A stretch of DNA of 64,000 bases, from positions 1 to 64,000 of the forward strand of contig JAHJGO010000025.1 of NCBI GenBank assembly GCA_018824405.1, in the 5' to 3' direction. The notes beneath the pieces were generated by a model, which had not been told where the DNA came from, did no database searches, and saw only the letters and a list, made by a program, of their open reading frames with translations. Source of the DNA: Gammaproteobacteria bacterium. GTDB lineage: Bacteria > Pseudomonadota > Gammaproteobacteria > Burkholderiales > Sulfuricellaceae. Shown here one piece after another: positions 1 through 64,000 of the stretch. The translations under genes were made by a program, and so were the position numbers. Position 1 is the stretch's first letter, and every line of letters begins with the position of its first letter.

Positions 1-207
1 ACCAGCTTTGCGCAACGTTTTTTCATCTGTGTAGTAGACGGAGCGAATGACTTCGCGGAACTGCTCCCACGAAAGCGACGGCTCCAGTAGACCATCTGCT
101 TCTCCCCATCCGATGATTATTTGATTTTCGGACAGAGCTTCGGAAACTCTGTCGATACCGCTGGGTGAAATACGTAGCACGAATGCTTGTTGGTTCATCT
201 CTACCAT
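1..207 (-). CDS. Cassette-borne hypothetical protein, N-terminal part (cut by the window edge)
   Basis: An open frame of 69 codons starts at ATG 207 and runs off the left edge, so only the N-terminus is visible. It begins MVEMNQQAFVLRISPSGIDR and continues with a GWGEADGLL stretch. A second in-frame ATG at 198 (MNQQAF) is an equally possible start. The pattern recalls the small N-terminal domain seen in some predicted Mrr-like restriction endonucleases; this is recalled similarity and not proven. The start lies four bases after the R' end of the attC site at 212-274, as expected for a gene in an integron cassette. The C-terminal domain, which would decide the function, is outside the window. 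Confidence 0.55.
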   Translation of the reverse strand, partial: MVEMNQQAFVLRISPSGIDRVSEALSENQIIIGWGEADGLLEPSLSWEQFREVIRSVYYTDEKTLRKAG

Positions 208-211
208 AGTG

Positions 212-274
212 AGCTAACGTAAAGTTGAGGGGCGCCGCGCTTTTGCGGCGTCCCGCTCGAACGCCGGGTTAGAC
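212..274 (-). mobile_element. attC: attC recombination site of an integron cassette
   Basis: Read on the minus strand, R'' is GTCTAAC (274-268), followed by a 5-base spacer, L'' GTTCGAG (262-256), a GC-rich stem around an AAAA loop (near 241-244), L' CTCAAC (229-224), a 5-base TTTAC spacer and R' GTTAGCT (218-212). L'' pairs with L' except for one unpaired base at 259, which is a G on the bottom (here plus) strand, as in folded attC sites. The stop codon TAA of the upstream gene lies inside R'', a common cassette arrangement. The length of 63 bases is within the usual attC range. R' departs from GTTRRRY at one position. Confidence 0.88.
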
Positions 275-628
275 ATATGCCTGCACTAAAAAAAAGCCCA
301 CGAGCGGCACTAAAGCAAAAAGCACTACTACACCGAGACACCCTGATTTAGAACTGCCGCGAGAGGAAAACTGCTCACGCTCTAGTGGTGGGCGAGACTG
401 AAGCCACTTAGCATGGCACTCTTTGCAAAAGAATTTTGTTTTGTTATTTCTCCAAGCTTCAATGGTGCGCTCAGTGTGTGGGGAAAATGTTCCACACCGT
501 GAACACTTGAATTGTTTTTCTTTGGGCTGGGACTTTGGCAAAAGCTTACCCACAAAGGTCAACAAAACGATGCCCGCGATACCAATGCCGATAATGATTT
601 CCGGTGACATTTAATTCCTTTTGTCTAA
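218..628 (-). mobile_element. Integron gene cassette (one gene plus attC)
   Basis: The interval between the two predicted G/TT cleavage points (629/628 in the upstream GTTAGAC and 218/217 in the attC R' box) defines a 411 bp unit. It holds a single gene (269-610) with a 13-base leader after the upstream core site and then its own attC. Gene and attC share the orientation expected for a cassette read from an upstream site on the right. No integron integrase gene is visible, so this is either the end of an array whose integrase lies elsewhere or an integrase-less cassette cluster. Confidence 0.8.
269..610 (-). CDS. Small membrane-anchored zinc-ribbon protein in an integron cassette
   Basis: This 113-residue protein has a hydrophobic N-terminal segment (about 4-21), a cytoplasmic-looking central region with a four-cysteine zinc-ribbon pattern (CSRCG at 36-40 and FCKECH at 61-66), and a second hydrophobic segment near the C-terminus (about 92-110). 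The two membrane helices would place the zinc ribbon on one face of the membrane. The start ATG at 610 follows an AAGGAATTAA leader directly after the upstream GTTAGAC core site, and the TAA stop is embedded in the attC R'' box. I do not recognise a family with known function. Cassette proteins are often lineage-specific, so the role is open. Confidence 0.8.
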   Translation of the reverse strand: MSPEIIIGIGIAGIVLLTFVGKLLPKSQPKEKQFKCSRCGTFSPHTERTIEAWRNNKTKFFCKECHAKWLQSRPPLEREQFSSRGSSKSGCLGVVVLFALVPLVGFFLVQAYV

Positions 629-640
629 CCGTAAAGTAGA
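623..640 (-). mobile_element. attC/attI half-site bounding the cassette
   Basis: On the minus strand the sequence ends TCTACTTTACGGTTAGAC. It carries a perfect GTTRRRY core (629-623) and a TTTAC spacer like that of the neighbouring attC. No matching R'' box was found on the other side, so this is either an attI-type simple site or the surviving 3' half of an attC whose cassette was deleted. Confidence 0.6.
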
Positions 641-879
641 CACCCTAAAAAGCACCGGAAAAGGCGCCTTCGAGGTGTATAAACTGGTTTCAATGTCGCA
701 ATGCCATGTATTTAATGAGGCTGGAATTATGGCGCCCCCTAATTTTCCAGATAAAAGCACCACAGAACATCCTCCCAAATTGCTAGGTCAAGTAGACAAC
801 AAATTGCATAGCATTTGCAGCGGCCAAACTTATGTCGAATCAATTAAACGCCATATCCCGTTCCACGGCAAGCGGGCTG
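641..879. other. Non-coding junction between cassette array and chromosome
   Basis: About 240 bases without a convincing gene. The only open frame (plus strand) lacks an ATG start and shows no family resemblance. A 10-base palindrome AAGGCGCCTT lies at 661-670. No integrase, attI direct repeats or second attC could be recognised. The stretch is the boundary between the cassette array and the ABC exporter operon. Confidence 0.5.
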
Positions 880-2085
880 TTATTTCTGCCGTTCCCTGAT
901 CTCTTTGTCGTCGCTGACGCTGTCCCCAGGATGGACAATGACTTTTTCGCCCACCTTCAACCCCTCCTGCACCACCGCTTCCATCGCGCCGCGGCGGGAA
1001 AGCTTCACGATTCTTTTAGCCGCCCGGTCCTCGCTGGCCACGAACACCGCCCATTGATCCCCGGCGCGGAACAGGGCGCTGACCGGTACCTTGACGGTCT
1101 TGTCGAGGCTGGCGGTGATGATGCGGGCGTCCACCTTGTAGCCGTCGCCCAGGGTTTGCCAGCGTTCGGCGGGGGAGGAGAGGTCGATGATGACGTTGAC
1201 CCGCTGTTCCTCCACGCCGAGGGCGGAGACCTTGGTGAAGGCGGCGGGCTCGACGCGGCGCACCACTCCTTCCAGCGTTTCGCTCCGACCCCAGCGCTCG
1301 AAGAGGACTTTTGCACCGGGGGAGATCTGCACGGCGTCGCTGCTGAGCACGTCCACCACCACTTCGAGTTCGGCGGGCTGGCCGATTTCCAGCAGCGGGG
1401 TGCCGACACTCACGGCGAATTCGCTTTCCTGCAGCACTTTCAGCACCTTGCCGGCAACCGGGGTGCGCACTTCCCACTGCTGGCCGCCGGCTTGCTTGCC
1501 GCTGGCTTCCTGTTGCATCCGGAAGAGGGCGGCGCGAGCGACGGCGACCTCGAATTCTGCCGCCTGTTCGCCATATTTCGCGGCTTCAAGTTCGCGCTGG
1601 TTGAGCTTGACAGTCAGTTCTGCCTGTTCCAGTGCGGCGGCGGAAACGAAGTTTCTCTGCGCCAGCTTGCGTGCGCGCTCGAGGTCGGCAGCGGATTTGT
1701 CCAGTGCGGCGCGTGCTCTGGCCACTTCTGCCGAGGCGCGCTGCTTGCTGGCCTCCGAGCTGCCGACGCGTTCGCCCAGTTCGCGCTCGGTGCGCGCATC
1801 GAGCAGGGCAGGGGCGCTGGGGACGATCACGGCGACCGTGTCGCCTTCCTTTACGCTGTCGCCTGCCTTGAGCGTGATGCGCTGCATCTTGCCGGCGAGC
1901 GGGGCGGAAACGACGTAGCGCTCGCGCACGCGGGTCTTGCCGTCTTCCTCGATGGTCTGTTCGAATGGACCCTCGCTTACCTCGGCCAGCTCCACCAGCA
2001 CGGGCTGCGGGCGGAATGACCACACCAGCACCCCGATGAACAGGGCGCCCAGCAGGATCAGGAGGATGCGTTTGGATGTTTTCAT
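880..2085 (-). CDS. HlyD/MacA-type periplasmic adaptor (membrane fusion protein)
   Basis: This 401-residue protein has one N-terminal membrane anchor (about residues 7-25) and then the order typical of efflux adaptors: a biotinyl/lipoyl-like half (VVSAPLAGKMQRITLKAG), a long Ala/Glu/Arg-rich coiled-coil hairpin (about 100-185), the second lipoyl half (VRTPVAGKVLKVL) and beta-barrel/proximal domains. Such adaptors link an inner-membrane ABC exporter to an outer-membrane TolC-like channel. It is the last gene of a three-gene leftward operon and begins 3 bases after the permease stop. No outer-membrane channel gene is nearby, so a TolC homologue elsewhere is presumably used. The substrate cannot be inferred. 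Confidence 0.88.
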   Translation of the reverse strand: MKTSKRILLILLGALFIGVLVWSFRPQPVLVELAEVSEGPFEQTIEEDGKTRVRERYVVSAPLAGKMQRITLKAGDSVKEGDTVAVIVPSAPALLDARTERELGERVGSSEASKQRASAEVARARAALDKSAADLERARKLAQRNFVSAAALEQAELTVKLNQRELEAAKYGEQAAEFEVAVARAALFRMQQEASGKQAGGQQWEVRTPVAGKVLKVLQESEFAVSVGTPLLEIGQPAELEVVVDVLSSDAVQISPGAKVLFERWGRSETLEGVVRRVEPAAFTKVSALGVEEQRVNVIIDLSSPAERWQTLGDGYKVDARIITASLDKTVKVPVSALFRAGDQWAVFVASEDRAAKRIVKLSRRGAMEAVVQEGLKVGEKVIVHPGDSVSDDKEIRERQK

Positions 2086-2088
2086 TGT

Positions 2089-4449
2089 TTATTCCCTTGT
2101 CTTTAATACCGCGACCAGGTCGAGGTGGTCAACCCGGTGGCGCACGATCAGTGCGCTTGCCACCCCGGCAATCACGATAGCCAGGGCAGCATAGGCATAG
2201 GTGGCGGAGGTGATGATGACGGGGATTTCGATGGTCTCCATCGGCATCAGCGCGACGATCAGTTGCGCCAGAAGATAGCCCAGCCACAGCCCCAGCGGAA
2301 TCGCCAGGGCGATTTCGAATGCCAGCTCGCCCAGCAGCAGGGTGGAAACTTCGTGGCGGGTGAAGCCCAGCACGCGCAGGCTGGCCAGTTCCCAGGCGCG
2401 CTCGGCGAGCGAGATGCGGGCGCTGTTGTAAACCACGCCGACGGCAATGGCGGCGGCAAATGCGGTCACGATGGCGGTGAAAAACAGCAGAAATTTGCGG
2501 TTGGTTTCGCGGAAGCTTCTCAGCATTTCATCCTTGATGGCAACCGTGGCGACCTGGGGCATCTGCTTGATGCGGGCATAGAATGCGCTGGCCTGGGACG
2601 GGTCCGGTTTCACTGCCACGGCGGAGATCGATTCTCCTTCTCCCATCAGGCGGTTCAGTGCGGCGATGTCCATGTAGGCCGAAAGTCCGAGCATGTCGTT
2701 GACCAGGGCGCTGACCACGGTTTCGCGTTTGGCGCGGGTGGCTTCCAGCGATTCCAGCATCAACCGGTCGCCGGGTTTGACGCCCAGGCGCTGGGCCAGA
2801 CGGCGCGAGAGCAGGATGCCCTCGCTCGGCAGGAACACGGGGCGCAATTGGGTATCCAGCAACTGGCGCAGATCGGCATCCGGCGGGTAGCCCGATACGG
2901 CGGTGCGGTAGGTGCGGTGCCCCGCCCGCAGGCGCACCGGCACGGAGCGCATTTCCTCGCTGCGCAGCACGCCCGGCAGGCGGGCGATTTCATACAGGGC
3001 GGTGCGGGAAACCGGCGTGGTGAAGGTGACGGTGACATCGGCCCGTTCTGCGGCATTGAACTGCACTTCCATCAGGTAATCCATGGAGTCGCCCCAGAAG
3101 GTGCCGGAAACGATGATGGCCACTGCGCTGGCGATACCGAAACTGGTCAGCAGCGTGCGCAGCGGGCGGCGTTCCAGGGTGCGGATGACCATGCGTGCCT
3201 GGGGCGAGAGCAGGTGCGCCAGCCCGAGCTTTTCCAGCAGCATGCGCCGGTAGTGGGTCGGGGCAGGCGGGCGCATGGCTTCTGCCGGGGGCATGGAAAC
3301 GACCCTGCGCACAGCGCCGTAAGCGGCGCCCATGGCGGCAGCCAGACTGATGCCCGAGGCCACCAGCATGATCCAGGGCTGGATGCGATAGATCAGGCGC
3401 GGAAAATGGAAAAAAGTGGTGTACAGGTCGGTCATCGCGTAGCCCATCCAGGCTCCCACGGCCACGCCCAGAAGGATGCCGCACAGCACGATGGCCAGCA
3501 CCAGTTTGAGGTAATGGACGGCGATGGTGATGTCGGCATAGCCCAGTGCCTTGAGCGCTGCGATCTGGTCGCGCTGCGTGGCCACCTGGCGGGTGAGCAC
3601 GACGTTGAGCAGGAACACCGCCACGCCGAGGAAAATGGTCGGGAAAATCGTGGCCATGGTTTTCTGCTGGTTGATTTCCTGGTCCAGGATACGGTGAGAA
3701 CTCTGCTCCTTGCGCCCGTGTGCGTTGAGGCTGCCGTAAGGTTCGAGCAGCCGGTCGAGCGCGTCGATCACTGCCGCCTCGCTGGCGCCGGGCGAGAGGC
3801 TCAGGGTGGCGTGGTTGAAGGCGCCTTCCATGTCGAAAGCGCTGGCCAGGCGCTCGTGCTCCATCCACAACACACCGAAGCCCCTGTCGTCAGGAAGATC
3901 GCCTCCGCGCGAGGCAAAAATGTACTCGGGCGAAAGCACGATACCGACGATTTCCAGTGTCTCGCGCTTGCCGTTCAGCAGCGCGACGACATGGTCGCCG
4001 GGCCTGAGGCCGTGCGCCTTGGCAAAGCCTTCGGAAACCAGCGCCTCATTGCGCTTGCCGTGTTCCGGAAAGCGGCCCTGACGCAGGGTCAGGTGATTGA
4101 GGCCGGGCTGGCTGCCGTTGCTCAGGCCGATCATGCGCCCGATGACGGGCTCGGCCACATTCTCGATATCGAGGGTCACATCCTGCACGACGCTGGTTTC
4201 CAGCGCCGCGACGCCCGGCAATTCGGCGATCTGCTGTTCCACCGCCCTGGGCGCGCTTTTGATGCTGGCGAAGACCTGGGCGAAGCGCGCTTCCTCGTAA
4301 TAGGACTGGCGCGACCATTGCAGCGAATCGTAGGTGGAGAGCAGGGCGATGAAGGCCCCGATGCCGGCGGCGACCACCAGGGCGATGGAGAACGCCTGGC
4401 TCTTCATGTGCCAGAGATCGCGCAGCAGCTTGCGGTCGATGGTTTTCAT
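2089..4449 (-). CDS. ABC exporter permease with two FtsX/MacB-type halves
   Basis: At 786 residues this is a double-length FtsX-family permease. It has an N-terminal helix (about 17-37) followed by a large MacB-like periplasmic domain, a three-helix FtsX bundle (about 265-385), a second anchor helix and periplasmic domain, and a C-terminal bundle (about 655-780) containing the ELASLRVLGFTRHEV coupling stretch. Fused double permeases of this sort work with a separate ATPase and an adaptor, using mechanotransmission rather than classical transport through the bilayer. The ATPase is encoded upstream and the adaptor downstream in the same operon. Lipoprotein, peptide or drug export are all possible. 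Confidence 0.88.
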   Translation of the reverse strand: MKTIDRKLLRDLWHMKSQAFSIALVVAAGIGAFIALLSTYDSLQWSRQSYYEEARFAQVFASIKSAPRAVEQQIAELPGVAALETSVVQDVTLDIENVAEPVIGRMIGLSNGSQPGLNHLTLRQGRFPEHGKRNEALVSEGFAKAHGLRPGDHVVALLNGKRETLEIVGIVLSPEYIFASRGGDLPDDRGFGVLWMEHERLASAFDMEGAFNHATLSLSPGASEAAVIDALDRLLEPYGSLNAHGRKEQSSHRILDQEINQQKTMATIFPTIFLGVAVFLLNVVLTRQVATQRDQIAALKALGYADITIAVHYLKLVLAIVLCGILLGVAVGAWMGYAMTDLYTTFFHFPRLIYRIQPWIMLVASGISLAAAMGAAYGAVRRVVSMPPAEAMRPPAPTHYRRMLLEKLGLAHLLSPQARMVIRTLERRPLRTLLTSFGIASAVAIIVSGTFWGDSMDYLMEVQFNAAERADVTVTFTTPVSRTALYEIARLPGVLRSEEMRSVPVRLRAGHRTYRTAVSGYPPDADLRQLLDTQLRPVFLPSEGILLSRRLAQRLGVKPGDRLMLESLEATRAKRETVVSALVNDMLGLSAYMDIAALNRLMGEGESISAVAVKPDPSQASAFYARIKQMPQVATVAIKDEMLRSFRETNRKFLLFFTAIVTAFAAAIAVGVVYNSARISLAERAWELASLRVLGFTRHEVSTLLLGELAFEIALAIPLGLWLGYLLAQLIVALMPMETIEIPVIITSATYAYAALAIVIAGVASALIVRHRVDHLDLVAVLKTRE

Positions 4450-4528
4450 GTCGGGTGATGGGTGATGGGTAATGGGGCATGGGTGAGGTTTTCCTCATCA
4501 CTCATTACCCATTCCCCATTACCGCTAT
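4450..4528. repeat. Imperfect GGGTGAT/GGGTAAT short repeats forming an inverted repeat
   Basis: The 79-base gap between the ATPase and permease genes holds tandem variants of a 7-8 base unit (GGTGATGG, GGTAATGG, GCATGGG) on one side and their complements (CATCACTC, CATTACCC, CATTCCCC) on the other, with a GAGGTTTTCCTC turn near 4486-4497. The RNA could fold into a long imperfect hairpin between two cistrons of one operon. Confidence 0.6.
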
Positions 4529-5245
4529 TTACCATGACAGCTCCGATGGCGAGAGCTTGTGCGGGTTCTTCTCGACCGAGGCAATGCGCCCGTCGGCCAT
4601 GCGCATGACCCGGTCGGCCATGCCGGCAATGGAGGCGTTGTGGGTGATCACCACCGCCGTGGTGCCGAGCTCCTGATTGATCCTGGCAATGACTTCGAGC
4701 ACCACCTTGCCGGTTTCGTAGTCCAGCGCCCCGGTGGGTTCGTCGCACAGCAGCACGTCCGGGCGCTTTGCAATGGCGCGGGCGATGGCGACGCGCTGCT
4801 GCTCGCCGCCGGAAAGCTGGGAAGGGAAATGGTCCAGGCGGTGCGCCAGCCCGACCCGTTCGAGGGCTTCCTCGGGGCGCATGGGCTGGGGCGCGATCTC
4901 GGTCACCAGGGCCACGTTCTCGCGCACCGTGAGGCTGGAAATGAGGTTGTAGAACTGGAATACGAAGCCGACGTGGTCGCGCCGGTATTCCGTCAGTTCG
5001 CGCTCGTTCGCGCTGGCCAGGTTGTGGTCGCGCCAGCATGCCTCGCCGCTGCTGGGGGTGTCGAGGCCGCCGAGGATATTGAGCAGGGTCGATTTGCCGC
5101 TGCCGGAGGGGCCCAGCAGCACGACGAACTCGCCTTCACGGATTTCAAGGTCGAGGGCGCGCAAGGCGGGAACTTCGACTTCACCCATGTGATAGGTCTT
5201 GGTGAGGCCGCGTGCGGTGAATACGATTTGTGGCGTTGGATGCAA
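4529..5245 (-). CDS. ABC transporter ATP-binding protein (MacB/LolD-type)
   Basis: This 238-residue nucleotide-binding subunit has Walker A GPSGSGKS at 45-52, a Q-loop region, the [14 protein letters not shown] signature, Walker [13 protein letters not shown] and the switch histidine in VVITHN. These are the hallmarks of the LolD/MacB/FtsE branch that powers FtsX-type permeases. It is the first gene of the leftward exporter operon. The start taken here is TTG at 5245, preceded by a good GGGGA ribosome site; an internal ATG at residue 20 is less likely because the N-terminal strand would be lost. Confidence 0.9.
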
Positions 5246-5435
5246 AACTTTTCCCCGTTCCGGGCACTCGCACCCGACTGAGCTTGCCAGCCCAGATTAG
5301 CCCACCGGGGTGTGATTTACAACCGCATATAAAGGGTCAGCGTGAAGGCAGCTATTGATGATGGATGAATGTAAAAAATAAAAGGGAAAACGCTTATCCT
5401 GCGAGGCGTTAAGGAATGCCTGGTCAAGTATGCAA

Positions 5436-5516
5436 GGTCATTGCGAGCATAGCGAAGCAATCTTGATTTTCAATGTGTTACGAGATTGCTTCGTCACTTC
5501 GTTCCTCGCAATGACC
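5436..5516. repeat. Palindromic repeat element (REP/MITE-like), copy 1
   Basis: An 81-base inverted repeat bounded by GGTCATTGCGAG (5436-5447) and CTCGCAATGACC (5505-5516), with inner arms AGCGAAGCAATCT and AGATTGCTTCG. A related element sits at 40454-40538. It lies between the exporter operon promoter and the end of the response-regulator gene. No coding capacity was seen in 5250-5533. Confidence 0.85.
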
Positions 5517-5533
5517 GCTTGTTCAGGGGTTTC

Positions 5534-6457
5534 CTATAACTGGGTGCTTCGGGTCGTGTTACGACCGGCGTTCTTTGCCTGATAAAGCATATTGTCGGCT
5601 GCTTCGGAAAGTATATCCGCTGTCAGCGAAGGCGAAGGAATGGCTGATGCGATACCAATGCTGACGCTTACATGAGGTGCCGTTGCAGAAAAAGCATGGG
5701 GTATCTGTAGCGCCGCGACCGCAGCGTGAATGACCTCTGCCATACGCAGGGCGCCTTCCTCCGGCGTATTGATCAGGATGGCGGCAAATTCCTCGCCGCC
5801 ATAGCGTGCCAGAAGATCGCCGGGTCGTTGCACGCAGCCGTTTAGCGCCTTGGCGATGCGCGTCAGGCACTCGTCGCCCGCGCCATGGCCGTAGTTGTCG
5901 TTGAACTGCTTGAACATGTCGATATCGATCATGACAAATGAGATCGGCAGCCCGTCGCGCAGACTCCGCGCCCATTCCTGCTTGCGTGTCTGATCGAAAG
6001 CCCGGCGATTGGGAACTTCGGTCAGGGCATCCATCGACGCCAGGTTCTCCAGAATGTCGCCGTTCCGTTTCAGCTTCATGTGTACGCCGACACGGGCCTT
6101 GACCACGGGGCTGTTGAATGGCTTCGCTATATAGTCGACCGCACCTAGCGCGAAGCCCATGGCTTCGTTTTCAACTTCGCCCATTGCGGTGATGAAAATG
6201 ATTGGAATGCTCTGCGTTGCCGCCGTCGCTTTGAGCCGTCGGCAAACCTCGTAGCCATCGATGCCCGGCATCACGATGTCGAGCAGAATCAACTCGGGTT
6301 TGCCCGTCATGGCAGCTTTGAGCGCCTGCTCGCCATCGGTGGCGACCATGATCTTGTAATCTGCCTTGAGCAGGGCGTTGAGCAGGTTGATGTTGATGCG
6401 TTCGTCATCAACAATCAGGATTCGTGGCCGGTCTTCTGGTGCGGCAACATGGTTCAT
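5534..6457 (-). CDS. Response regulator with diguanylate cyclase output (REC-GGDEF)
   Basis: In this 307-residue protein the REC domain (about 12-125) has the acidic pocket D17-D18 and phospho-acceptor D60 ([10 protein letters not shown]). The GGDEF domain (about 140-300) has an intact GGEEF active site preceded by RPGD, which fits the RxxD inhibitory I-site at the usual 5-residue spacing. The protein should make cyclic-di-GMP when phosphorylated and be product-inhibited. Its start overlaps the stop of the hybrid kinase gene by 4 bases (ATGA), so the two are almost certainly cotranslated and form a phosphorelay, with the kinase Hpt domain as likely phosphodonor. Confidence 0.92.
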
Positions 6458-9372
6458 GCATGAACTCCTAATTCTTCTTTTAATCGAGCCAGGGTTTGGC
6501 TTGCGCTGTCGAAATCGAAAGTGGTCAATTGCTTGACCAGTTCATTAGTCAGCGGCTGCGCGATGTTCGACCCCAGTCGTTTGCGCAAGGCCAGCGCCGC
6601 GATTTCGGCATCGGGATCCATGTCCTGCAGCAGAGTTTCCAGCTGATTCAGCATCATCTGCAATTCCTGCGGGTCAATGGCTTCTGCTGAGGTTTCTGCA
6701 ACAGGGCTGGCGATTTCCTGCTGCTCCAGCCAGGTCAGGCTGCTGATGACCAGCGCCAGCGCTTCGTCGAGATTGTCGAGCAGACGTCGATAGGTCGACG
6801 TGGCCTGGTTTCTCAGTGCGGCATCCAAAGCAATCGCGGCGGATTGCACCATTTTGGCGCCAATGGTGCCGGAGACGCCCTTGAGTGTGTGTGCAATGCG
6901 CTGCGCCAAAAAAATGTCTTTTGTTTGCAGCGCGTAAAGAATGGCTTCTGCATCGCCATGATGATCGCGCAGGAAGTTCATCAGAATCTTGTGCAGCAAT
7001 GTGGTATCGCCGCCCGTGCGCTTGAGGCCCATCGGAATATCGATACCCGGCAAATCGTCCGGCAAAACGAAGCTTGGCTGCGCGGGCAACCGTCCAGCGG
7101 TGGCAAACGTGCGCGTCACGCCTTCTGGCAGCGCGCGCTGACCCGGTGAAATCCAGGTTGTCAGCGCCGCGAATAACAGTTCCGGGTCGATCGGTTTGGC
7201 AATGTGGTCATTCATGCCCGCAAGCAGGCATTTTTCGCGGTCGCCGGTCATCGCGTTGGCGGTCATGGCTATGATGGGCAAGGCCGCGTGCTTCGGGTTT
7301 TCCCGAATGATTCTGGTCGCTTCGAATCCGCCCATGACCGGCATGTGGATATCCATCAGCACGGCATCGAAATTTTCTCGTTCCAGCAGTTCGATTGCCT
7401 CCTGGCCGTTATGCGCGAGGGTTACCGCCAGCCCGGCCAGCAACAGCAGTTCCTGGGCCAGCTGGCGATTGATTTCATTGTCTTCGACCAGCAGCACATG
7501 CGCGTTCAGGATGTCGTGCAGCGGCTTGATCCCCCACGCATCGGCAGTATCGCCGTCGCGGTCGTTGCTGGTGTGAAATACGCCCACAATGGAGTCCACC
7601 AGCATGGAGGGGGTAACGGGCTTGATCAGGAAACCGTCCAGGCCGATATTCGACGCCTGCTCCATGATCATTTCCCGGCCATACGCCGTGACCATGATCA
7701 CAGTGGGTATTGCGGCCAGCCTGGGATGCGTTTTGATGAGCCTGGATGTTTCCAGGCCGTCCAGGCCGGGCATGTTCCAGTCCATCAACACCAGTTGATA
7801 GGGGTCGTCCTCCGGGGCGCGCTCCAGCGCGACCAGCGCGGCCTGACCAGAATCGACACAGGTCACCCGGCAGGTAAATGGAATCAGCATCGCTTCGAGC
7901 ACCTGGCGGGCGCTATCGACATCGTCCACCACCAGCACCTTGAGCCGGTTCAGATCAGGCGGCAACTGGTGGCGTTCGGGTACGCTGCTTTCCTTGGTGC
8001 GACCGAACCGGGCGTTGAAAATAAAGGTCGTGCCGATGCCGGGTTCGCTTGTCAAGCGAATCGCTCCCCCCATCAGTTCTACCAGGTGCTTGCTGATAAC
8101 TAGGCCCAGACCGGTGCCGCCGTACTTGCGCGTGGTCGAGGTATCGGCCTGCGAGAAAGACTGGAACAGGCGGGCGCACTGTTCTGCTGTCATGCCGATC
8201 CCGGTATCCTGAACCCGGAACTCCAGCTCAACCAGATCATCGCTGATTTGAAGCGGGCTTACGCTTACCCGGACTTCTCCGTGCTCGGTAAACTTGATGG
8301 CGTTGCCCACCAGATTGAGCAACACCTGTCCCAGGCGCAAGGGGTCGCCCACCAGGCGGTTGATCGCGAGATCCTCCGGCAGGTGGAACAAAAGTTCCAG
8401 GCCTTTTTCATGTGCCTTGGCCGCTGTGAATCCGGCCAGGTTGTCCAGCACGTTGTCGAGCTCGAACGGGATGGCTTCCATCTTGAGCATCCCGGCTTCA
8501 ATCTTGGAAAAGTCGAGGATGTCGTTGATGACCCCAAGCAGGGACTGGCCGGCACGGTACACCTTTTCTACATAGTCGCGCTGGCGCGGTTGCAGGTCTG
8601 TTGCCAGGCACAGGCGCGACATGCCGATCACGGCGTTCATGGGCGTGCGGATTTCGTGGCTCATGTTGGCCAGGAAACCGCTCTTTGCCTGGGTGGCTGC
8701 ATCGGCCTGCTCGCGCGCTGCTTTCAGGGCAAGGTTTTGCTCCCGGACTTTTTCCATTGCGAGTTTGCGGTTGTGGTCGAAGGTCACGGCGATGGCGAAC
8801 AGAATCATCAATAGGCCAACGACGCAGATGGTGGTGAACAGGCCGGCAAGTTCCAGATCGTAGGATTGAGGAAACGTGTAACCCAGCATCCCGGCCATGC
8901 CGTATGCAAGGGCGATCGCACTGCAGAGGATGAACCAGCCCAGCGTATCCCGGCCAAACCCCAGTAGCAGCACGCCCGCCACCGGAATCAGGGTGAACCA
9001 GGGCGTAACCGGCGAATGCAGCCCCCCGCTGAAGAAACTGCAACCCAATACCGCCACCAGAGCGCTATTGGCCAGATACAGATTGGCGCTCAGCCGAAAG
9101 TTTCCGGTGGCGCGAAACAGGAACAGGATGGCATTGTGAAGGACATAACACGCCAGCATCAGGTATGCCCCGATTACGAAACCGATCGCCAGGGAAGTCA
9201 GGACATACAATATGGCGAAGGCAGAGGTAATCAGTCCTACATGGATCAGCAAGCTGTCTGCGGAAGCCTGACGCTCGTCCTGTTCTGCTCGAGTCGGCAT
9301 AAACCAGGCGACCAGTCGCCCCATCAGGCTTGGCGAAGTTCTATCGTGCAACACTACACTAACAGTGCCCAT
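6454..9372 (-). CDS. Hybrid sensor histidine kinase (HisKA-HATPase-REC-REC-Hpt)
   Basis: This 972-residue kinase has about six membrane helices in the first 200 residues with no large periplasmic loop. It continues with a dimerisation/phosphoacceptor domain with H239 ([11 protein letters not shown]), a HATPase domain ([22 protein letters not shown], about 340-455), a first REC with D531, a second REC with D674 and a C-terminal Hpt domain with H828 ([11 protein letters not shown]). The architecture supports a multistep phosphorelay of the BarA/RpfC kind. The signal is unknown; the helical N-terminus suggests sensing within the membrane. It is translationally coupled to the REC-GGDEF protein downstream. 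Confidence 0.92.
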
Positions 9373-9394
9373 AGCCGTTCCTCACAACGATGTT

Positions 9395-10759
9395 TCATGC
9401 AAAATCGAAGCCGGAATTACGCTCGGGGTTTTGCGGATTGTCGCCCCCGAAATGGAGCCATTGGCGCACTTCCTCGATGACGGATTCGCCAACATAAGCC
9501 GCAGCTTCTTCCACCAGAAGTTTGTAATCATCCGGCTGCAGGATGCCAAACAATTCTTTTAGATGGAATTCCTTGAGTAAGGCCGCCAGCACTGTGTGCA
9601 CCTCGGCAGGGGTGATGTCCAGCGTGAAGACTTTCTCGCAATAGATGGGGTCAATATGATTGGGACTGGTTTCATTGAACAGATTGATGAAGCGATCCAG
9701 CATCGGCGCGGACGCATTGGACAAAAAGTGAGTCATCAGTGCGTTGAGAACGATTTCACCCCGCTCCCGGAAGCGGAAGTGGGGGATGGCAGCCAGCTCT
9801 GCCCGGCCAAGTCGGTCGGCGGATAGCGCCTGCTCCAGCCTGGCCGTAAAATCCCGGTAGTTATTGAGAATGAAGGACATGCCCCAGCCGCATGGGGTCG
9901 TCCAGCATGCGGCGTCGCCAGCAAAAATCACCCGTTCACGTGCCAGTTCCTGTGAGACGCTGGCCGAAGGATACCAACCGTACTTGATCTCCTTGACCGC
10001 CATGCCGTGGAAGGCGGAAGTCGAGGCTTCTTCCCGGATGATGCGGTTGTAGACCGGTTCCATGAACTCGCGCGACATGACTTCCCGACGCAAGTAAAGA
10101 ATGAGCGAAAACGAAGTCCGCTCGTCCAGGATCTCGTATTCGAACAGCGGCCGTCCCTGCTGCAGGGAGGTTTCGGCGCTCGCCGTGGTGTCGGCAAATG
10201 TCTGCCACAACATGTAATCGCCCACCTGCATCCCGTCCAGGCCATTGGGATGGTCGCCAATGGCGCCGTACACCGACCACCAGTAGTAGCTTGCGCGGCT
10301 GATGCCATACTGCTTGGCGATCATGGAGTTGTAACCGGTGCAATCGATCAGCAGGCGTGCCGCGAATTTGCCTCGCGCAGTATCGACAAGCACCCCGTCC
10401 GCATTGACCTGGTGTGAACGGTACTCGCACTGATCCAGCACTTCGGAGCCGTTGGCGCGTATGGTGTCGACCCAGTGCGGCAGCAGGCGTTTCTCGTCAA
10501 CGTAGGGATAGCGTGGGAATTGCCGGGCATTCCACTGTGCCTTGCCGCCCGAATAGGTGTTAGCAAGAAAGCGTGTCACGCCGCCATAGGTGTAGGGTCG
10601 AACGGAATCGTCCACCACGTCGAGCGGCACGAACCAGCTGCGGTTGGTGTTGCCTGCGATCCCTTTTTCAACCACCAGCACGCGCCGTGTGAGGGATAGT
10701 TCCGAAGCGATGGCCAGACCTGCGGGGCCGCCACCGATGATGATTGCATCGTATTGCAT
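9395..10759 (-). CDS. FAD-dependent oxidoreductase (lycopene-cyclase/halogenase-like fold), substrate unknown
   Basis: The protein starts MQYDAIIIGGGPAG, a Rossmann FAD-binding motif at residues 5-14, and has a VFAGDAACW-type second FAD motif (seen as ERVIFAGDAACWTTPCGWG) in the C-terminal half. These place it in the broad PHBH-like flavoprotein superfamily. ATG 10759 (454 residues) was chosen over an upstream in-frame start at 10804 because it gives the normal distance to the dinucleotide-binding motif. The gene stands alone, transcribed away from nrdA, with no biosynthetic neighbours. The GDAACWTTPCGWG stretch resembles lycopene cyclase and tryptophan halogenase relatives, but no substrate can be assigned. 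Confidence 0.7.
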   Translation of the reverse strand: MQYDAIIIGGGPAGLAIASELSLTRRVLVVEKGIAGNTNRSWFVPLDVVDDSVRPYTYGGVTRFLANTYSGGKAQWNARQFPRYPYVDEKRLLPHWVDTIRANGSEVLDQCEYRSHQVNADGVLVDTARGKFAARLLIDCTGYNSMIAKQYGISRASYYWWSVYGAIGDHPNGLDGMQVGDYMLWQTFADTTASAETSLQQGRPLFEYEILDERTSFSLILYLRREVMSREFMEPVYNRIIREEASTSAFHGMAVKEIKYGWYPSASVSQELARERVIFAGDAACWTTPCGWGMSFILNNYRDFTARLEQALSADRLGRAELAAIPHFRFRERGEIVLNALMTHFLSNASAPMLDRFINLFNETSPNHIDPIYCEKVFTLDITPAEVHTVLAALLKEFHLKELFGILQPDDYKLLVEEAAAYVGESVIEEVRQWLHFGGDNPQNPERNSGFDFA

Positions 10760-11262
10760 ACGGGTTTCTCGCTGAGGTGCGTTATGCGTTATGAGTTTGC
10801 GCAACAGTATGCCATAGACTACCGAGAACAGAATAGACGGACAAAGGTTGCCGGAAATGCCTGCTTTGCCAGCTACAGGCTGAAGCGGTGCCAGCTTTTT
10901 GCAACGGGATTACCGCCCCTCCGTCACGGTAATCCAGAGTGTGACGGTCAAGTTCGCCCTTGACGAACCGCGCATAACAGGTCGATCAGGGAAGCGGTCA
11001 GCGTATTTTACCGGCCCGGTTGCACACTCTATTTCGCCGACACTGATCAAGGCGGAGGGTTGTGGCTGATGCTCGGTGATGAACTGATTGAGGCTTTTGG
11101 CTGTAGCAACAAGTTAAAACACGATTCTCTGGTGCGTTTTTCGCCATCGCTTTTCCCCGCTTCAAGAGCTTCCGGTTCGCTTTCTTCTTCCCTCCGAAGT
11201 CACTGATCTCCTTACCTCCTTACAGCCATCGTGATAATGCCGATTGGTCATGAAAATTAAGT
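10760..11262. other. Long intergenic region between the flavoprotein gene and nrdA promoter
   Basis: About 500 bases without a convincing gene. Two hairpins are visible: GGATTACCG (10907-10915) pairs with CGGTAATCC (10927-10935), and GTCAAG (10947-10952) pairs with CTTGAC (10959-10964). No T-run follows either one. No riboswitch consensus or tRNA was recognised. Confidence 0.5.
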
Positions 11263-11290
11263 TGCATTTTGTCAACCCGGTCACTAGAAT
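11263..11290 (+). promoter_or_regulatory. Predicted sigma-70 promoter of nrdAB
   Basis: TTGCAT (11263-11268) and TAGAAT (11285-11290) are separated by 16 bases. The -10 lies inside an inverted repeat TCACTA-gaat-TAGTGA (11281-11296), which could bind a regulator. Transcription would start near 11297, just upstream of the NrdR-like boxes. Confidence 0.5.
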
Positions 11291-11312
11291 TAGTGAAATA
11301 CTGCACGACCAA

Positions 11313-11355
11313 ACACAATATGTTGTGGATACATCTCTGGATATGTTGTGGATAA
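11313..11355 (+). promoter_or_regulatory. NrdR-like boxes overlapping two DnaA boxes upstream of nrdA
   Basis: Two copies of ATATGTTGTGGATA lie 23 bases apart. The upstream copy reads ACACAATATGTTGTGG (11313-11328), close to the NrdR box consensus; the second box is 11336-11351. The same copies contain TGTGGATAC (11324-11332) and TGTGGATAA (11347-11355). The latter is a perfect DnaA box read on the other strand. NrdR represses ribonucleotide reductase operons, and DnaA is known to act on nrdAB in E. coli. The spacing is near two helical turns. Confidence 0.6.
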
Positions 11356-11407
11356 GAGTCGGATAATCTGTTCGCAAAGCGAACAAAAACAAGGAGGATT
11401 CAACCCT

Positions 11408-14302
11408 ATGCAACTGGCTACTGATGCTGTTTCTAGCTCCGCCTTCCCGGCTTCGAGTTTTGGTGACCAAACTGCCTCTCCCGCTCTGGAAGCTTCCTAT
11501 ACCGATTACAAGATCATCCGTCGCAACGGCAGTGTGGTTCCCTTCGAGCCTGCCAAGATCGCCATCGCCATGACCAAGGCCTTTATCGCCGTGAATGGTG
11601 GTCAGGCGGCAGCCTCGGCACGGATTCGCGAGCAGGTAGAGGGGCTGACCTCGGCAGTGGTGAATGCGCTGATGCGCCGCCAGCCGCATGGCGGCACTTT
11701 CCATATAGAAGATATTCAGGATCAGGTTGAGCTGTCCCTGATGCGCTCCGGCGAGCACGACGTGGCGCGTGCCTACGTGCTGTACCGCGAGAAGCGCTCC
11801 CAGGAACGCGCCCAGGCCAGGGCAAAAGCGCCGGCAAGCGCCGAAGTCTTGTTATATGCCGTTGAAAACGGCGTGCGTGTGCCGCTCAATGAAGCGAAAC
11901 TGGCGACCCTGGTGGAGGCCGCTTGCACCGGCCTGGGCGAGCAGGTGAGCGCCAAGGCGATCATCGAGCCGACTCTGCGCGACCTGTACGACGGCGTGCC
12001 GATGGACGAAGTGCGCAAGTCGGTGATTCTTTCCGCCCGCTCCCTGATCGAAAAAGACCCGGCCTATTCCTTCGTCACCGCGCGCCTGCTGCTCAATACC
12101 GTGCGCCATGAAGTGCTGGGCGAGGAAGTGGCGCAGGTCGACATGGCCTCGCGCTATGCCGAATACTTCCCGGACTTCATCAAGAAAGGCATTGCCGCTG
12201 AACTGCTGGACGAGAAGCTGGCGCAGTTCGACCTGGCCCGTCTTGGCGCTGCGCTCAAGGTGGAGCGCGACGAACAGTTCGGCTATCTCGGCCTGCAAAC
12301 CCTCTACGACCGTTATTTCCTGCATATCGAGGAGCGCCGCATCGAGTTGCCGCAGGCCTTCTTCATGCGCGTGGCGATGGGCCTGGCCCTCAACGAGATC
12401 GACCGCGAAGCCCGCGCCATCGAGTTCTACAACGTGCTTTCCAGCTTCGACTTCATGAGCTCGACGCCGACCCTGTTCAATTCGGGCACGCGCCACAGCC
12501 AGTTGTCTTCCTGCTACCTGACCACCGTTTCCGACGACCTCGACGGCATCTACCAGGCCATCAAGGAAAACGCCATGCTGCAGAAGTTCGCCGGCGGCCT
12601 GGGCAACGACTGGACCAATGTGCGCGCCCTCGGCGCCCGCATCAAGGGAACCAACGGCAAGTCGCAGGGCGTGATCCCCTTCCTCAAGGTGGTCAACGAC
12701 ACCGCCGTGGCGGTGAACCAGGGTGGCAAGCGCAAGGGCGCAGTATGCGCCTACCTGGAAACCTGGCACCTGGACATGGAAGAGTTCCTGGAGCTGCGCA
12801 AGAATACCGGCGACGACCGCCGCCGCACCCATGACATGAACACCTCCAACTGGATTCCCGACCTGTTCATGAAGCGTGTGATGGAGAACAAGGACTGGAC
12901 GCTGTTCTCGCCCAACGACGTGCCCGACCTGCACGACCGCTTCGGTATGGATTTCGAGGCTGCCTACACCGCCTATGAAGACAGGGCCGCGCGCGGCGAG
13001 ATCAAGCTGTTCAGGAAGCTTCCGGCGCTGCAATTGTGGCGCAAGATGCTCTCCATGCTGTTCGAAACCGGCCATCCCTGGATTACCTTCAAGGACCCGT
13101 GCAACGTGCGCAGCCCGCAGCAGCACGTGGGCGTGGTACACAGCTCCAACCTGTGCACCGAGATCACGCTCAACACTAACGAGCATGAAATCGCGGTTTG
13201 CAACCTGGGCTCCGTAAACCTGGTGAACCACCTGAAAGACGGCCAGCTGGATCACGATAAGCTCAAGCGCACCATCGGCACAGCGATGCGCATGCTGGAC
13301 AACGTGGTGGATGTCAATTTCTACACCGTGGGCAAGGCGCGTAATGCCAACCTCAAGCACCGTCCGGTGGGCATGGGCATCATGGGCTTCCAGGACTGCC
13401 TGTTGAACATGCGCATTCCTTACGCCTCCGAGACCGCGGTGGAATTCGCCGATCGCTCCATGGAAGCGGTGGCCTATTACGCCTACTGGGCTTCCAGCGA
13501 GCTGGCCCAGGAGCGCGGCCGCTACAGCAGTTTCCCCGGCAGTCTGTGGGACAAGGGCATCCTGCCGCACGACAGCAACAAGCTGCTGCTGGAGCAGCGC
13601 GGTGGTTACCTGGAAGTGGATCAGTCCGCCACCCTGGACTGGGACAAGCTGCGCACCCGCATCAAGAAGCACGGCATGCGCAACTCCAACTGCCTGGCCA
13701 TCGCGCCGACCGCGACCATCGCCAACATCGTCGGCGTGTCCGCCTCGATCGAGCCGACCTATCAGAACATCTACGTGAAATCCAACCTCTCGGGCGAATT
13801 CACCGTGGCCAACCAGTACCTGGTGCGCGACCTGAAGCAGCTGGGGATGTGGGACGAGGTGATGATTGGCGACCTGAAATATTTCGATGGTTCGCTGTCC
13901 AAGATTGACAGGGTTCCGGCGGAACTGCGCCAGCTCTACGCCACTGCCTTCGAAGTGGAGCCGAAATGGCTGGTGGAAGCTGCCTCGCGCCGCCAGAAGT
14001 GGATTGATCAGGCGCAGAGCCTGAATATCTACATGGCCGGCGCTTCCGGCAAGACGCTCGACGAAACCTACAAGCTGGCCTGGCTGCGCGGCCTCAAGAC
14101 CACCTATTACCTGCGCACTCTGGGCGCCACCAGCGCCGAGAAATCCACCGGCAAGGGCGGCGAGCTCAATGCGGTACCGATCTCGGGGGGCATGAGCAGT
14201 GCCATGGGCGCAATGAATCTGCCGGAGCCGGAAGTGGTCGGCAAGGCTTGTACCATGCGCCCGGGCGATGACGGTTTCGAAGAATGCGAAGCCTGCCAGT
14301 AG
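11408..14302 (+). CDS. nrdA: Ribonucleoside-diphosphate reductase class Ia, large subunit
   Basis: This 964-residue subunit reduces ribonucleoside diphosphates for DNA synthesis. An ATP-cone (about residues 35-125, beginning IIRRNGSVVPFEPAKI) provides allosteric control. Active-site residues are visible: the first redox cysteine C369 in SSCYLTT, the NLCTEI motif with thiyl-radical cysteine C583, the partner cysteine in AVCNLGSVNL, and the C-terminal shuttle pair C960/C963 in the CEACQ tail. ATG 11408 was chosen because AAGGAGG sits at 11391-11397; an upstream GTG at 11348 falls inside the regulatory boxes. The small subunit gene follows 75 bases later. Confidence 0.96.
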   Translation: MQLATDAVSSSAFPASSFGDQTASPALEASYTDYKIIRRNGSVVPFEPAKIAIAMTKAFIAVNGGQAAASARIREQVEGLTSAVVNALMRRQPHGGTFHIEDIQDQVELSLMRSGEHDVARAYVLYREKRSQERAQARAKAPASAEVLLYAVENGVRVPLNEAKLATLVEAACTGLGEQVSAKAIIEPTLRDLYDGVPMDEVRKSVILSARSLIEKDPAYSFVTARLLLNTVRHEVLGEEVAQVDMASRYAEYFPDFIKKGIAAELLDEKLAQFDLARLGAALKVERDEQFGYLGLQTLYDRYFLHIEERRIELPQAFFMRVAMGLALNEIDREARAIEFYNVLSSFDFMSSTPTLFNSGTRHSQLSSCYLTTVSDDLDGIYQAIKENAMLQKFAGGLGNDWTNVRALGARIKGTNGKSQGVIPFLKVVNDTAVAVNQGGKRKGAVCAYLETWHLDMEEFLELRKNTGDDRRRTHDMNTSNWIPDLFMKRVMENKDWTLFSPNDVPDLHDRFGMDFEAAYTAYEDRAARGEIKLFRKLPALQLWRKMLSMLFETGHPWITFKDPCNVRSPQQHVGVVHSSNLCTEITLNTNEHEIAVCNLGSVNLVNHLKDGQLDHDKLKRTIGTAMRMLDNVVDVNFYTVGKARNANLKHRPVGMGIMGFQDCLLNMRIPYASETAVEFADRSMEAVAYYAYWASSELAQERGRYSSFPGSLWDKGILPHDSNKLLLEQRGGYLEVDQSATLDWDKLRTRIKKHGMRNSNCLAIAPTATIANIVGVSASIEPTYQNIYVKSNLSGEFTVANQYLVRDLKQLGMWDEVMIGDLKYFDGSLSKIDRVPAELRQLYATAFEVEPKWLVEAASRRQKWIDQAQSLNIYMAGASGKTLDETYKLAWLRGLKTTYYLRTLGATSAEKSTGKGGELNAVPISGGMSSAMGAMNLPEPEVVGKACTMRPGDDGFEECEACQ

Positions 14303-14377
14303 AAAACAGCTATCAGCATTCAGCCATCAGCCGAAATCCGGTCCTGACTGGTGATAGCAAAAGGAGACCAAAATAAA

Positions 14378-15520
14378 ATGCTGAATTTTGAAGAAGACCA
14401 CACCCCGGACCTGTTTGCCCAGCCTGCCCGCTTTAACGATGCCCCGCCCGCACCCTCGGCTCAGGAAACGCATTCCAGCGCCCTGACCGGCATCAACAAC
14501 CTGCGCCGGGTGCGTGCCGAGGACAAGCGCGTTATCAACGGTACAGCCGACGTGAACCAGCTGGTGCCGTTCAAGTACAAGTGGGCCTGGGAAAAATACC
14601 TTGCCGGCTGCGCCAACCACTGGATGCCGCAGGAAGTGAACATGAGCCGCGACATCGCCACCTGGAAAGATCCCAACGGCCTGACCGAGGACGAGCGCCG
14701 CATCGTGCTGCGCAACCTGGGTTTCTTCACCACCGCCGACTCCCTGGCCGCCAACAACATCGTGCTCGGCACCTACCGCCACATCACCGCGCCGGAATGC
14801 CGCCAGTACCTGCTGCGCCAGGCCTTCGAGGAAGCCATCCACACCCATGCCTACCAGTACATCGTGGAAAGCCTGGGGCTGGACGAGAGCGAAGTCTTCA
14901 ACATGTACCATGAAATTCAGTCTATCCGCGACAAGGATGAGTTTCTCATTCCCTTCATCGACACCCTGACCAACCCGGAATTCAAGACCGGCACCCCCGA
15001 AGACGACCAGAAACTGCTCAAGTCCCTGATCGTGTTCGCCTGCATCATGGAAGGTATTTTCTTCTATGTCGGCTTCGTGCAAATTCTCGCCCTGGGCCGC
15101 CAGAACAAGATGACCGGCGCTGCCGAGCAGTACCAGTACATATTGCGCGACGAATCCATGCATCTGAATTTCGGCGTCGACCTGATCAACACCATCAAGC
15201 TGGAAAACCCCGGCCTGTGGACGGCCGAATTCCGCAACGAAATCACCGGCCTGATCCGGAAGGGCGTGGAGCTGGAATACCGCTATGCCGAAGACACCAT
15301 GCCGCGCGGCGTACTGGGCCTCAATGCCGCCCAGTTCAAGGAATATCTGCGCTTCATCGCCAACCGCCGCTGCCAGCAGATCGGGCTGGACGAGCAGTAC
15401 GCCGGAGCGACCAACCCGTTCCCGTGGATGAGCGAGATGATCGACCTGAAGAAAGAGAAAAATTTCTTCGAAACGCGTGTCACGGAGTATCAGACCGGCG
15501 GCGCACTTTCCTGGGATTAA
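14378..15520 (+). CDS. nrdB: Ribonucleoside-diphosphate reductase class Ia, small (radical) subunit
   Basis: This 381-residue protein houses the di-iron/tyrosyl-radical cofactor. The EAIHTHAY stretch gives iron ligands E and H and, at the expected +4 position, the radical tyrosine Y159. Further ligands lie in the DESMHLNFG helix. ATG 14378 is preceded by AAGGAGA at 14361-14367; an in-frame GTG 27 bases upstream is not needed. It follows nrdA with no terminator between them, so the two subunits are made from one mRNA. Confidence 0.96.
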
Positions 15521-15578
15521 CAACAAGCACGTTTTTCTGTAATACTATGCTTCTTCCAACCATAGGGAGGTAGTGGAG

Positions 15579-15776
15579 ATGAGCCTGGAATCAATGTCCC
15601 GTGAGCAGTGGGGAAAGATTTTCGATCACTGGTATCGACATGTGTTCAAGATTGGCATGCTTGGTGAAGGGCCGTCCCACGAGCTGATCGAGCAGTGCTT
15701 CGGCATGGGCGTTTCGCCAGCGGAAGCGGTTGCGAGATTGAAAGACGAAGGGCTGGGCGAGTGCTGTAGCGGATAA
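15579..15776 (+). CDS. Small conserved-type hypothetical protein downstream of nrdB
   Basis: This 65-residue soluble protein begins MSLESMSREQWGKIF and ends GLGECCSG with a vicinal cysteine pair close to the C-terminus. The start at 15579 follows a GGGAGG ribosome site (15565-15570); a GTG two codons upstream is too close to that site. It lies 58 bases after nrdB and immediately before a strong terminator, so it is probably the last gene of the nrdAB transcript. No family with known function was recognised. The CC pair beside a thiol-dependent reductase is suggestive but unproven. Confidence 0.7.
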   Translation: MSLESMSREQWGKIFDHWYRHVFKIGMLGEGPSHELIEQCFGMGVSPAEAVARLKDEGLGECCSG

Positions 15777-15780
15777 GGTG

Positions 15781-15809
15781 AAAAGGCGCAGTTTCCTGCG
15801 CCTTTTTTA
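15781..15809 (+). terminator. Rho-independent terminator of the nrdAB operon
   Basis: The stem AAAAGGCGCAG / CTGCGCCTTTT has a TTTC loop and is followed by a run of T. It starts 4 bases after the stop of the small gene. Confidence 0.92.
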
Positions 15810-15980
15810 TTTCCGGGAAGGCTTTTCGCCAAATCGGTTTCGCCTCGCAAGGTAAGTTCAAGTATTTTTATTTGCGTGGCGCAGTTGCTCAGCACAATGT
15901 AGTATGGCGCCGCTCCACTGCGGGAAGGTGGCTTAAGTCTTTTTTCATTGTTAAAACAATAAGATGGTTCGTGGGGTGAT

Positions 15981-16793
15981 ATGTTGCGTTGGCTGTTGAT
16001 GTGTTTGCTGTTTCTTGTTTCCCATGGCGCGCTGGCAAGTGAAAGTAGCTTGTTGCTGGGGGTGAATGAGGGCAGTTCAGGCAGTGCGGATTTCCAGCAG
16101 CGCCAGAGCAAATATCGGCCTTTTACCGACTATCTCAGCGGTATCGTGAAGAAGCAGGTCAAGCTGGAATCAGCGTCGGATCTGAAAAGTCTCAAGAAAA
16201 ACCTGCAGGCAGGCCGTTTTGATCTCCTGATGGTGCGTCCATCCCATATTTCCGCAGCTGCCATGCGCGATCAAAAGTACGTGCTGGTTGCGGCCGTCAA
16301 GGGTGAAGCGATCACCTCCTTCATCGTACACAAGGACTCTGCCCTCAAGAAACCCGCCGATCTTGCCGGCAAATCCATCATGATGCCGGACGAGAATGCC
16401 TATCCGTCCCATGTTGGCCTCGCCATGCTCAAGGAAGCCGGGCTCAAGCCGGAGACTCAGAGCATTCGCTTCGCCCGCACCCAGGAGGCGGTGGGCTATT
16501 CTGTGGAGCAGAAACTGGTGGATGCGGGTGTCGTGATCTCCTATTCCAAGGTCTCCAAGGGTTGGGAAGACAATGGCCATCGCTTCCTGTGGAGGAGCAA
16601 GCCGCTGCCCTACTGGAGCCTTATCGCTTCTCCCAATCTCAGTGCGGATACGGTAGCCAAAGTGCGCGAGGCGATCATCAAGCTTAACGATATGCCGGAG
16701 GGCGAGGCAATCCTCAAGTCCATGGGAGTAAACGGTTTCGTGGCAGGCAACCAGCAGGATTACATGGATTTGCTGACTTACCTGAAGGAATAG
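15981..16793 (+). CDS. PhnD/SsuA-like periplasmic binding protein without transporter partners
   Basis: This 270-residue protein has a signal peptide (about 1-19, ending HGALA-SES) and a type II periplasmic-binding fold of the phosphate/phosphonate family: LLLGVNEGSS at the start, FDLLMVRPSHISAAAM and the VHKDSALKKPADLAGKSI stretch typical of PhnD-like proteins. No permease or ATPase gene is adjacent; the next gene encodes a membrane protein of another family. Orphan PhnD-like proteins often act as sensory ligand binders or have other substrates. A second PhnD-type domain in this window is fused to a c-di-GMP sensor (58251-61385). Confidence 0.8.
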   Translation: MLRWLLMCLLFLVSHGALASESSLLLGVNEGSSGSADFQQRQSKYRPFTDYLSGIVKKQVKLESASDLKSLKKNLQAGRFDLLMVRPSHISAAAMRDQKYVLVAAVKGEAITSFIVHKDSALKKPADLAGKSIMMPDENAYPSHVGLAMLKEAGLKPETQSIRFARTQEAVGYSVEQKLVDAGVVISYSKVSKGWEDNGHRFLWRSKPLPYWSLIASPNLSADTVAKVREAIIKLNDMPEGEAILKSMGVNGFVAGNQQDYMDLLTYLKE

Positions 16794-16850
16794 GGGAGAA
16801 GTGCCGCTGGCGCCTTCCATGTGTTTTGAATCTGATTGAGAGGAGGCCTC

Positions 16851-17603
16851 ATGAGCGCGCTTGCACCAAACGCAGTAAATCTCTCCAGCCTGGTCGGCTG
16901 GGTGAGGGCGGGATGGCAGACTTTCTTGCAGGCCTGGGGCTTGAGCGCGGCTTATGCAGGCATCTTTGCGGTGCTCGGATTCATGCAATTCTTTGCTGTG
17001 GTGACGGCTGGGCTGTCGCCGCTGGTAGTGGCGATTGCGGGCGGGTTCATGCTGATTGGGCCGGCTTTGCTGTGCGGTTTCTTCAATGTGTCCGATCACC
17101 TGGAGCGTGGAGAACAGGTGAGCGTGGGGCATTTTTTCGCCGGATTCCGGCTGGCTCCGCCAGCGTTATGGGTGGTGGCGCTGGTTGAAATGTTCCTGTT
17201 CCTGATCTGGCTGACGGATGCCGGCGTGGTTTATGGCCTGTATTTTGGTGTGACGAAAGATATGGGTCTGCCGGAGTTTTTCGCTGGCCTGGCCGGGGAA
17301 GGCGATACCTGGCCTTATCTTTTCTTCAGCGGCTTGATGGGTACGCTGCTGGCATTCATCATCTACACCACTTCCGCCTTTGCCGTGCCGTTGCTGTTCT
17401 ATCGGCGTGCAAATCTGGCGGGCGCGGTGAGCGCGAGTGTGCGGGCCGTGTTTTCCAGCTTTCCGGCAATGCTGGGCTGGGCTGTGGTTCTGTCGGTGGC
17501 GATGTTTGCGGCGATGCTGCTTTTGCTGCCATTGTTTCCGGTGGTTTTTCCGGTGCTGGCTTATGCCAGCAGGCACGCATATCGCGAGGTTTTCCCGGAA
17601 TAG
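16851..17603 (+). CDS. Integral membrane protein, DUF2189-like
   Basis: This 250-residue protein has about six hydrophobic helices and a central motif GFMLIGPALLCGFFNVSDHL, which resembles the conserved region of DUF2189-type membrane proteins of proteobacteria. ATG 16851 follows GAGAGGAGG at 16838-16846. No enzymatic motif is visible and no function is known. It lies 57 bases downstream of the binding-protein gene in the same direction and may be cotranscribed with it. Confidence 0.7.
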   Translation: MSALAPNAVNLSSLVGWVRAGWQTFLQAWGLSAAYAGIFAVLGFMQFFAVVTAGLSPLVVAIAGGFMLIGPALLCGFFNVSDHLERGEQVSVGHFFAGFRLAPPALWVVALVEMFLFLIWLTDAGVVYGLYFGVTKDMGLPEFFAGLAGEGDTWPYLFFSGLMGTLLAFIIYTTSAFAVPLLFYRRANLAGAVSASVRAVFSSFPAMLGWAVVLSVAMFAAMLLLLPLFPVVFPVLAYASRHAYREVFPE

Positions 17604-17610
17604 CTTTTAG

Positions 17611-17808
17611 CTATTCCGGCATCCCCGGCTCCCCGCCCTTGTCCGTCATCAGAAAGTACATGCCCACTGCGGCCAGTATCATCCACAGCACCATGGCCCA
17701 CACCCCAAGGCTTTCGGACAAGGGGGCCATGAAGAGCAGTGAGGTAAGTGCCAGGGCCAGAAGGCCGTTGCCGATCCAGAAACGTGCTCCGTGTTTGACT
17801 TCGCTCAT
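17611..17808 (-). CDS. Small two-helix membrane protein
   Basis: This 65-residue protein starts MSEVKHGARFWIGNG and has two hydrophobic helices (about 12-30 and 34-52) with a short polar tail. ATG 17808 with an upstream TAAGG was preferred to a longer in-frame reading starting at 17859, whose extra 17 residues look non-native. It is convergent with the DUF2189-like gene and lies directly downstream of the methyltransferase gene. Function is unknown. Confidence 0.6.
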   Translation of the reverse strand: MSEVKHGARFWIGNGLLALALTSLLFMAPLSESLGVWAMVLWMILAAVGMYFLMTDKGGEPGMPE

Positions 17809-17858
17809 GTTGAAAACCTTAGGTGTTGAGAATTGGGTTTGAAAAGTGCAACTTCGCA

Positions 17859-18725
17859 TCAGTAAACGAAGCGGCTCCTTAATTCCTCCAGATTCAGCTC
17901 ATGCAGAATTTGTTCCAGCCGTTCCCGGGCATTTTTTCTTGTTGCCCCGGTATGGCGGGCGACAATCAGCTCGTTTTTCATCGAATGTTCCCAGCCGACC
18001 AGCTCGGTCACCGTGACCTGGTAGCCATGCGACTCGAGCAACAGGCAGCGCAGCACATTGGTGATCATGCTGCCGAATTCGCGGGTGTGAATGGGGTGGC
18101 GCCAGATTTCGGAGAGCGGCGTTCTGGAAAAGGACTGGTTCTTGTTCTTGCGCATCAGCGCTGCGACTTCGGCCTGGCAGCAGGGTGCCAGCACGATGAA
18201 TCTGGCCTGCTTGCTGAGGGCGAATTTGATCGCGTCGTCGGTGGCGGTATTGCAGGCGTGCAGCGCGGTGACGACATCGATTTTTTCCGGCAACTCTGTG
18301 GAATGAATGGAATCTTCAACCGAGAGATTGAGGAATGACATGCGCCCGAAGCCCAGGCGCTCGGCCAGCTCACGCGACTTTGCAACCAGCTCCTCGCGGG
18401 TTTCGATGCCGTAGATGTGGCCAGTCTGCCTGGCCTTGAAAAACAGGTCGTAAATAATGAAGCCGAGATAGGATTTTCCTGCGCCGTGATCGGTCAGGGT
18501 CAAGTTTTCATTCTCCGCCAGGACTTCGTTCAGCAAGGGCTCGATAAAATTGAACAGGTGGTACACCTGTTTCAGCTTGCGCCGGCTGTCCTGGTTGAGC
18601 TTGCCGTCGCGCGTCAGGATATGCAGCTCTTTCAACAGCTCTATGGATTGTTCGGGCTTGATTTCGGGAATGATGAAGTTCACTGCAATATCCTGATGGG
18701 TGCTGATGTCCGGGCATTTTAACAT
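17859..18725 (-). CDS. SAM-dependent methyltransferase (Methyltransf_32-like)
   Basis: The frame from ATG 18725 encodes 288 residues. The core shows a class I SAM-binding pattern (LTLTDHGAGKSYLGFIIY, followed by YGIETREELV) and a VVTALHACNTATDDAI stretch typical of a methyltransferase family often annotated as RrmJ-like or SAM-dependent. A paired cysteine motif APCCQAEV lies near residue 185. The substrate is unknown. A GTG 14 codons downstream with a better ribosome site is an alternative start. The gene is divergent from the S4-domain gene, 72 bases apart. Confidence 0.78.
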   Translation of the reverse strand: MLKCPDISTHQDIAVNFIIPEIKPEQSIELLKELHILTRDGKLNQDSRRKLKQVYHLFNFIEPLLNEVLAENENLTLTDHGAGKSYLGFIIYDLFFKARQTGHIYGIETREELVAKSRELAERLGFGRMSFLNLSVEDSIHSTELPEKIDVVTALHACNTATDDAIKFALSKQARFIVLAPCCQAEVAALMRKNKNQSFSRTPLSEIWRHPIHTREFGSMITNVLRCLLLESHGYQVTVTELVGWEHSMKNELIVARHTGATRKNARERLEQILHELNLEELRSRFVY

Positions 18726-18797
18726 CCCTGACACGGCGAAGCCGTTGCTGGAATGATAAGATGCACAAGCTTTAACCAACATGAACTCAAGGACTCC

Positions 18798-19019
18798 ATG
18801 CAAGAACACGAATTTACCCTGACCCGCGAATTTGTCGAGCTCGACAACCTGCTCAAGCTGACCGGGGCCTGCGACAGCGGCGGCATGGGAAAGCAGCTGG
18901 TTGCAGCCGGAGAAGTCTCGGTGGACGGCAAAATCGAGTTGCGCAAGACCTGCAAGATTCGCGCGGGCCAGGTGGTCACGCTGGGGGATGTGCGCATCTC
19001 CGTGCTGGCTGCCTCCTGA
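18798..19019 (+). CDS. S4-domain RNA-binding protein (YbcJ-like)
   Basis: This 73-residue protein consists of a single S4 domain: LDNLLKLTGACDSGGMGKQL followed by VAAGEVSVDGKIELRKTCKI. This matches the YbcJ-like group of small stand-alone S4 proteins thought to bind structured RNA. ATG 18798 with AAGGA ten bases upstream was chosen over an in-frame ATA/ATG-like upstream reading. The gene is followed after 16 bases by the DUF6164-type gene. Confidence 0.85.
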   Translation: MQEHEFTLTREFVELDNLLKLTGACDSGGMGKQLVAAGEVSVDGKIELRKTCKIRAGQVVTLGDVRISVLAAS

Positions 19020-19035
19020 TACTCCGCTCCATACC

Positions 19036-19401
19036 ATGGCAGTTAAACTTTTCCCCCTGAATGGCGTGCCCGACGACGAGGCGGAGGATGTGCGCGCCTT
19101 GCTGAAAGCCAATGGCGTGGAGTTCAGTGAAACGTCTGCGGGTAACTGGGGTATCTTCTCGGCGGCCATCTGGCTGCCGGACGATTCCCGGCTGGATGAG
19201 GCAAAGGCGCTGATCGCGGGCTACCAGAGCGAGCGCCAGACTCAGGCAAGGGCTGAGTACGAAGCTTTGTGCCGCGAAGGCAAACAGCGCACCCTGATCG
19301 ATGTGATTCAGGAAAACCCGCTGCGCTTTTTTGCCTATGCAGCGGTGATTGCCGCGATTCTGTATTTCTCCATCAAACCCTTTCTGGATCTCGGAAAATA
19401 G
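19036..19401 (+). CDS. DUF6164-like protein with C-terminal membrane anchor
   Basis: This 121-residue protein has an N-terminal domain (1-75) with the pattern LFPLNGVPDDEAEDVRALL and SAGNWGIFSAAIWLPDD, similar to the DUF6164/DUF2007-like signal-transducing small domains. A basic stretch follows and then a single C-terminal helix (about 99-118), giving a tail-anchored topology. Function is unknown. It lies 16 bases downstream of the S4-domain gene and is probably in the same operon. Confidence 0.75.
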   Translation: MAVKLFPLNGVPDDEAEDVRALLKANGVEFSETSAGNWGIFSAAIWLPDDSRLDEAKALIAGYQSERQTQARAEYEALCREGKQRTLIDVIQENPLRFFAYAAVIAAILYFSIKPFLDLGK

Positions 19402-19445
19402 CCAATGACCCCGACCGATACTGAAAAATCCCCGATGAATTTCCT

Positions 19446-19733
19446 GTGAATTTCCTGCCGAACCGGCGACAACTGCTGCGCGACATGCTGGTGCTGGTTG
19501 CGCTGGCTTGCCTGCTGGGGCCGCTGGTCGGGCCGCTGGTGATTTCCTGGATCAATCCTACCCGGGCCTGGGGGGTGGGGGGGGGGGGCGATTATTCACC
19601 GGGGAGCGTGCTGCTGTGGGGGGGGCTGTTCCTGATGTTCGAGGCCTTGTTTTATGTCGGCTGGCTCGTGTCGCGGGTGAGCAAGGGGTGGCGTGAGAGT
19701 GCGGCTGACGATTGGTGGAACAGACAGCAGTAA
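19446..19733 (+). CDS. Small membrane protein gene with long G tracts
   Basis: Read from GTG 19446 the product has 95 residues, with one strong hydrophobic segment (about 12-34), a glycine run encoded by G6-T-G12 (19570-19588), a second hydrophobic segment (about 54-73) and a polar tail ending DDWWNRQQ. A second G8 tract is at 19618-19625. An ATG at 19436 opens the same N-terminal codons but meets a TGA after four codons, because TGAATTTCCTG is duplicated with a 10-base offset (19437-19457). No good ribosome site was seen. Function is unknown. The homopolymers make frameshifting or sequencing error a real possibility. Confidence 0.6.
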   Translation: MNFLPNRRQLLRDMLVLVALACLLGPLVGPLVISWINPTRAWGVGGGGDYSPGSVLLWGGLFLMFEALFYVGWLVSRVSKGWRESAADDWWNRQQ

Positions 19734-19832
19734 TGTATGAATCTTGCCAGAACTGAACAGGCGCAAGCCCTTTTTTTTCCGCAGTTTTCCCATTTATACT
19801 GAACACATCCCTCATTTGCACGGAAAACCCTC

Positions 19833-20378
19833 ATGACCACTCCAAACACCAACGAATGTCTGGCGATCACAGCTTCCGGCGAAGACCGGGTCGGACTGGT
19901 GGAAAAACTCACCAGCCAGATCACCGCCAGCGGCTGCAATATCGAGCAGAGCCGCATGGGCGTGCTGGGCGGGCAATTCGCCCTGATGATGCGCGTTACC
20001 GGCAGCCAGGAGGCGTTGGTTGCACTGGAGAGCAGGCTTGCGCCGCTGGGAGAAGAGCTTGGTCTGGCCATCATTCACAAATGGACCCGGGAGCGCGAGC
20101 GGCATGCCCCTGTTGTCCCCTACCTGGTGGAAGTGGTCGCGCTCGACCACCCCGGCATCGTGCATAAGCTGGCGCGATTTTTTGCCGCCAACGGCATCAA
20201 TATCGAGGAACTGGAAACCGACAGCTATCCCGCACCCCATACCGGCAGCCCGATGTTCGCCGTGCATATGACGGTGGGCGTGCCGGGCGGGACCGCCATC
20301 GCCAAGCTGCGCGACGACTTTTTCGAATATTGCGACGACCTCAATCTGGATGCTTCGCTGGAGCCTGCACGCGCTTGA
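19833..20378 (+). CDS. GcvR-like double ACT-domain regulator
   Basis: This 181-residue protein consists of two ACT domains (about 8-80 and 95-170), starting LAITASGEDRVGLVEKLTSQ and continuing VEVVALDHPGIVHKLARFFA. This is the architecture of the glycine cleavage repressor GcvR, which binds small metabolites and acts on the activator GcvA rather than on DNA directly. No gcv genes are in the window. Its stop overlaps the TTG start of the following small gene by 4 bases (TTGA). Confidence 0.85.
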   Translation: MTTPNTNECLAITASGEDRVGLVEKLTSQITASGCNIEQSRMGVLGGQFALMMRVTGSQEALVALESRLAPLGEELGLAIIHKWTRERERHAPVVPYLVEVVALDHPGIVHKLARFFAANGINIEELETDSYPAPHTGSPMFAVHMTVGVPGGTAIAKLRDDFFEYCDDLNLDASLEPARA

Positions 20379-20719
20379 GCGACACTCGAAAACTCGTGTC
20401 GAGCGCCTGCGACGTGCCTGCTGCCGCGGATTTTTCAGGCGTCACGATAGTGAAGCTCGCTCCGCTGCCACCGCTTGCAGATTATCTGGCGGCGATGCGC
20501 CTTGCCGAGACCGAATCACGCGCCCGGCTGGGCGAATGCATGCTGCTTTCGTGGTATGACCGCGACCGCGACTTCGAGTCGCCGCAGCACGCCGGTGAAT
20601 GCCATCAGGGCAGTGCCGTGCCGGGCTATGTCGATTACGCCCTGTATCGCGGTGCCACGCTGATGGTAGACATCGAGGCGGGCCGCTTCGTGTTCTTCTA
20701 TCTGCCGCTTGATTTCTGA
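20375..20719 (+). CDS. Conserved-type hypothetical protein downstream of the ACT-domain gene
   Basis: Taken from TTG 20375 (114 residues), overlapping the previous stop as TTGA; a GTG at 20396 is an alternative. The protein is soluble, with the stretches LADYLAAMRLAETESRARLG and LMVDIEAGRFVFFYLPLDF. The HAGECHQGSAVPGYVDYAL region carries His and Cys residues that could bind metal, but no family was recognised with confidence. Tight packing with the ACT and histidine-phosphatase genes suggests one operon. Confidence 0.6.
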   Translation: MSDTRKLVSSACDVPAAADFSGVTIVKLAPLPPLADYLAAMRLAETESRARLGECMLLSWYDRDRDFESPQHAGECHQGSAVPGYVDYALYRGATLMVDIEAGRFVFFYLPLDF

Positions 20720-21263
20720 TTTGCCCGGCAAGACGCTTTTTTTCGTCAGGCATGGCGAAGCCGGGTACAACCTGCTGGATCGGGTCAACAGTCACCCCGA
20801 AGTGAAGAATGACCTGACCGTAACTGGTCGCGAGCAGGCGACCTGCTGCCGTGCGGCGCTGGCATCGGCCGGGATTGAAGCGATCTATTGCTCCGAACTT
20901 CCGCGCGCGCGCCAGACGGCGGAAATCATCAATCAGGCTTTCGGCGTGCCTGTTGTTGTTGATCGCCTGATCAACGAAACCGGTGCATTCGCCTTCGAGG
21001 GCTTGCCATGCGCTGCATGGCACCGTGCTCAGGTGCCGGATCGCCTGCGTGCCGTGGTGCCGGGTTGTGAGTCATTTGAAGAAATGAAATCGCGCCTGCT
21101 GAAATTTCTGGATCGGCTGCGCGAAATCCCGCAGCAGCGCATTTTGGTGGTATCCCATGAAGAACCCATCCAGGTGCTGCTTGGCGCCCTGGAGTGCTTG
21201 CCGGATGAACTCGCAAGATCGAGGGCGATCAGCCATTGCATGCCGATTTCTATGGAGATCTAA
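20709..21263 (+). CDS. Histidine phosphatase family protein (phosphoglycerate-mutase-like)
   Basis: The protein has the RHGE catalytic motif near the N-terminus (LFFVRHGEAGYN, residues 10-21), the SELPRARQTAEI arginine motif and the late VVSHEEPIQ histidine. Length is 184 residues from TTG 20709; a TTG at 20721 would also fit. Family members hydrolyse varied phosphoesters, and no substrate can be assigned from sequence. The start overlaps the end of the preceding gene by 11 bases, which supports translational coupling. Confidence 0.8.
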   Translation: MISDLPGKTLFFVRHGEAGYNLLDRVNSHPEVKNDLTVTGREQATCCRAALASAGIEAIYCSELPRARQTAEIINQAFGVPVVVDRLINETGAFAFEGLPCAAWHRAQVPDRLRAVVPGCESFEEMKSRLLKFLDRLREIPQQRILVVSHEEPIQVLLGALECLPDELARSRAISHCMPISMEI

Positions 21264-21396
21264 AAAATTTTGATGTAGATGTTTCACTCAAGCTGCGAAA
21301 ATGTCTGGTTTGCGCAATAGTACAAGAACTGTTTTTGCTAATGGAACGTGGGTGACCCCCGTTTTGTAATTTGAAAATTTTGCTCGGGGAGAAACC

Positions 21397-24300
21397 ATGA
21401 GTGCGGTATTAAAAGGCCACCAGAGCCTGGATGATGCGACGGATGAACGGATGGAGCTGATTCAGCATATCAATCTTCATCTTGCGGCGCTTGGCCTGCC
21501 CACTCCGCAGGGGATTGACGCCCTGTCGCCCTTGCATATTGCAGCCGATCTGCTGCGCAGCTACCAGCACCAGAAGCGTCTGCTGGCGGATTACCGCTGT
21601 CCGGCGGATCAGCGCATCCAGAATTTCCTCAATGCCTATCTCCGCCAGAACGGCGTCGAGAGCGAAATTGCATTGCCGGGCGCAAGCTTCGTGCTGGACC
21701 GGCCTCACCTTGCGCGCGAACTCTCCCTGCCGGTATCCGGCCAGCATTTCAGCGCCGAATTCGTTGACTCCTACCGCCTGATGCAGGGCGTGTTGCACAA
21801 TCCGCGCAACGACCGGCGCACTACCAAGGGCGTGTTTCACATTGTCGAAGGCGGTCTGCCGATTCCTGCGGACAAGAATGCGGTTCCTGTAAAAGCCTTT
21901 GCCGGCTTGCTGTCGTCTGCGCTCAATCCTCCCGGCGATACGCTGCGCCTGCCTTTCACCAGCGCCCAGGCGCAACAGGCGGAGAGCTGGGTGTCCTTGC
22001 TGCTGCGTCCCCTGGTGGCACCGGAAGTGCCCGGCATCAGCCCGGAAAAGACCATGGAAACGCGCTTCTTCGCTCCCGGCAGCCTGGTTTCGAACCTGGA
22101 TTTCGTGGAACGCATTTTCGGCAACGGCGGCAACCCCTGCCTGCCAGAGAACGATGCTGCTCTCGATGTGCTGCACTGGACGGGACACACCGGCTGCGTC
22201 ATTCTGGCGCCGCATCTGGTGCGACTGAAAAAGATTGACCTGGGCCTGCCGCACTGGGACCAGGCCAGCGAGCGTCAGCGTCGCGACGGCATGTGCTGGC
22301 GCGAAGAGAGCGAACTCTACAACAGCGGCCAGCCCTTCAAGATCACCTGCCGCGATATGAGCGGCGTGATCGTGACCCTGATTGCGGACAACTATTTCGG
22401 CTACAGCAAAAAAGAAGTCAAATCGCAGATCAGCTATGCAGCCAACCTGTTCGGCGGCTGCGAGGAAGAACACTCGGGCGGCGCGCTGGCTTTTCCCCGC
22501 TTCAATCTTGGCGAGGTATTCCGCCCCGATAGCCGGATTCGTACGGATGGACATAATTTCGACAGCCTGGTATCCCTGTTCGGTGATGTCATGCATGTCA
22601 GGGAAGAGGGCTATGGCGTTGACAAGCGCTTCGCAGACATCATCTACGTGCCGGAAGATGCGACCATGCATCTGCTCGATCAAAGCATCCAATGGCCGCG
22701 CAACGGCGAAATGCAGACCATCAAGCTGCTTGCCGGAAAAACTTACATTCATCCTTGCGGTTACAAGGTGCACATGGAAAAACACCCCCATGCGCCCACC
22801 TGGCGGCTGATCGGGACCGACGCAGAAGGAACTTTCGTGCACAAGCCGAGCACGGTTTCGGGCGGGGGCAAGTCGGAGATTTCGAAATCCATCGTCGGCA
22901 CCATCCTTTCCGGGCCGTTTTACGTGCGCGATCTGCATGATGATCTGGCGCAGGTTCAGGAGATTTTCGACAAGGATTATTCAGGCCGTTTCCGCAATCC
23001 GTCGCAGGCCCGCGACAGCCGCTCGCTGCTGAGCGAGGAGCGGACGCTCGGCTCTGTCATCAAGTTGCTGACCGCCTCCGGAAGCGAATACACCGAGCAA
23101 TACAATCAGTGGCTGGAAAGTATTCCGCAGCACATCCGCGCGCTGGTATTCGTGATCAAACGTTTTTATCGGCCGGAGTGGGGCGCTGCCTGGCTTAAGT
23201 ATTTCTCGGTCGACATGGTGAACGGCTATCCGGGGCATGAACTCAAATACAATGGCCGGCGACTGATGGCGAGTTTTCTGCGCGTCGGGGTGGAGCCGGA
23301 CGGTTCCTGGCGTATGTACAAGCTGCGCCAGGATTTTATCGGCGCAGGAAAAATCCAGACCGAAGACGACATCACGGCATCCATCACCGTGCCCGCTGCC
23401 CGGCTGAACCATCTGAATCCGGATTATGCCAACCACAGCGTCAAGCTGGCGGCCAACTGCGAGTTGCGCCTGTTCCAGCGGCCGGATGATGCGATCCACC
23501 GCGGCCTCGATCTGCAGGCCGAGGCGGACCTGGCCGGGCCGGATAATTTCATTTCCAACTTCGAACCCCTGACCACCGCAGATGCCCAGGAACTGGTGGA
23601 AGACGCCATCGGTCTCGAACTTTTCAGCCTCCCCATGAAGCAGCTGGCAGAGGCGGCCAGCAGGGCGCCGGCTGACCACTACTTCGTTTCCTCCGCGCAT
23701 CCGCGAGTGGTGGATGGCAAGCCTTCTGCCAATGTGCGTTACCTGCAGCGCCGCCCTGATCTGGTCAACCCGCGCGACCGCTATATTGCCGAGATGGGCG
23801 CCAGGCTGTACCGGCGTGTTCCCTTGTCCGAAGCCGTGCATTTTCCGGTCAATGCGGTCCTGCCCGGGCGTCGCAACAATCCGCCGGATCGGGTGCACGG
23901 CATCCGCTCGCTCGCGGTTTACAATCCCATCCATTTCCAGGAACTGCCCGAGCTGTTCATGGATTTTATCGCTAGCCTGACTGGAAAATCTCCCTCGACC
24001 ACCGGCGCCGGATCGGAGGGCGCGCTGACCAAGGGGCCATTCAATGCCTTGCGCGCGACGGCAGACCTGAACAGTGCCCTGGTCTCCTACATCATCAGCG
24101 GCTACGATGGTTTTTCCACGGCGGCCGGGCATATCGGCCCCAACCGGCGCGTGGATCACGACATCAGCCTGCTGATCCCGGAACTGTGGTGCCGCATGGC
24201 GGTGCGCGAGCGCGACCCGAAACTCATGATCGAACGCGGCTACCTTGAGCCGCTCACGGATTTCGATTACCAGGGCCGCCAGATTCTTGCCAGCCGCCTC

Positions 24301-24852
24301 GGCTACCGTATCACCAGCCGTTTTGCGCATGCCAACTTCGGCAAGATCTTCGATAACCCGATGGCGGTGTTCGACGAAGCCATGCTCCGGCCGGAGAGCC
24401 AGGATCTGGAGTCTTTTGCGGATGGCGTGGACAATATCGTCGAAGCGCAACGCCGGGTAGCGCAGAACTATCTCGACGACGGAGCGGTCAATGATGCCTG
24501 TCCGCCGCTCAAGGCTATTCTCTACATCATGGCGACGGGGAGCTACGAGGGCAAGGATGTGCGCCATCCGGAAATCCGCGCCATGTTTACGCGCGACGCG
24601 CTGCTGGCCAGCGACTGGTATCGGGAACGCCTCGTCATCAAGCAGCAACGCGACATGGCGTTATGGCAGCGGCACGAAGAAAATCTGCAACGCTTCCTCG
24701 AACGCCAGAACCTGCTCACGGAATCCGAGCGCGGGCAATATGCGCAACTGCTCGTAAAGGCCCGGCAAGAGCAGGCCTATGTGGCAAGCTCGCAATATCT
24801 GAGCGATCTTTCGGGCACGCTGGGTGCAGAGGGGCTCGGCGCAAAGCGTTGA
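21397..24852 (+). CDS. Large conserved-looking protein of unknown function (1151 residues)
   Basis: A soluble-looking protein of 1151 residues with no signal peptide or membrane helix. Recurrent features include WTGHTGCVILAPH, a LIADNYFGYSKKEVKSQISY stretch, LFGGCEEEHSGGALAFPRF, SGGGKSEISKSIVGTI (about 488-503) and TGAGSEGALTKGPFNALRAT. The SGGGKSE segment is reminiscent of the phosphate-binding loops of PEPCK/HPr-kinase-like proteins but does not fit a canonical Walker A. The start ATG 21397 has GGGGAG upstream. The gene stands alone, before the MarR operon. I do not recognise the family and assign no function. Confidence 0.8.
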   Translation: MSAVLKGHQSLDDATDERMELIQHINLHLAALGLPTPQGIDALSPLHIAADLLRSYQHQKRLLADYRCPADQRIQNFLNAYLRQNGVESEIALPGASFVLDRPHLARELSLPVSGQHFSAEFVDSYRLMQGVLHNPRNDRRTTKGVFHIVEGGLPIPADKNAVPVKAFAGLLSSALNPPGDTLRLPFTSAQAQQAESWVSLLLRPLVAPEVPGISPEKTMETRFFAPGSLVSNLDFVERIFGNGGNPCLPENDAALDVLHWTGHTGCVILAPHLVRLKKIDLGLPHWDQASERQRRDGMCWREESELYNSGQPFKITCRDMSGVIVTLIADNYFGYSKKEVKSQISYAANLFGGCEEEHSGGALAFPRFNLGEVFRPDSRIRTDGHNFDSLVSLFGDVMHVREEGYGVDKRFADIIYVPEDATMHLLDQSIQWPRNGEMQTIKLLAGKTYIHPCGYKVHMEKHPHAPTWRLIGTDAEGTFVHKPSTVSGGGKSEISKSIVGTILSGPFYVRDLHDDLAQVQEIFDKDYSGRFRNPSQARDSRSLLSEERTLGSVIKLLTASGSEYTEQYNQWLESIPQHIRALVFVIKRFYRPEWGAAWLKYFSVDMVNGYPGHELKYNGRRLMASFLRVGVEPDGSWRMYKLRQDFIGAGKIQTEDDITASITVPAARLNHLNPDYANHSVKLAANCELRLFQRPDDAIHRGLDLQAEADLAGPDNFISNFEPLTTADAQELVEDAIGLELFSLPMKQLAEAASRAPADHYFVSSAHPRVVDGKPSANVRYLQRRPDLVNPRDRYIAEMGARLYRRVPLSEAVHFPVNAVLPGRRNNPPDRVHGIRSLAVYNPIHFQELPELFMDFIASLTGKSPSTTGAGSEGALTKGPFNALRATADLNSALVSYIISGYDGFSTAAGHIGPNRRVDHDISLLIPELWCRMAVRERDPKLMIERGYLEPLTDFDYQGRQILASRLGYRITSRFAHANFGKIFDNPMAVFDEAMLRPESQDLESFADGVDNIVEAQRRVAQNYLDDGAVNDACPPLKAILYIMATGSYEGKDVRHPEIRAMFTRDALLASDWYRERLVIKQQRDMALWQRHEENLQRFLERQNLLTESERGQYAQLLVKARQEQAYVASSQYLSDLSGTLGAEGLGAKR

Positions 24853-24867
24853 TCCCGGCCAAAGATG

Positions 24868-24918
24868 TTGACATCTGGTTCTAGTTAGAACTAACATGGT
24901 TCTAACTAGAACCAGATG
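24868..24918 (+). promoter_or_regulatory. MarR-type operator (perfect inverted repeat) over the promoter
   Basis: Arms of 20 bases at 24872-24891 and 24899-24918 are perfect inverted complements separated by TAACATG. Each arm holds an inner TTCTAGTTAGAA or TTCTAACTAGAA palindrome. A TTGACA -35 (24868-24873) and a TAACAT -10 (24892-24897) lie within the element, so binding would block transcription. The MarR gene starts 9 bases downstream, which indicates autoregulation. Confidence 0.85.
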
Positions 24919-24926
24919 GAACATCC

Positions 24927-25379
24927 ATGCCTCATGCCCCATTTCTGCCGGTCCTGCGTGAACTGGCCGAGGCCTACCAGGCTTTCGAGGCTTACTCGTC
25001 TATACACATCCGCAGCCTGGACCTGACGCCGCCGCAATTCGACATCATTGCCACGCTTGGCAACACGCCTGGCATGCCACTCAAGGAGCTGGGCGAAAAA
25101 ACCCTGATCACCAAGGGCACGCTCACCGGCGTGGTGGATCGTCTCACTGACAAAAAACTGGTGCAGCGGATTGCGTCGCCCAGCGACGGGCGCAGCCAGA
25201 TCGTGCAACTGACTTCGCAGGGCGAGGCCCTGTTTGCGCGCGTTTTTCCCGAGCATCTGGCCTATATGGCGCTGGCCTTCAGCGAACTTTCGCCACAGGA
25301 ACTGGTCTCCATTGAAACCAGCCTGAGCCGTCTGCGTGGCGCTTTCCAGGCGGCGCGTGCTGGCAAGGAGCAGGCATGA
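24927..25379 (+). CDS. MarR-family transcriptional regulator
   Basis: This 150-residue protein has a MarR winged-helix core: LDLTPPQFDIIATL, then the recognition helix region LGEKTLITKGTLTGVVDRL and the wing SPSDGRSQIVQLT. It contains no cysteine, so the thiol-oxidation switch of OhrR-like members is excluded and a small-molecule ligand is more likely. It is the first gene of a four-gene operon with cytochrome b561 and two YceI proteins, whose start codon it overlaps (ATGA at 25376). The perfect operator upstream is its probable target. Confidence 0.92.
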   Translation: MPHAPFLPVLRELAEAYQAFEAYSSIHIRSLDLTPPQFDIIATLGNTPGMPLKELGEKTLITKGTLTGVVDRLTDKKLVQRIASPSDGRSQIVQLTSQGEALFARVFPEHLAYMALAFSELSPQELVSIETSLSRLRGAFQAARAGKEQA

Positions 25380-25927
25380 TTCCGGATCGCTACACTCATA
25401 CTGCCATCGCTTTGCACTGGCTTACCGCGCTGCTGATCGTGGCTTTGTTCCCGCTCGGCGTTTACATGGCGGATCTGGCGCTTTCCCCGCTCAAGCTCAA
25501 GCTGATCAGCTACCACAAGTGGCTGGGGGTGACGGTTTTCCTGCTGCTCCTGCTGCGTCTGGCCTGGCGGCTGGGTCACAAGCCGCCCCCGCTGCCGGAC
25601 GGCATGCCGCTGTGGCAGCGCCATGCCGCGAACGGCCTGCATCTTGTGCTCTACCTGCTGCTGTTTGCCATTCCCCTGTCGGGCTGGCTGATGAGTTCGG
25701 CCAAGGGCTTCCAGACCGTTTATCTGGGTGTGCTGCCGCTGCCCGACCTGATCGGCAAGGACAAGGCCCTGGGCGATCTGCTGCGGGAGGTGCACGAGGT
25801 GCTCAACATGACGCTGCTGGTGATGCTGCTGGCGCATGTTGCTGCTGCGCTCAGGCACCATTTCATCGAGCGTGATGGCATTCTCGCCCGCATGCTGCCT
25901 TTTCTCGATCGAGGAGATTCAAAATGA
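25376..25927 (+). CDS. Cytochrome b561 family protein
   Basis: A 183-residue four-helix membrane protein. Candidate haem-ligating histidines are in HTAIALHWLTALL, ISYHKWLG, LHLVLYLLLF and LAHVAAALRHH, as in bacterial CybB-type di-haem b cytochromes. Such proteins oxidise quinol and can pass electrons to periplasmic partners. Pairing with YceI proteins, which bind isoprenoid quinones or related lipids, is a recurrent arrangement. Start and stop overlap the neighbouring genes by 4 bases each, which is strong evidence for one operon. Confidence 0.92.
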   Translation: MIPDRYTHTAIALHWLTALLIVALFPLGVYMADLALSPLKLKLISYHKWLGVTVFLLLLLRLAWRLGHKPPPLPDGMPLWQRHAANGLHLVLYLLLFAIPLSGWLMSSAKGFQTVYLGVLPLPDLIGKDKALGDLLREVHEVLNMTLLVMLLAHVAAALRHHFIERDGILARMLPFLDRGDSK

Positions 25928-26481
25928 TGCGATTGCTTTCCCTTCTGGTTCTCTTGGCATCAGGTGTCGCCCATGGTGCTGAATTTGGCACGCTTCTGGC
26001 AGAAAAAAGCTCGATTGCCTTTGTCTCCAAACAAATGAATGTGCCGGTTGAGGGCGCGTTCAGGAAATTCACCGCGCAGATTGTCCTTGATCCGGCCAGG
26101 CCGGAGGCCGGTCGCGCCCAGATCGAAATCGACCTGGCCAGCATCGATGCCGGCAGCGAGGAAGCCAATGAAGAGGTCAAAGGCAGGAGCTGGTTCAATG
26201 TGCGCGATTTTCCCAGGGCCGTCTTCAGCTCGACTTCAGTCAAGTCGCTGGGCGGCGGTCGCTTTGAAACCGGCGGAAAGTTGAGCATCAGGGGCAAGGC
26301 GCTGGAAGTGCGCGCGCCCTTCACGCTGCGGCAGGAAAAGGACATCCTCACCGTGGATGGCAGTTTCCAGCTCAAGCGCCTGGATTACGGCATCGGCTCC
26401 GGTATCTGGAGCGATACCTCGGTGGTCGCCGACGAAGTTCAGATCAAGTTTCATTTTGTACTAAGCCCCACCCGCAAGTAG
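25924..26481 (+). CDS. YceI family periplasmic protein (first copy)
   Basis: This 185-residue protein has a signal peptide (cleavage likely after VAHGA, residue about 20) and a YceI lipocalin-like barrel. Family features include KSSIAFVSKQMNVPVEGAF, IDLASIDAGSEEAN and RGKALEVRAPFTL. YceI proteins bind long polyisoprenoid lipids in the periplasm. The second copy downstream is only distantly similar, so this is not a recent duplication. It overlaps the cytochrome b561 gene by 4 bases. Confidence 0.92.
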   Translation: MMRLLSLLVLLASGVAHGAEFGTLLAEKSSIAFVSKQMNVPVEGAFRKFTAQIVLDPARPEAGRAQIEIDLASIDAGSEEANEEVKGRSWFNVRDFPRAVFSSTSVKSLGGGRFETGGKLSIRGKALEVRAPFTLRQEKDILTVDGSFQLKRLDYGIGSGIWSDTSVVADEVQIKFHFVLSPTRK

Positions 26482-26507
26482 CTCCAACCCGCCAACAGGA
26501 GAACACC

Positions 26508-27074
26508 ATGAAAAAAGCACTGATTGCCTTTGCCATTGCCAGCACCCTGAGTACATCTGCCTTTGCTGCGGATACCTACACCATTGATGCGCGCCATACT
26601 TTCCCGAGTTTTGAAGTCAGCCACCTGGGTTTCTCAATCCAGCGCGGCCGCTTCAACAAGACCAGCGGCACCATCATGCTGGATACGGCGGCTAAATCCG
26701 GCAGCATCGATATCAGTATCGACGCCACCAGCCTCGACACCGGCCTGGCGGAACTGGAAAAGCACATGCAGGGCGAGGAGTTTTTCGATACCGCCAAGTA
26801 TCCGGCCATCACTTTCAAATCAAAATCGCTTAAGTTCGACGGGGACAAGCTGGCCGGGGCCGATGGGGATTTCACCCTGCTGGGCGTGACCAAACCGGTT
26901 CATCTGACGATTGATCACTTCAAGTGCGCGCCGCACCCGATGAACAAGAAGGCCATGTGCGGCGCCAATGCCACGACGGTGATCAAGCGCTCCGAGTTCG
27001 GCATGACCAAGTATGTGCCGGCTGTCGGCGATGAAGTGAAAATCGCCATCCAGGTCGAAGCTTTCCGTGATTAA
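26508..27074 (+). CDS. YceI family periplasmic protein (second copy)
   Basis: A 188-residue protein with a signal peptide (MKKALIAFAIASTLSTSAFA, cleavage before ADTY) and a complete YceI domain: TIDARHTFPSFEVSHLGFS, TSLDTGLAELEKHM and LLGVTKPVHLTIDHF. This copy is closer to classical E. coli YceI than the first. Two cysteines (FKCAPH and AMCGAN) could form a disulfide in the periplasm. It follows the first copy by 26 bases with its own AGGAGAAC ribosome site and ends the operon before a hairpin. Confidence 0.93.
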   Translation: MKKALIAFAIASTLSTSAFAADTYTIDARHTFPSFEVSHLGFSIQRGRFNKTSGTIMLDTAAKSGSIDISIDATSLDTGLAELEKHMQGEEFFDTAKYPAITFKSKSLKFDGDKLAGADGDFTLLGVTKPVHLTIDHFKCAPHPMNKKAMCGANATTVIKRSEFGMTKYVPAVGDEVKIAIQVEAFRD

Positions 27075-27097
27075 GCCCTTTCTTCTGTAACACATTC

Positions 27098-27126
27098 CAG
27101 CCGCCTCTCTCTTTCAGAGGCGGCTG
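27098..27126 (+). terminator. Hairpin terminating the marR-cybB-yceI operon
   Basis: A perfect 11-base stem CAGCCGCCTCT / AGAGGCGGCTG with a 7-base loop, 24 bases after the second yceI stop. No clear T-run follows, so termination efficiency is uncertain. Confidence 0.65.
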
Positions 27127-27175
27127 CTGAGTGTTATCGTGGCGTCATTGATGCATTTCGTCAGAGAGCGCCACC

Positions 27176-28345
27176 ATGTCAGTCCTGTCCCATATCAAGC
27201 AGAACCAGGAACGTCTCGTTGCCTTGCGGCGGGATATTCACGCTCACCCCGAAACCGCATTCGAGGAGCAGCGCACCAGCGCCATGGTGGTGGAGGTGCT
27301 TTCCGCCGCCGGCATTGAAGTGCATCGCGGCATCGCCGAGACTGGCGTGGTGGGCGTGTTGCGTTCCGGCACCAGTAGCCGGGCCATCGGCTTGCGCGCC
27401 GACATGGATGCCTTGCCGATCCATGAGCAGAACCCTTTCCCGCATCGCTCCCATTTCGATGGCAAGATGCACGCCTGCGGTCATGACGGGCATACCGCCA
27501 TGCTGCTGGGGGCGGCGGAATATCTGGCCGCCACGGGCAATTTCGACGGCACGGTGTATTTCATCTTCCAGCCTGCCGAGGAGGGTGAGGGCGGCGCCCG
27601 GGTGATGATCGAAGAGGGGCTGTTCGAACGCTTCCCCATGCAGGCGGTGTTCGGCATGCACAACTGGCCGGGGCTGCCAGCCGGGCAGTTCGCTATCATG
27701 CCGGGACCGATGATGGCCTCGGCGGACCAGTTCGATATCGTCATCAAGGGACACGGCGCTCATGCGGCCATGCCCCACCAGGGCGCCGATCCGGTTGCGG
27801 CTGGCAGCGCGCTGGTGCAGGCATTGCAGACCATCGTCAGCCGCACGCTCGACCCGCTCGATGCGGCGGTACTGAGCGTGACCCGTTTCCATGCCGGTGA
27901 TGCCTACAACGTGATCCCCGACCATGCCACGCTGGGCGGGACGGTGCGCGCTTTCCGCCCCGAGGTGCAGGATCGCGTCGAAGCGGCCATGGAGCGCATC
28001 TGCAGCGGCGTCGCGGCGGGTTTCGGGGTGCAGGTCGCACTAGACTACCGGCGTGGTTATCCGGCTACCATCAACTCGGTGAATGAGTCGGAAATCTGCC
28101 GCAACATCGCGGCCGGGCTGGTAGGCAATGAAAGCGTGCGCACCGACATGCGTCCTTCCATGGGCGCGGAGGATTTTTCCTTCATGCTGCAGGAAAGGCC
28201 CGGCTGCTACGTCTGGATCGGCAATGGCATGGGGGAGGGCGGCTGCATGCTGCACAACCCGCATTACGACTTCAACGATGAAGTGCTGGTGCTGGGCGCC
28301 AGCTACTGGGCGCGTTTGACCGAACACATGCTGGCGGCGGAGTAA
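27176..28345 (+). CDS. M20 family metal-dependent amidohydrolase (hippurate/N-acyl-amino-acid hydrolase type)
   Basis: This 389-residue enzyme shows the M20D pattern: GLRADMDALPI, the metal motif MHACGHDGHTAMLLGA, the catalytic glutamates in QPAEEGEGGARVMI, GMHNWPGLPAG and the late HNPHYDFND histidine. Enzymes of this group hydrolyse N-acyl amino acids, hippurate or related conjugates in the cytoplasm. No signal peptide is present. The start ATG 27176 lies 50 bases after the preceding hairpin. The exact substrate cannot be told from sequence. Confidence 0.9.
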   Translation: MSVLSHIKQNQERLVALRRDIHAHPETAFEEQRTSAMVVEVLSAAGIEVHRGIAETGVVGVLRSGTSSRAIGLRADMDALPIHEQNPFPHRSHFDGKMHACGHDGHTAMLLGAAEYLAATGNFDGTVYFIFQPAEEGEGGARVMIEEGLFERFPMQAVFGMHNWPGLPAGQFAIMPGPMMASADQFDIVIKGHGAHAAMPHQGADPVAAGSALVQALQTIVSRTLDPLDAAVLSVTRFHAGDAYNVIPDHATLGGTVRAFRPEVQDRVEAAMERICSGVAAGFGVQVALDYRRGYPATINSVNESEICRNIAAGLVGNESVRTDMRPSMGAEDFSFMLQERPGCYVWIGNGMGEGGCMLHNPHYDFNDEVLVLGASYWARLTEHMLAAE

Positions 28346-28371
28346 GCTTTTGTGACTGGAGAATATCCGCT

Positions 28372-29412
28372 GTGATTTCGAATGAAGAATCCCTCTTTGC
28401 TTCCAGCGCGGCCTTTAGTACGGTCTTTTCCGCCGGTCTGGACGGGTTGCTGAAAAAAGGCGGCCTGGGGCCGTTTATCCTGGTATGCGCCAATGCAACC
28501 TTCGATCAGCGCCTTTACGCAGCTGCCTCTGACGGATTGTCGCAGCTCTACGCTGTCCTGAGAGACGAGTATGTGCAGGCCCTGCAGCAGGGCCGCGAGA
28601 TCCAGGCCGTGGAGGAAGACCTGCTGGTGTTTCTCAAGATCCACGCTGTCGGGCTGGACCGGCTTCAGCCGACCGCTAAGCGGCAGGAGGGGTTATGGGA
28701 GTTGCAGTTCAACCACCTGCGCTCGTTTCGCCCCAAGCGCATTACTTCACGTGTGCCGGAGCGTCTGCGCGCCCCTTTTGACGAGGCCGGGTTCCATTTC
28801 AACAAGGGCTTCATGCAGAAGGAGGCGTTCTGGGCCGGCGAATTGCTTGGCCGACATGCCACGCTGTATTACAACAAATACCCGTTTGTCGATTTCCACG
28901 GCCTGTTGGTGCCGGAGCGGGACAGCTGCCTGCCGCAGTACCTGACCGAGGCGCACCATTTCTATCTCTGGGAAGCCACCGCAGCGCTGGCGCAGACGCT
29001 GGAAGGCGTGGGTTTCGGCTACAATTCGCTGGGCGCGTTCGCCTCGGTGAACCACCTGCATTTCCAGATGTTCATCAAGCCGGAAGGGTTTCCGGTGATG
29101 GCGCCGGCGTGGCGTCACAATGGCGGGGAAAAGCCTTATCCTGCGGCCTGTCTGGTCTTTTCCGATGCGAAGTCAGCCTGGACTGGGATTCACCAGCTGC
29201 ATGAGGATGAAACCCCCTACAACCTGCTTTACGCTGCGGGCCGCATGTACCTTTTCCCGCGCCGCAAACAGGGGACTTACCCGCAGCCTGCCTGGACCAG
29301 CGGTTTTACCTGGCATGAACTGGCGGGCGGCATCATTACCTTCAACCGGGAAGATTACGAGCGGCTCGACGCGGCTTCCATCGAGCGCGAACTGGCGTGT
29401 CTGGCGCCCTAA
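28372..29412 (+). CDS. HIT/GalT-superfamily nucleotidyltransferase-like protein
   Basis: A 346-residue protein with the HxHxQ-type catalytic motif in NHLHFQMF and an upstream YNKYPFVDFHGLLVPERD stretch that matches the strand before the active site in galactose-1-phosphate uridylyltransferase and GDP-galactose-phosphorylase-like proteins. The N-terminal 90 residues show no recognisable domain. It starts at GTG 28372, 26 bases after the M20 gene. Reactions of this superfamily transfer a nucleotide via a histidine intermediate. Substrate and pathway are unknown. Confidence 0.7.
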   Translation: MISNEESLFASSAAFSTVFSAGLDGLLKKGGLGPFILVCANATFDQRLYAAASDGLSQLYAVLRDEYVQALQQGREIQAVEEDLLVFLKIHAVGLDRLQPTAKRQEGLWELQFNHLRSFRPKRITSRVPERLRAPFDEAGFHFNKGFMQKEAFWAGELLGRHATLYYNKYPFVDFHGLLVPERDSCLPQYLTEAHHFYLWEATAALAQTLEGVGFGYNSLGAFASVNHLHFQMFIKPEGFPVMAPAWRHNGGEKPYPAACLVFSDAKSAWTGIHQLHEDETPYNLLYAAGRMYLFPRRKQGTYPQPAWTSGFTWHELAGGIITFNREDYERLDAASIERELACLAP

Positions 29413-29966
29413 TGCAGGTGCTTCTTGCCGCGAAACTGGATCAGGCTGCCTGAGGGCTGGAAATCCGTTTCGGCTTGTGCGCTTTTCTGTTCCCAGTCGC
29501 GATCAAATAGTTCGTTGACCAGGGTTTCGACGCGTTTGACTTCTTCCGGGCCGAAATGGCGCGAGAGCAGACCGGTAACGTCCGTCAGCATGAGCCGGCG
29601 CTGGACCTGGTGGATGGCTTCGGCGCTGGGGCCGGCAAACAGGAGCTGGAATTCGTCGCGACCGTCTTCGTGGTAGAAAGTGAGTTCGACTTCGGAGGCA
29701 TGTTCCAGCAACGGACCCATGTCGGCCAGGGTGGCCTGCAGGCTGCGCTGGAAAGTGCGCCCGACTTCTCCGGTCCAGCAGATGTCGAGCACGCGGGCGG
29801 ACTGGTCGTAGTTCACGCCCGGCTCGCTGGGTTCCAGACTGCGCATTTCGCTGATGCTCTCTGCGTCCAGATATTCCATCCATTGCCGGAGGCCGGCTTC
29901 GATCTGGGAGAGAGTGATGCCTTTGCGCAGATAAAGGCTGCCATGCACATGTACTTCGGTTCGCAT
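29409..29966 (-). CDS. Conserved-type hypothetical protein
   Basis: This 185-residue protein starts MRTEVHVHGSLYLRKGITLS and has an alpha/beta pattern with no membrane segment or signal peptide. It is acidic in its centre (ELTFYHEDGRDEFQLLFAG) and ends with a basic GKKHLH tail. No known domain was recognised. It lies 39 bases downstream of rnfH in the same direction and its stop overlaps the end of the convergent HIT-like gene by 4 bases. Confidence 0.65.
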   Translation of the reverse strand: MRTEVHVHGSLYLRKGITLSQIEAGLRQWMEYLDAESISEMRSLEPSEPGVNYDQSARVLDICWTGEVGRTFQRSLQATLADMGPLLEHASEVELTFYHEDGRDEFQLLFAGPSAEAIHQVQRRLMLTDVTGLLSRHFGPEEVKRVETLVNELFDRDWEQKSAQAETDFQPSGSLIQFRGKKHLH

Positions 29967-30005
29967 TACACAATTCTTTCTGAAATCAGGTCTGCCATTT
30001 TACCG

Positions 30006-30335
30006 CTATTCGGCCTCGGCCGAAGCAATATCCCCGCCGCCTTTCTTCATCGCCTTGCCTTCCTCGGCGCGCTGCTTGCGCACTTCCTTGGGGTCGGCGA
30101 TGAGCGGGCGGTAGATCTCGACGCGGTCCTTGTCGCGCAGCACGGTGTCCAGCTTGGCGAGTTTGCCGAAGATGCCGATCTTGTTCTTGCCGAGGTCGAT
30201 TTCGGGGTGTTTCTCGAGCAGGCCCGATTCGCGGATCGCCTGCTCGGCGGTGACGCCGGATGGCAGCTTCCGCGTGAGCAGGGCCTGATCGTGTGGCAGG
30301 GCATAGGTAATTTCGATCTGGATGGCTTCGCTCAT
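30006..30335 (-). CDS. rnfH: RnfH family protein
   Basis: A 109-residue ubiquitin-fold protein of the RnfH/UPF0125 family, recognised by [32 protein letters not shown] and [21 protein letters not shown] basic, acidic-ended tail ([13 protein letters not shown]) follows the domain. The gene overlaps ratA by 4 bases, and the ratA-rnfH pair divergent from smpB is a widely conserved arrangement in beta- and gammaproteobacteria. Its molecular role is not established; the ratB name comes from a proposed toxin-antitoxin pair. Confidence 0.9.
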
Positions 30336-30769
30336 GATGTACCGTAGACCTTTTCGGCGCGTTCCACGAACGCATCCACAAAATTGCTGGTGATGTGATT
30401 GAATACCGGACCGACCAGGGATTCCAGCAGTTTGCTGGAAAATTCATAGTGCAGCCTGAATTCGACCTTGCATGCGTTTTCGTTGAGTGCAATGAAGCGC
30501 CAGCTGCCGTCGAGGTGGCGAAAGGGGCCATCCTGCAGTTTCATTTCAATCAGCGAGGGAATCTGCTTGGTGTTTTCAGTGGTAAAGCTCTGCTTGATGC
30601 GGTGAAAGTCGATCATGACTGTTGCCACCGTGCTTGCCTCGTCGCGCCACTTCACGTCAGTTCCCCCACACCAGGGGAGAAATTGCGGGTAAAGTTCCAC
30701 TCCATCCACCAGGTCGAACATTTGCTGTGCCGAGTGCAGGACCAGCACAGATTTTTCTACAAGAGCCAT
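30332..30769 (-). CDS. ratA: RatA/COQ10-type SRPBCC protein
   Basis: This 145-residue START-like (SRPBCC) protein shows the family landmarks [20 protein letters not shown]-type N-terminus, WCGGTDVKW and [17 protein letters not shown]. In E. coli RatA was described as an inhibitor of 70S ribosome association; in mitochondria the homologue COQ10 binds coenzyme Q. Either function is possible here. It is divergent from smpB with 74 bases between the starts and coupled to rnfH. Confidence 0.92.
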
Positions 30770-30784
30770 CTTTAGATTTGCAAC

Positions 30785-30811
30785 TTTAGCGCTAACGTAT
30801 AAAGCGCTAAA
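30785..30811. promoter_or_regulatory. Operator-like repeat between ratA and smpB
   Basis: TTTAGCGC (30785-30792) and GCGCTAAA (30804-30811) form an inverted repeat. AGCGCTAA also occurs twice as a direct repeat 15 bases apart (30788 and 30803), and TATAAA (30798-30803) lies between as a possible -10 element. The site could control both divergent genes. Confidence 0.4.
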
Positions 30812-30843
30812 ATACCCTATTTACCGAGGAAATTCACGTCCCC

Positions 30844-31302
30844 ATGAGCATTGCGCAGAACAAGAAAGCCTTCCACGATTTTTTCATCGAGGAAAAATTT
30901 GAAGCCGGAATGGTGCTTGAAGGCTGGGAAGTCAAGGCGATACGCGCCGGGCGCGCGAACCTGAAGGAGTCCTACGTCATCATTCGCAGCGGCGAAATAT
31001 TTCTCATCGGCTGCCATATCAGTCCTTTGCCGACAGCCTCCACGCATGTGCATCCCGACCCGGTGCGCACGCGCAAACTGCTGCTGCACAATGAGGAAAT
31101 CAGCAAGCTGATCGGCAAGGTGGAGCGCGCTGGCTACACGCTGGTGCCGCTCGACATGCATTATTCGAAGGGTCGCATCAAGTTGGAGATCGGGCTTGCC
31201 AAGGGCAAAAAACAGCATGACAAGCGCGATGCGGAAAAAGACCGCGAATGGCAGCGGGAAAAAGACCAGGTGATGAAGGTTGCCAAAAGGGACGCAAGCT
31301 GA
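30844..31302 (+). CDS. smpB: SsrA (tmRNA)-binding protein
   Basis: A 152-residue SmpB with the conserved core [35 protein letters not shown] and [20 protein letters not shown], followed by the basic C-terminal tail ([15 protein letters not shown]) that enters the decoding centre during trans-translation. Length is normal. No tmRNA gene is recognisable in the adjacent 200 bases. The ribosome site is a weak GAGGAAAT upstream of ATG 30844. Confidence 0.96.
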
Positions 31303-31513
31303 CGCCTGTCTCTTGCGTGGGGCGCGTATGTTTTTCTTGTTTCGAATCAAGGCAGGCTGGCCGGTGCAATGTCATCATGAGCGATTGCTGAGATCTCGCT
31401 TACCGCAGTGCAACCGAGTGGTTCCATGATTCAAATCCATGCATGCAATTGAAGGCTACACACCTGCTGCCGCTGCTCCCCGCTTGCCGGTTCTGCTAAT
31501 CGGCTGCGTTGTC

Positions 31514-32734
31514 ATGAAGCGGCGCGTTTTCTGTTTAGTTCTGTTTTTCCTCCTGGCGCACCCTTTTCCCGTTCTCAGTCAGCCATCGCTACAGTCGCTC
31601 GTGGATGCGACATCGCCTGGCGGCACCCTGCGTCTTTCTCCCGGAGTCCACGCCGGCCCGGTGACGCTTTCCAGGCCTATCGTGCTGGATGGGGGCGGCA
31701 AGGCCATCATTGACGGAGGGGGAAAAAGATCCGTCCTGCGAGTCAATACCGGCAATGCCGTGGTGCGAGGACTCATTCTTCGAAATACCGGAAATTCGCA
31801 CGATCAGATGGATTCGGGAATTGCGATTGAGGGTGACAGCAACCGGATCGAGGATAACGTGATTGAAGATGCGCTTTTCGGCATCGTGCTCAAACAGTCG
31901 AACCACAATCTGGTGCGCCGCAATCACATACGTTCCAAGGCTGCAGAGTTGTCCATGCGCGGCGAGTCGGTCCGCCTCTGGAACAGCATTGGCAACCGTA
32001 TCGAGGATAATGACATCGCCGATACGCGCGACTTTACCCTGATGAATTCGCCGAACAACCACGTCTCCGGTAATTCCATCCGCGGCAGCCGTTATGGCAT
32101 GCATTTCATTTTTTCGCCGAATTCCCATGTTGAAAAAAACCGCCTTTCCTACAACGCCACCGGGATTGTCGTGCTGAATTCGGATTACATCACGATCCGG
32201 GGCAATACTTTGCAGCATACGGCGAATATCGGCGGCGCCTGCATTGCCATCAAGAAGAGCACTGAAATTCTGGCGGAAGGCAATCAGATCGTGCATTGTG
32301 CTACCGCCATTCTTTCCGATTCTCCGGTAGGGGACATGAACAGGCTCGTGTTCCGCAACAACCGCATTGCGCACAATACGACGGGTGTTCAGTTGTATGG
32401 AGAAAGAGGGGGGCACATTTTTGAAAACAACCGTTTCGAGAAAAACCTGCTGCAGGTTGTGATGTCCGGCTCCGGAAATGCGCTAGCCAATCGCTGGCAT
32501 GGCAATTACTGGGACGATTATGAGGGATTTGACCTCAATCACGACGGTATAGGCGATACGCCCCATGAGATTTATGCCTATGCGGACCGGATCTGGATCG
32601 AGACCCCTGCAGCAAGCTTCTTTCGCAACAGCCCTGCACTGGAGGTACTGGATTTTCTCGAGCGACTGGCGCCATTTTCCGTGCCGGACCTGATTTTGCG
32701 CGACCCGAAGCCACGTTTCTCGTCCGCACGGTAA
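31514..32734 (+). CDS. NosD-like periplasmic beta-helix protein
   Basis: A 406-residue protein with a signal peptide (MKRRVFCLVLFFLLAHPFPV) and a right-handed parallel beta-helix made of repeated N-rich turns (IEDNVIE, VRRNHI, IEDNDIA, VSGNSI, VEKNRL, IRGNTL), as in the NosD copper-processing factor of nitrous oxide reductase. The GNYWDDYEGFDLNHDGIGD stretch near residue 335 is typical of NosD. No other nos genes flank it here. ATG 31514 was preferred to an earlier in-frame start at 31439 because it gives a normal signal peptide. A carbohydrate-active role cannot be excluded. Confidence 0.82.
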   Translation: MKRRVFCLVLFFLLAHPFPVLSQPSLQSLVDATSPGGTLRLSPGVHAGPVTLSRPIVLDGGGKAIIDGGGKRSVLRVNTGNAVVRGLILRNTGNSHDQMDSGIAIEGDSNRIEDNVIEDALFGIVLKQSNHNLVRRNHIRSKAAELSMRGESVRLWNSIGNRIEDNDIADTRDFTLMNSPNNHVSGNSIRGSRYGMHFIFSPNSHVEKNRLSYNATGIVVLNSDYITIRGNTLQHTANIGGACIAIKKSTEILAEGNQIVHCATAILSDSPVGDMNRLVFRNNRIAHNTTGVQLYGERGGHIFENNRFEKNLLQVVMSGSGNALANRWHGNYWDDYEGFDLNHDGIGDTPHEIYAYADRIWIETPAASFFRNSPALEVLDFLERLAPFSVPDLILRDPKPRFSSAR

Positions 32735-32746
32735 TTTGAATAGAGG

Positions 32747-33958
32747 CTAGTTGGGCAGCCATTTGGCTGGGTCGATACCCCATTTTTCAAACGACTCATG
32801 GCTGACAATCTTGTCCTGACAACCGGGGCGTGCCAGGTCTATTTCTTCCGGTGGAAGGTAATACTGCTTTTCGGCGTGATAAAAGATTTTCACTTTTGGC
32901 TGCAGCATTTTTTCGGCGTTCTGTTCCAGTACGACGCCAAGACGGTTGTTGCTCACGCGCACCAGTGAGCCGCTGGGGTAAATGCCGAGGGTACGGATAA
33001 AGGTCTGTACCATTCCCGGGTCGAAGTGGAACTTGCTCCATTCCAGCAGCTTCTTGAGCGCCTCGGTTGGGGGCATGCCCTTGTGATACACCCGCTCCGA
33101 CGTGATGGCGTCATATACGTCGACAATCGCGCCCATCTGCCCGTAGAGCGAAATTTCATCGCCTTTCAGCCTGTTTGGATAGCCTGTGCCGTCGAAACGC
33201 TCATGATGCTGTCCGGCGACATCCAGCGCGATCTGGCTGATGCCGGGCGTGTTCTGCAAAATGATGATGCTTTGCACTACATGGGATTTCATTTTGCCAA
33301 ACTCGGCATCGGTCAGTTTGGCCGGTTTGTTCAGGATGCTGTCCGGCACCTTGGCCTTGCCGACGTCGTGCAGCAGGGCGCCGATGGCAATTTCCTTGAT
33401 GATTTCGCGGGATAGCTTCAGGCCCCGGGCAAAGGCTACCATTAGCGCGCACACCGAGACCGAGTGCTGGAAGGTATATTCATCGTGGGTTTTCAGACGT
33501 GCCAGCGGAATCAGCGCGTCCTGGTGGCGAAAAATTGAGTCCACCATGCTTTCCACCAGCGGTTCCACCTTTTCCATTTCGATCTGCTGGCCCAGGCGAA
33601 TATCGGTAATGATGCCCTTGACGATGCGATTGGCCTCGCCGTGCAGCTTGCGGGCGCGGTGCGCTTCTTCGGCCAGAGAGACAGCGATGATCGGTGCAGG
33701 CTGTTCTTCTGCAATATGCAGGATCTGCTCCTGAATTTCATCGCTGACCTCGTCTTCGGTCTTGGCATCTGCAATGTCCAGTCCCTTGTCCGTGTCGATG
33801 TAAAGCTCATGGACGCCAATCGCGCGCAACTCCAGTGCAACCGTTTCGTCCTTGGCGATGAAACGGTTGGTCGCAAAGGGGTGATCCATCCAGCCGCAGT
33901 TCAGGTCGTGGATATACATGCCGGGAATCAGTTGTGCGATATCGATTTTTTTGATCAT
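32747..33958 (-). CDS. HD-GYP domain protein with N-terminal DUF3391 (c-di-GMP phosphodiesterase)
   Basis: This protein of about 403 residues has an N-terminal DUF3391 region (IDIAQLIPGMYIHDLNCGW) and an HD-GYP domain with HDVGK, DSILNKPAKLTDAEF and HHERFDGTGYP, which contains the GYP signature. These features indicate a cyclic-di-GMP phosphodiesterase. No REC domain or membrane helix is present, so it is cytosolic. ATG 33958 was chosen instead of an upstream in-frame start at 33979. It is preceded by the ppiC terminator and is probably a single-gene transcript. Confidence 0.9.
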   Translation of the reverse strand: MIKKIDIAQLIPGMYIHDLNCGWMDHPFATNRFIAKDETVALELRAIGVHELYIDTDKGLDIADAKTEDEVSDEIQEQILHIAEEQPAPIIAVSLAEEAHRARKLHGEANRIVKGIITDIRLGQQIEMEKVEPLVESMVDSIFRHQDALIPLARLKTHDEYTFQHSVSVCALMVAFARGLKLSREIIKEIAIGALLHDVGKAKVPDSILNKPAKLTDAEFGKMKSHVVQSIIILQNTPGISQIALDVAGQHHERFDGTGYPNRLKGDEISLYGQMGAIVDVYDAITSERVYHKGMPPTEALKKLLEWSKFHFDPGMVQTFIRTLGIYPSGSLVRVSNNRLGVVLEQNAEKMLQPKVKIFYHAEKQYYLPPEEIDLARPGCQDKIVSHESFEKWGIDPAKWLPN

Positions 33959-34012
33959 GCCGTAGGCTGGGTTGAGCAATTGAAAATTGATTGTACCGCC
34001 TTAACCCAAAAC

Positions 34013-34040
34013 AAAAAAGGCGACCCACGGGTCGCCTTTT
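34013..34040 (-). terminator. Rho-independent terminator downstream of the ppiC operon
   Basis: The stem AAAAGGCGACCC / GGGTCGCCTTTT has a 3-base loop. Read on the minus strand it is followed by a T-run, 21 bases after the ppiC stop. Confidence 0.9.
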
Positions 34041-34060
34041 CGTGTTGCTGAAGTGCAGTT

Positions 34061-34939
34061 TTACTTGGCTGGTGCTGCTGCAGGAGCCGGGACGGCTGCC
34101 GGTGCTTCGGTGATTTCAATCTTGGCCTTGGCCTTCATGTCGTCAACCAGTTTTTTCAGGTTCTGCTGCTGAACCTGCTGGGACAGACCGGGCTTGACCT
34201 GGTCAAATGGAGGCGGCTGCATCGGGCGGGAATCTTCCAGCATGATGACGTGATAGCCGAACTGGGATTTTACCGGTTCTTTCGTAAATTCGCCTTTGGC
34301 CAGCTTGGCAACGGCTTCGCCAAATTCCGGCACCATGCTGCGTACGTCGAACCAGCCCAGATCGCCGCCCTGTGCCTTGGAGCCTGGATCCTTGGATTTT
34401 TCCTTGGCCAGTTTTTCAAACGCCTTGATGTCTTTTTTCAGCTTGGCGATGATGTCTTTTGCGTCAGCTTCCTTTTCCACCAGGATGTGACGAGCCTTGT
34501 ATTCGCTGCCGGTCATCTGGGCCTTGATCTTGTCGTATTCGGCTTTCAGCATGTCGTCGCTGACCGGATTGTTCTTGATGTAGTCCTGCACGAAGGCGTT
34601 GGCCAAAATGGACTGTTTGGTCAGATCCATCTGGTCTATCACTTCAGGGGACTTGTCCAGGCCTTTCTTGAGCGCTTCCTGGGATACCAAGAGCTGCATC
34701 GCCAGCTGGTCGATGATGGCCTTGCGTGTTTCGGCGTTGTCTGGTTGACCCATGCCTGCGCGCTGCTTGACCAGCAGGTCAACACGGTTCTTGCTGATGG
34801 CGGTGCCGTTTACAGTGGCGGCGGTCGTAACTTTTGTGGCTGGGGTGGCTGTTTTAGCACTTTCGTCGGCGTTGCAGGCGCTGAGGGTAAGCAGCGATGC
34901 TGCGCTGGCCAGCAAAATGCGTGATTTGATTGACATCAT
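34061..34939 (-). CDS. Parvulin-type peptidyl-prolyl isomerase lipoprotein
   Basis: A 292-residue protein with a lipoprotein signal (LLTLSAC, cysteine about 22), an N-terminal SurA-like helical region (30-125), a PpiC rotamase domain (about 130-235; YKARHILVEKEADAKDI, GGDLGWFDVRSMVPEFG, KSQFGYHVIML) and an Ala/Pro-rich tail. It would assist folding in the periplasm, anchored to a membrane. It is the last gene of the leftward yciB-yciI-bolA-ppiC cluster, 55 bases after bolA. Two adjacent ATG codons are possible starts. Confidence 0.92.
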   Translation of the reverse strand: MMSIKSRILLASAASLLTLSACNADESAKTATPATKVTTAATVNGTAISKNRVDLLVKQRAGMGQPDNAETRKAIIDQLAMQLLVSQEALKKGLDKSPEVIDQMDLTKQSILANAFVQDYIKNNPVSDDMLKAEYDKIKAQMTGSEYKARHILVEKEADAKDIIAKLKKDIKAFEKLAKEKSKDPGSKAQGGDLGWFDVRSMVPEFGEAVAKLAKGEFTKEPVKSQFGYHVIMLEDSRPMQPPPFDQVKPGLSQQVQQQNLKKLVDDMKAKAKIEITEAPAAVPAPAAAPAK

Positions 34940-34994
34940 TTACAGTTCCTTAACGTGGTTGAAACAATGGTAAAAAAACATAAGTCGGGCCGGC

Positions 34995-35258
34995 TTAGAG
35001 CTCTCCGGGTGTATAGGCCTTTATGCTCAGGGCATGGATTCTGGTTTGCATCAGATCGCCGAGGGCATTATATATCAGGCGATGGCGCTTGATCGTTAAC
35101 AATCCTTCAAACTGGGGTGAAACAATGGTGAGATTGTAATGCCCGCCGCCACTCCTTGCCCCTTCATGGCCGGCATGGAGCGCGCTGTCGTCGCCAATTT
35201 CAATAGTTTCAGGTTCAAGTGTGGCCAGTCTTTGTTGCATTTCTTCTATCGTACTCAT
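34995..35258 (-). CDS. bolA: BolA family protein
   Basis: This 87-residue BolA-fold protein has the pattern [35 protein letters not shown] and the loop [20 protein letters not shown]. BolA proteins pair with monothiol glutaredoxins to carry iron-sulfur clusters. The H in HALSIKA corresponds to the conserved ligand histidine. It overlaps yciI by 4 bases. Confidence 0.93.
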
Positions 35259-35560
35259 ACGGGCAATACCTTTTTAAACGGTTTGACACTGACCCTGGCA
35301 TACACGCCAGCGGCCACGTAGGGGTCGGCATCGGCCCAGGACTGCGCCTCTTGCAGCGAGGGGAATTCGGCCACAATCAGGCTGCCCGTGAATCCCGCCG
35401 GGCCCGGATCATTGCTGTCGATGGCGGGGAAGGGGCCGGCCAGCAGCAGGCGGCCATTCTGCTGCAGCTCCGTGAGGCGCGCCAGATGTGCCGGTCTGGC
35501 GGCGAGGCGTTGCGCGAGGCTGTTTGGCGCATCCTCGCCTGCTATGGCGTAGAGCATCAC
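35255..35560 (-). CDS. yciI: YciI family protein
   Basis: A 101-residue ferredoxin-like-fold protein of the YciI/YCII-related family: [30 protein letters not shown] and [20 protein letters not shown]. The SWADADPY region holds the conserved aspartate proposed to be catalytic. The biochemical role is unclear. It overlaps both yciB and bolA by 4 bases, so the three are cotranslated. Confidence 0.92.
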
Positions 35561-36096
35561 GAGCCTTTCTCTTCTTCAATATATTTGGACAACATCAGGC
35601 CCTGCAGTATAACGAATGCGAACATCAGCCCCATGCTGCCAAAGAGCTTGAAGTTGACCCATGTGTCGGTGGAATAATTGAAGGCGACGTAGAGGTTGAG
35701 CATGCCCATCAGCAGGAAAAAAACCATCCAGCTCAGATTGAGATTGCGCCACACGAAATCCGGAGCGGAAAACTGCTTTTCCATCATGGTGCGGATCAGG
35801 TTTTTGCGGAACAGGCCCGCGCTTACTGCCAGCACAACGGCAAACAGCCAGTAAAGCACGGTAGGCTTCCATTTGATGAAGGTCTCGTCATGCAGGAACA
35901 GGGTCGCGCCACCGAACAGGGTAATGATGGCCAGACTCACCCACAGCATGGTATCCACCTTGCGGTGCCTGAGCCAGACCCAGCCAATCTGGCCGAAAGT
36001 GGCCGCGATGGCTACCGCGGTGGCAGTGTAGATGCCGTACAACTTGAAAGCGGCGAAGAACAGGATGATGGGGAAAAAATCGAACAGGAATTTCAT
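35557..36096 (-). CDS. yciB: Intracellular septation protein A (YciB/IspZ family)
   Basis: A 179-residue membrane protein with about five helices and the start [20 protein letters not shown] typical of YciB. The [20 protein letters not shown] segment is the conserved loop. YciB interacts with cell-envelope elongation and division proteins in E. coli and contributes to envelope integrity. It is the first gene of the yciB-yciI-bolA-ppiC operon and is divergent from the PHP phosphatase gene, 72 bases apart. Confidence 0.93.
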
Positions 36097-36168
36097 TAGT
36101 TGGGTGGCTTCATTTCAATAGATCGAGCATTTTGCTATGATTAACATCCTTCTTACAAGTTCCCCTGC

Positions 36169-37047
36169 ATGCCAAAGATTGACTTGCACAGTCACTCCAC
36201 CATTTCCGACGGTTCCTACACGCCAGCCGAGCTGGTGACCTACGCCGCTTCCAAGGGTATTGAAATCATGGCGCTGACCGATCATGACGATGTCGGCGGC
36301 CTGGGAGAGGCGCGCGTCGTTGCCGAAGATCTGGGCATCAGCCTGATCAACGGGGTTGAAATATCCGTGACATGGAACAAGCGCACAATTCACATTGTCG
36401 GCCTGCGCGTGGACCCCACCCATCCCGAACTGCTGGCGGGGCTGGAGAATATTCGCGCCGGAAGGCGAACTCGGGCCGAGGCGATTGCGGCAGAGCTGGA
36501 TAAGGCGGGGATCGCCGGTAGCCTGGAAGGGTCGCTGGCTTATGCCAAAGAGCGCATTATCAGTCGCACCCATTTTGCGCGTTTTCTGGTGGCGCAGGGG
36601 CATGCCAAGGATGTGAAGACGGTGTTCAAGAAGTTTCTGGTCAAGGGCAAGCCGGGCCATGTTTCGCACCAGTGGGCGGGCATGAGCGAGGCCATCGGCT
36701 GGATCAGGAACAGCGGCGGCGTGGCGGTGCTGGCGCATCCTGGCCGTTACGATATTGGCAAAACCACCATGCACGGGCTGTTCAACACATTCAAGGAAGC
36801 TGGCGGCGAAGCGGTGGAAGTCGTATCCGGCAGTCACACCGTCGATCAGTACCGCATATTTGCCGAATATGCGAAGCTTTATGAACTGCAGGCATCGGCT
36901 GGCTCCGATTACCATGGCCCCTCGCATAATTATTTTGACATGGGCAGGCTGCCTCCCTTGCCCTCCGGCTGCGTGCCGGTATGGCAGGGCTGGCCCGAGC
37001 TGGCCCGTTTCGAATCACAACCAGAAGCACAGTGCATCAGTGCCTGA
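36169..37047 (+). CDS. PHP-domain phosphatase (3',5'-nucleoside bisphosphate phosphatase, TrpH/RNase AM type)
   Basis: A 292-residue PHP protein with metal-binding motifs DLHSHSTISDGSYTP, ALTDHDDVGGL, NGVEIS and, near the end, SAGSDYHGP. This set matches E. coli RNase AM/TrpH, which removes 3' phosphates from nucleoside 3',5'-bisphosphates and trims RNA 5' ends. The gene starts a rightward cluster with yciO, an M50 protease and trpS, a common proteobacterial order that explains the old trpH name. Confidence 0.92.
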   Translation: MPKIDLHSHSTISDGSYTPAELVTYAASKGIEIMALTDHDDVGGLGEARVVAEDLGISLINGVEISVTWNKRTIHIVGLRVDPTHPELLAGLENIRAGRRTRAEAIAAELDKAGIAGSLEGSLAYAKERIISRTHFARFLVAQGHAKDVKTVFKKFLVKGKPGHVSHQWAGMSEAIGWIRNSGGVAVLAHPGRYDIGKTTMHGLFNTFKEAGGEAVEVVSGSHTVDQYRIFAEYAKLYELQASAGSDYHGPSHNYFDMGRLPPLPSGCVPVWQGWPELARFESQPEAQCISA

Positions 37048-37066
37048 GACCGGGAGCGAATTTTAC

Positions 37067-37696
37067 GTGGCACAATTTTTTACCATTCATCCTGACAATC
37101 CCCAGGCGCGATTGATCCGTCAGGCAGCAGATATCATCAGGGACGGCGGCGTGGTGGTGTATCCCACCGACTCCTGCTACGCGCTGGGCTGCCATCTCGG
37201 CGACAAGGACGCGATGCAGCGCATCCGCGATATCCGAGGGGTGGACGAGCGTCACCATTTCACCCTGGTGTGCCGCGACCTGTCCGAGCTCGCGCACTAT
37301 GCGCGCGTGGACAACCAGCAATATCGCCTGATCAAGTCCAATACGCCCGGCAGCTATACCTTTATCCTGCTGGCCACCAAGGAAGTGCCGCGCCGCCTGC
37401 AACATCCCAAGCGCGCCACCATCGGACTCCGGGTGCCGGATCACCCGGTGGCGCTGGCCTTGCTGGAAGAGCTGAACGAGCCGCTGCTGAGCTCAACCCT
37501 GATGTTGCCTGGAGATGAGGATCCGCTCAGCGATGGCGAGGAAATCCGCGATCGTCTGGAAAAACAGGTCGACCTGATTCTCGATGCCGGCAGTTGCTGT
37601 ATCGGGATGTCCACGGTGATCGACCTGACCGGCAGCGAACCGGCGTTGATCCGAGCCGGCAAGGGCAGCCTCGAGCCTTTCGGCCTGGAAGCCTGA
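37067..37696 (+). CDS. YciO/Sua5-type threonylcarbamoyl-AMP synthase family protein
   Basis: A 209-residue protein of the YrdC/Sua5 superfamily, YciO branch: AADIIRDGGVVVYPTDSCYA (N-terminal ATP/tRNA pocket), KSNTPGSYTFILLATKEVP and LLSSTLMLPGDEDPLSDG. The start is GTG 37067 with GGGAG 10 bases upstream; no ATG is in a good position. YciO members are related to the t6A enzyme TsaC, but their in vivo role is not settled. The stop overlaps the next start (TGATG). Confidence 0.88.
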   Translation: MAQFFTIHPDNPQARLIRQAADIIRDGGVVVYPTDSCYALGCHLGDKDAMQRIRDIRGVDERHHFTLVCRDLSELAHYARVDNQQYRLIKSNTPGSYTFILLATKEVPRRLQHPKRATIGLRVPDHPVALALLEELNEPLLSSTLMLPGDEDPLSDGEEIRDRLEKQVDLILDAGSCCIGMSTVIDLTGSEPALIRAGKGSLEPFGLEA

Positions 37697-38343
37697 TGGA
37701 ACTCACCCTGATTCAGCAAATCGCGGTTTACGCGCTGCCGGTGATTTTCGCCATCACCTTGCACGAAGCCGCCCACGGTTATGCCGCGAAGCATTTCGGC
37801 GACACCACGGCCTACATGCTGGGGCGCATCAGCGTGAATCCGCTACGTCATATCGATCTCGTCGGCACGGTGCTGGTGCCGCTGGCTACGCTGGCGCTGG
37901 GCGGCATCCTGTTCGGCTGGGCCAAGCCGGTGCCGGTGAACTTCAATCATCTGCGCAACCCCAAGCGGGACATGCTGTGGGTTGCCGCTGCGGGCCCGGC
38001 AGCCAATCTGGTGATGGCGCTGTTCTGGGCGCTGGTGATGAAGATTGGACTGTCCATGCCGGACAGCAGCCTGGCGCTGCCCATGGCGCTGATGGGCAAG
38101 GCCGGCATCACCATCAATGCCGTGCTCATGGTGCTCAACCTGCTGCCCCTGCTGCCGCTGGATGGCGGGCGCATCGCGGTCAGCCTGCTGCCGCCCCCAC
38201 TGGCCTACTCCTACTCACGCCTCGAACCCTATGGCATGATCATCCTGGTGGTACTGCTGTTTTCCGGCGTGCTGGGCACGATCCTGTGGCCGATGATCAA
38301 TACCGTCATGGCACTGGTTGCCTCTCTCTTTGGACTTCATTAA
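37696..38343 (+). CDS. Site-2 protease family protein (M50)
   Basis: A 215-residue membrane metalloprotease with the zinc motif in FAITLHEAAHGYAA (HExxH at about residue 20) and a second ligand in LLPLLPLDGGRI. About six hydrophobic helices are visible. This is the small RseP-related group without PDZ domain, which cleaves within membranes. Substrates are unknown. It overlaps the yciO-type gene by one base and is followed 18 bases later by trpS, so the order is conserved and probably an operon. Confidence 0.92.
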   Translation: MELTLIQQIAVYALPVIFAITLHEAAHGYAAKHFGDTTAYMLGRISVNPLRHIDLVGTVLVPLATLALGGILFGWAKPVPVNFNHLRNPKRDMLWVAAAGPAANLVMALFWALVMKIGLSMPDSSLALPMALMGKAGITINAVLMVLNLLPLLPLDGGRIAVSLLPPPLAYSYSRLEPYGMIILVVLLFSGVLGTILWPMINTVMALVASLFGLH

Positions 38344-38361
38344 AAGGACGTTTGACCTAAC

Positions 38362-39564
38362 ATGTATCAGGAACGCGTTTTATCCGGCATGCGCCCCACG
38401 GGCGGCCTGCATCTTGGCCATTACCATGGCGTGCTGAAAAACTGGGTGGAGTTGCAGCATGAATTCGAGTGCCTGTTTTTCGTTGCCGACTGGCATGCAC
38501 TGACCACCCACTACGATACGCCGGAAGTGATCGAGCGCAATGTCTGGGAGATGGTCATCGACTGGCTGGCAGCAGGAGTCGATCCGGCAAACGCCACCAT
38601 GTTTATCCAGTCGCGCGTGCCGGAGCACGCCGAACTGCACCTCCTGCTGTCGATGATGACGCCGCTGGGCTGGCTGGAGCGCGTTCCGACCTACAAGGAC
38701 CAGCAGGAAAAGCTCTCGGAAAAGGATCTCTCCACTTACGGTTTCCTCGGCTATCCGCTGCTGCAAAGCGCCGATATCCTGATCTACCGCGCCAATCAGG
38801 TGCCGGTGGGCGAGGACCAGGTGCCGCATATCGAGTTCACGCGTGAAATCGCGCGCCGTTTCAACCACCTCTATGGCCGCGAAATCGGTTTCGAGGATAA
38901 GGCCGGGGCCGCGGTGAAAAAGCTTGGCAGCAAGCGTGCCAAGCTCTATGACGAGTTGCGCAAGCGCTATCAGGAACAGGGCGACGACGAGGCACTGGAA
39001 GCCGCGCAGGCCCTGCTCAACGAACAGCAGAACCTGTCCATGGGCGACAAGGAGCGCCTGTTCGGCTATCTCGAAGGCGGCGGCAAGATGATCCTGGTTG
39101 AGCCGGACGCGCTGCTGACAGCGGCTTCGCGCATGCCGGGTCTGGACGGGCAGAAAATGTCCAAGTCCTACAACAACACCATCACCCTGCGCGAGGACGC
39201 GGAGAGCGTGAACAGGAAAATCCGCACCATGCCCACCGACCCGGCACGGGTGCGCCGCACCGACCCGGGCGATCCTGAGAAATGCCCGGTATGGTCGTTC
39301 CATATGGTCTATTCCAACGATGCCACGCGCGAATGGGTGCAGCAGGGATGCAAGAGCGCCGGCATTGGCTGTATCGAGTGCAAGCAGCCGGTGATCGAGG
39401 CGGTGCTGCGCGAACAGGAGCCGATGCGCGAGCGTGCCCGGATGTACGAGGAAGACCCGACTCTGGTGCGCAACATCATTGCCGACGGTTGTGAAAAAGC
39501 GCGCAAAATGGCGAACGAGACCATGCGCGATGTACGCGAGGCGATGGGGCTGAATTACGGCTGA
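38362..39564 (+). CDS. trpS: Tryptophanyl-tRNA synthetase
   Basis: A 400-residue class I aminoacyl-tRNA synthetase with the HIGH-like motif in RPTGGLHLGHYHG and the KMSKS motif in GQKMSKSYNN. It charges tRNA-Trp with tryptophan. The length exceeds the classic 330-340 residues because of an insertion before KMSKS (about 175-235, rich in charged residues); this longer type is common in betaproteobacteria. The C-terminal domain contains IGCIECKQPV. Confidence 0.95.
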   Translation: MYQERVLSGMRPTGGLHLGHYHGVLKNWVELQHEFECLFFVADWHALTTHYDTPEVIERNVWEMVIDWLAAGVDPANATMFIQSRVPEHAELHLLLSMMTPLGWLERVPTYKDQQEKLSEKDLSTYGFLGYPLLQSADILIYRANQVPVGEDQVPHIEFTREIARRFNHLYGREIGFEDKAGAAVKKLGSKRAKLYDELRKRYQEQGDDEALEAAQALLNEQQNLSMGDKERLFGYLEGGGKMILVEPDALLTAASRMPGLDGQKMSKSYNNTITLREDAESVNRKIRTMPTDPARVRRTDPGDPEKCPVWSFHMVYSNDATREWVQQGCKSAGIGCIECKQPVIEAVLREQEPMRERARMYEEDPTLVRNIIADGCEKARKMANETMRDVREAMGLNYG

Positions 39565-39601
39565 AGCGGAAACGGAATTTCAGTATTTTTTGGAGGAAAG
39601 C

Positions 39602-40420
39602 ATGATGTGGACTGGCGCTAAATTTCTTCTGAGTGTTGTGTTGATGCTGGCATTTCTGACCGCTTGCGCCACCAATCCGATCACCGGCCGCTCCCAGCTG
39701 ATGCTGGTTTCCGGGCAGGAGGCGGTGACCTCTTCCTATCAGGCGTATGCTGCCATGACGGCCAGTCTGCAGCAGCAGTCAAAAATCAATCGTGACGCGG
39801 CGAAGCTCGCTCGTATTCGCGCTATTACCGGCCGCCTGATTCCTCACGCATTTGTCTGGCGCAGCGATGCGGCAAGCTGGAAGTGGGAAGTCAATATCAT
39901 CGACAGCCCGGAGGTCAATGCCTTCTGCATGGCGGGTGGCAAGATGGCGATCTATACCGGATTTTTCGACAAATTGAACCCGAGCGACGATGAGCTGGCG
40001 CAGGTGATGGCGCATGAAATCGCCCATGCATTGTCTGACCATACGCGCGAAAAAATGTCCATCGCCATGGCTTCTGATCTGGGCGTGCAATTGCTTGCTA
40101 CCGGCGCCCAGACTTCCGCCGGACAGACGCAGATGGCGCATGCGCTGGCGCTGTATGTGATCCAGATGCCCAACAGCCGGACAGCAGAAAGCGAAGCAGA
40201 CCGGATCGGGATCGAACTGGCAGCACGCGCCGGCTACAATCCTGAAGCCGCCGTCAGTCTGTGGCAGAAAATGGCCCGCCAGGGTGGCGGCGGACCCGAG
40301 TGGCTCAGTACCCATCCCTCGCATGAAACCCGCATTGCCGAACTGTCGCGTATGGCGCCACAAGTTGAGCCCTTGTACCGCGAAGCCAAAGGCCGGCCGC
40401 AACAGAGCTATCATTTCTAG
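39602..40420 (+). CDS. M48 family metalloprotease, outer-membrane lipoprotein type
   Basis: A 272-residue protein with a lipoprotein signal (LMLAFLTAC) and the HEIAH zinc motif at residues 138-142, with the third glutamate ligand in AESEADRIGIELA. It matches the LoiP/YcaL-type periplasmic M48 proteases, which act on outer-membrane proteins and envelope quality control. ATG 39602 lies 8 bases after GGAGG; an in-frame TTG at 39590 is inside the ribosome site. The C-terminus has the HPSHETRIAEL stretch typical of the family. Confidence 0.92.
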   Translation: MMWTGAKFLLSVVLMLAFLTACATNPITGRSQLMLVSGQEAVTSSYQAYAAMTASLQQQSKINRDAAKLARIRAITGRLIPHAFVWRSDAASWKWEVNIIDSPEVNAFCMAGGKMAIYTGFFDKLNPSDDELAQVMAHEIAHALSDHTREKMSIAMASDLGVQLLATGAQTSAGQTQMAHALALYVIQMPNSRTAESEADRIGIELAARAGYNPEAAVSLWQKMARQGGGGPEWLSTHPSHETRIAELSRMAPQVEPLYREAKGRPQQSYHF

Positions 40421-40440
40421 CCAGGCGGCAGCTAAAGAAG

Positions 40441-40560
40441 CGCTGATTTATTCGTCATTGCGAGGAGCGAAACGACGAAGCAATCTGTAACTTATTGATT
40501 ATCCAGAATCGAGATTGCTTCGCTACACTCGCAATGACAGGTCCGTGGATTAAATCAGCG
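40441..40560. repeat. Nested palindromic repeat (REP/MITE-like), copy 2
   Basis: The outer arms CGCTGATTTA (40441-40450) and TAAATCAGCG (40551-40560) enclose an inner element bounded by GTCATTGCGAG (40454) and CTCGCAATGAC (40538). The inner element resembles the repeat at 5436-5516. The element is 120 bases long and does not encode a protein. Confidence 0.85.
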
Positions 40561-40637
40561 GCTCCCTAAAGACCGCGCAACCTGCTTTTTTCCCGGACTC
40601 GTGGGACAATTGCCCAATCCAAGCTGACAGGTTCGCC

Positions 40638-43043
40638 ATGCCCTCCATCAAGTTACTCCCGCATCAACTTCGACTGACTGTCGATCCCCAGGAACTGGGG
40701 TGTCCTGATACTTCATTGCTGGTTTCCGAGCCGCTCCCCTGGATTGGGCAGGAGCGTGCCGAGAAGGCCGCGCGCTTTGGTCTGTCGCTGGATCAGCCGG
40801 GTTACAACCTGTTTGTCCTGGGTGAAGTGGGAAGCGGGCGCTCCTCGCTGATGGAAGTGGCGATGCGGGAAGCGGCGGCGCTGCGCTCCGTGCCGCCCGA
40901 CCTGTGTTACCTGCACAATTTCGATTGCCCCGAACGACCGCTGGCCTTGCGTTTGCCTGCCGGACAGGGGCGGGTGCTGCGCGACATGATGGCCGAGCTG
41001 GTCAAAAAGCTGCGCGTGGGCATTCCCGCCCGTCTTTCCGGGCCAGAGTTCAAGTCTGACAGCGATGCCATCCAGAAATCCTACAAGGATGAGGAGGGGC
41101 TGGCCTTTGCCGAACTGACGGCCTTTGCCGCCGCCCGGCACTTCACGCTGCAGCGCGAAGATGCACGCATGATTTTTACCCTGCTGGGTGAAGGCGGGCA
41201 TGCGCTGACCGAGGATGAAGTGCTTTCCCTTTCCCCGGAACGCAAGGCAGAGGTGGATCGCGCCGAACTGGAATTGCGCGCCGAAATCACGCGCTTCATG
41301 GAAAAAATGCGGCCCAAGGAGCGGGTGGCGAACGAGGCGGTGGCCCAGCTTAAACGACGTGTGGTGAAATCCTTGCTGGAGCACGAGATCGGCAAGATTC
41401 GGATCGCCATGAAGCAGCAGATCAAGGATTCCGTCAAGCTGGGCGGTTATCTCGACCGGGTGAGCGAAGATGTCCTGGACCAGATCGACCTGTTCGGCGC
41501 GGAAGAAGCCGAACCCGAGCTGGCCGCCATGCTGGGGCGTGAGCGAGTGAATCTGGTGGTAGATAACGGTGGCCTCACCAGTGCGCCGGTGCTGATCGAG
41601 GACAATCCCCTGTTCCGCTCCCTGTTCGGCAGCATCGAGTACCAGGTGGAAAACGATGTGCTGATGACGGATTTCTCACGCATCCGCGCCGGCAGCCTGC
41701 TGCGTGCGCATGGCGGATTCCTGCTGCTGCACCTGAGAGATCTGCTGGGCGACCCGCTGGTGTGGGAAAAGCTGCGCCGTTTCTTGCGCAGCGGGCGCCT
41801 GCAGATCGAGGAGCCGGGCACGCAGTATGCGCCCAGTGCGGTGGTGTCGCTGGAGCCGGAAGCCGTGGATGTGCGGGTGAAGGTGATTCTGGTAGGCACC
41901 CGCGAGCACTATTACGAGTTGCAGGAAGAGGACCCGGAATTCGGCCGCCATTTTCGCATCAAGGTCGATTTTGCCGAAAGCTTCAAGGTTTCGACGGAAT
42001 CCCGCCGCGCGACTGCCATTTTCGTGGCGCATACCTGTCGCCGCCTGGGGCTGCCTCATTTTACCTCTGCGGCAGTAGCACGCCTGCTGGAGGAAATGCA
42101 GCGCGAAGCAGACGATCAGCTGCGTCAGTACGCGGTTTTTGCCTACCTGGAACAACTGGTGACGGAAAGCGCCGCGCTCGCGAGTGGAGAACTGGTGCAG
42201 CGCGCAGAGGTGGAAGCAGCGCTGGCAGCAAAGATTGGCCGCCATAATTATCCTGACCAGCGCCTGCATGAATCCATTGCGGAAGGCGAGCTGCTCATTG
42301 CGGTTGAGGGAGAAAGGGTGGGGTGTCTCAACGCCTTGACCCAGATTGATCTTGGCGATCATCGCTTCGGCATGCCGGTGGCGGTTTCAGCGCGCACCTT
42401 TCCAGGCAAGGAAGGGGTGCTCAATATCGAACGCGAAGTGCAGATGTCCGGCCCCATCCACGACAAGGGCATGTTTATCCTGCAGACTTATTTTGCCGCG
42501 CTGTTTTCCCATCTCGGGCCGCTATCGGTGAATGGCGCACTGGCTTTCGAGCAGGAATATCACGGTGTGGAAGGCGATTCGGCCTCCTGCGCCGAACTGT
42601 ACGCGCTGCTTTCCAGCCTTTCCGGCCTGCCTGTCAGGCAGGGCATCGCCGTGACCGGCGCACTCAACCAGCATGGCGAGGTGCTGCCGATCGGCGGCAT
42701 GAACGAAAAAATAGAGGGGTTTTTCCGCGTCTGTCAGGAAGCGGGCCTGGACGGCAGCCAGGGCGTGATCCTGCCGGCACGCAACCTTTCCCATCTGATG
42801 CTGAATGCGGAAGTGGTGGAGGCTGTGGCGCAGGGGCAGTTCCATATCCACGCCATCGAGGATGTCTTGGATGGTCTGGAGGTGCTGTTGGGCCAGCCGG
42901 CAGGCGAACTGGATGAAAGCGGGGGCTACCCGCACAACAGCGTGCTGGGTCTGGTGCAAAAGACTTTGCTCCATTATCGCCGCATCTGCCATCTGTCCGA
43001 ACATCCGAAACCGGCGCGCAAATCACGCCATGGGGCCTTCTAG
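40638..43043 (+). CDS. Lon-like ATP-dependent protease (AAA_32 type)
   Basis: An 801-residue protein with an N-terminal nucleotide-binding region, where the P-loop is LGEVGSGRSS (residues 61-70) with arginine replacing the usual Walker lysine, then a long helical insertion (about 110-290), a second ATPase part with VKVILVGTREHYYEL, and a C-terminal Lon protease domain. The catalytic Ser-Lys dyad is S648 (EGDSASC) and K691 (GMNEKIEGFF). This is the Lon-related family lacking the N-terminal Lon substrate domain. The start codon ATG 40638 has ACAGG upstream. Confidence 0.9.
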   Translation: MPSIKLLPHQLRLTVDPQELGCPDTSLLVSEPLPWIGQERAEKAARFGLSLDQPGYNLFVLGEVGSGRSSLMEVAMREAAALRSVPPDLCYLHNFDCPERPLALRLPAGQGRVLRDMMAELVKKLRVGIPARLSGPEFKSDSDAIQKSYKDEEGLAFAELTAFAAARHFTLQREDARMIFTLLGEGGHALTEDEVLSLSPERKAEVDRAELELRAEITRFMEKMRPKERVANEAVAQLKRRVVKSLLEHEIGKIRIAMKQQIKDSVKLGGYLDRVSEDVLDQIDLFGAEEAEPELAAMLGRERVNLVVDNGGLTSAPVLIEDNPLFRSLFGSIEYQVENDVLMTDFSRIRAGSLLRAHGGFLLLHLRDLLGDPLVWEKLRRFLRSGRLQIEEPGTQYAPSAVVSLEPEAVDVRVKVILVGTREHYYELQEEDPEFGRHFRIKVDFAESFKVSTESRRATAIFVAHTCRRLGLPHFTSAAVARLLEEMQREADDQLRQYAVFAYLEQLVTESAALASGELVQRAEVEAALAAKIGRHNYPDQRLHESIAEGELLIAVEGERVGCLNALTQIDLGDHRFGMPVAVSARTFPGKEGVLNIEREVQMSGPIHDKGMFILQTYFAALFSHLGPLSVNGALAFEQEYHGVEGDSASCAELYALLSSLSGLPVRQGIAVTGALNQHGEVLPIGGMNEKIEGFFRVCQEAGLDGSQGVILPARNLSHLMLNAEVVEAVAQGQFHIHAIEDVLDGLEVLLGQPAGELDESGGYPHNSVLGLVQKTLLHYRRICHLSEHPKPARKSRHGAF

Positions 43044-43450
43044 TGGAATTGTTTCTGATTATATTTTTTCTCGTGCTGGGCTGGTTCTGGATCGACAGCA
43101 TGGCGGCACGTGAACAGGCTGAACTGACGGGCAAGCGCGCCTGCCGCGAGGAGGGGGTGCAATTTCTGGATGATACGGTGGCTTTTTCCGGGCTGGGTTT
43201 TCGCCGCGACGGGTATGGCCACCTCAAGCTCCGCCGCACCTATCGCTTTGAATTTTCAGACACCGGCGATAACCGGCTCAAAGGCATGGTGGTGATGCTG
43301 GGGCGCGAGGTGGAAACCCTGGATCTGGAAACGCGCTTTCTGGAGGTCAAAGCACCTTTAGTAATTCCACCTCAAATACCAATGTGGCGTTGGGAGGGAT
43401 CACACCGCCCGCGCCACGGGCACCGTAGCCCAACTGAGGAGGAATCGTGA
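43043..43450 (+). CDS. DUF3301 family protein with C-terminal read-through into fkpB
   Basis: A 135-residue protein starting GTG 43043, overlapping the protease stop by one base (TAGTG). It has an N-terminal membrane helix (1-17), [20 protein letters not shown] and the conserved [19 protein letters not shown] pattern of DUF3301. The conserved domain ends near residue 105 ([11 protein letters not shown]); the remaining 30 residues overlap the convergent FKBP gene by 104 bases and look like unselected sequence. Function is unknown. Confidence 0.8.
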
Positions 43451-43691
43451 GCTTGCGCACGCCGCCTTCCTTCATTCCCTGCACGCCTTCATCCCAGCCC
43501 TTGATGACATGGCCTGCGCCGAGGGGGAACGAGAAAGGGTCGTTGCGATCCTTGCTGGAGTCGAATTTGCTGCCGTCGGTCAGCCAGCCGGTATAGTGCA
43601 CCGATACCGGCTGGCCGGCGCCGGCTTCAGCGCCGCTGCCAAGGGTGATATCTTCGTAAACCAGGCCGCTTGCGGTGGTGATTTCTGCCAT
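43347..43691 (-). CDS. FKBP-type peptidyl-prolyl cis-trans isomerase
   Basis: A 114-residue single-domain FKBP with [36 protein letters not shown] and [20 protein letters not shown], including the aromatic pocket residues. It has no signal peptide, so it acts in the cytoplasm. It is convergent with DUF3301 and its last third lies opposite the DUF3301 tail. Likely a monocistronic gene with a promoter in 43692-43775. Confidence 0.93.
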
Positions 43692-43775
43692 GAAAAAGCT
43701 CCATTTAAGTTGGGAAAAAGGGCATTATGCCAGTTCTTGCCCATCCCTAACAAAATCCATTAGGATTGCAGGACT

Positions 43776-44540
43776 ATGACCATAATTGCTGTTTTCAATC
43801 AAAAAGGCGGCGTCGGAAAAACCACTACCAGCCTGAATCTGGTCGCAGCGCTGGCGCGCGGCGGCCTGGACCCGCTGGCGATCGACCTCGATCCGCAAGC
43901 CCACCTCAGTACCATTGGGGATGTGCCGGTCGCTTCCGGTAGTGACAGCATGTTCGGATTTTATGCCGAATCCAGAGCGCTTTCAGACCTGGTAAGAAAG
44001 TTTTCCATTGGCGGCAACATCATCCCATCCCACGTGGAGCTCTCCAAGGTGGACGCGCTTCACGGCAAGGGGCTGAAATCGGTGATGCGCCTCAAGAACG
44101 CGATTCAGGAAGAAATGCTGGAGCAGGAGGGCGCACCGATCGTGATCGATTGCTGTCCCATGCTCAACGTACTGTCACTCAATGCTATTTTTGCCTCGGG
44201 CCGGGTTCTGGTGCCGATCTCGGCGGATTTTCTTTCGGTCAAGGGTGCCTTTCAGCTGGAATCAACCCTCAAGGCGCTGGAGCATGTGGTCAAGAAGCGC
44301 ATCGAGCGCCGCTACGTGCTGACCCGCTACGACGCGCGTCGCCGCATGTCGCGTGAAATCGAAGCCCAGCTCCGGGAACGTTTCGGTGAAGAGATGTGCG
44401 ACACGCGGATTGGCGAGAACGTCAGTCTGGCTGAAAGCCCTGCCTATAGCCGCGACGTTTTCAGTCACGCGCCACACAGCCAGGGAGCCAGGGATTACGA
44501 CGCACTTCTGACAGAATTGGCAGAGAAGGGATTTCTCTGA
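43776..44540 (+). CDS. ParA family ATPase without an adjacent ParB
   Basis: A 254-residue deviant Walker ATPase: NQKGGVGKTTTSLN (residues 8-21), the switch LAIDLDPQAHLS and PIVIDCCPML. Proteins of this kind segregate DNA or position protein complexes. No ParB-like gene lies beside it; the next gene is a GGDEF-EAL protein in the same direction, 39 bases away. It could instead position a cytoplasmic or polar complex. Start ATG 43776 follows GCAGGACT. Confidence 0.88.
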   Translation: MTIIAVFNQKGGVGKTTTSLNLVAALARGGLDPLAIDLDPQAHLSTIGDVPVASGSDSMFGFYAESRALSDLVRKFSIGGNIIPSHVELSKVDALHGKGLKSVMRLKNAIQEEMLEQEGAPIVIDCCPMLNVLSLNAIFASGRVLVPISADFLSVKGAFQLESTLKALEHVVKKRIERRYVLTRYDARRRMSREIEAQLRERFGEEMCDTRIGENVSLAESPAYSRDVFSHAPHSQGARDYDALLTELAEKGFL

Positions 44541-44579
44541 TTCGGGCCCTGGATCGCACGCCGGTTTCTACGACGCTTC

Positions 44580-46958
44580 ATGTTTAAACAGACATCCAAG
44601 ACTATCATTGCCATCGGCTTTGCCGTGGCCGTGCTGCTGATGCTGGCGATTACCTTCATCGGCATTACTCGGATGTATGCGATCAAGAGCCAGATCGAAA
44701 CCATTGTGCGTCAGAACAATGTCCAGACCGAACTGGTGTCGAGTATGCGTACTATTGCCCGGGAGCGGGTGGTCAACCTGTATTCCATGACCATGCTGGA
44801 TGACCCGTTTGACCGGGACGAAGCTTTTCAGCAATACAAGCGATATGCCACTGATTTCGTCAAGGCCCGCGACCAGCTGGAGGGGATGCAACTGAATGAT
44901 GTGGCGCGACAGGCTTTGCAGGAAGCCCTGCGCCTGATCGCACAGGCCTCGGCTTACCAGGAGCAGGTGGTTAGTCTGGCATATGCCGGGGATCAGCCGG
45001 CAGCGCATCATGTTCTGCTGGAGAAGGTCATTCCGGTGCAGGACATGGTGTTCGTACAGTATTCTCAGTTGCTCGATATGCAGCGTGATTCAGTGCGCCG
45101 TGCCATGGAGGAGGCCGACGATTCCTTCCGTTTCGCAACCCTGTTCATGCTGTTGAGTGGCGCGGTGGCTGTAGTGGTTGTGATGGGGGTGACCACGGTT
45201 GTGATCGCTCGTACCCGGGAAATCGAGGAAGCCCTGTTCCAGGAAAAGGAGCTGGCGCAGGTGACCCTGCACTCCATTGGCGATGCTGTCATCACGACCG
45301 ATGAAAAAGGCCGGGTCGACTATCTCAATAGCGTCGCCGAGGTGCTGACTGGCAGGACTTTGGCAGAAGCCCATGGCAAGCCCTTGCGCGAAGTTTTTTC
45401 CGTGCTGGATGAGCGTACGCGTGAGCAGGCTTCCCACCTCGCCAGCCATGCGCTGCCCGATGGCCAGGTAGTCGGTCTCAAGAATCATTCTCTTCTGATC
45501 CGGCCTGATGGAAGCGAGGCTCTGGTGGAAGACCGTCTTTCGCCCATCTGCAACCGCAACGGGGACATCATGGGTGCGGTCATCGTGTTCCATGATGTGA
45601 CCGAGGCGCGTGAGATGGCCAGGCATATTTCCTGGCAGGCAACACACGACTCCCTGACCGGTCTGGTTAACCGCCGTGAGTTCGAGCGCATGCTGCAGGA
45701 GTTGATCGATAGCGCCGAGGTGGATGGCAAGCATCATTCCGTGCTGTTCATGGATCTGGATCAGTTCAAGGTGGTCAACGATACCTGCGGCCACATGGCG
45801 GGGGATGAATTGCTGCGTCAGTTGGTAAGTGTCTTCGTGACACGGGGCCGGGACTCCGATGTGGTGGCACGGCTAGGGGGTGACGAGTTCGGCATGCTGC
45901 TCTACGCTTGCCCGGTTGAGCCGGCGCTGCGCCTGGCGAACGGGGTGCGCGAGGGGGTGCAGCAATTCCGTTTTGTCTGGCAGGACAAGTCTTTTGAAAT
46001 CGGCGTCAGTATCGGGCTGGTGGAAGTGAATTCCTCCAGCGGCAGTCTTGCCACGGTGATGAGCAATGCCGACGCTGCCTGTTATGCCGCCAAGGAAGGG
46101 GGACGCAATCGCGTTCACGTCTACCAGGAAGACGATACCGAACTGGCTCGTCGTCATGGCGAGATGCAGTGGATTTCACGCATCACCAAGGCTTTTGAGG
46201 AAAATCGTTTTCGTCTTTATTATCAGAAAATCGCAGTGGTGATGCCGCATCAGGTGGGCCAGCAACACTTTGAGGTGCTGCTGCGCATGATCGATGAAAA
46301 TGGCGATCTGGTCCCGCCCAGCGTTTTCATCCCAGCAGCCGAACGTTATAACCTGATGCCGACTGTGGACCGCTGGGTGATCCGCACCCTGTTCAGCTCC
46401 CTAGGCGAGGAGTGGCAACGCTTGTGGGCGGAATGTGAGCGTAAGGGCGAAGCATTCCCGATTCTGTGTGCGGTGAACCTTTCCGCGACCAGCCTGAACG
46501 ATGAGCTGTTCCCTGCCTTTCTCAAGGACCAGATCGAGCAGCATGGCATGCCTCCGCAGGCGCTGTGCCTGGAAATCACGGAAACCTCCGCTATTGCCAA
46601 CCTCAACAAGGCGTCGCAATTCATGCGCGAGCTTTCCGGGTTGGGCTGCCGCTTTGCACTCGACGATTTTGGCAGTGGCATGTCGTCTTTCGCCTATCTC
46701 AAGGATCTCCCCGTCCACTATCTGAAGATCGACGGGGCCTTTGTGCGCGGCATGGACCGGAATCCTGTCAATCAGGCCATGGTTGAAGCAATTGCCCGGA
46801 TTGCCAGCGTGATGGGCATCGAAACCGTGGCGGAATTTGTTGAGGACAAGATGCTGGTTGAGAAACTGGCGGTGCTGGGCGTGGATTATGCTCAAGGCTA
46901 CGGCATCCATAGGCCGGCCCCGATGCAAGGTATCAAATATGGCCCAAGCCGTGCTTAA
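44580..46958 (+). CDS. Membrane sensor with PAS, GGDEF and EAL domains
   Basis: A 792-residue protein with a membrane helix (8-30), a 4-helix-bundle sensor (about 35-180), a second helix (about 185-210), a PAS domain (about 225-335), a GGDEF domain with intact RLGGDEF at 431-437, and an EAL domain (about 535-785). The EAL signature reads EVLLR, and the other catalytic motifs (EITET, DDFGSG, KIDGAFV, QGYGIH) are intact, so phosphodiesterase activity is likely. It could both make and degrade cyclic-di-GMP. It overlaps the following corA gene by 20 bases. Confidence 0.9.
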   Translation: MFKQTSKTIIAIGFAVAVLLMLAITFIGITRMYAIKSQIETIVRQNNVQTELVSSMRTIARERVVNLYSMTMLDDPFDRDEAFQQYKRYATDFVKARDQLEGMQLNDVARQALQEALRLIAQASAYQEQVVSLAYAGDQPAAHHVLLEKVIPVQDMVFVQYSQLLDMQRDSVRRAMEEADDSFRFATLFMLLSGAVAVVVVMGVTTVVIARTREIEEALFQEKELAQVTLHSIGDAVITTDEKGRVDYLNSVAEVLTGRTLAEAHGKPLREVFSVLDERTREQASHLASHALPDGQVVGLKNHSLLIRPDGSEALVEDRLSPICNRNGDIMGAVIVFHDVTEAREMARHISWQATHDSLTGLVNRREFERMLQELIDSAEVDGKHHSVLFMDLDQFKVVNDTCGHMAGDELLRQLVSVFVTRGRDSDVVARLGGDEFGMLLYACPVEPALRLANGVREGVQQFRFVWQDKSFEIGVSIGLVEVNSSSGSLATVMSNADAACYAAKEGGRNRVHVYQEDDTELARRHGEMQWISRITKAFEENRFRLYYQKIAVVMPHQVGQQHFEVLLRMIDENGDLVPPSVFIPAAERYNLMPTVDRWVIRTLFSSLGEEWQRLWAECERKGEAFPILCAVNLSATSLNDELFPAFLKDQIEQHGMPPQALCLEITETSAIANLNKASQFMRELSGLGCRFALDDFGSGMSSFAYLKDLPVHYLKIDGAFVRGMDRNPVNQAMVEAIARIASVMGIETVAEFVEDKMLVEKLAVLGVDYAQGYGIHRPAPMQGIKYGPSRA

Positions 46959-48009
46959 GAAACGTTCAAAAAAAGCTGGACTGCCTCCGGGTGCCCTGGT
47001 GCATATCGGGGAGCGAAAAGCCGAAGTAATGAAGGCCTCGGTGATGGATTACGACGAGAAAAACTGTAGCGAAACCACGCTGACGGATCTCGATCTGTGC
47101 ATCAGCCTGCGTGGCAAGCCGAGTGTCACCTGGGTGGATATCGAAGGAGTGCATGATATTCAGGCACTGGAGAAGATCGGCCTTTGTTTCGGCCTGCATC
47201 CGCTGGTGATGGAGGATATCCTCAATACCGACCAGCGTCCCAAGATCGAAGATTATGGCGACTATCTCTATATCGTGTTGCGCATGCTCACCAGTGGCAG
47301 CGAGACCGATGAAATCAGTTCTGAGCAGGTAAGCCTGATTCTGGGCGAAAACTTCGTGATTTCCGTGCAGGAGGGGGCAAAGGGCGATGTGTTCGACCCA
47401 GTGCGTAACCGTATCCGCAACGGCAAGGGGCAGCTTCGAAAGCTGGGCGCGGATTATCTCGCCTATTCGCTGATCGACGCAGTGGTGGATAATTATTTCA
47501 TCATCCTGGAAAAAATCGGTGAGCGCGTCGAGTGGCTGGAAGAAACGCTGGTCAGCAACCCCGCGCCGGAGGCCTTGCACCTGATCCACAATCTCAAGCG
47601 CGAGATGATCTACCTGCGAAAATCGGTGTGGCCCTTGCGCGAGGTGGTGAGCGGGATGCAGCGTCGAGACTCCACCTTGATTCGCGAGAGCACCGGTTAT
47701 TATCTGCGCGATGTTTACGACCACACCATTCAGGTGATCGATACCATCGAGACTTTTCGCGACATGCTCTCAGGGATGCTGGACATTTACCTTTCCAGCA
47801 TCAGCAATCGCACCAATGCCGTGATGAAGGTGCTCACTGTGATTGCAACCATCTTCATACCGCTGACCTGGATTGTCGGTATTTATGGCATGAATTTCAA
47901 GAATATGCCGGAGCTGGAGTGGCATTACGGCTACTTGGCATCGTGGGTCGCGATGATAGGCGTGGCGCTGGGCATGGTGATTTATTTCAAGAAAAAAAAA
48001 TGGTGGTAG
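46939..48009 (+). CDS. corA: CorA-type magnesium/cobalt transporter
   Basis: A 356-residue protein with a large soluble N-terminal funnel domain, a long stalk helix and two C-terminal membrane helices, the first ending in YGMNFKNMPE with the diagnostic GMN motif. CorA forms a pentamer that conducts Mg2+ and Co2+. ATG 46939 is inside the end of the GGDEF-EAL gene (20-base overlap), which suggests cotranslation. Stop TAG at 48007-48009 precedes the glucokinase start by 10 bases. Confidence 0.93.
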   Translation: MAQAVLKKRSKKAGLPPGALVHIGERKAEVMKASVMDYDEKNCSETTLTDLDLCISLRGKPSVTWVDIEGVHDIQALEKIGLCFGLHPLVMEDILNTDQRPKIEDYGDYLYIVLRMLTSGSETDEISSEQVSLILGENFVISVQEGAKGDVFDPVRNRIRNGKGQLRKLGADYLAYSLIDAVVDNYFIILEKIGERVEWLEETLVSNPAPEALHLIHNLKREMIYLRKSVWPLREVVSGMQRRDSTLIRESTGYYLRDVYDHTIQVIDTIETFRDMLSGMLDIYLSSISNRTNAVMKVLTVIATIFIPLTWIVGIYGMNFKNMPELEWHYGYLASWVAMIGVALGMVIYFKKKKWW

Positions 48010-48019
48010 GGGCTTGTTA

Positions 48020-49021
48020 ATGGATAAGCTGGTTCTTGCGGGTGATATTGGTGGCACCAAAACCTTGCTGCAACTGACGGCAGTGCGGGGCAGCGCTTTT
48101 CACCCCATCCATGAGCGCCGTTTTGACAGCGCTGCTCATCATGATTTTAACTCGTTAGTGGGCGAATTTTTGCGAGAAGCTGCACTTCTTCCAGCCGCTG
48201 CCAGGCCGATTGATGCTGCCTGTTTCGGCGTGGCCGGCCCGATTCATGGCCAAAACGCAAAAATCACCAACCTGAGCTGGACGATCGACGCTGACGCTGT
48301 GGTTGCCGAATTCGGCATTGCCAACACTCGCCTGATCAATGATTTTACTGCGGTGGGCTACGGCATCGAGGTTCTGCATGAGGACGATCTGGCTTCGCTG
48401 CAGACGGGTGAGCCCGAACTGCGTGGAACGCGAGCGGTGCTTGGCGCCGGAACAGGCCTCGGTGAGGGTGTCCTGGTTTGGCAGGACGATCATTATCAGG
48501 CCCTGCCATCAGAGGGGGGGCATGTGGATTTTGCGCCTGCTGATGAGGTTCAGGACGGCCTGTTGCGCTACCTGCGGCCGATTTTTGGTCATGTATCCTA
48601 TGAGCGTATTCTCTCAGGCGCCGGTTTGATTAAAATTTTCGAATATCTGACCGAGACCGGACAGGAAGCGGCCTCTTCCTCCTTGCGTCAAGCGATGCTG
48701 GAAAACGATCCGGCAGCGGCAATTTCCGAGTTCGGGCTCGATAGGCGCGATCCGGCAGCGCTTCGTGCGCTCGACATGTTTGTTGCGATCTATGGAGCGC
48801 AGGCCGGAAATCTGGCGCTCACGACGCTGGCCCGGGGTGGCGTGTATGTGGCGGGCGGCATCGCTCCCAAAATCATTGCCAGGCTCAAACAGGGCGGCTT
48901 CATGCAGGCCTTCAATGCCAAGGGGCGCTTTTCGGCGCTGATGCAGCGTATTCCGGTGCGTGTGGTCATGAATCCGAAAGTGGGCTTGCTGGGCGCGGTG
49001 CTGGTGGCAAGCCGCTCATAG
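48020..49021 (+). CDS. glk: Glucokinase
   Basis: A 333-residue glucokinase of the ROK-unrelated Glk family: N-terminal phosphate-binding DIGGTKT (about residues 9-15), GVAGPIHGQNAKITNLSW and GAGTGLGEGVL (ATP site). It phosphorylates glucose to glucose-6-phosphate. It starts 10 bases after corA; an in-frame TTG six bases upstream is not needed. A glycogen phosphorylase gene is 2.7 kb downstream, but the two are not in one operon. Confidence 0.93.
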   Translation: MDKLVLAGDIGGTKTLLQLTAVRGSAFHPIHERRFDSAAHHDFNSLVGEFLREAALLPAAARPIDAACFGVAGPIHGQNAKITNLSWTIDADAVVAEFGIANTRLINDFTAVGYGIEVLHEDDLASLQTGEPELRGTRAVLGAGTGLGEGVLVWQDDHYQALPSEGGHVDFAPADEVQDGLLRYLRPIFGHVSYERILSGAGLIKIFEYLTETGQEAASSSLRQAMLENDPAAAISEFGLDRRDPAALRALDMFVAIYGAQAGNLALTTLARGGVYVAGGIAPKIIARLKQGGFMQAFNAKGRFSALMQRIPVRVVMNPKVGLLGAVLVASRS

Positions 49022-49077
49022 ATGAATAGGACGCGGCAGGGTAGAATGGGAAACAGAATGATTTACGGAGAAATGTC

Positions 49078-49512
49078 ATGAGCGATGAAAATTTTGAACC
49101 CAAGAACGATCTTGAGCAGAAGCTGCTGGCGGCAGCAAATGGTGAGGTTGATGTCGATGAGTTGATCAGCGGCTTGCTCAATGATCAGGTGTTCATGCCG
49201 GTGGAAGACGAGGATTCCGGCATTGAGGGCTTTCAGCGCTCACTTAATGCCCGCCCGCTGGTGGTGCAGGATGAGGGTGGTGTACATGTGCTGGTGCTGT
49301 TCAGCAGCCCGGAACGGGCCAAGGTGGTGATGGAAGAGTTTCCGAAGTTCGGCGGCGGTCTGCTGGCGGATTTTCGCTGGGTGCTGGAGCGTATCGACGC
49401 AGGTGCCGGTGTGACCATCAATCCGGGCTGGGATGTGGGAATCGATCTCGATCCCGAATCTGTAGCGACTTTATCTCAGCAACTGGCAGAGGAAAAAGCC
49501 CAGCTGCACTAA
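49078..49512 (+). CDS. SseB family protein
   Basis: A 144-residue acidic soluble protein with the SseB-type core (VFMPVEDEDSG, ARPLVVQDEGGVHVLVLFSS and INPGWDVGIDLDPESV). Despite the name, such proteins are widespread outside secretion systems and their role is not known. The ribosome site GGAG lies 8 bases upstream of ATG 49078. The gene ends just before a bidirectional terminator. Confidence 0.82.
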   Translation: MSDENFEPKNDLEQKLLAAANGEVDVDELISGLLNDQVFMPVEDEDSGIEGFQRSLNARPLVVQDEGGVHVLVLFSSPERAKVVMEEFPKFGGGLLADFRWVLERIDAGAGVTINPGWDVGIDLDPESVATLSQQLAEEKAQLH

Positions 49513-49516
49513 AATC

Positions 49517-49540
49517 TCAGGGCGGGACTCCCCGCCCTGA
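49517..49540. terminator. Bidirectional terminator between the SseB and DUF4202 genes
   Basis: A perfect stem TCAGGGCGGG / CCCGCCCTGA with an ACTC loop, flanked by AAAATC on both sides, lies between two convergent genes. Confidence 0.88.
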
Positions 49541-49543
49541 AAA

Positions 49544-50146
49544 TCAGCCCAGAGCTTTCTGAACCACAGCCAGCATTTCTGGCGTGTAATTGAGTTTCAG
49601 TGCGGCTTCGTGGCCCTTTTCGGACATTTTTTTCCAGGTCTTGCGCAAAATATCGAGCAGCTTTTCTTCCTCGTAGCGGCTGCTGTATTTGTGTACAAAA
49701 GCTTCAAGGTAGTGTTCCAGGAAAGTCAGGTCCACCACGTCCTCTAGTAGCTGGGTTTCCGGGTTGAGCTTGAGTTTCTCCTTGCGCAACAGGGCTTGGA
49801 GCTTGGCTATCGTTTCATCGTCATAGCCGACTTCCTGCATGATGGCGCCGGCGGTATCGCCGTGAAATGAATACAGATAGGTACGCCACTTGTGGTAGCC
49901 GGGCTTGTCCATCGGGTAGTCTTCGCGCGGCACTTTCCAGCGGCAGATGTGCTGGGCGCGTACCGCGAGCTGAACGTGTTCGGGCGCATCCGGTGCGAAG
50001 CGGTTGAGCATGTCGCTCATGCGCTGGGCGTAAAGCAGTTCCTTGGGATGTTCCTTGCCGTCAACCATCTCCTTGTTGGGGTCTTCAGCGTTGGCGGCGT
50101 CAAATTTGGCAATGGCCAGGTCGAAACGGGATTTATCAGAAATCAT
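49544..50146 (-). CDS. DUF4202 family protein
   Basis: A 200-residue protein beginning RFDLAIAKFDAANAEDPNKE, with KELLYAQRMSDMLNRF and AQHICRWKVPREDYPMDKPG. The conserved histidine and arginine residues of the centre (HICRWK, HKWRTYL, HGDTAG) suggest a metal- or phosphate-binding HD-like helical fold, but no activity is established. It is the only gene between two terminator-like regions and is convergent with the SseB gene. Confidence 0.88.
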   Translation of the reverse strand: MISDKSRFDLAIAKFDAANAEDPNKEMVDGKEHPKELLYAQRMSDMLNRFAPDAPEHVQLAVRAQHICRWKVPREDYPMDKPGYHKWRTYLYSFHGDTAGAIMQEVGYDDETIAKLQALLRKEKLKLNPETQLLEDVVDLTFLEHYLEAFVHKYSSRYEEEKLLDILRKTWKKMSEKGHEAALKLNYTPEMLAVVQKALG

Positions 50147-50278
50147 GTAGATTATCCTTGATTCAGGTCAAGACAATTAAAAGTGTATCACCTGACGCTA
50201 ATGAGGTTAATAGCGACAATATCAAGGGGTGTGATGCGAAAAATATGGGCATCCGGCAGGCATGCCCAGGAAAGGTGA

Positions 50279-50704
50279 TTATTTGCTGTCGAGTGCGTTT
50301 GCGATGTCTCGCTTGTGCTCTTCTTCCTGGATCAGGATGTCTTCCAGTATGCGGCGCAGGCCATATTCCTGGAGGGCTTCCGCCTGGGCAATGCGCTCCT
50401 TGTAACGTGTGATGGCGTTGTCTTCGCCCCACAGGTCCTGCTTGAGCATTTCCCGTGGAGTAGAAGAAATTGCGCGCTTTTCCACGTCTATGGTGGGGAC
50501 GCCGCCGAGGAAGTCGATCTGCTCGGACAGCATCACGGCATGCTGCATTTCTTCCTGAGAATGAATGATCAGCTCCTTCTGGATCGAGTCGTACTGCGGG
50601 CCGCTGATCGCTGCTGCGTGCTGTACATACTGGACAGCGGCAGCGTATTCCCATTCCAGATCCTTGTTCAGTTCCTCGATCAGCTTTTTCTTGGTGATTT
50701 TCAT
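50279..50704 (-). CDS. Ferritin-like di-iron protein (bacterioferritin-like)
   Basis: A 141-residue four-helix bundle protein with EWEYAAAVQYVQHAA and SQEEMQHAVMLSEQIDFLGG (ExxH iron ligands), then NAITRYKERIAQAEAL and IQEEEHKRDI with a second set of E/H ligands. This matches the ferritin-like/Dps-bacterioferritin group. It lies on the same strand as the downstream DUF4202 gene (start at 50146, 133 bases after this stop) and downstream of the peroxiredoxin gene, from which a terminator separates it. Confidence 0.85.
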   Translation of the reverse strand: MKITKKKLIEELNKDLEWEYAAAVQYVQHAAAISGPQYDSIQKELIIHSQEEMQHAVMLSEQIDFLGGVPTIDVEKRAISSTPREMLKQDLWGEDNAITRYKERIAQAEALQEYGLRRILEDILIQEEEHKRDIANALDSK

Positions 50705-50746
50705 CGTTATTCTCCTATCGGGTTATGAAGACAAGCGCCTAAAAAC

Positions 50747-50787
50747 AAAAAAGCCGCCGGGAAGTTAATCTCCCTGGCGGCTTTTTC
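50747..50787 (-). terminator. Rho-independent terminator of the peroxiredoxin gene
   Basis: An AGCCGCC (50752-50758) / GGCGGCT (50776-50782) stem extended by GGGA/TCCC, with A and T tracts on either side. It lies between the peroxiredoxin stop and the ferritin-like start. Confidence 0.85.
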
Positions 50788-50804
50788 ATGGGGCGAAACC
50801 GGTG

Positions 50805-51407
50805 TTACAGTTCGCCGGAGTGCTTTGCCAGGTAATCTGCTACACCTTTGGTGTCGGCCTTCATGCCGGCCTTGCCCTTGTTCCAGCCAGCCGGGCAGAC
50901 TTCGCCATGCTGCTCGGTGAATTGCAGTGCATCAACCATGCGGATCATTTCGTCGATGTCGCGGCCCAGCGGCAGGTCGTTTACGATCTGGTGGCGGACA
51001 ATGCCGCTCTTGTCGATCAGGAAGGAGCCACGGAAAGCTACGCCGGCATCGGCTTCGACATCATAAGCCTTGCAGATTTCGTGCTTGATGTCGGCAACTA
51101 GCGGGTACTGCACCTGGCCGATACCGCCGTTGTTGATGGCGGTGTTTTTCCATGCCAGATGGCTGAAGTGGGAGTCGATGGAAACGCCGATCACTTCCAC
51201 GTTGCGATCCTTGAATTCCTTCAGGCGGTGGTCGAAAGCGATCAGTTCGGACGGGCACACGAAGGTGAAGTCGAGCGGGTAGAAAAAAATGACCGCATAC
51301 TTTTCCTTGATGTGGGTCTTGAGGTTGAAGCCTTCTTCGATGCTGTTATTGCCCATTACCGCTGCAGCGGTGAAATCGGGAGCGGCCTTGCCAACGAGAA
51401 CTGCCAT
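50805..51407 (-). CDS. Typical 2-Cys peroxiredoxin (AhpC/Prx1 type)
   Basis: A 200-residue peroxiredoxin with peroxidatic C51 in FTFVCPSEL and resolving C171 in EVCPAGW, and with the GGIGQVQYPLVADI segment typical of Prx1 members. It reduces hydroperoxides with electrons from thioredoxin or AhpF-like partners. ATG 51407 with AAGGAAT upstream was chosen over a longer in-frame reading from 51449. A strong predicted promoter lies at 51504-51532. Confidence 0.95.
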   Translation of the reverse strand: MAVLVGKAAPDFTAAAVMGNNSIEEGFNLKTHIKEKYAVIFFYPLDFTFVCPSELIAFDHRLKEFKDRNVEVIGVSIDSHFSHLAWKNTAINNGGIGQVQYPLVADIKHEICKAYDVEADAGVAFRGSFLIDKSGIVRHQIVNDLPLGRDIDEMIRMVDALQFTEQHGEVCPAGWNKGKAGMKADTKGVADYLAKHSGEL

Positions 51408-51503
51408 GTTGATTCCTTTCTTTTGTCGATGAAGATAAAAGCTGCTCACAATTATAGGTGGCAGCCCCGTTTTTGTGCATGAATCTTTAAAATTCCAGCC
51501 CTT

Positions 51504-51532
51504 ATTATATTTAGACCAAGTCCAAATGACAA
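51504..51532 (-). promoter_or_regulatory. Near-consensus sigma-70 promoter of the peroxiredoxin gene
   Basis: On the minus strand TTGTCA (51532-51527) and TATAAT (51509-51504) are separated by 17 bases. Transcription would start near 51497 and give a leader of about 90 bases. No OxyR site was recognised with confidence. Confidence 0.7.
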
Positions 51533-51711
51533 GTGTGGAGATTCTGCTTCAGAAGGAGCGGGGCTTTCAGATTCGCTATCAATAGGCAATCTAAGTTAAA
51601 ATTCAGCATATTGGATAGACTGAGTTTTCAGCCCTTCGTTATTAGCTGGCACTGATGTTGCTGGTGATATTAAGACCATCTTCATCTAAAGCATTGTAAA
51701 GAGAGATCGCC
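51533..51711. other. Intergenic region before glgP
   Basis: About 180 bases between the divergent peroxiredoxin promoter and glgP. An AGAGAGAT-like ribosome site lies just upstream of ATG 51712. No other clear elements were seen. Confidence 0.4.
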
Positions 51712-54234
51712 ATGACCCAAGCTTTCCAGACTGACCTGACCAGTACTCCTTATCCGCTTTTGGTTGATTTGCCTCCTCTGGGCATGGATGCCGGGAGTCT
51801 GGCGCTGAATTTTCGTCAGTATTTCAATCACACGCTTGGCCGCGACCAGCATGGAACTCCTCCGCATTGTTTTTACACCGCGTTTGCCATGACGCTGCGC
51901 GACCGACTGGTCGAGCGCTGGAAGGCGACCGATGACGCTTATGATGCGAGCGACTGCAAGCGCACCTATTATCTGTCCATGGAATTCCTGATGGGGCGGG
52001 CCTTGTCCAATGCCGTGCTTAATCTGGGCATCGCCGATGAGGCGACAAAGGCACTCAGTCAGTTAGGGCTCCTGATGGAAGAGGTGGCGGACGAGGAACA
52101 CGACGCCGGCCTTGGTAATGGCGGCCTGGGGCGGCTTGCCGCCTGTTTCCTGGATAGCTGTGCCACTTTGCAATTGCCGGTGATGGGCTACGGTATCCGC
52201 TATGAGTATGGCATGTTCCGCCAGCATATCGAGGATGGTTACCAGGTTGAAGAGCCAGACCATTGGTTGCGCAATGGAAATCCATGGGAACTGGAGCGGC
52301 CCGAGTTCACGCAACGCATTCATTTCGGCGGATATTGCGACTATTACCACGATCAGGACGATAAGATGCGAGTGCGCTGGCTCGATACTCATGACGTGCT
52401 GGCCGTGCCTTTTGACGTTCCGGTGCCGGGCTACCAGAACGGCACCGTAAACACCCTGCGTCTGTGGAAATCTGCTGCAACGGATGAGTTCGATCTGGGT
52501 GAGTTCAATGCCGGAAGTTACCCCGAAGCGGTGGCGGCGAAGAATGCCGCCGAGCACATCACCATGGTGCTCTACCCCAACGATTCAAGCGAGAATGGCA
52601 AGGAGTTGCGCCTGCGCCAGCAATATTTCCTGGCTTCAGCCAGCCTGCAGGATGTGCTGCATCGCTGGGTGCGGAATTATGGTGAGGATTTCAGCCAGTT
52701 CGCAGAGAAAAACTGCTTCCAGCTCAACGATACCCATCCCACCTGTGCCGTGGCGGAATTGATGCGCCTCCTGATGGATGAATATGAAATGGACTGGGAT
52801 CAGGCCTGGAGCATCACCTCCCGCACCATGGCCTATACCAATCACACCCTGTTGCCGGAAGCGCTGGAAAAATGGTCGGTGCATTTGTTCCGCTCGCTGC
52901 TGCCGCGCCTGCTCGATATTATCAACGAAATCAACAGGCGCTTCCTGAAAGAAGTATCGCAGCGCTGGCCGGGTGACAGTGAACGCCTGGCACGCATGTC
53001 CATCATCGAGGAGGGACATGATGCCCAGGTGCGCATGGCTTATCTGGCCGTTGTGGCAGGGTTTTCGGTCAACGGCGTGGCTGCGCTCCACTCTGAATTG
53101 CTGCAGCAGGATCTGTTCCGCGATTTCTTTGAACTCTGGCCAGCCAAGTTCAACAACAAGACCAATGGGGTTACGCAGCGCCGCTGGCTGGCGTCGAGTA
53201 ATCCGGCATTGAGCCAGCTGATTACCGATACCATTGGCGATGGCTGGGCGAACGACTTGCAGCAGTTGCGCAAACTGATCCCGTTTTCCGATGATGCCGC
53301 TTTTCGCACCCGCTGGCGTGAAGTGAAGCTGGCAAACAAGCTGCGTCTGGCAGCATTGGTGCAGGCCGACTGCGGCGTGGACTTCGATGTCGATGCCATG
53401 TTCGATGTGCAGGTCAAGCGCATTCATGAATACAAACGCCAGTTGCTCAACATCCTTCATCTGATTCACCTCTACGACCGCATCAAGCGCGGCGATACGG
53501 CAAACTGGACGTCGCGCTGCGTACTGATAGGCGGCAAGGCGGCACCGGGCTATGCGATGGCCAAGTCCATTATCACACTGGCCTGCAAGGTGGCGGATGT
53601 TATCAACGCTGACCCTGCGTGTCATGGCCTGCTCAAGGCTGCATATCTGCCGGATTACCGCGTGACGGTAATGGAAGTGGTTTCGCCGGGTACGGACTTG
53701 TCGGAACAGATTTCGACCGCCGGGAAAGAGGCTTCTGGCACAGGCAACATGAAGTTCATGATCAATGGCGCTTTGACCATCGGTACCCTGGATGGCGCCA
53801 ATATCGAGATTCGCGAAGAAGCCGGGGCGGAGAATTTCTTCCTGTTCGGTCTGACCGCTGCCGAGGTCGAAGCGCGCCGTCGTGATTACAATCCGCTTGC
53901 GCTGATTGAAGCCGACCAGGATTTGCAGCGTGTGCTCAAGCTGCTTTCGGACAACCATTTCAATGTTGCCGAGCCGGGCATCTTTGATGGCATTATCCGT
54001 TCGTTCACCGAGCATGGCGATTACTGGATGATCCTGGCGGATTTCAGGAGTTATGTCGAGGCTCAGAAGCGTGCCGCTGCGGCTTATCTCGATGAGGAGC
54101 GCTGGACGCGCATGAGTATCATCAACAGCGCGACCAGCGGAAAATTCTCCAGCGACCGCACCATCCATGAGTACAACTGGGATATCTGGCATCTGACGCC
54201 AATCGCTGCGCAATCCGTGGGCGGCAAGGCATGA
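51712..54234 (+). CDS. glgP: Glycogen/alpha-glucan phosphorylase
   Basis: An 840-residue phosphorylase of the GT35 family. The PLP lysine is K681 in SGTGNMKFMI; DEEHDAGLGNGGLGRLAACF and GALTIGTLDGANIEI are also present. It releases glucose-1-phosphate from glycogen or maltodextrin. No glycogen synthesis genes accompany it here. Its stop overlaps the dsbB start by 4 bases (ATGA), so the two unrelated genes share a transcript. Confidence 0.95.
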   Translation: MTQAFQTDLTSTPYPLLVDLPPLGMDAGSLALNFRQYFNHTLGRDQHGTPPHCFYTAFAMTLRDRLVERWKATDDAYDASDCKRTYYLSMEFLMGRALSNAVLNLGIADEATKALSQLGLLMEEVADEEHDAGLGNGGLGRLAACFLDSCATLQLPVMGYGIRYEYGMFRQHIEDGYQVEEPDHWLRNGNPWELERPEFTQRIHFGGYCDYYHDQDDKMRVRWLDTHDVLAVPFDVPVPGYQNGTVNTLRLWKSAATDEFDLGEFNAGSYPEAVAAKNAAEHITMVLYPNDSSENGKELRLRQQYFLASASLQDVLHRWVRNYGEDFSQFAEKNCFQLNDTHPTCAVAELMRLLMDEYEMDWDQAWSITSRTMAYTNHTLLPEALEKWSVHLFRSLLPRLLDIINEINRRFLKEVSQRWPGDSERLARMSIIEEGHDAQVRMAYLAVVAGFSVNGVAALHSELLQQDLFRDFFELWPAKFNNKTNGVTQRRWLASSNPALSQLITDTIGDGWANDLQQLRKLIPFSDDAAFRTRWREVKLANKLRLAALVQADCGVDFDVDAMFDVQVKRIHEYKRQLLNILHLIHLYDRIKRGDTANWTSRCVLIGGKAAPGYAMAKSIITLACKVADVINADPACHGLLKAAYLPDYRVTVMEVVSPGTDLSEQISTAGKEASGTGNMKFMINGALTIGTLDGANIEIREEAGAENFFLFGLTAAEVEARRRDYNPLALIEADQDLQRVLKLLSDNHFNVAEPGIFDGIIRSFTEHGDYWMILADFRSYVEAQKRAAAAYLDEERWTRMSIINSATSGKFSSDRTIHEYNWDIWHLTPIAAQSVGGKA

Positions 54235-54734
54235 TCATCCCTTTTCGCACCATGTTTCTGGCTGTGGTGGTGTGCTGTCTCGGCTTGCTGGGCGTCGGTC
54301 TTTATCTGCAGCATGGCCTGAAACTGGAACCCTGCCCCTTGTGCATCCTGCAGCGCGTGGCTTTCGTTGCGATCGGCATAACGGCGATGCTGGCTTTTCT
54401 GCACAATCCGGGCGTGATGGGCAGGATGCTTTATGGCCTGTTGATGTCGCTGTTTTCACTTGCCGGCGCCGCCGTGGCCGGGCGCAATCTGTGGCTGCAA
54501 AGCCTGCCGCCGGACAAGGTGCCGGAATGCGGGCCGGGACTGGATTACATGCTTGAGACTTTCCCCCTGAGCAAAGCCTTGCCCATGGTATTCCAGGGCT
54601 CCGGCGAGTGTGCCAAAGTGGAGTGGACCATGCTCGGCATGTCCATTCCGGCCTGGGCGCTGGGATGGTTCGGAGTGTTTTTCCTGGCGGGTCTGGCTAC
54701 CCTGTTACTGCGCGAACGGGTCAAAGGTCGTTGA
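54231..54734 (+). CDS. dsbB: Disulfide bond formation protein DsbB
   Basis: A 167-residue membrane protein with four helices. The first periplasmic loop contains the CPLC active site (PCPLCILQR) and the second loop a C...C pair (CGPGL and GECAKVEW), as required for reoxidising DsbA with ubiquinone. The start overlaps the glgP stop. A short hypothetical gene is convergent at its 3' end, with 14 bases of overlap. Confidence 0.93.
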   Translation: MIIPFRTMFLAVVVCCLGLLGVGLYLQHGLKLEPCPLCILQRVAFVAIGITAMLAFLHNPGVMGRMLYGLLMSLFSLAGAAVAGRNLWLQSLPPDKVPECGPGLDYMLETFPLSKALPMVFQGSGECAKVEWTMLGMSIPAWALGWFGVFFLAGLATLLLRERVKGR

Positions 54735-54969
54735 TGACGAGTGTGTCGCTGTCTGTTTCACGCCCTTCATTGGCGGCCTCGAGAATGCGCACCACCTCGT
54801 GCGCCTCATCGAGGCTGGTGCAGGAATGGATTTCCGAACCGGTGTACTGCTTGAGGAACAGTTCGATTGCCCGCTGATGGGAGTAAGTTAATACCGCCAC
54901 GACGTGAACTTCTGGCTTGAAGCCGTACTGAAATCCAGTGACCAGATACGCTTGATGACGCTCAAACAT
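54721..54969 (-). CDS. Small hypothetical protein convergent with dsbB
   Basis: An 82-residue soluble protein starting MFERHQAYLVTGFQYGFKPE (ATG 54969); an upstream TTG at 54984 would add 5 residues. It has one cysteine (HSCTSL) and an acidic C-terminal half. No family was recognised. The gene is divergent from the pseudouridine synthase gene and overlaps the end of dsbB by 14 bases. Confidence 0.55.
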   Translation of the reverse strand: MFERHQAYLVTGFQYGFKPEVHVVAVLTYSHQRAIELFLKQYTGSEIHSCTSLDEAHEVVRILEAANEGRETDSDTLVINDL

Positions 54970-55042
54970 TTTTGCCGCTTTCAATCAGAAAAAACCACTA
55001 ATCTATTGAGTTATTGTTACACCAGCGTGACAGAGAAATAAT

Positions 55043-55777
55043 ATGACCGAACCCCTCAGACTTTCCAAACTCATGTCGCAGCTCGGGCTGTGCTCGCGCC
55101 GCGAGGCGGACAGCTATATCGAGCGCGGCCTGGTTTTCGTGGATGGATTCAAGGTGACGGAGCTGGGCACCAAGGTCCTGCCGACGCAGACCGTGACGCT
55201 CGGCCATGGCGCCAAGGCGCAGCAGGCCATGCGCGTCACCATTCTGCTGCACAAGCCGGTGGGCTATGTTTCCGCCCAGCCGGAAAAGGGTTACAAGGCT
55301 GCCGCCAGCCTGATCACAAAAGACAGCCGTTTCAAGGACGACCCCGCGCCGCAGCAGTTCGACCCCTCGCAGCTATTCGGCCTGGCCCCTGCAGGGCGGC
55401 TGGATATTGATTCCCAGGGCTTGCTGGTGCTGACCCAGGATGGACGCATTGCCAAACAGCTGATAGGCGAGGATTCCGGCATCGAGAAGGAATATCTGGT
55501 ACGGGTGCAGGGCAAGCTCGACGAAAACGGCCTGAAGCTGCTGAATTACGGCCTCAGCCTGGATGGCAAGCCGCTCAAACTGGCGCGGGTGAGCTGGCAG
55601 AATGACGACCAGTTGCGCTTCATCCTCAAGGAAGGAAAAAAGCGCCAGATCCGCCGCATGTGCGATCTGGTGGGCCTGAAAGTGGTGGGCCTGAAGCGCG
55701 TGCGCATCGGCAAGGTCAAACTGGGCGATTTGCCGCCCGGACAATGGCGCTACCTGCGCGAGGGCGAAGTTTTTTGA
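55043..55777 (+). CDS. 23S rRNA pseudouridine synthase, RluF/RluB/RsuA family
   Basis: A 244-residue protein with an N-terminal S4 RNA-binding domain ([20 protein letters not shown]) and an RsuA-type catalytic domain with the aspartate in [19 protein letters not shown]. The [17 protein letters not shown] block near the C-terminus is typical of this family. It isomerises uridine to pseudouridine at one rRNA site; RluF is the closest guess by length and pattern. It overlaps mobB by 4 bases (TTGA). Confidence 0.88.
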
Positions 55778-56271
55778 AAGTGTTCGGCCTGGCCGGCTAC
55801 TCCAATAGCGGCAAGACGACCCTGCTGGAGAAGCTGATCCCGGTTTTTGTTGCGCGCGGCCTGCGTGTTGCCACCATCAAGCAGACCCATCACGAAGTTG
55901 ATCTCGAGCAGCCGGGCAAGGATACCTGGCGCCATCGTGCGGCCGGAGCCAGCGAGGTGCTGCTGACTTCTTCTGCTCGCTGGGCCTTGTTGCATGAATT
56001 GAGCGATGAGGCAGAACCTTCCCTGGCAGAGCATGTGCAGCGGCTTTCGCCATGCGACCTGGTGCTGGTGGAAGGCTTCAAGCGGGAAGCCATTCCCAAG
56101 CTGGAAATTCACCGCCCTGCCAACGCCAAACCATTGCTGTATCCACAGGATCGCCATATCATCGCCATTGCCTGCGACGTGGTGATCGAGACACCTTTGC
56201 CAACTTTTGATCTCGATAATCCTGTCGCCATTGCAGATTTTATTTTGCTTCATACAGGCCTGAACTCATGA
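55774..56271 (+). CDS. mobB: Molybdopterin-guanine dinucleotide biosynthesis protein MobB
   Basis: A 165-residue P-loop GTPase-like protein beginning [19 protein letters not shown] (Walker A) and followed by [20 protein letters not shown] and [19 protein letters not shown]. It assists MobA in attaching GMP to molybdopterin. The start is TTG 55774, coupled to the previous stop; a GTG at 55780 is also possible. The stop overlaps moeA (ATGA). Confidence 0.9.
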
Positions 56272-57494
56272 ACGGACCCAAGAAAATGCTGAGTGCCGAC
56301 GAGGCGCTTGAACTGCTGTTAAGCCATGCGCGCACCGTGGACGAGATTGAAAAAATTCACACCACTCATGCGTTGGGCCGGGTGCTGGCCGAACCGCTGG
56401 TTTCCAGCGTCACCGTGCCGCCGCTCGACAACAGTGCCATGGACGGCTATGCCATGGCCTGCTCCAGCCTGAACCCTGTTGGCGAAACCCGCCTCAGGGT
56501 CGCCCAGCGCATCCCCGCCGGCAGCGTGGGACATGCGCTGGAGCATGGCACGGCAGCGCGCATCTTCACCGGTGCGCCGGTGCCGCTGGGTGCGGATGCC
56601 GTGGTGATGCAGGAGGACTGCACCCTGGAAGGCGATACGGTGGTGATCGGTAAAGCGCCCCAACCGGGTACGAACATTCGCCGTGCGGGTGAAGATATTG
56701 CCGCAGGTCATCAGGTGCTCGACGCGGGGGTGAAAATGCGTGCCCAGGAAATGGGCCTGGCGGCGTCGATCGGCCTGGCCGATGTGCCGGTTTATCGCAA
56801 GTTGCGGGTGGCCCTGTTTTTCACCGGCGACGAAATCGTGATGCCGGGCGAACCGCTGGAAGAGGGCGAAATCTACAACTCCAACCGCTACACCCTGCTC
56901 GGCCTGCTCGAAGGCATGGGCTGCCGCGTGGCGGATTATGGCATCGTGCCGGACAATCTTGCGGCCACGGTGGAGGTGCTCAAGCAGGCCTGGCACGAGG
57001 CCGACCTGATCGTGACCAGCGGCGGCGTCTCGGTGGGGGAGGAGGATCACGTCAAGGCGGCGGTGGAAAGCCTGGGCAAGCTCGATATGTGGAAAGTGGC
57101 AATGAAGCCGGGCAAACCCATCGCCTACGGCACGGTCCACGACACGCCTTTCATCGGCCTGCCCGGAAACCCGGTTTCGGCCTTCGCCACTTTCTGCCTG
57201 TTTGTACGGCCGTATATTTTGCGCTGCCAGGGGGTTGCTCAGGTGACGCCGCGCAGCTATATGTTGCCGGCCGCATTCCACTGGAATAAATCCGGCCCAC
57301 GACGCGAGTTCGTGCGTGCCCGCCTGGAGCCTCAGGCTGAGGGCGGCCTGGGCGTGGCGATTTATCCCAACCAGGGCTCGGGTGTGCTGACCTCCGCCGT
57401 ATGGGGCGAAGGTCTGGCGGAAATCCGTGAAAACAGCATGGTAGAGCACGGCGACATGGTCAAGTTCACCCCCTTTACCGAATTGCTGGGTTAG
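56268..57494 (+). CDS. moeA: Molybdopterin molybdenumtransferase MoeA
   Basis: A 408-residue enzyme that inserts molybdenum into molybdopterin. Visible motifs are VPPLDNSAMDGYAM, FTGAPVPLGADAVVMQED, SGGVSVGEEDHVKAAVESLG and GLPGNPVSAF. The four-domain length is normal. Start and mobB stop overlap by 4 bases. The moaD gene begins 3 bases after its stop. Confidence 0.95.
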   Translation: MNGPKKMLSADEALELLLSHARTVDEIEKIHTTHALGRVLAEPLVSSVTVPPLDNSAMDGYAMACSSLNPVGETRLRVAQRIPAGSVGHALEHGTAARIFTGAPVPLGADAVVMQEDCTLEGDTVVIGKAPQPGTNIRRAGEDIAAGHQVLDAGVKMRAQEMGLAASIGLADVPVYRKLRVALFFTGDEIVMPGEPLEEGEIYNSNRYTLLGLLEGMGCRVADYGIVPDNLAATVEVLKQAWHEADLIVTSGGVSVGEEDHVKAAVESLGKLDMWKVAMKPGKPIAYGTVHDTPFIGLPGNPVSAFATFCLFVRPYILRCQGVAQVTPRSYMLPAAFHWNKSGPRREFVRARLEPQAEGGLGVAIYPNQGSGVLTSAVWGEGLAEIRENSMVEHGDMVKFTPFTELLG

Positions 57495-57496
57495 TC

Positions 57497-57751
57497 ATGC
57501 TGACACTCATGTATTTTGCCCGCCTGCGCGAAGCGCTGGGCGTGTCTACCGAACAGCTCGATCTGCCGCCAGAGGTGCAGGATGTGTCCGGATTGTTGTT
57601 GCTGCTGCGCAGTCGTGGCGGTGCATGGGAGGCTGAACTGGCCGAAAAGCGGGCATTCCGCGTCGCGGTGAATCAGGACATGGCCGATAGCGCAACCGTC
57701 ATCCGGGATGGCGATGAAATCGCCATTTTTCCGCCGGTCACCGGAGGCTGA
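57497..57751 (+). CDS. moaD: Molybdopterin synthase sulfur carrier subunit MoaD
   Basis: An 84-residue ubiquitin-like protein ending PPVTGG, where the GG terminus is adenylated and then thiocarboxylated to donate sulfur to cyclic pyranopterin. The core LREALGVSTEQLDLPPEV and GDEIAIFPPV is typical. It is packed between moeA and moaE. Confidence 0.94.
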   Translation: MLTLMYFARLREALGVSTEQLDLPPEVQDVSGLLLLLRSRGGAWEAELAEKRAFRVAVNQDMADSATVIRDGDEIAIFPPVTGG

Positions 57752-57755
57752 CGAA

Positions 57756-58205
57756 ATGACCATCCGGGTGCAGCAGGAAGATTTCGACCTCGGCGCGGAA
57801 TTGCTTGTACTGCGTGAGGGCAATCCCAGAATCGGCGCCATCGCCAGCTTTCTCGGGCTGGTGCGCGACATCAACGAAGGCGATGCCGTGGCCGGCATGA
57901 GCCTGGAACATTATCCGGGCATGACGGAAAAGGCGCTGGAGCGCATCGTCGAACAGGCCAAAACGCGCTGGAACATCTTCGACGCACTGGTGATCCACCG
58001 TGTCGGCGATCTCAAGCCCACCGACCAGATCGTGCTGGTGGCCGTGACTGGCGAGCACCGCGGCGAGGCTTTTGCCGCCTGCGAATTCATCATGGATTAC
58101 CTCAAGACCGAGGCGCCGTTCTGGAAGCGCGAACAGACTCCATCCGGTGCCCGCTGGGTGGATGCGCGCGAAAGCGACGAGCAGGCAGTGGAGCGCTGGC
58201 GCTGA
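57756..58205 (+). CDS. moaE: Molybdopterin synthase catalytic subunit MoaE
   Basis: A 149-residue protein with RVQQEDFDLGAEL, GNPRIGAIASFLGLVRD, LEHYPGMTEKALERI and KTEAPFWKRE, which holds the catalytic lysine. It forms the heterotetramer with MoaD that makes molybdopterin. ATG 57756 is 5 bases after moaD; an earlier in-frame start inside moaD is not needed. Confidence 0.95.
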   Translation: MTIRVQQEDFDLGAELLVLREGNPRIGAIASFLGLVRDINEGDAVAGMSLEHYPGMTEKALERIVEQAKTRWNIFDALVIHRVGDLKPTDQIVLVAVTGEHRGEAFAACEFIMDYLKTEAPFWKREQTPSGARWVDARESDEQAVERWR

Positions 58206-58250
58206 CCCAGGGGCTGTTTCAGGCCTGTTTAATGAAGTGCAACATCGGCT

Positions 58251-61200
58251 TCACTCCGCGGAAATGCCCAGATAGCGCGAAAACTCATCTTCAGGTATGG
58301 GGCGGCTGAACAGGTAGCCCTGGAATATCTTGCAGCCATACTGGGTAAGATAGGCCAGTTGCTGGTCGGTTTCCACGCCCTCTGCAACCACGGAAAGATT
58401 GAGCGACTGGCTCAAAGCCAGAACGGCACGGACGATGGCGGCATCGTCCGGATCCTGCATGATGTCCCTGACAAAAGAGCGGTCGATCTTGACCTCTTCC
58501 ACCGGGAGCTTCTTGAGGTAGGAGAGCGAGGAATAACCGGTGCCAAAGTCGTCCAGCGAGAGGCGAATGCCCAGTGCCCTGATGCTGTTCATCCGCTCGA
58601 TGGCTTCGTCCACATTCTGCAGCACCACGCTTTCGGTGAGCTCCAGCTTGAGACGTGCCGGATTTGCGCCGCTTTCGGCCAGGGCATGTTCAACCCTGGA
58701 TGAAAAGTCGGGCTGCAGGAACTGACGGGCGCTGATGTTCACCGACAGACTCAGTTCGTTTGTCGCCACATGCCTTTCCCATGCTTTGAGCTGAGCGCAG
58801 GCTGTTTTCAGCACCCAGCTCCCGATGGGAATGATAAGCCCTGTTTCTTCCGCCAGCGGGATGAACTGGTCGGGGGAAACGGATTCTCTATCAGGCGGTA
58901 GCCAGCGCAACAGGGCTTCTGCCCCGAGGCATTTTCCTGCCGGGTTGACCAGGGGCTGGTAGTAGAGCTGGAATTCGCGTTGTTCCAGGCCCTTGCGCAG
59001 GGCTCGTTCCATGGCGGTGCGCGCTTCGAGACTGGCCTGCATGGCGGGATTGAAAAAGCGCAGCGTGTCGCGTCCGGCATCCTTGGCCTGATAGAGTGCC
59101 AGGTCGGCCTGCTTGAAAAGGGTATTGAGCGAGCTTTCCTGATTGCGAAACAGGGTGAGGCCGATGCTTGATGAAGTGTCGCATTCCTGAGGTAGTCCCT
59201 CAAGCTGGAAGGGCTGGCCGAGATGTGCGCGGATTTTTTCCGCGATGGATTCGGCCAGGGCGGCGGCGCTTTCCTCCTCATGGCCGAGGTCTTCCAGCAG
59301 CAGGACAAATTCGTCACCGCCCAGGCGCGAGACGGTATCCACTTCGCGCACGCATGCGACGAGGCGCTTGCCCACTTCGATCAGGAGCTGGTCGCCCACG
59401 GCATGCCCCTGGGTATCGTTGAGGGTTTTGAAATTGTCCAGGTCGATGAAAAGCAGCGCGCCGTATTCTCTGGTGCGCGTGCTGGAAGCCAGGGCATGCT
59501 CGGCCCGGTCCATGAGCAGGCGGCGATTGGGCAGGCCGGTGAGGGGGTCGTAGAAGGCGAGGTGATGGATGCGTTCATCCGCGGCCTTGCGTTCGGTGAT
59601 ATCCGTGAAGGCAGCAACGTAATGCGTGGGCTGATTTGTTGCATCCCTGACCGTGGTGATGGTGAGCCACTTGGGGTAGATCATGCCGTCCTTGCGCCGG
59701 TCCCATATTTCCCCTTCCCAGTAGCCGGTGGTCCGCACGCTTGACCACATCTGCTGATAGAAGGCGCGGTCCTGCCGGCCGGATTTGAATATGGCTGGCG
59801 TTTTGCCCAGCACTTCTGCCTCGCCGTAACCGGTGATCGCTGTGAATGCCGAATTGACTGCCACGATGTTGCCCTTGGTGTCGGTGACCATGAAGGCCTC
59901 GGCTGCGCTGTCCACCACGCGGGCCAGAAATCGCAATTTTTCTTCATCGGCGCGGCGCTCGGTGATGTCGCGGGCGATGCCCAGTACGCCGATGAGATGG
60001 CCATCGTGGTCGCGCATGGGGGTCTTGATGGTCTCGAGCAGGGCGCGGTGCCCATCGTCGGCAAAGGTGACCCACTCCTCGTTGATGTTTGGCTTGCCGG
60101 CAGCAATGGCTTCCTGATCCTTCTGGCGAAAAAAGTTGGCCAGCTCATCCGGCACGAAATCGTGGTCGGTCTTGCCGATGATCAGCGCTTCCGGTGCATT
60201 GTAAAGGTGCTCGAAGCGCGGGTTGCAGGACAGAAAAATGCCAGCAGGGTCCTTAAGCCAGATCAGGTCCGGGATGGTTTCGATCAGGGTGTGAAGTTGG
60301 GCATTGGAGCGCTTCAGGGCCGTGGCCTGCTCCTGGCTGAGCCGTTTTGCAACAGCCAGTTTGCGTCGGGACAGCCACATGCCAGCCGTCAGGGACAGTA
60401 TGATGACTAAGGCCATGGCAAGCAGGATGACTGGTACTTGATAGCGTTTCCAGATGTCGGCCAGCGTGATTTCTGGCGGTGTGTCGTAGGGCGGCAAGCC
60501 CAGTTTGCGTGCCAGGTCTTCGATCGATGCATAACTGGCCGGGACGGTAAAGCCATGGATGTTGAGCGCCCTGGCAAGCGACGTGCCATCCTCGATTCGC
60601 AGCAGCGCTGCGGCAACCCGCCGGGCGCTGGCTTCATCTACTTGCGGCAGCGCAGCCAGCGGCCATTGAGGATAGAGACGTGTAGAAACCGCAAAAGGGT
60701 ACCCGGGCAGGTCCTGGCGATTGATGAACCGGATCTGGCTTATATCCAGCCGGCCTTCCTCGGCCATGGCTTCAATCACGCCGGCGCGTGCAAAGCCCGC
60801 ATCGGCCTTGCCGGAAAGAACGGTTTCCACCACCCCGTCATGAGGCAGTCCCAGAAAAAGCAGTTGCGCGTCATCGGGAGGCGGCAGGCCTGCGTCGATG
60901 AACATTTCGACAGGCATCTGGTAGCCTTCCATGCAGGTTTTGGAACAGCTTGCAATGGTGCGGTTCTTCAGGTCCTGCAGCGTGTTGAGGTCATTGCGTT
61001 CGGTCCGCGTGAAAATGACGCCTCCGATGGCTTCCACGGGTTTTCCATGAGCCGTCTCGATCAGGGTGGTCAGGGCGCCGGAAAGTGCATTTCGTTCCCG
61101 GATCAGGCGGTAATGGGTGGGGTGGGTCAGAATGAAGTCGAGCTTGTGTTGTAGCAGGGCTTGCTCCAGATCCGCATAGTCGAGGGCCTGTATCTGTACC

Positions 61201-61385
61201 CGGTGCCCCGGCAGCGTTTCGCTCAGATAGTCGGCCAGCGGCTGCCAGCGCGCCTGTGTCTCGGCAACTGGCCGAAGTGCCAGAATGCCAAGCGTCAGCA
61301 TATGATCGGCAAGGGCGTTGCGCCCCATTGTCAGCATCATGATCAGCAGCGACAGGGAAAAGAATTTGAGCAGATGGGTTGGCAT
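58251..61385 (-). CDS. Periplasmic-binding-domain sensor with PAS-PAS-GGDEF-EAL output
   Basis: A 1044-residue membrane sensor: signal sequence (about 1-26), a PhnD-type periplasmic binding domain (about 28-290; LGILALRPVAETQARWQPLA, LDFILTHPTHYRLI), a membrane helix (about 315-337), two PAS domains (about 365-475 and 490-600), a GGDEF domain with intact RLGGDEF and an EAL domain with intact EALLR, EVLQNVDEA-like and DDFGTGYSSL motifs. It should couple ligand binding in the periplasm to cyclic-di-GMP turnover. It begins 2 bases after a lipoprotein binding protein gene, suggesting a functional pair. Confidence 0.9.
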   Translation of the reverse strand: MPTHLLKFFSLSLLIMMLTMGRNALADHMLTLGILALRPVAETQARWQPLADYLSETLPGHRVQIQALDYADLEQALLQHKLDFILTHPTHYRLIRERNALSGALTTLIETAHGKPVEAIGGVIFTRTERNDLNTLQDLKNRTIASCSKTCMEGYQMPVEMFIDAGLPPPDDAQLLFLGLPHDGVVETVLSGKADAGFARAGVIEAMAEEGRLDISQIRFINRQDLPGYPFAVSTRLYPQWPLAALPQVDEASARRVAAALLRIEDGTSLARALNIHGFTVPASYASIEDLARKLGLPPYDTPPEITLADIWKRYQVPVILLAMALVIILSLTAGMWLSRRKLAVAKRLSQEQATALKRSNAQLHTLIETIPDLIWLKDPAGIFLSCNPRFEHLYNAPEALIIGKTDHDFVPDELANFFRQKDQEAIAAGKPNINEEWVTFADDGHRALLETIKTPMRDHDGHLIGVLGIARDITERRADEEKLRFLARVVDSAAEAFMVTDTKGNIVAVNSAFTAITGYGEAEVLGKTPAIFKSGRQDRAFYQQMWSSVRTTGYWEGEIWDRRKDGMIYPKWLTITTVRDATNQPTHYVAAFTDITERKAADERIHHLAFYDPLTGLPNRRLLMDRAEHALASSTRTREYGALLFIDLDNFKTLNDTQGHAVGDQLLIEVGKRLVACVREVDTVSRLGGDEFVLLLEDLGHEEESAAALAESIAEKIRAHLGQPFQLEGLPQECDTSSSIGLTLFRNQESSLNTLFKQADLALYQAKDAGRDTLRFFNPAMQASLEARTAMERALRKGLEQREFQLYYQPLVNPAGKCLGAEALLRWLPPDRESVSPDQFIPLAEETGLIIPIGSWVLKTACAQLKAWERHVATNELSLSVNISARQFLQPDFSSRVEHALAESGANPARLKLELTESVVLQNVDEAIERMNSIRALGIRLSLDDFGTGYSSLSYLKKLPVEEVKIDRSFVRDIMQDPDDAAIVRAVLALSQSLNLSVVAEGVETDQQLAYLTQYGCKIFQGYLFSRPIPEDEFSRYLGISAE

Positions 61386-61387
61386 CT

Positions 61388-62380
61388 TCAGTCTTCTTCC
61401 AACAGAAAGTCGGTGCGCACCAGATTGCCAAGATCGTCTGGTCGCGCCAGCAGTCCGGCTCTGGCCATTACCTGCGACAGCTCCCGGGCCGCTGAAAGCA
61501 GATGTCCTTTATTGATATCCATGAGACTGCGGTTGGCACGGATATCTGGCAGTTGCAGTCCACGGTAGGCATCCAGCACTTCACGGGCTTCCAGATGCAT
61601 GCGCCCGGCCAAACGGAATGCCGCATCCTGCGGGTTGCTGCGAAAATGTTGAAGCGCACGGAAATGTCCGGCTACCAGTTTTTTCAGTGCTTCCTGATGG
61701 CGTGAGACGGCTTCCGGCCTGACGGCAAGGACGTCGAAAATGGTGTCCGGCATATCCCGGCTGTCGTAGATGATCCTTGTGTCTTCAGCTTTAAGCCGGG
61801 AGGCGGTGGGCTCGTAGGTGATGAGGGCATCGAGTTGCCCGCGTTGCCAGGTTTCCATGTGGCCTTCAGGGCTGACCGGAATCACCGAGACGGCCTCATC
61901 GGGCAAGCCGGCGGCGGTGAGCAATTTGTGCAGCACCAGTTCGCCGAGAGCGGTCTTTTCCACACCGATACGCTTGCCCGCCAGATCGGCCAGCGTATGG
62001 ATGTTTGGGCGAGCAAGGACGACATCCGCACCGGCTGAAATATCGAATACCAGCACAATGGTGAGGCGGATGCCTTCGGCGCGGGCGCGCAGCACTTCAT
62101 CCAGCGTCAGTGCGGCGCCATCGGCCTTGCCGTCAGCCAGCGCAGCAAGAGAGGCGGTCGCCGAAACCGTTTCCAGCAGATTCAGCGATTCGGCCGGGAG
62201 CCATCCTTCGCGTCGGGCCAGAAACATCAGTTCGTAGCCGGGCCAGACATGGCTGGCGACAACCAGTGGTCTGGATTGTTGTGCTCCGCAGGCGTTGAGC
62301 AAGGGCAGCAACGCTGCAGTGGATAAAGCGCGCAGAATATTGCGCCGGCCAGGTTTTATGGATTTTCCGGGCTTCAGCAT
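61388..62380 (-). CDS. NMT1/THI5-like substrate-binding lipoprotein, orphan
   Basis: A 330-residue protein with a lipoprotein signal (STAALLPLLNACGAQQS; cysteine about 31) and a SsuA/THI5-type binding fold: VASHVWPGYELMFLARREGW, ALTLDEVLRARAEGI and VLARPNIHTLADLAGKRIGV. Such proteins bind sulfonates, nitrate/taurine-like compounds or pyrimidine precursors. No permease or ATPase is near. It is transcribed with the PhnD-GGDEF-EAL sensor (2-base gap), so it may deliver its ligand to, or signal through, that sensor. Confidence 0.85.
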   Translation of the reverse strand: MLKPGKSIKPGRRNILRALSTAALLPLLNACGAQQSRPLVVASHVWPGYELMFLARREGWLPAESLNLLETVSATASLAALADGKADGAALTLDEVLRARAEGIRLTIVLVFDISAGADVVLARPNIHTLADLAGKRIGVEKTALGELVLHKLLTAAGLPDEAVSVIPVSPEGHMETWQRGQLDALITYEPTASRLKAEDTRIIYDSRDMPDTIFDVLAVRPEAVSRHQEALKKLVAGHFRALQHFRSNPQDAAFRLAGRMHLEAREVLDAYRGLQLPDIRANRSLMDINKGHLLSAARELSQVMARAGLLARPDDLGNLVRTDFLLEED

Positions 62381-62439
62381 TGGAACAGTTTACCGTAAAT
62401 GTGGATAATCCATTTTTTTGCGTTTATCTGGAGAGAAAC

Positions 62440-62910
62440 ATGATTTGCAGGCAAGCTCTGATCAGAATGGTACTGGTGCTGCTTATGAGTAGCGCACCGG
62501 GTGTTGCGGGAGCGCACGACCACGAGCATTCCCACGATGAGGGAACGCCAGGAAAGCTTGAGCTCAAACAGGGCGCAAAGTGGCCGACTGATACGCATCT
62601 GCGACAGGGAATGGACGGTATCCGGCAAGCCATGCGCGAGAAGACGGCTGAGTTGAGTGGCGGGGCATTATCAGCTGATCAGGCGCACATGCTGTCGCAA
62701 AAGGTAAATGAGCAAATTGCATTCATGGTGCAGAACTGCAAGCTGGTTAAGGAGGCAGACGCCATGCTTCATCTGGTGCTGGCGGACATCATTGCCGGCG
62801 CGGATGCCTTGGCCGGACAGGATATGGATAAGGCTCGCCAGGGTGCGGAAAAAGTTTCCCATGCGCTTGAGAACTACGGCGTTTATTTCGATCACCCGGG
62901 CTGGCACTGA
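62440..62910 (+). CDS. Small periplasmic histidine-rich protein (DnrO-like)
   Basis: A 156-residue protein with a signal peptide (MICRQALIRMVLVLLMSSAP, cleavage after GVAGA) followed by a His/Asp-rich start HDHEHSHDEG and a helical domain ending HPGWH. It resembles proteins annotated DnrO, but I am not certain of the family. The HDHEHSHDE run could bind metal. ATG 62440 has GGAGAG upstream. It is divergent from the lipoprotein gene (59 bases) and its promoter region may be shared. Confidence 0.6.
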   Translation: MICRQALIRMVLVLLMSSAPGVAGAHDHEHSHDEGTPGKLELKQGAKWPTDTHLRQGMDGIRQAMREKTAELSGGALSADQAHMLSQKVNEQIAFMVQNCKLVKEADAMLHLVLADIIAGADALAGQDMDKARQGAEKVSHALENYGVYFDHPGWH

Positions 62911-62986
62911 TCCGGGGTGCGCTTGCCTTTACTAAGCCCACTGGTTTCCGGTATGTTCCGGGGTATGCAAGCAGAGATATCCTGAT

Positions 62987-64000
62987 ATGACATTCCCTTT
63001 TCCCGTTGATGTGGGCTCCCTGCTGGAAAACTGGTTATCCCAGCCCCGTTCGCCCGACTTCTGGTGGCAAGTGGGTGTGCTGGCGCTGGCCGCAGCCGGT
63101 GCCCTGCTGGTGCACCGCACCCTGAGCCAGAGTCTGGGTCAGCGCCCGGAAGGCCAGGAGGAAAATGCCATCCGGCGGCTGACCCTGAGCAGTATCCAGC
63201 GCCTGCTGTTCCCGATCAGCATGCTTTTCGGTGTGCTGGCAGGGCGGGCGCTGCTTGAAAGCATGGAATATCCGGTCAAGCTGCTCAATCTGGCCGTGCC
63301 CCTGCTGGCTTCACTGGCCACCATCCGCATATCGGTCTATTTGCTGCGCAAAACCTTCCGTCATGGCCCGGCGGTGAAAGCCTGGGAGGGGCTGATTGCC
63401 TCATCGGCATGGATCGTGGTGGCCCTGCACCTGCTGGGATGGCTGCGCCCGGTGCTGGACGCCATGGATGCGCTCGCCCTGCAGGTTGGTACCATCCGCT
63501 TTTCCCTGCTGGGCTCGGTCAAGCTGGTGCTGGCCGTAGCCCTCACCTGGGTACTGGCGCTGTGGCTTTCCCGCCTGATCGAGAATCGCCTGAACCGGGC
63601 GGAATATGTGAATGCGGGCATGCAGGTGGCGCTGGTCAAGCTGAGCAAATTCGGCCTGCTGACACTGGCTTCCCTGCTGGCGCTGGAAGCGGCGGGTATC
63701 GACCTGACTGCGTTTGCGGTGTTTGGCGGTGCACTGGGCGTGGGCCTGGGCTTCGGTTTGCAGCGTATCGCCAGCAACTTCATCAGCGGCTTCATCGTCT
63801 TGTTCGATCGCTCGATCCGCCCCGGCGACGTCATCACCATCGGCGAAAAATTCGGCTGGGTGCAGGAGCTGCGCGCCCGCTACATCGTGGTGCGCGACCG
63901 GGACGGCGTGGATCGCCTCATTCCCAATGAATACATGATTACCAACGAGGTAATCAACTGGAGCTATGCCGACCGCAATGTACGCCTCAAAGTCCCCGTT
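62987..64000 (+). CDS. MscS-family mechanosensitive channel, N-terminal part (cut by the window edge)
   Basis: 338 codons are visible from ATG 62987. About six hydrophobic helices precede the MscS core: VFGGALGVGLGFGLQRIASN (pore-lining TM3) and FISGFIVLFDRSIRPGDVIT, followed by the beta domain start (GWVQELRARYIVV). The C-terminal domain is outside the window. The extra N-terminal helices put it in the larger MscS-like group. It probably opens under hypo-osmotic shock. Confidence 0.92.
   Translation, partial: MTFPFPVDVGSLLENWLSQPRSPDFWWQVGVLALAAAGALLVHRTLSQSLGQRPEGQEENAIRRLTLSSIQRLLFPISMLFGVLAGRALLESMEYPVKLLNLAVPLLASLATIRISVYLLRKTFRHGPAVKAWEGLIASSAWIVVALHLLGWLRPVLDAMDALALQVGTIRFSLLGSVKLVLAVALTWVLALWLSRLIENRLNRAEYVNAGMQVALVKLSKFGLLTLASLLALEAAGIDLTAFAVFGGALGVGLGFGLQRIASNFISGFIVLFDRSIRPGDVITIGEKFGWVQELRARYIVVRDRDGVDRLIPNEYMITNEVINWSYADRNVRLKVPV

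Follow-up and report, generated by a model that had tools for sequence, protein, structure and literature searches.

The left edge of the window, by which we mean the whole stretch of 64,000 nucleotides analyzed here, very probably carries the attI end of a chromosomal integron that has decayed. Contig C6, at the end of which the window starts, belongs to an assembly of 3.03 Mb in 29 contigs. Read leftwards, the locus comprises an hlyD-type gene, an intI stump on the opposite strand, attI, cassette 1 with its attC site, and a cassette 2 broken at a transposase element. At the level of sequence, comparison establishes an attC (by homology and a covariance model), an attI (by homology), the truncation of intI, and a complete intI elsewhere in the genome. 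The proposal of an earlier note that the attC indicates integron cassettes is supported. The head of the integron, which the note missed, lies to the right of the attC, where cassette 1 is preceded by attI and an intI remnant at 623-875. The features are as follows.

1-207, minus strand: 5' part of the cassette 2 ORF, which runs off the contig and continues on contig C18 to about codon 90, followed by a Y1-type transposase element
212-274, minus strand: attC site of 63 nt (boxes read directly, fold, comparison with relatives, and covariance-model match)
274-268, minus strand: R'' box, GTCTAAC
267-263, minus strand: spacer CCGGC between R'' and L''
262-256, minus strand: L'' box, GTTCGAG
229-224, minus strand: L' box, CTCAAC
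223-219, minus strand: spacer TTTAC between L' and R'
218-212, minus strand: R' box, GTTAGCT
269-610, minus strand: cassette 1 ORF of 113 aa, with no family above cut-off and its stop codon within R''
623 to about 690, minus strand: attI, from an alignment of copies, with the core GTTAGAC at 629-623 (minus) and a conserved tract from 631 on
729-875, plus strand: intI remnant by tblastn (IntI residues 1-53 of 332, 56.6% identity, E 1e-10)
880-2085, minus strand: HlyD/RND-type periplasmic adaptor gene, which borders the intI remnant as a neighbor outside the integron

Our analysis confirms that 212-274 is a genuine, complete attC site. The consensus boxes R'' (RYYYAAC) and R' (GTTRRRY) are present together with inverted L boxes, R' departing from its consensus at 1 position; between L'' and L' lies a GC stem with AAAA in its loop, and the TAA stop codon of the ORF at 610-269 occupies 271-269. 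These boxes, the stem and loop, the 5-base spacers on both sides, and the stop of the upstream gene within R'' had all been claimed beforehand, and direct reading of the minus strand bore them out. The single extrahelical G of that description was an undercount: in the centroid DNA fold, the bottom strand (the plus strand of the window) forms a 16-pair hairpin plus 5 R pairs, with an unpaired spacer and three extrahelical bases (T251, G255, and G259), all on one arm. Folding thus returned the hairpin with its extrahelical bases but an energy that is not significant (-16.0 kcal/mol, z -1.5, 17 of 200 shuffles equally good; -14.2, z -1.15, for the opposite strand). Fold energy by itself is weak evidence for an attC, and the strong support for the site at 212-274 is comparative. 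According to PMC2727003, cassette attC sites leave two or three bases extrahelical and carry in L'' a conserved G, with a T 6 to 8 bases away. The window site is like them in the order R''-L''-L'-R', the unpaired spacers, and the extrahelical bases, and its G259 (the G in L'') and T251, eight bases away, fit; set beside that description, it is short at 63 nt and has nothing distinctive.

For the comparative test, we built a covariance model from 30 aligned attC sites of relatives, with the window site excluded. The training sites were hand-picked at 60-70 nt, and longer sites, one 54-nt site, accidental-looking matches, and some others (e.g. L074:2188-2256) were left out. This author-built model matched the window at 212-274 with 76.7 bits (E 7e-17), in a test that is not wholly independent because one training site (L068:1892-1954, genome G020) is about 95% identical by DNA to the window attC. 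Double changes in the 30 training sites occupied 96 cells versus a shuffled mean of 42.2, with 0 of 500 shuffles as high, while the number of pair types in the alignment gave no support (247 of 500 shuffles as high). Within the 64-kb window, 212-274 was the sole model match at E ≤ 10 and the only attC-like site in our consensus-rule scan; the latter covered 23 loci, 20 of them from relatives and picked for matches there in earlier searches, and found many attC-like sites. An Rfam scan of the window at gathering scores gave no match. By DNA, the attC unit of about 60 bp recurs by itself in relatives at 76-95% identity, with many copies in arrays near intI, the counts being lower bounds since the best 5 matches per genome were taken.

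On its right, cassette 1 directly adjoins attI, as the first cassette of a complete integron does. Eleven attI copies, the window copy included, could be aligned. In attI, the window copy matches the functional consensus at 54 of 59 positions, where functional copies reach 91-98%; the leader matches at 28 of 35 and the intI part, which contains a 12-base gap, at 111 of 153. An extra base at the crossover, C630, is absent from the other 10 copies. Positions 630-873 of the window are 72% identical to C7:706-961, which holds the attI and the start of the complete intI. The full intI of a complete integron is represented at the locus by residues 1-53 of 332 only, the match stopping at window 875 (residue 53), a few bases short of the hlyD-type gene, which ends at 880. 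As the local intI has no catalytic domain, the window locus cannot move cassettes by itself. The phrase "structurally complete" in the earlier note is accurate for the attC; it does not extend to the integron, which has a truncated intI of its own. The integrase gene expected near the locus was found, with attI, on the right (623-875), if only as this remnant, and a model match at the locus exists, but no further attC appeared leftward in the first 20 kb of C18.

The stump has counterparts in the genus. An intI-like stump lies at the same hlyD-side place in two congeners, G001 and G002, as their DNA alignments demonstrate: both align through the intI/hlyD junction (window 824-2400 with G001, 844-2085 with G002). 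As the stump is short in these congeners and its protein match is weak in G001 (E 0.15) and absent in G002, it is the DNA alignment that supports a common relic. In G005, two attC sites take the place of the stump next to hlyD, and the hlyD stretches of G001, G002, G008, G012, and G014 hold no attC match at E ≤ 1. An integron would have occupied the hlyD-side position before the split of the window genome (G000), G001, and G002, and would have decayed differently in each. The locus represents a recognizable late stage of decay, with docking site, cassette, and attC surviving longer than intI; the intI stump dates back far enough to be present in sister species as well. A Y1-type transposase element like the one at the cassette 2 break lies near the G001 hlyD locus (L129:270-1080).

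Homologues of cassette 1 were found in 3 of 398 other genomes of an order sample (E ≤ 1e-6), and two loci emerged when named genomes were scanned, one on a G044-like contig and one on a Chromatiaceae contig. The homologue in G089 has an internal stop and a weak attC match at its end (18.3 bits, E 0.05); neither the homologue of G044 nor that of the Chromatiaceae contig has an attC-model match. The G044 homologue (L080:1866-2235) lies between unrelated genes, one of which we take to be nifE, and is flanked by two R-like boxes 17 bases apart that are perhaps a collapsed attC. Three copies of cassette 1 gave Ka values of 0.16-0.20 with Ks at or beyond saturation, and these values point to purifying selection. 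In a plasmid collection, the sole match to cassette 1 is partial, at 41%, on a Halomonas plasmid, and window 150-900 has no DNA match; viral contigs contain no cassette 1 relative. A promoter scan of window 1-1000 found none, and we claim no cassette promoter.

Contig C18 overlaps the first 127 bases of the window, and the C6-C18 join rests on those 127 bases. The first 90 residues of cassette 2 align with the PADLOC candidate PDC-S02 (E 1.8e-9) over its positions 1-83 of 334, so that about three quarters of such a gene, together with its attC, is missing where the transposase element starts. Cassette 2 was found in 0 of 299 other genomes. The element at the break matches Y1_Tnp with 52.8 bits (cut-off 23) and a REP-associated model with 65 bits, below the cut-off of 80; it is located on C18 where cassette 2 breaks off (L015:190-1000) and has GGGGACAGACCACGG-like ends. 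A cytochrome-like gene on C18 was tried as a test and was unhelpful, its congener homologues reaching just 43-49%.

The complete intI of the genome, with an attI of its own, lies on contig C7 (TIGR02249, 489.2 bits; cut-off 265) beside what we take to be a recO-like gene. It is the sole match over the cut-off in the genome, and only an above-cut-off match was counted as intI, since TIGR02249 also matches 14 control genomes, none above the cut-off. Cassette sites are scattered as well: with the best 150 of 2150 candidates scored, the genome has at least 10 attC-model matches at E ≤ 10 on seven contigs, nine of them at E ≤ 0.0033 (at least 1 on C6, 2 on C24, 2 on C12, 2 on C27, 1 on C19, 1 on C14, and 1 on C29). 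Across the family, at least 21 of 22 genomes have matches at E ≤ 0.01, these counts likewise being lower bounds, as the best 150 candidates per genome were scored. A second intI fragment, comprising residues 32-110, adjoins two attC matches on C12 (L016:7702-8739), next to a gene that looks to us like a shortened radC. The idea that this fragment completes the window stump (residues 1-53) was considered and rejected: where the two overlap they differ, and we take them as separate relics. Contig C24 carries two attC cassettes (L097:6294-7498), one with an acetyltransferase-like gene (weak matches below cut-off) and the other with a gene pair that by eye presumably is of the BrnT/BrnA toxin-antitoxin kind. 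The integron-bearing contigs C7, C29, and C27 end in one common IS end sequence (L014:1-139, L101:1-139, and L098:3840-3972), presumably IS3-type as judged by eye, which probably explains the assembly breaks of these contigs.

That only a single attC was found at the locus, in the window plus C18:1-20000, counts against a decayed integron, and other origins have to be weighed. A solitary cassette might have landed at a secondary chromosomal site (attG-like) rather than at an attI, in keeping with attC matches scattered over seven contigs and with a G044 homologue of cassette 1 that has no attC-model match; yet attI and the intI stump directly precede cassette 1 here, and as the attI alignment already disfavors such an origin, we hold it to be very unlikely. 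An assembly artefact at the contig end is just as improbable. The attC does lie close to a contig end, 212 bases away, and the terminal 127 bases there are shared with another contig, but attC, cassette 1, attI, and hlyD all lie inside one contig, and the stump beside hlyD is present in two other assemblies. The fold z-score of only -1.5 would suit a chance or terminator-like hairpin that mimics an attC, a reading to which we give almost no credence in view of the model E value of 7e-17, the identity to attC sites of arrays, the stop codon in R'', and the position of the site between the attI-linked ORF and the next ORF.

For the attI end of a decayed integron, then, cassette 1 would have been inserted through IntI-catalyzed recombination of attI with the folded bottom strand of attC, and the IntI of C7 may still be able to recombine this attC. 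A further reading, which we regard as possible but doubtful, is that the C7 IntI continues to act in trans on the attI at 623-690 and that the local intI was already gone when cassette 1 came in. The complete intI in the genome is compatible with such service, as is the state of attI, kept at 54 of 59 consensus positions versus 111 of 153 for the intI stump. The attC is 95% identical over about 62 bases to the site in G020, a genome of another genus, whereas between congeners the intI/hlyD stump is less alike (85% over 48 bases, G001), but similarity of attC sites between genomes can have other causes. Cassette 1 DNA was found, among the matches listed, in 0 of the 7 other genomes of the genus. 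Against the reading, the extra base C630 at the crossover may harm attI, and attI and its leader have diverged in parallel: relative to the functional copies, mean identity is 0.867 for the window attI and 0.671 for its leader, compared with 0.891 and 0.737 among the functional copies. Given this parallel change, the comparison shows no special protection of attI and does not favor service in trans.

Other attI copies of the window type bear on the same question. Seven of the 12 have a complete intI alongside and one (G011) an intI containing a stop; the remaining four (the window, G013, G014, and G004) show either a stump or no intI at all in the stretch examined, G014 and G004 being less certain as intI-less because the former copy is near a contig end and the contig of the latter was covered only in part. 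At these intI-less copies there are 2 attC matches in G013, 6 in G014, and none in G004, so that attI copies with no adjoining complete intI do carry cassettes in G013 and G014, but the G013 genome has no IntI match at E ≤ 1e-60. Tentatively, and with the odds against it, the family may have orphan attI platforms, some attI sites outliving their intI and continuing to take up cassettes through an IntI whose gene lies elsewhere; a single integrase would then serve several docking sites in a genome. If the window attI is still served in trans, surveys that use intI as their starting point miss cassette loci that are active.

Decayed chromosomal integrons are already on record (PMC2426708 and PMC12444791), as are scattered attC sites, and the window locus is a further case. 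Like the pseudo-integrons with decayed intI of PMC2426708, it has a decayed intI at a fixed chromosomal position, but its stump appears common to three species, while the pseudogenes there are usually not shared by close relatives. The Xanthomonas integrons at ilvD with truncated intI (PMC12444791) are alike in fixed-position decay; ours lies beside an hlyD-type gene. The locus also resembles a CALIN in having a cassette and attC with no functional local intI and an intact intI elsewhere in the genome, and the literature says that such arrays can be mobilized in trans. It differs in retaining attI and in having one attC (none in C18:1-20000), where a CALIN has at least two without an integrase.

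IS1182-type elements were also seen at attC-like cores. On C14 of the window genome, an attC match runs into an IS1182-family transposase element (L100:1203-2899; NF033551, 277.1 bits, cut-off 270). Among 300 genomes searched, 14 contained copies, 17 in all (E ≤ 1e-80, protein identity 46-100%); the loci seen are L100:1203-2899, L151-L167, L081, L131, and L143-L150. Earlier exact matches to the end motif, in six genomes, were at attC-like cores in 7 of 8 cases, the exception being on C19 of the window genome. IS1111-family elements that target attC are known (PMC11187229), and a literature search by title found none on IS1182 with attC. The terminal repeat was located at 29 of 34 possible ends, two of them with two mismatches, and under a scoring rule set after the pattern had been seen, 27 of these 29 ends have GTT or AAC as their triplet at a fixed offset (background 2.8%). 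The sequences suggest that the IS1182-type group may be an attC-targeting IS group outside IS1111. In 11 of 17 loci, attC matches end at the edge of the element (L151, L152, L153, L154, L156, L158, L159, L160, L162, L165, and L166), two of these matches being weak (L158, E 0.022; L160, E 0.077).
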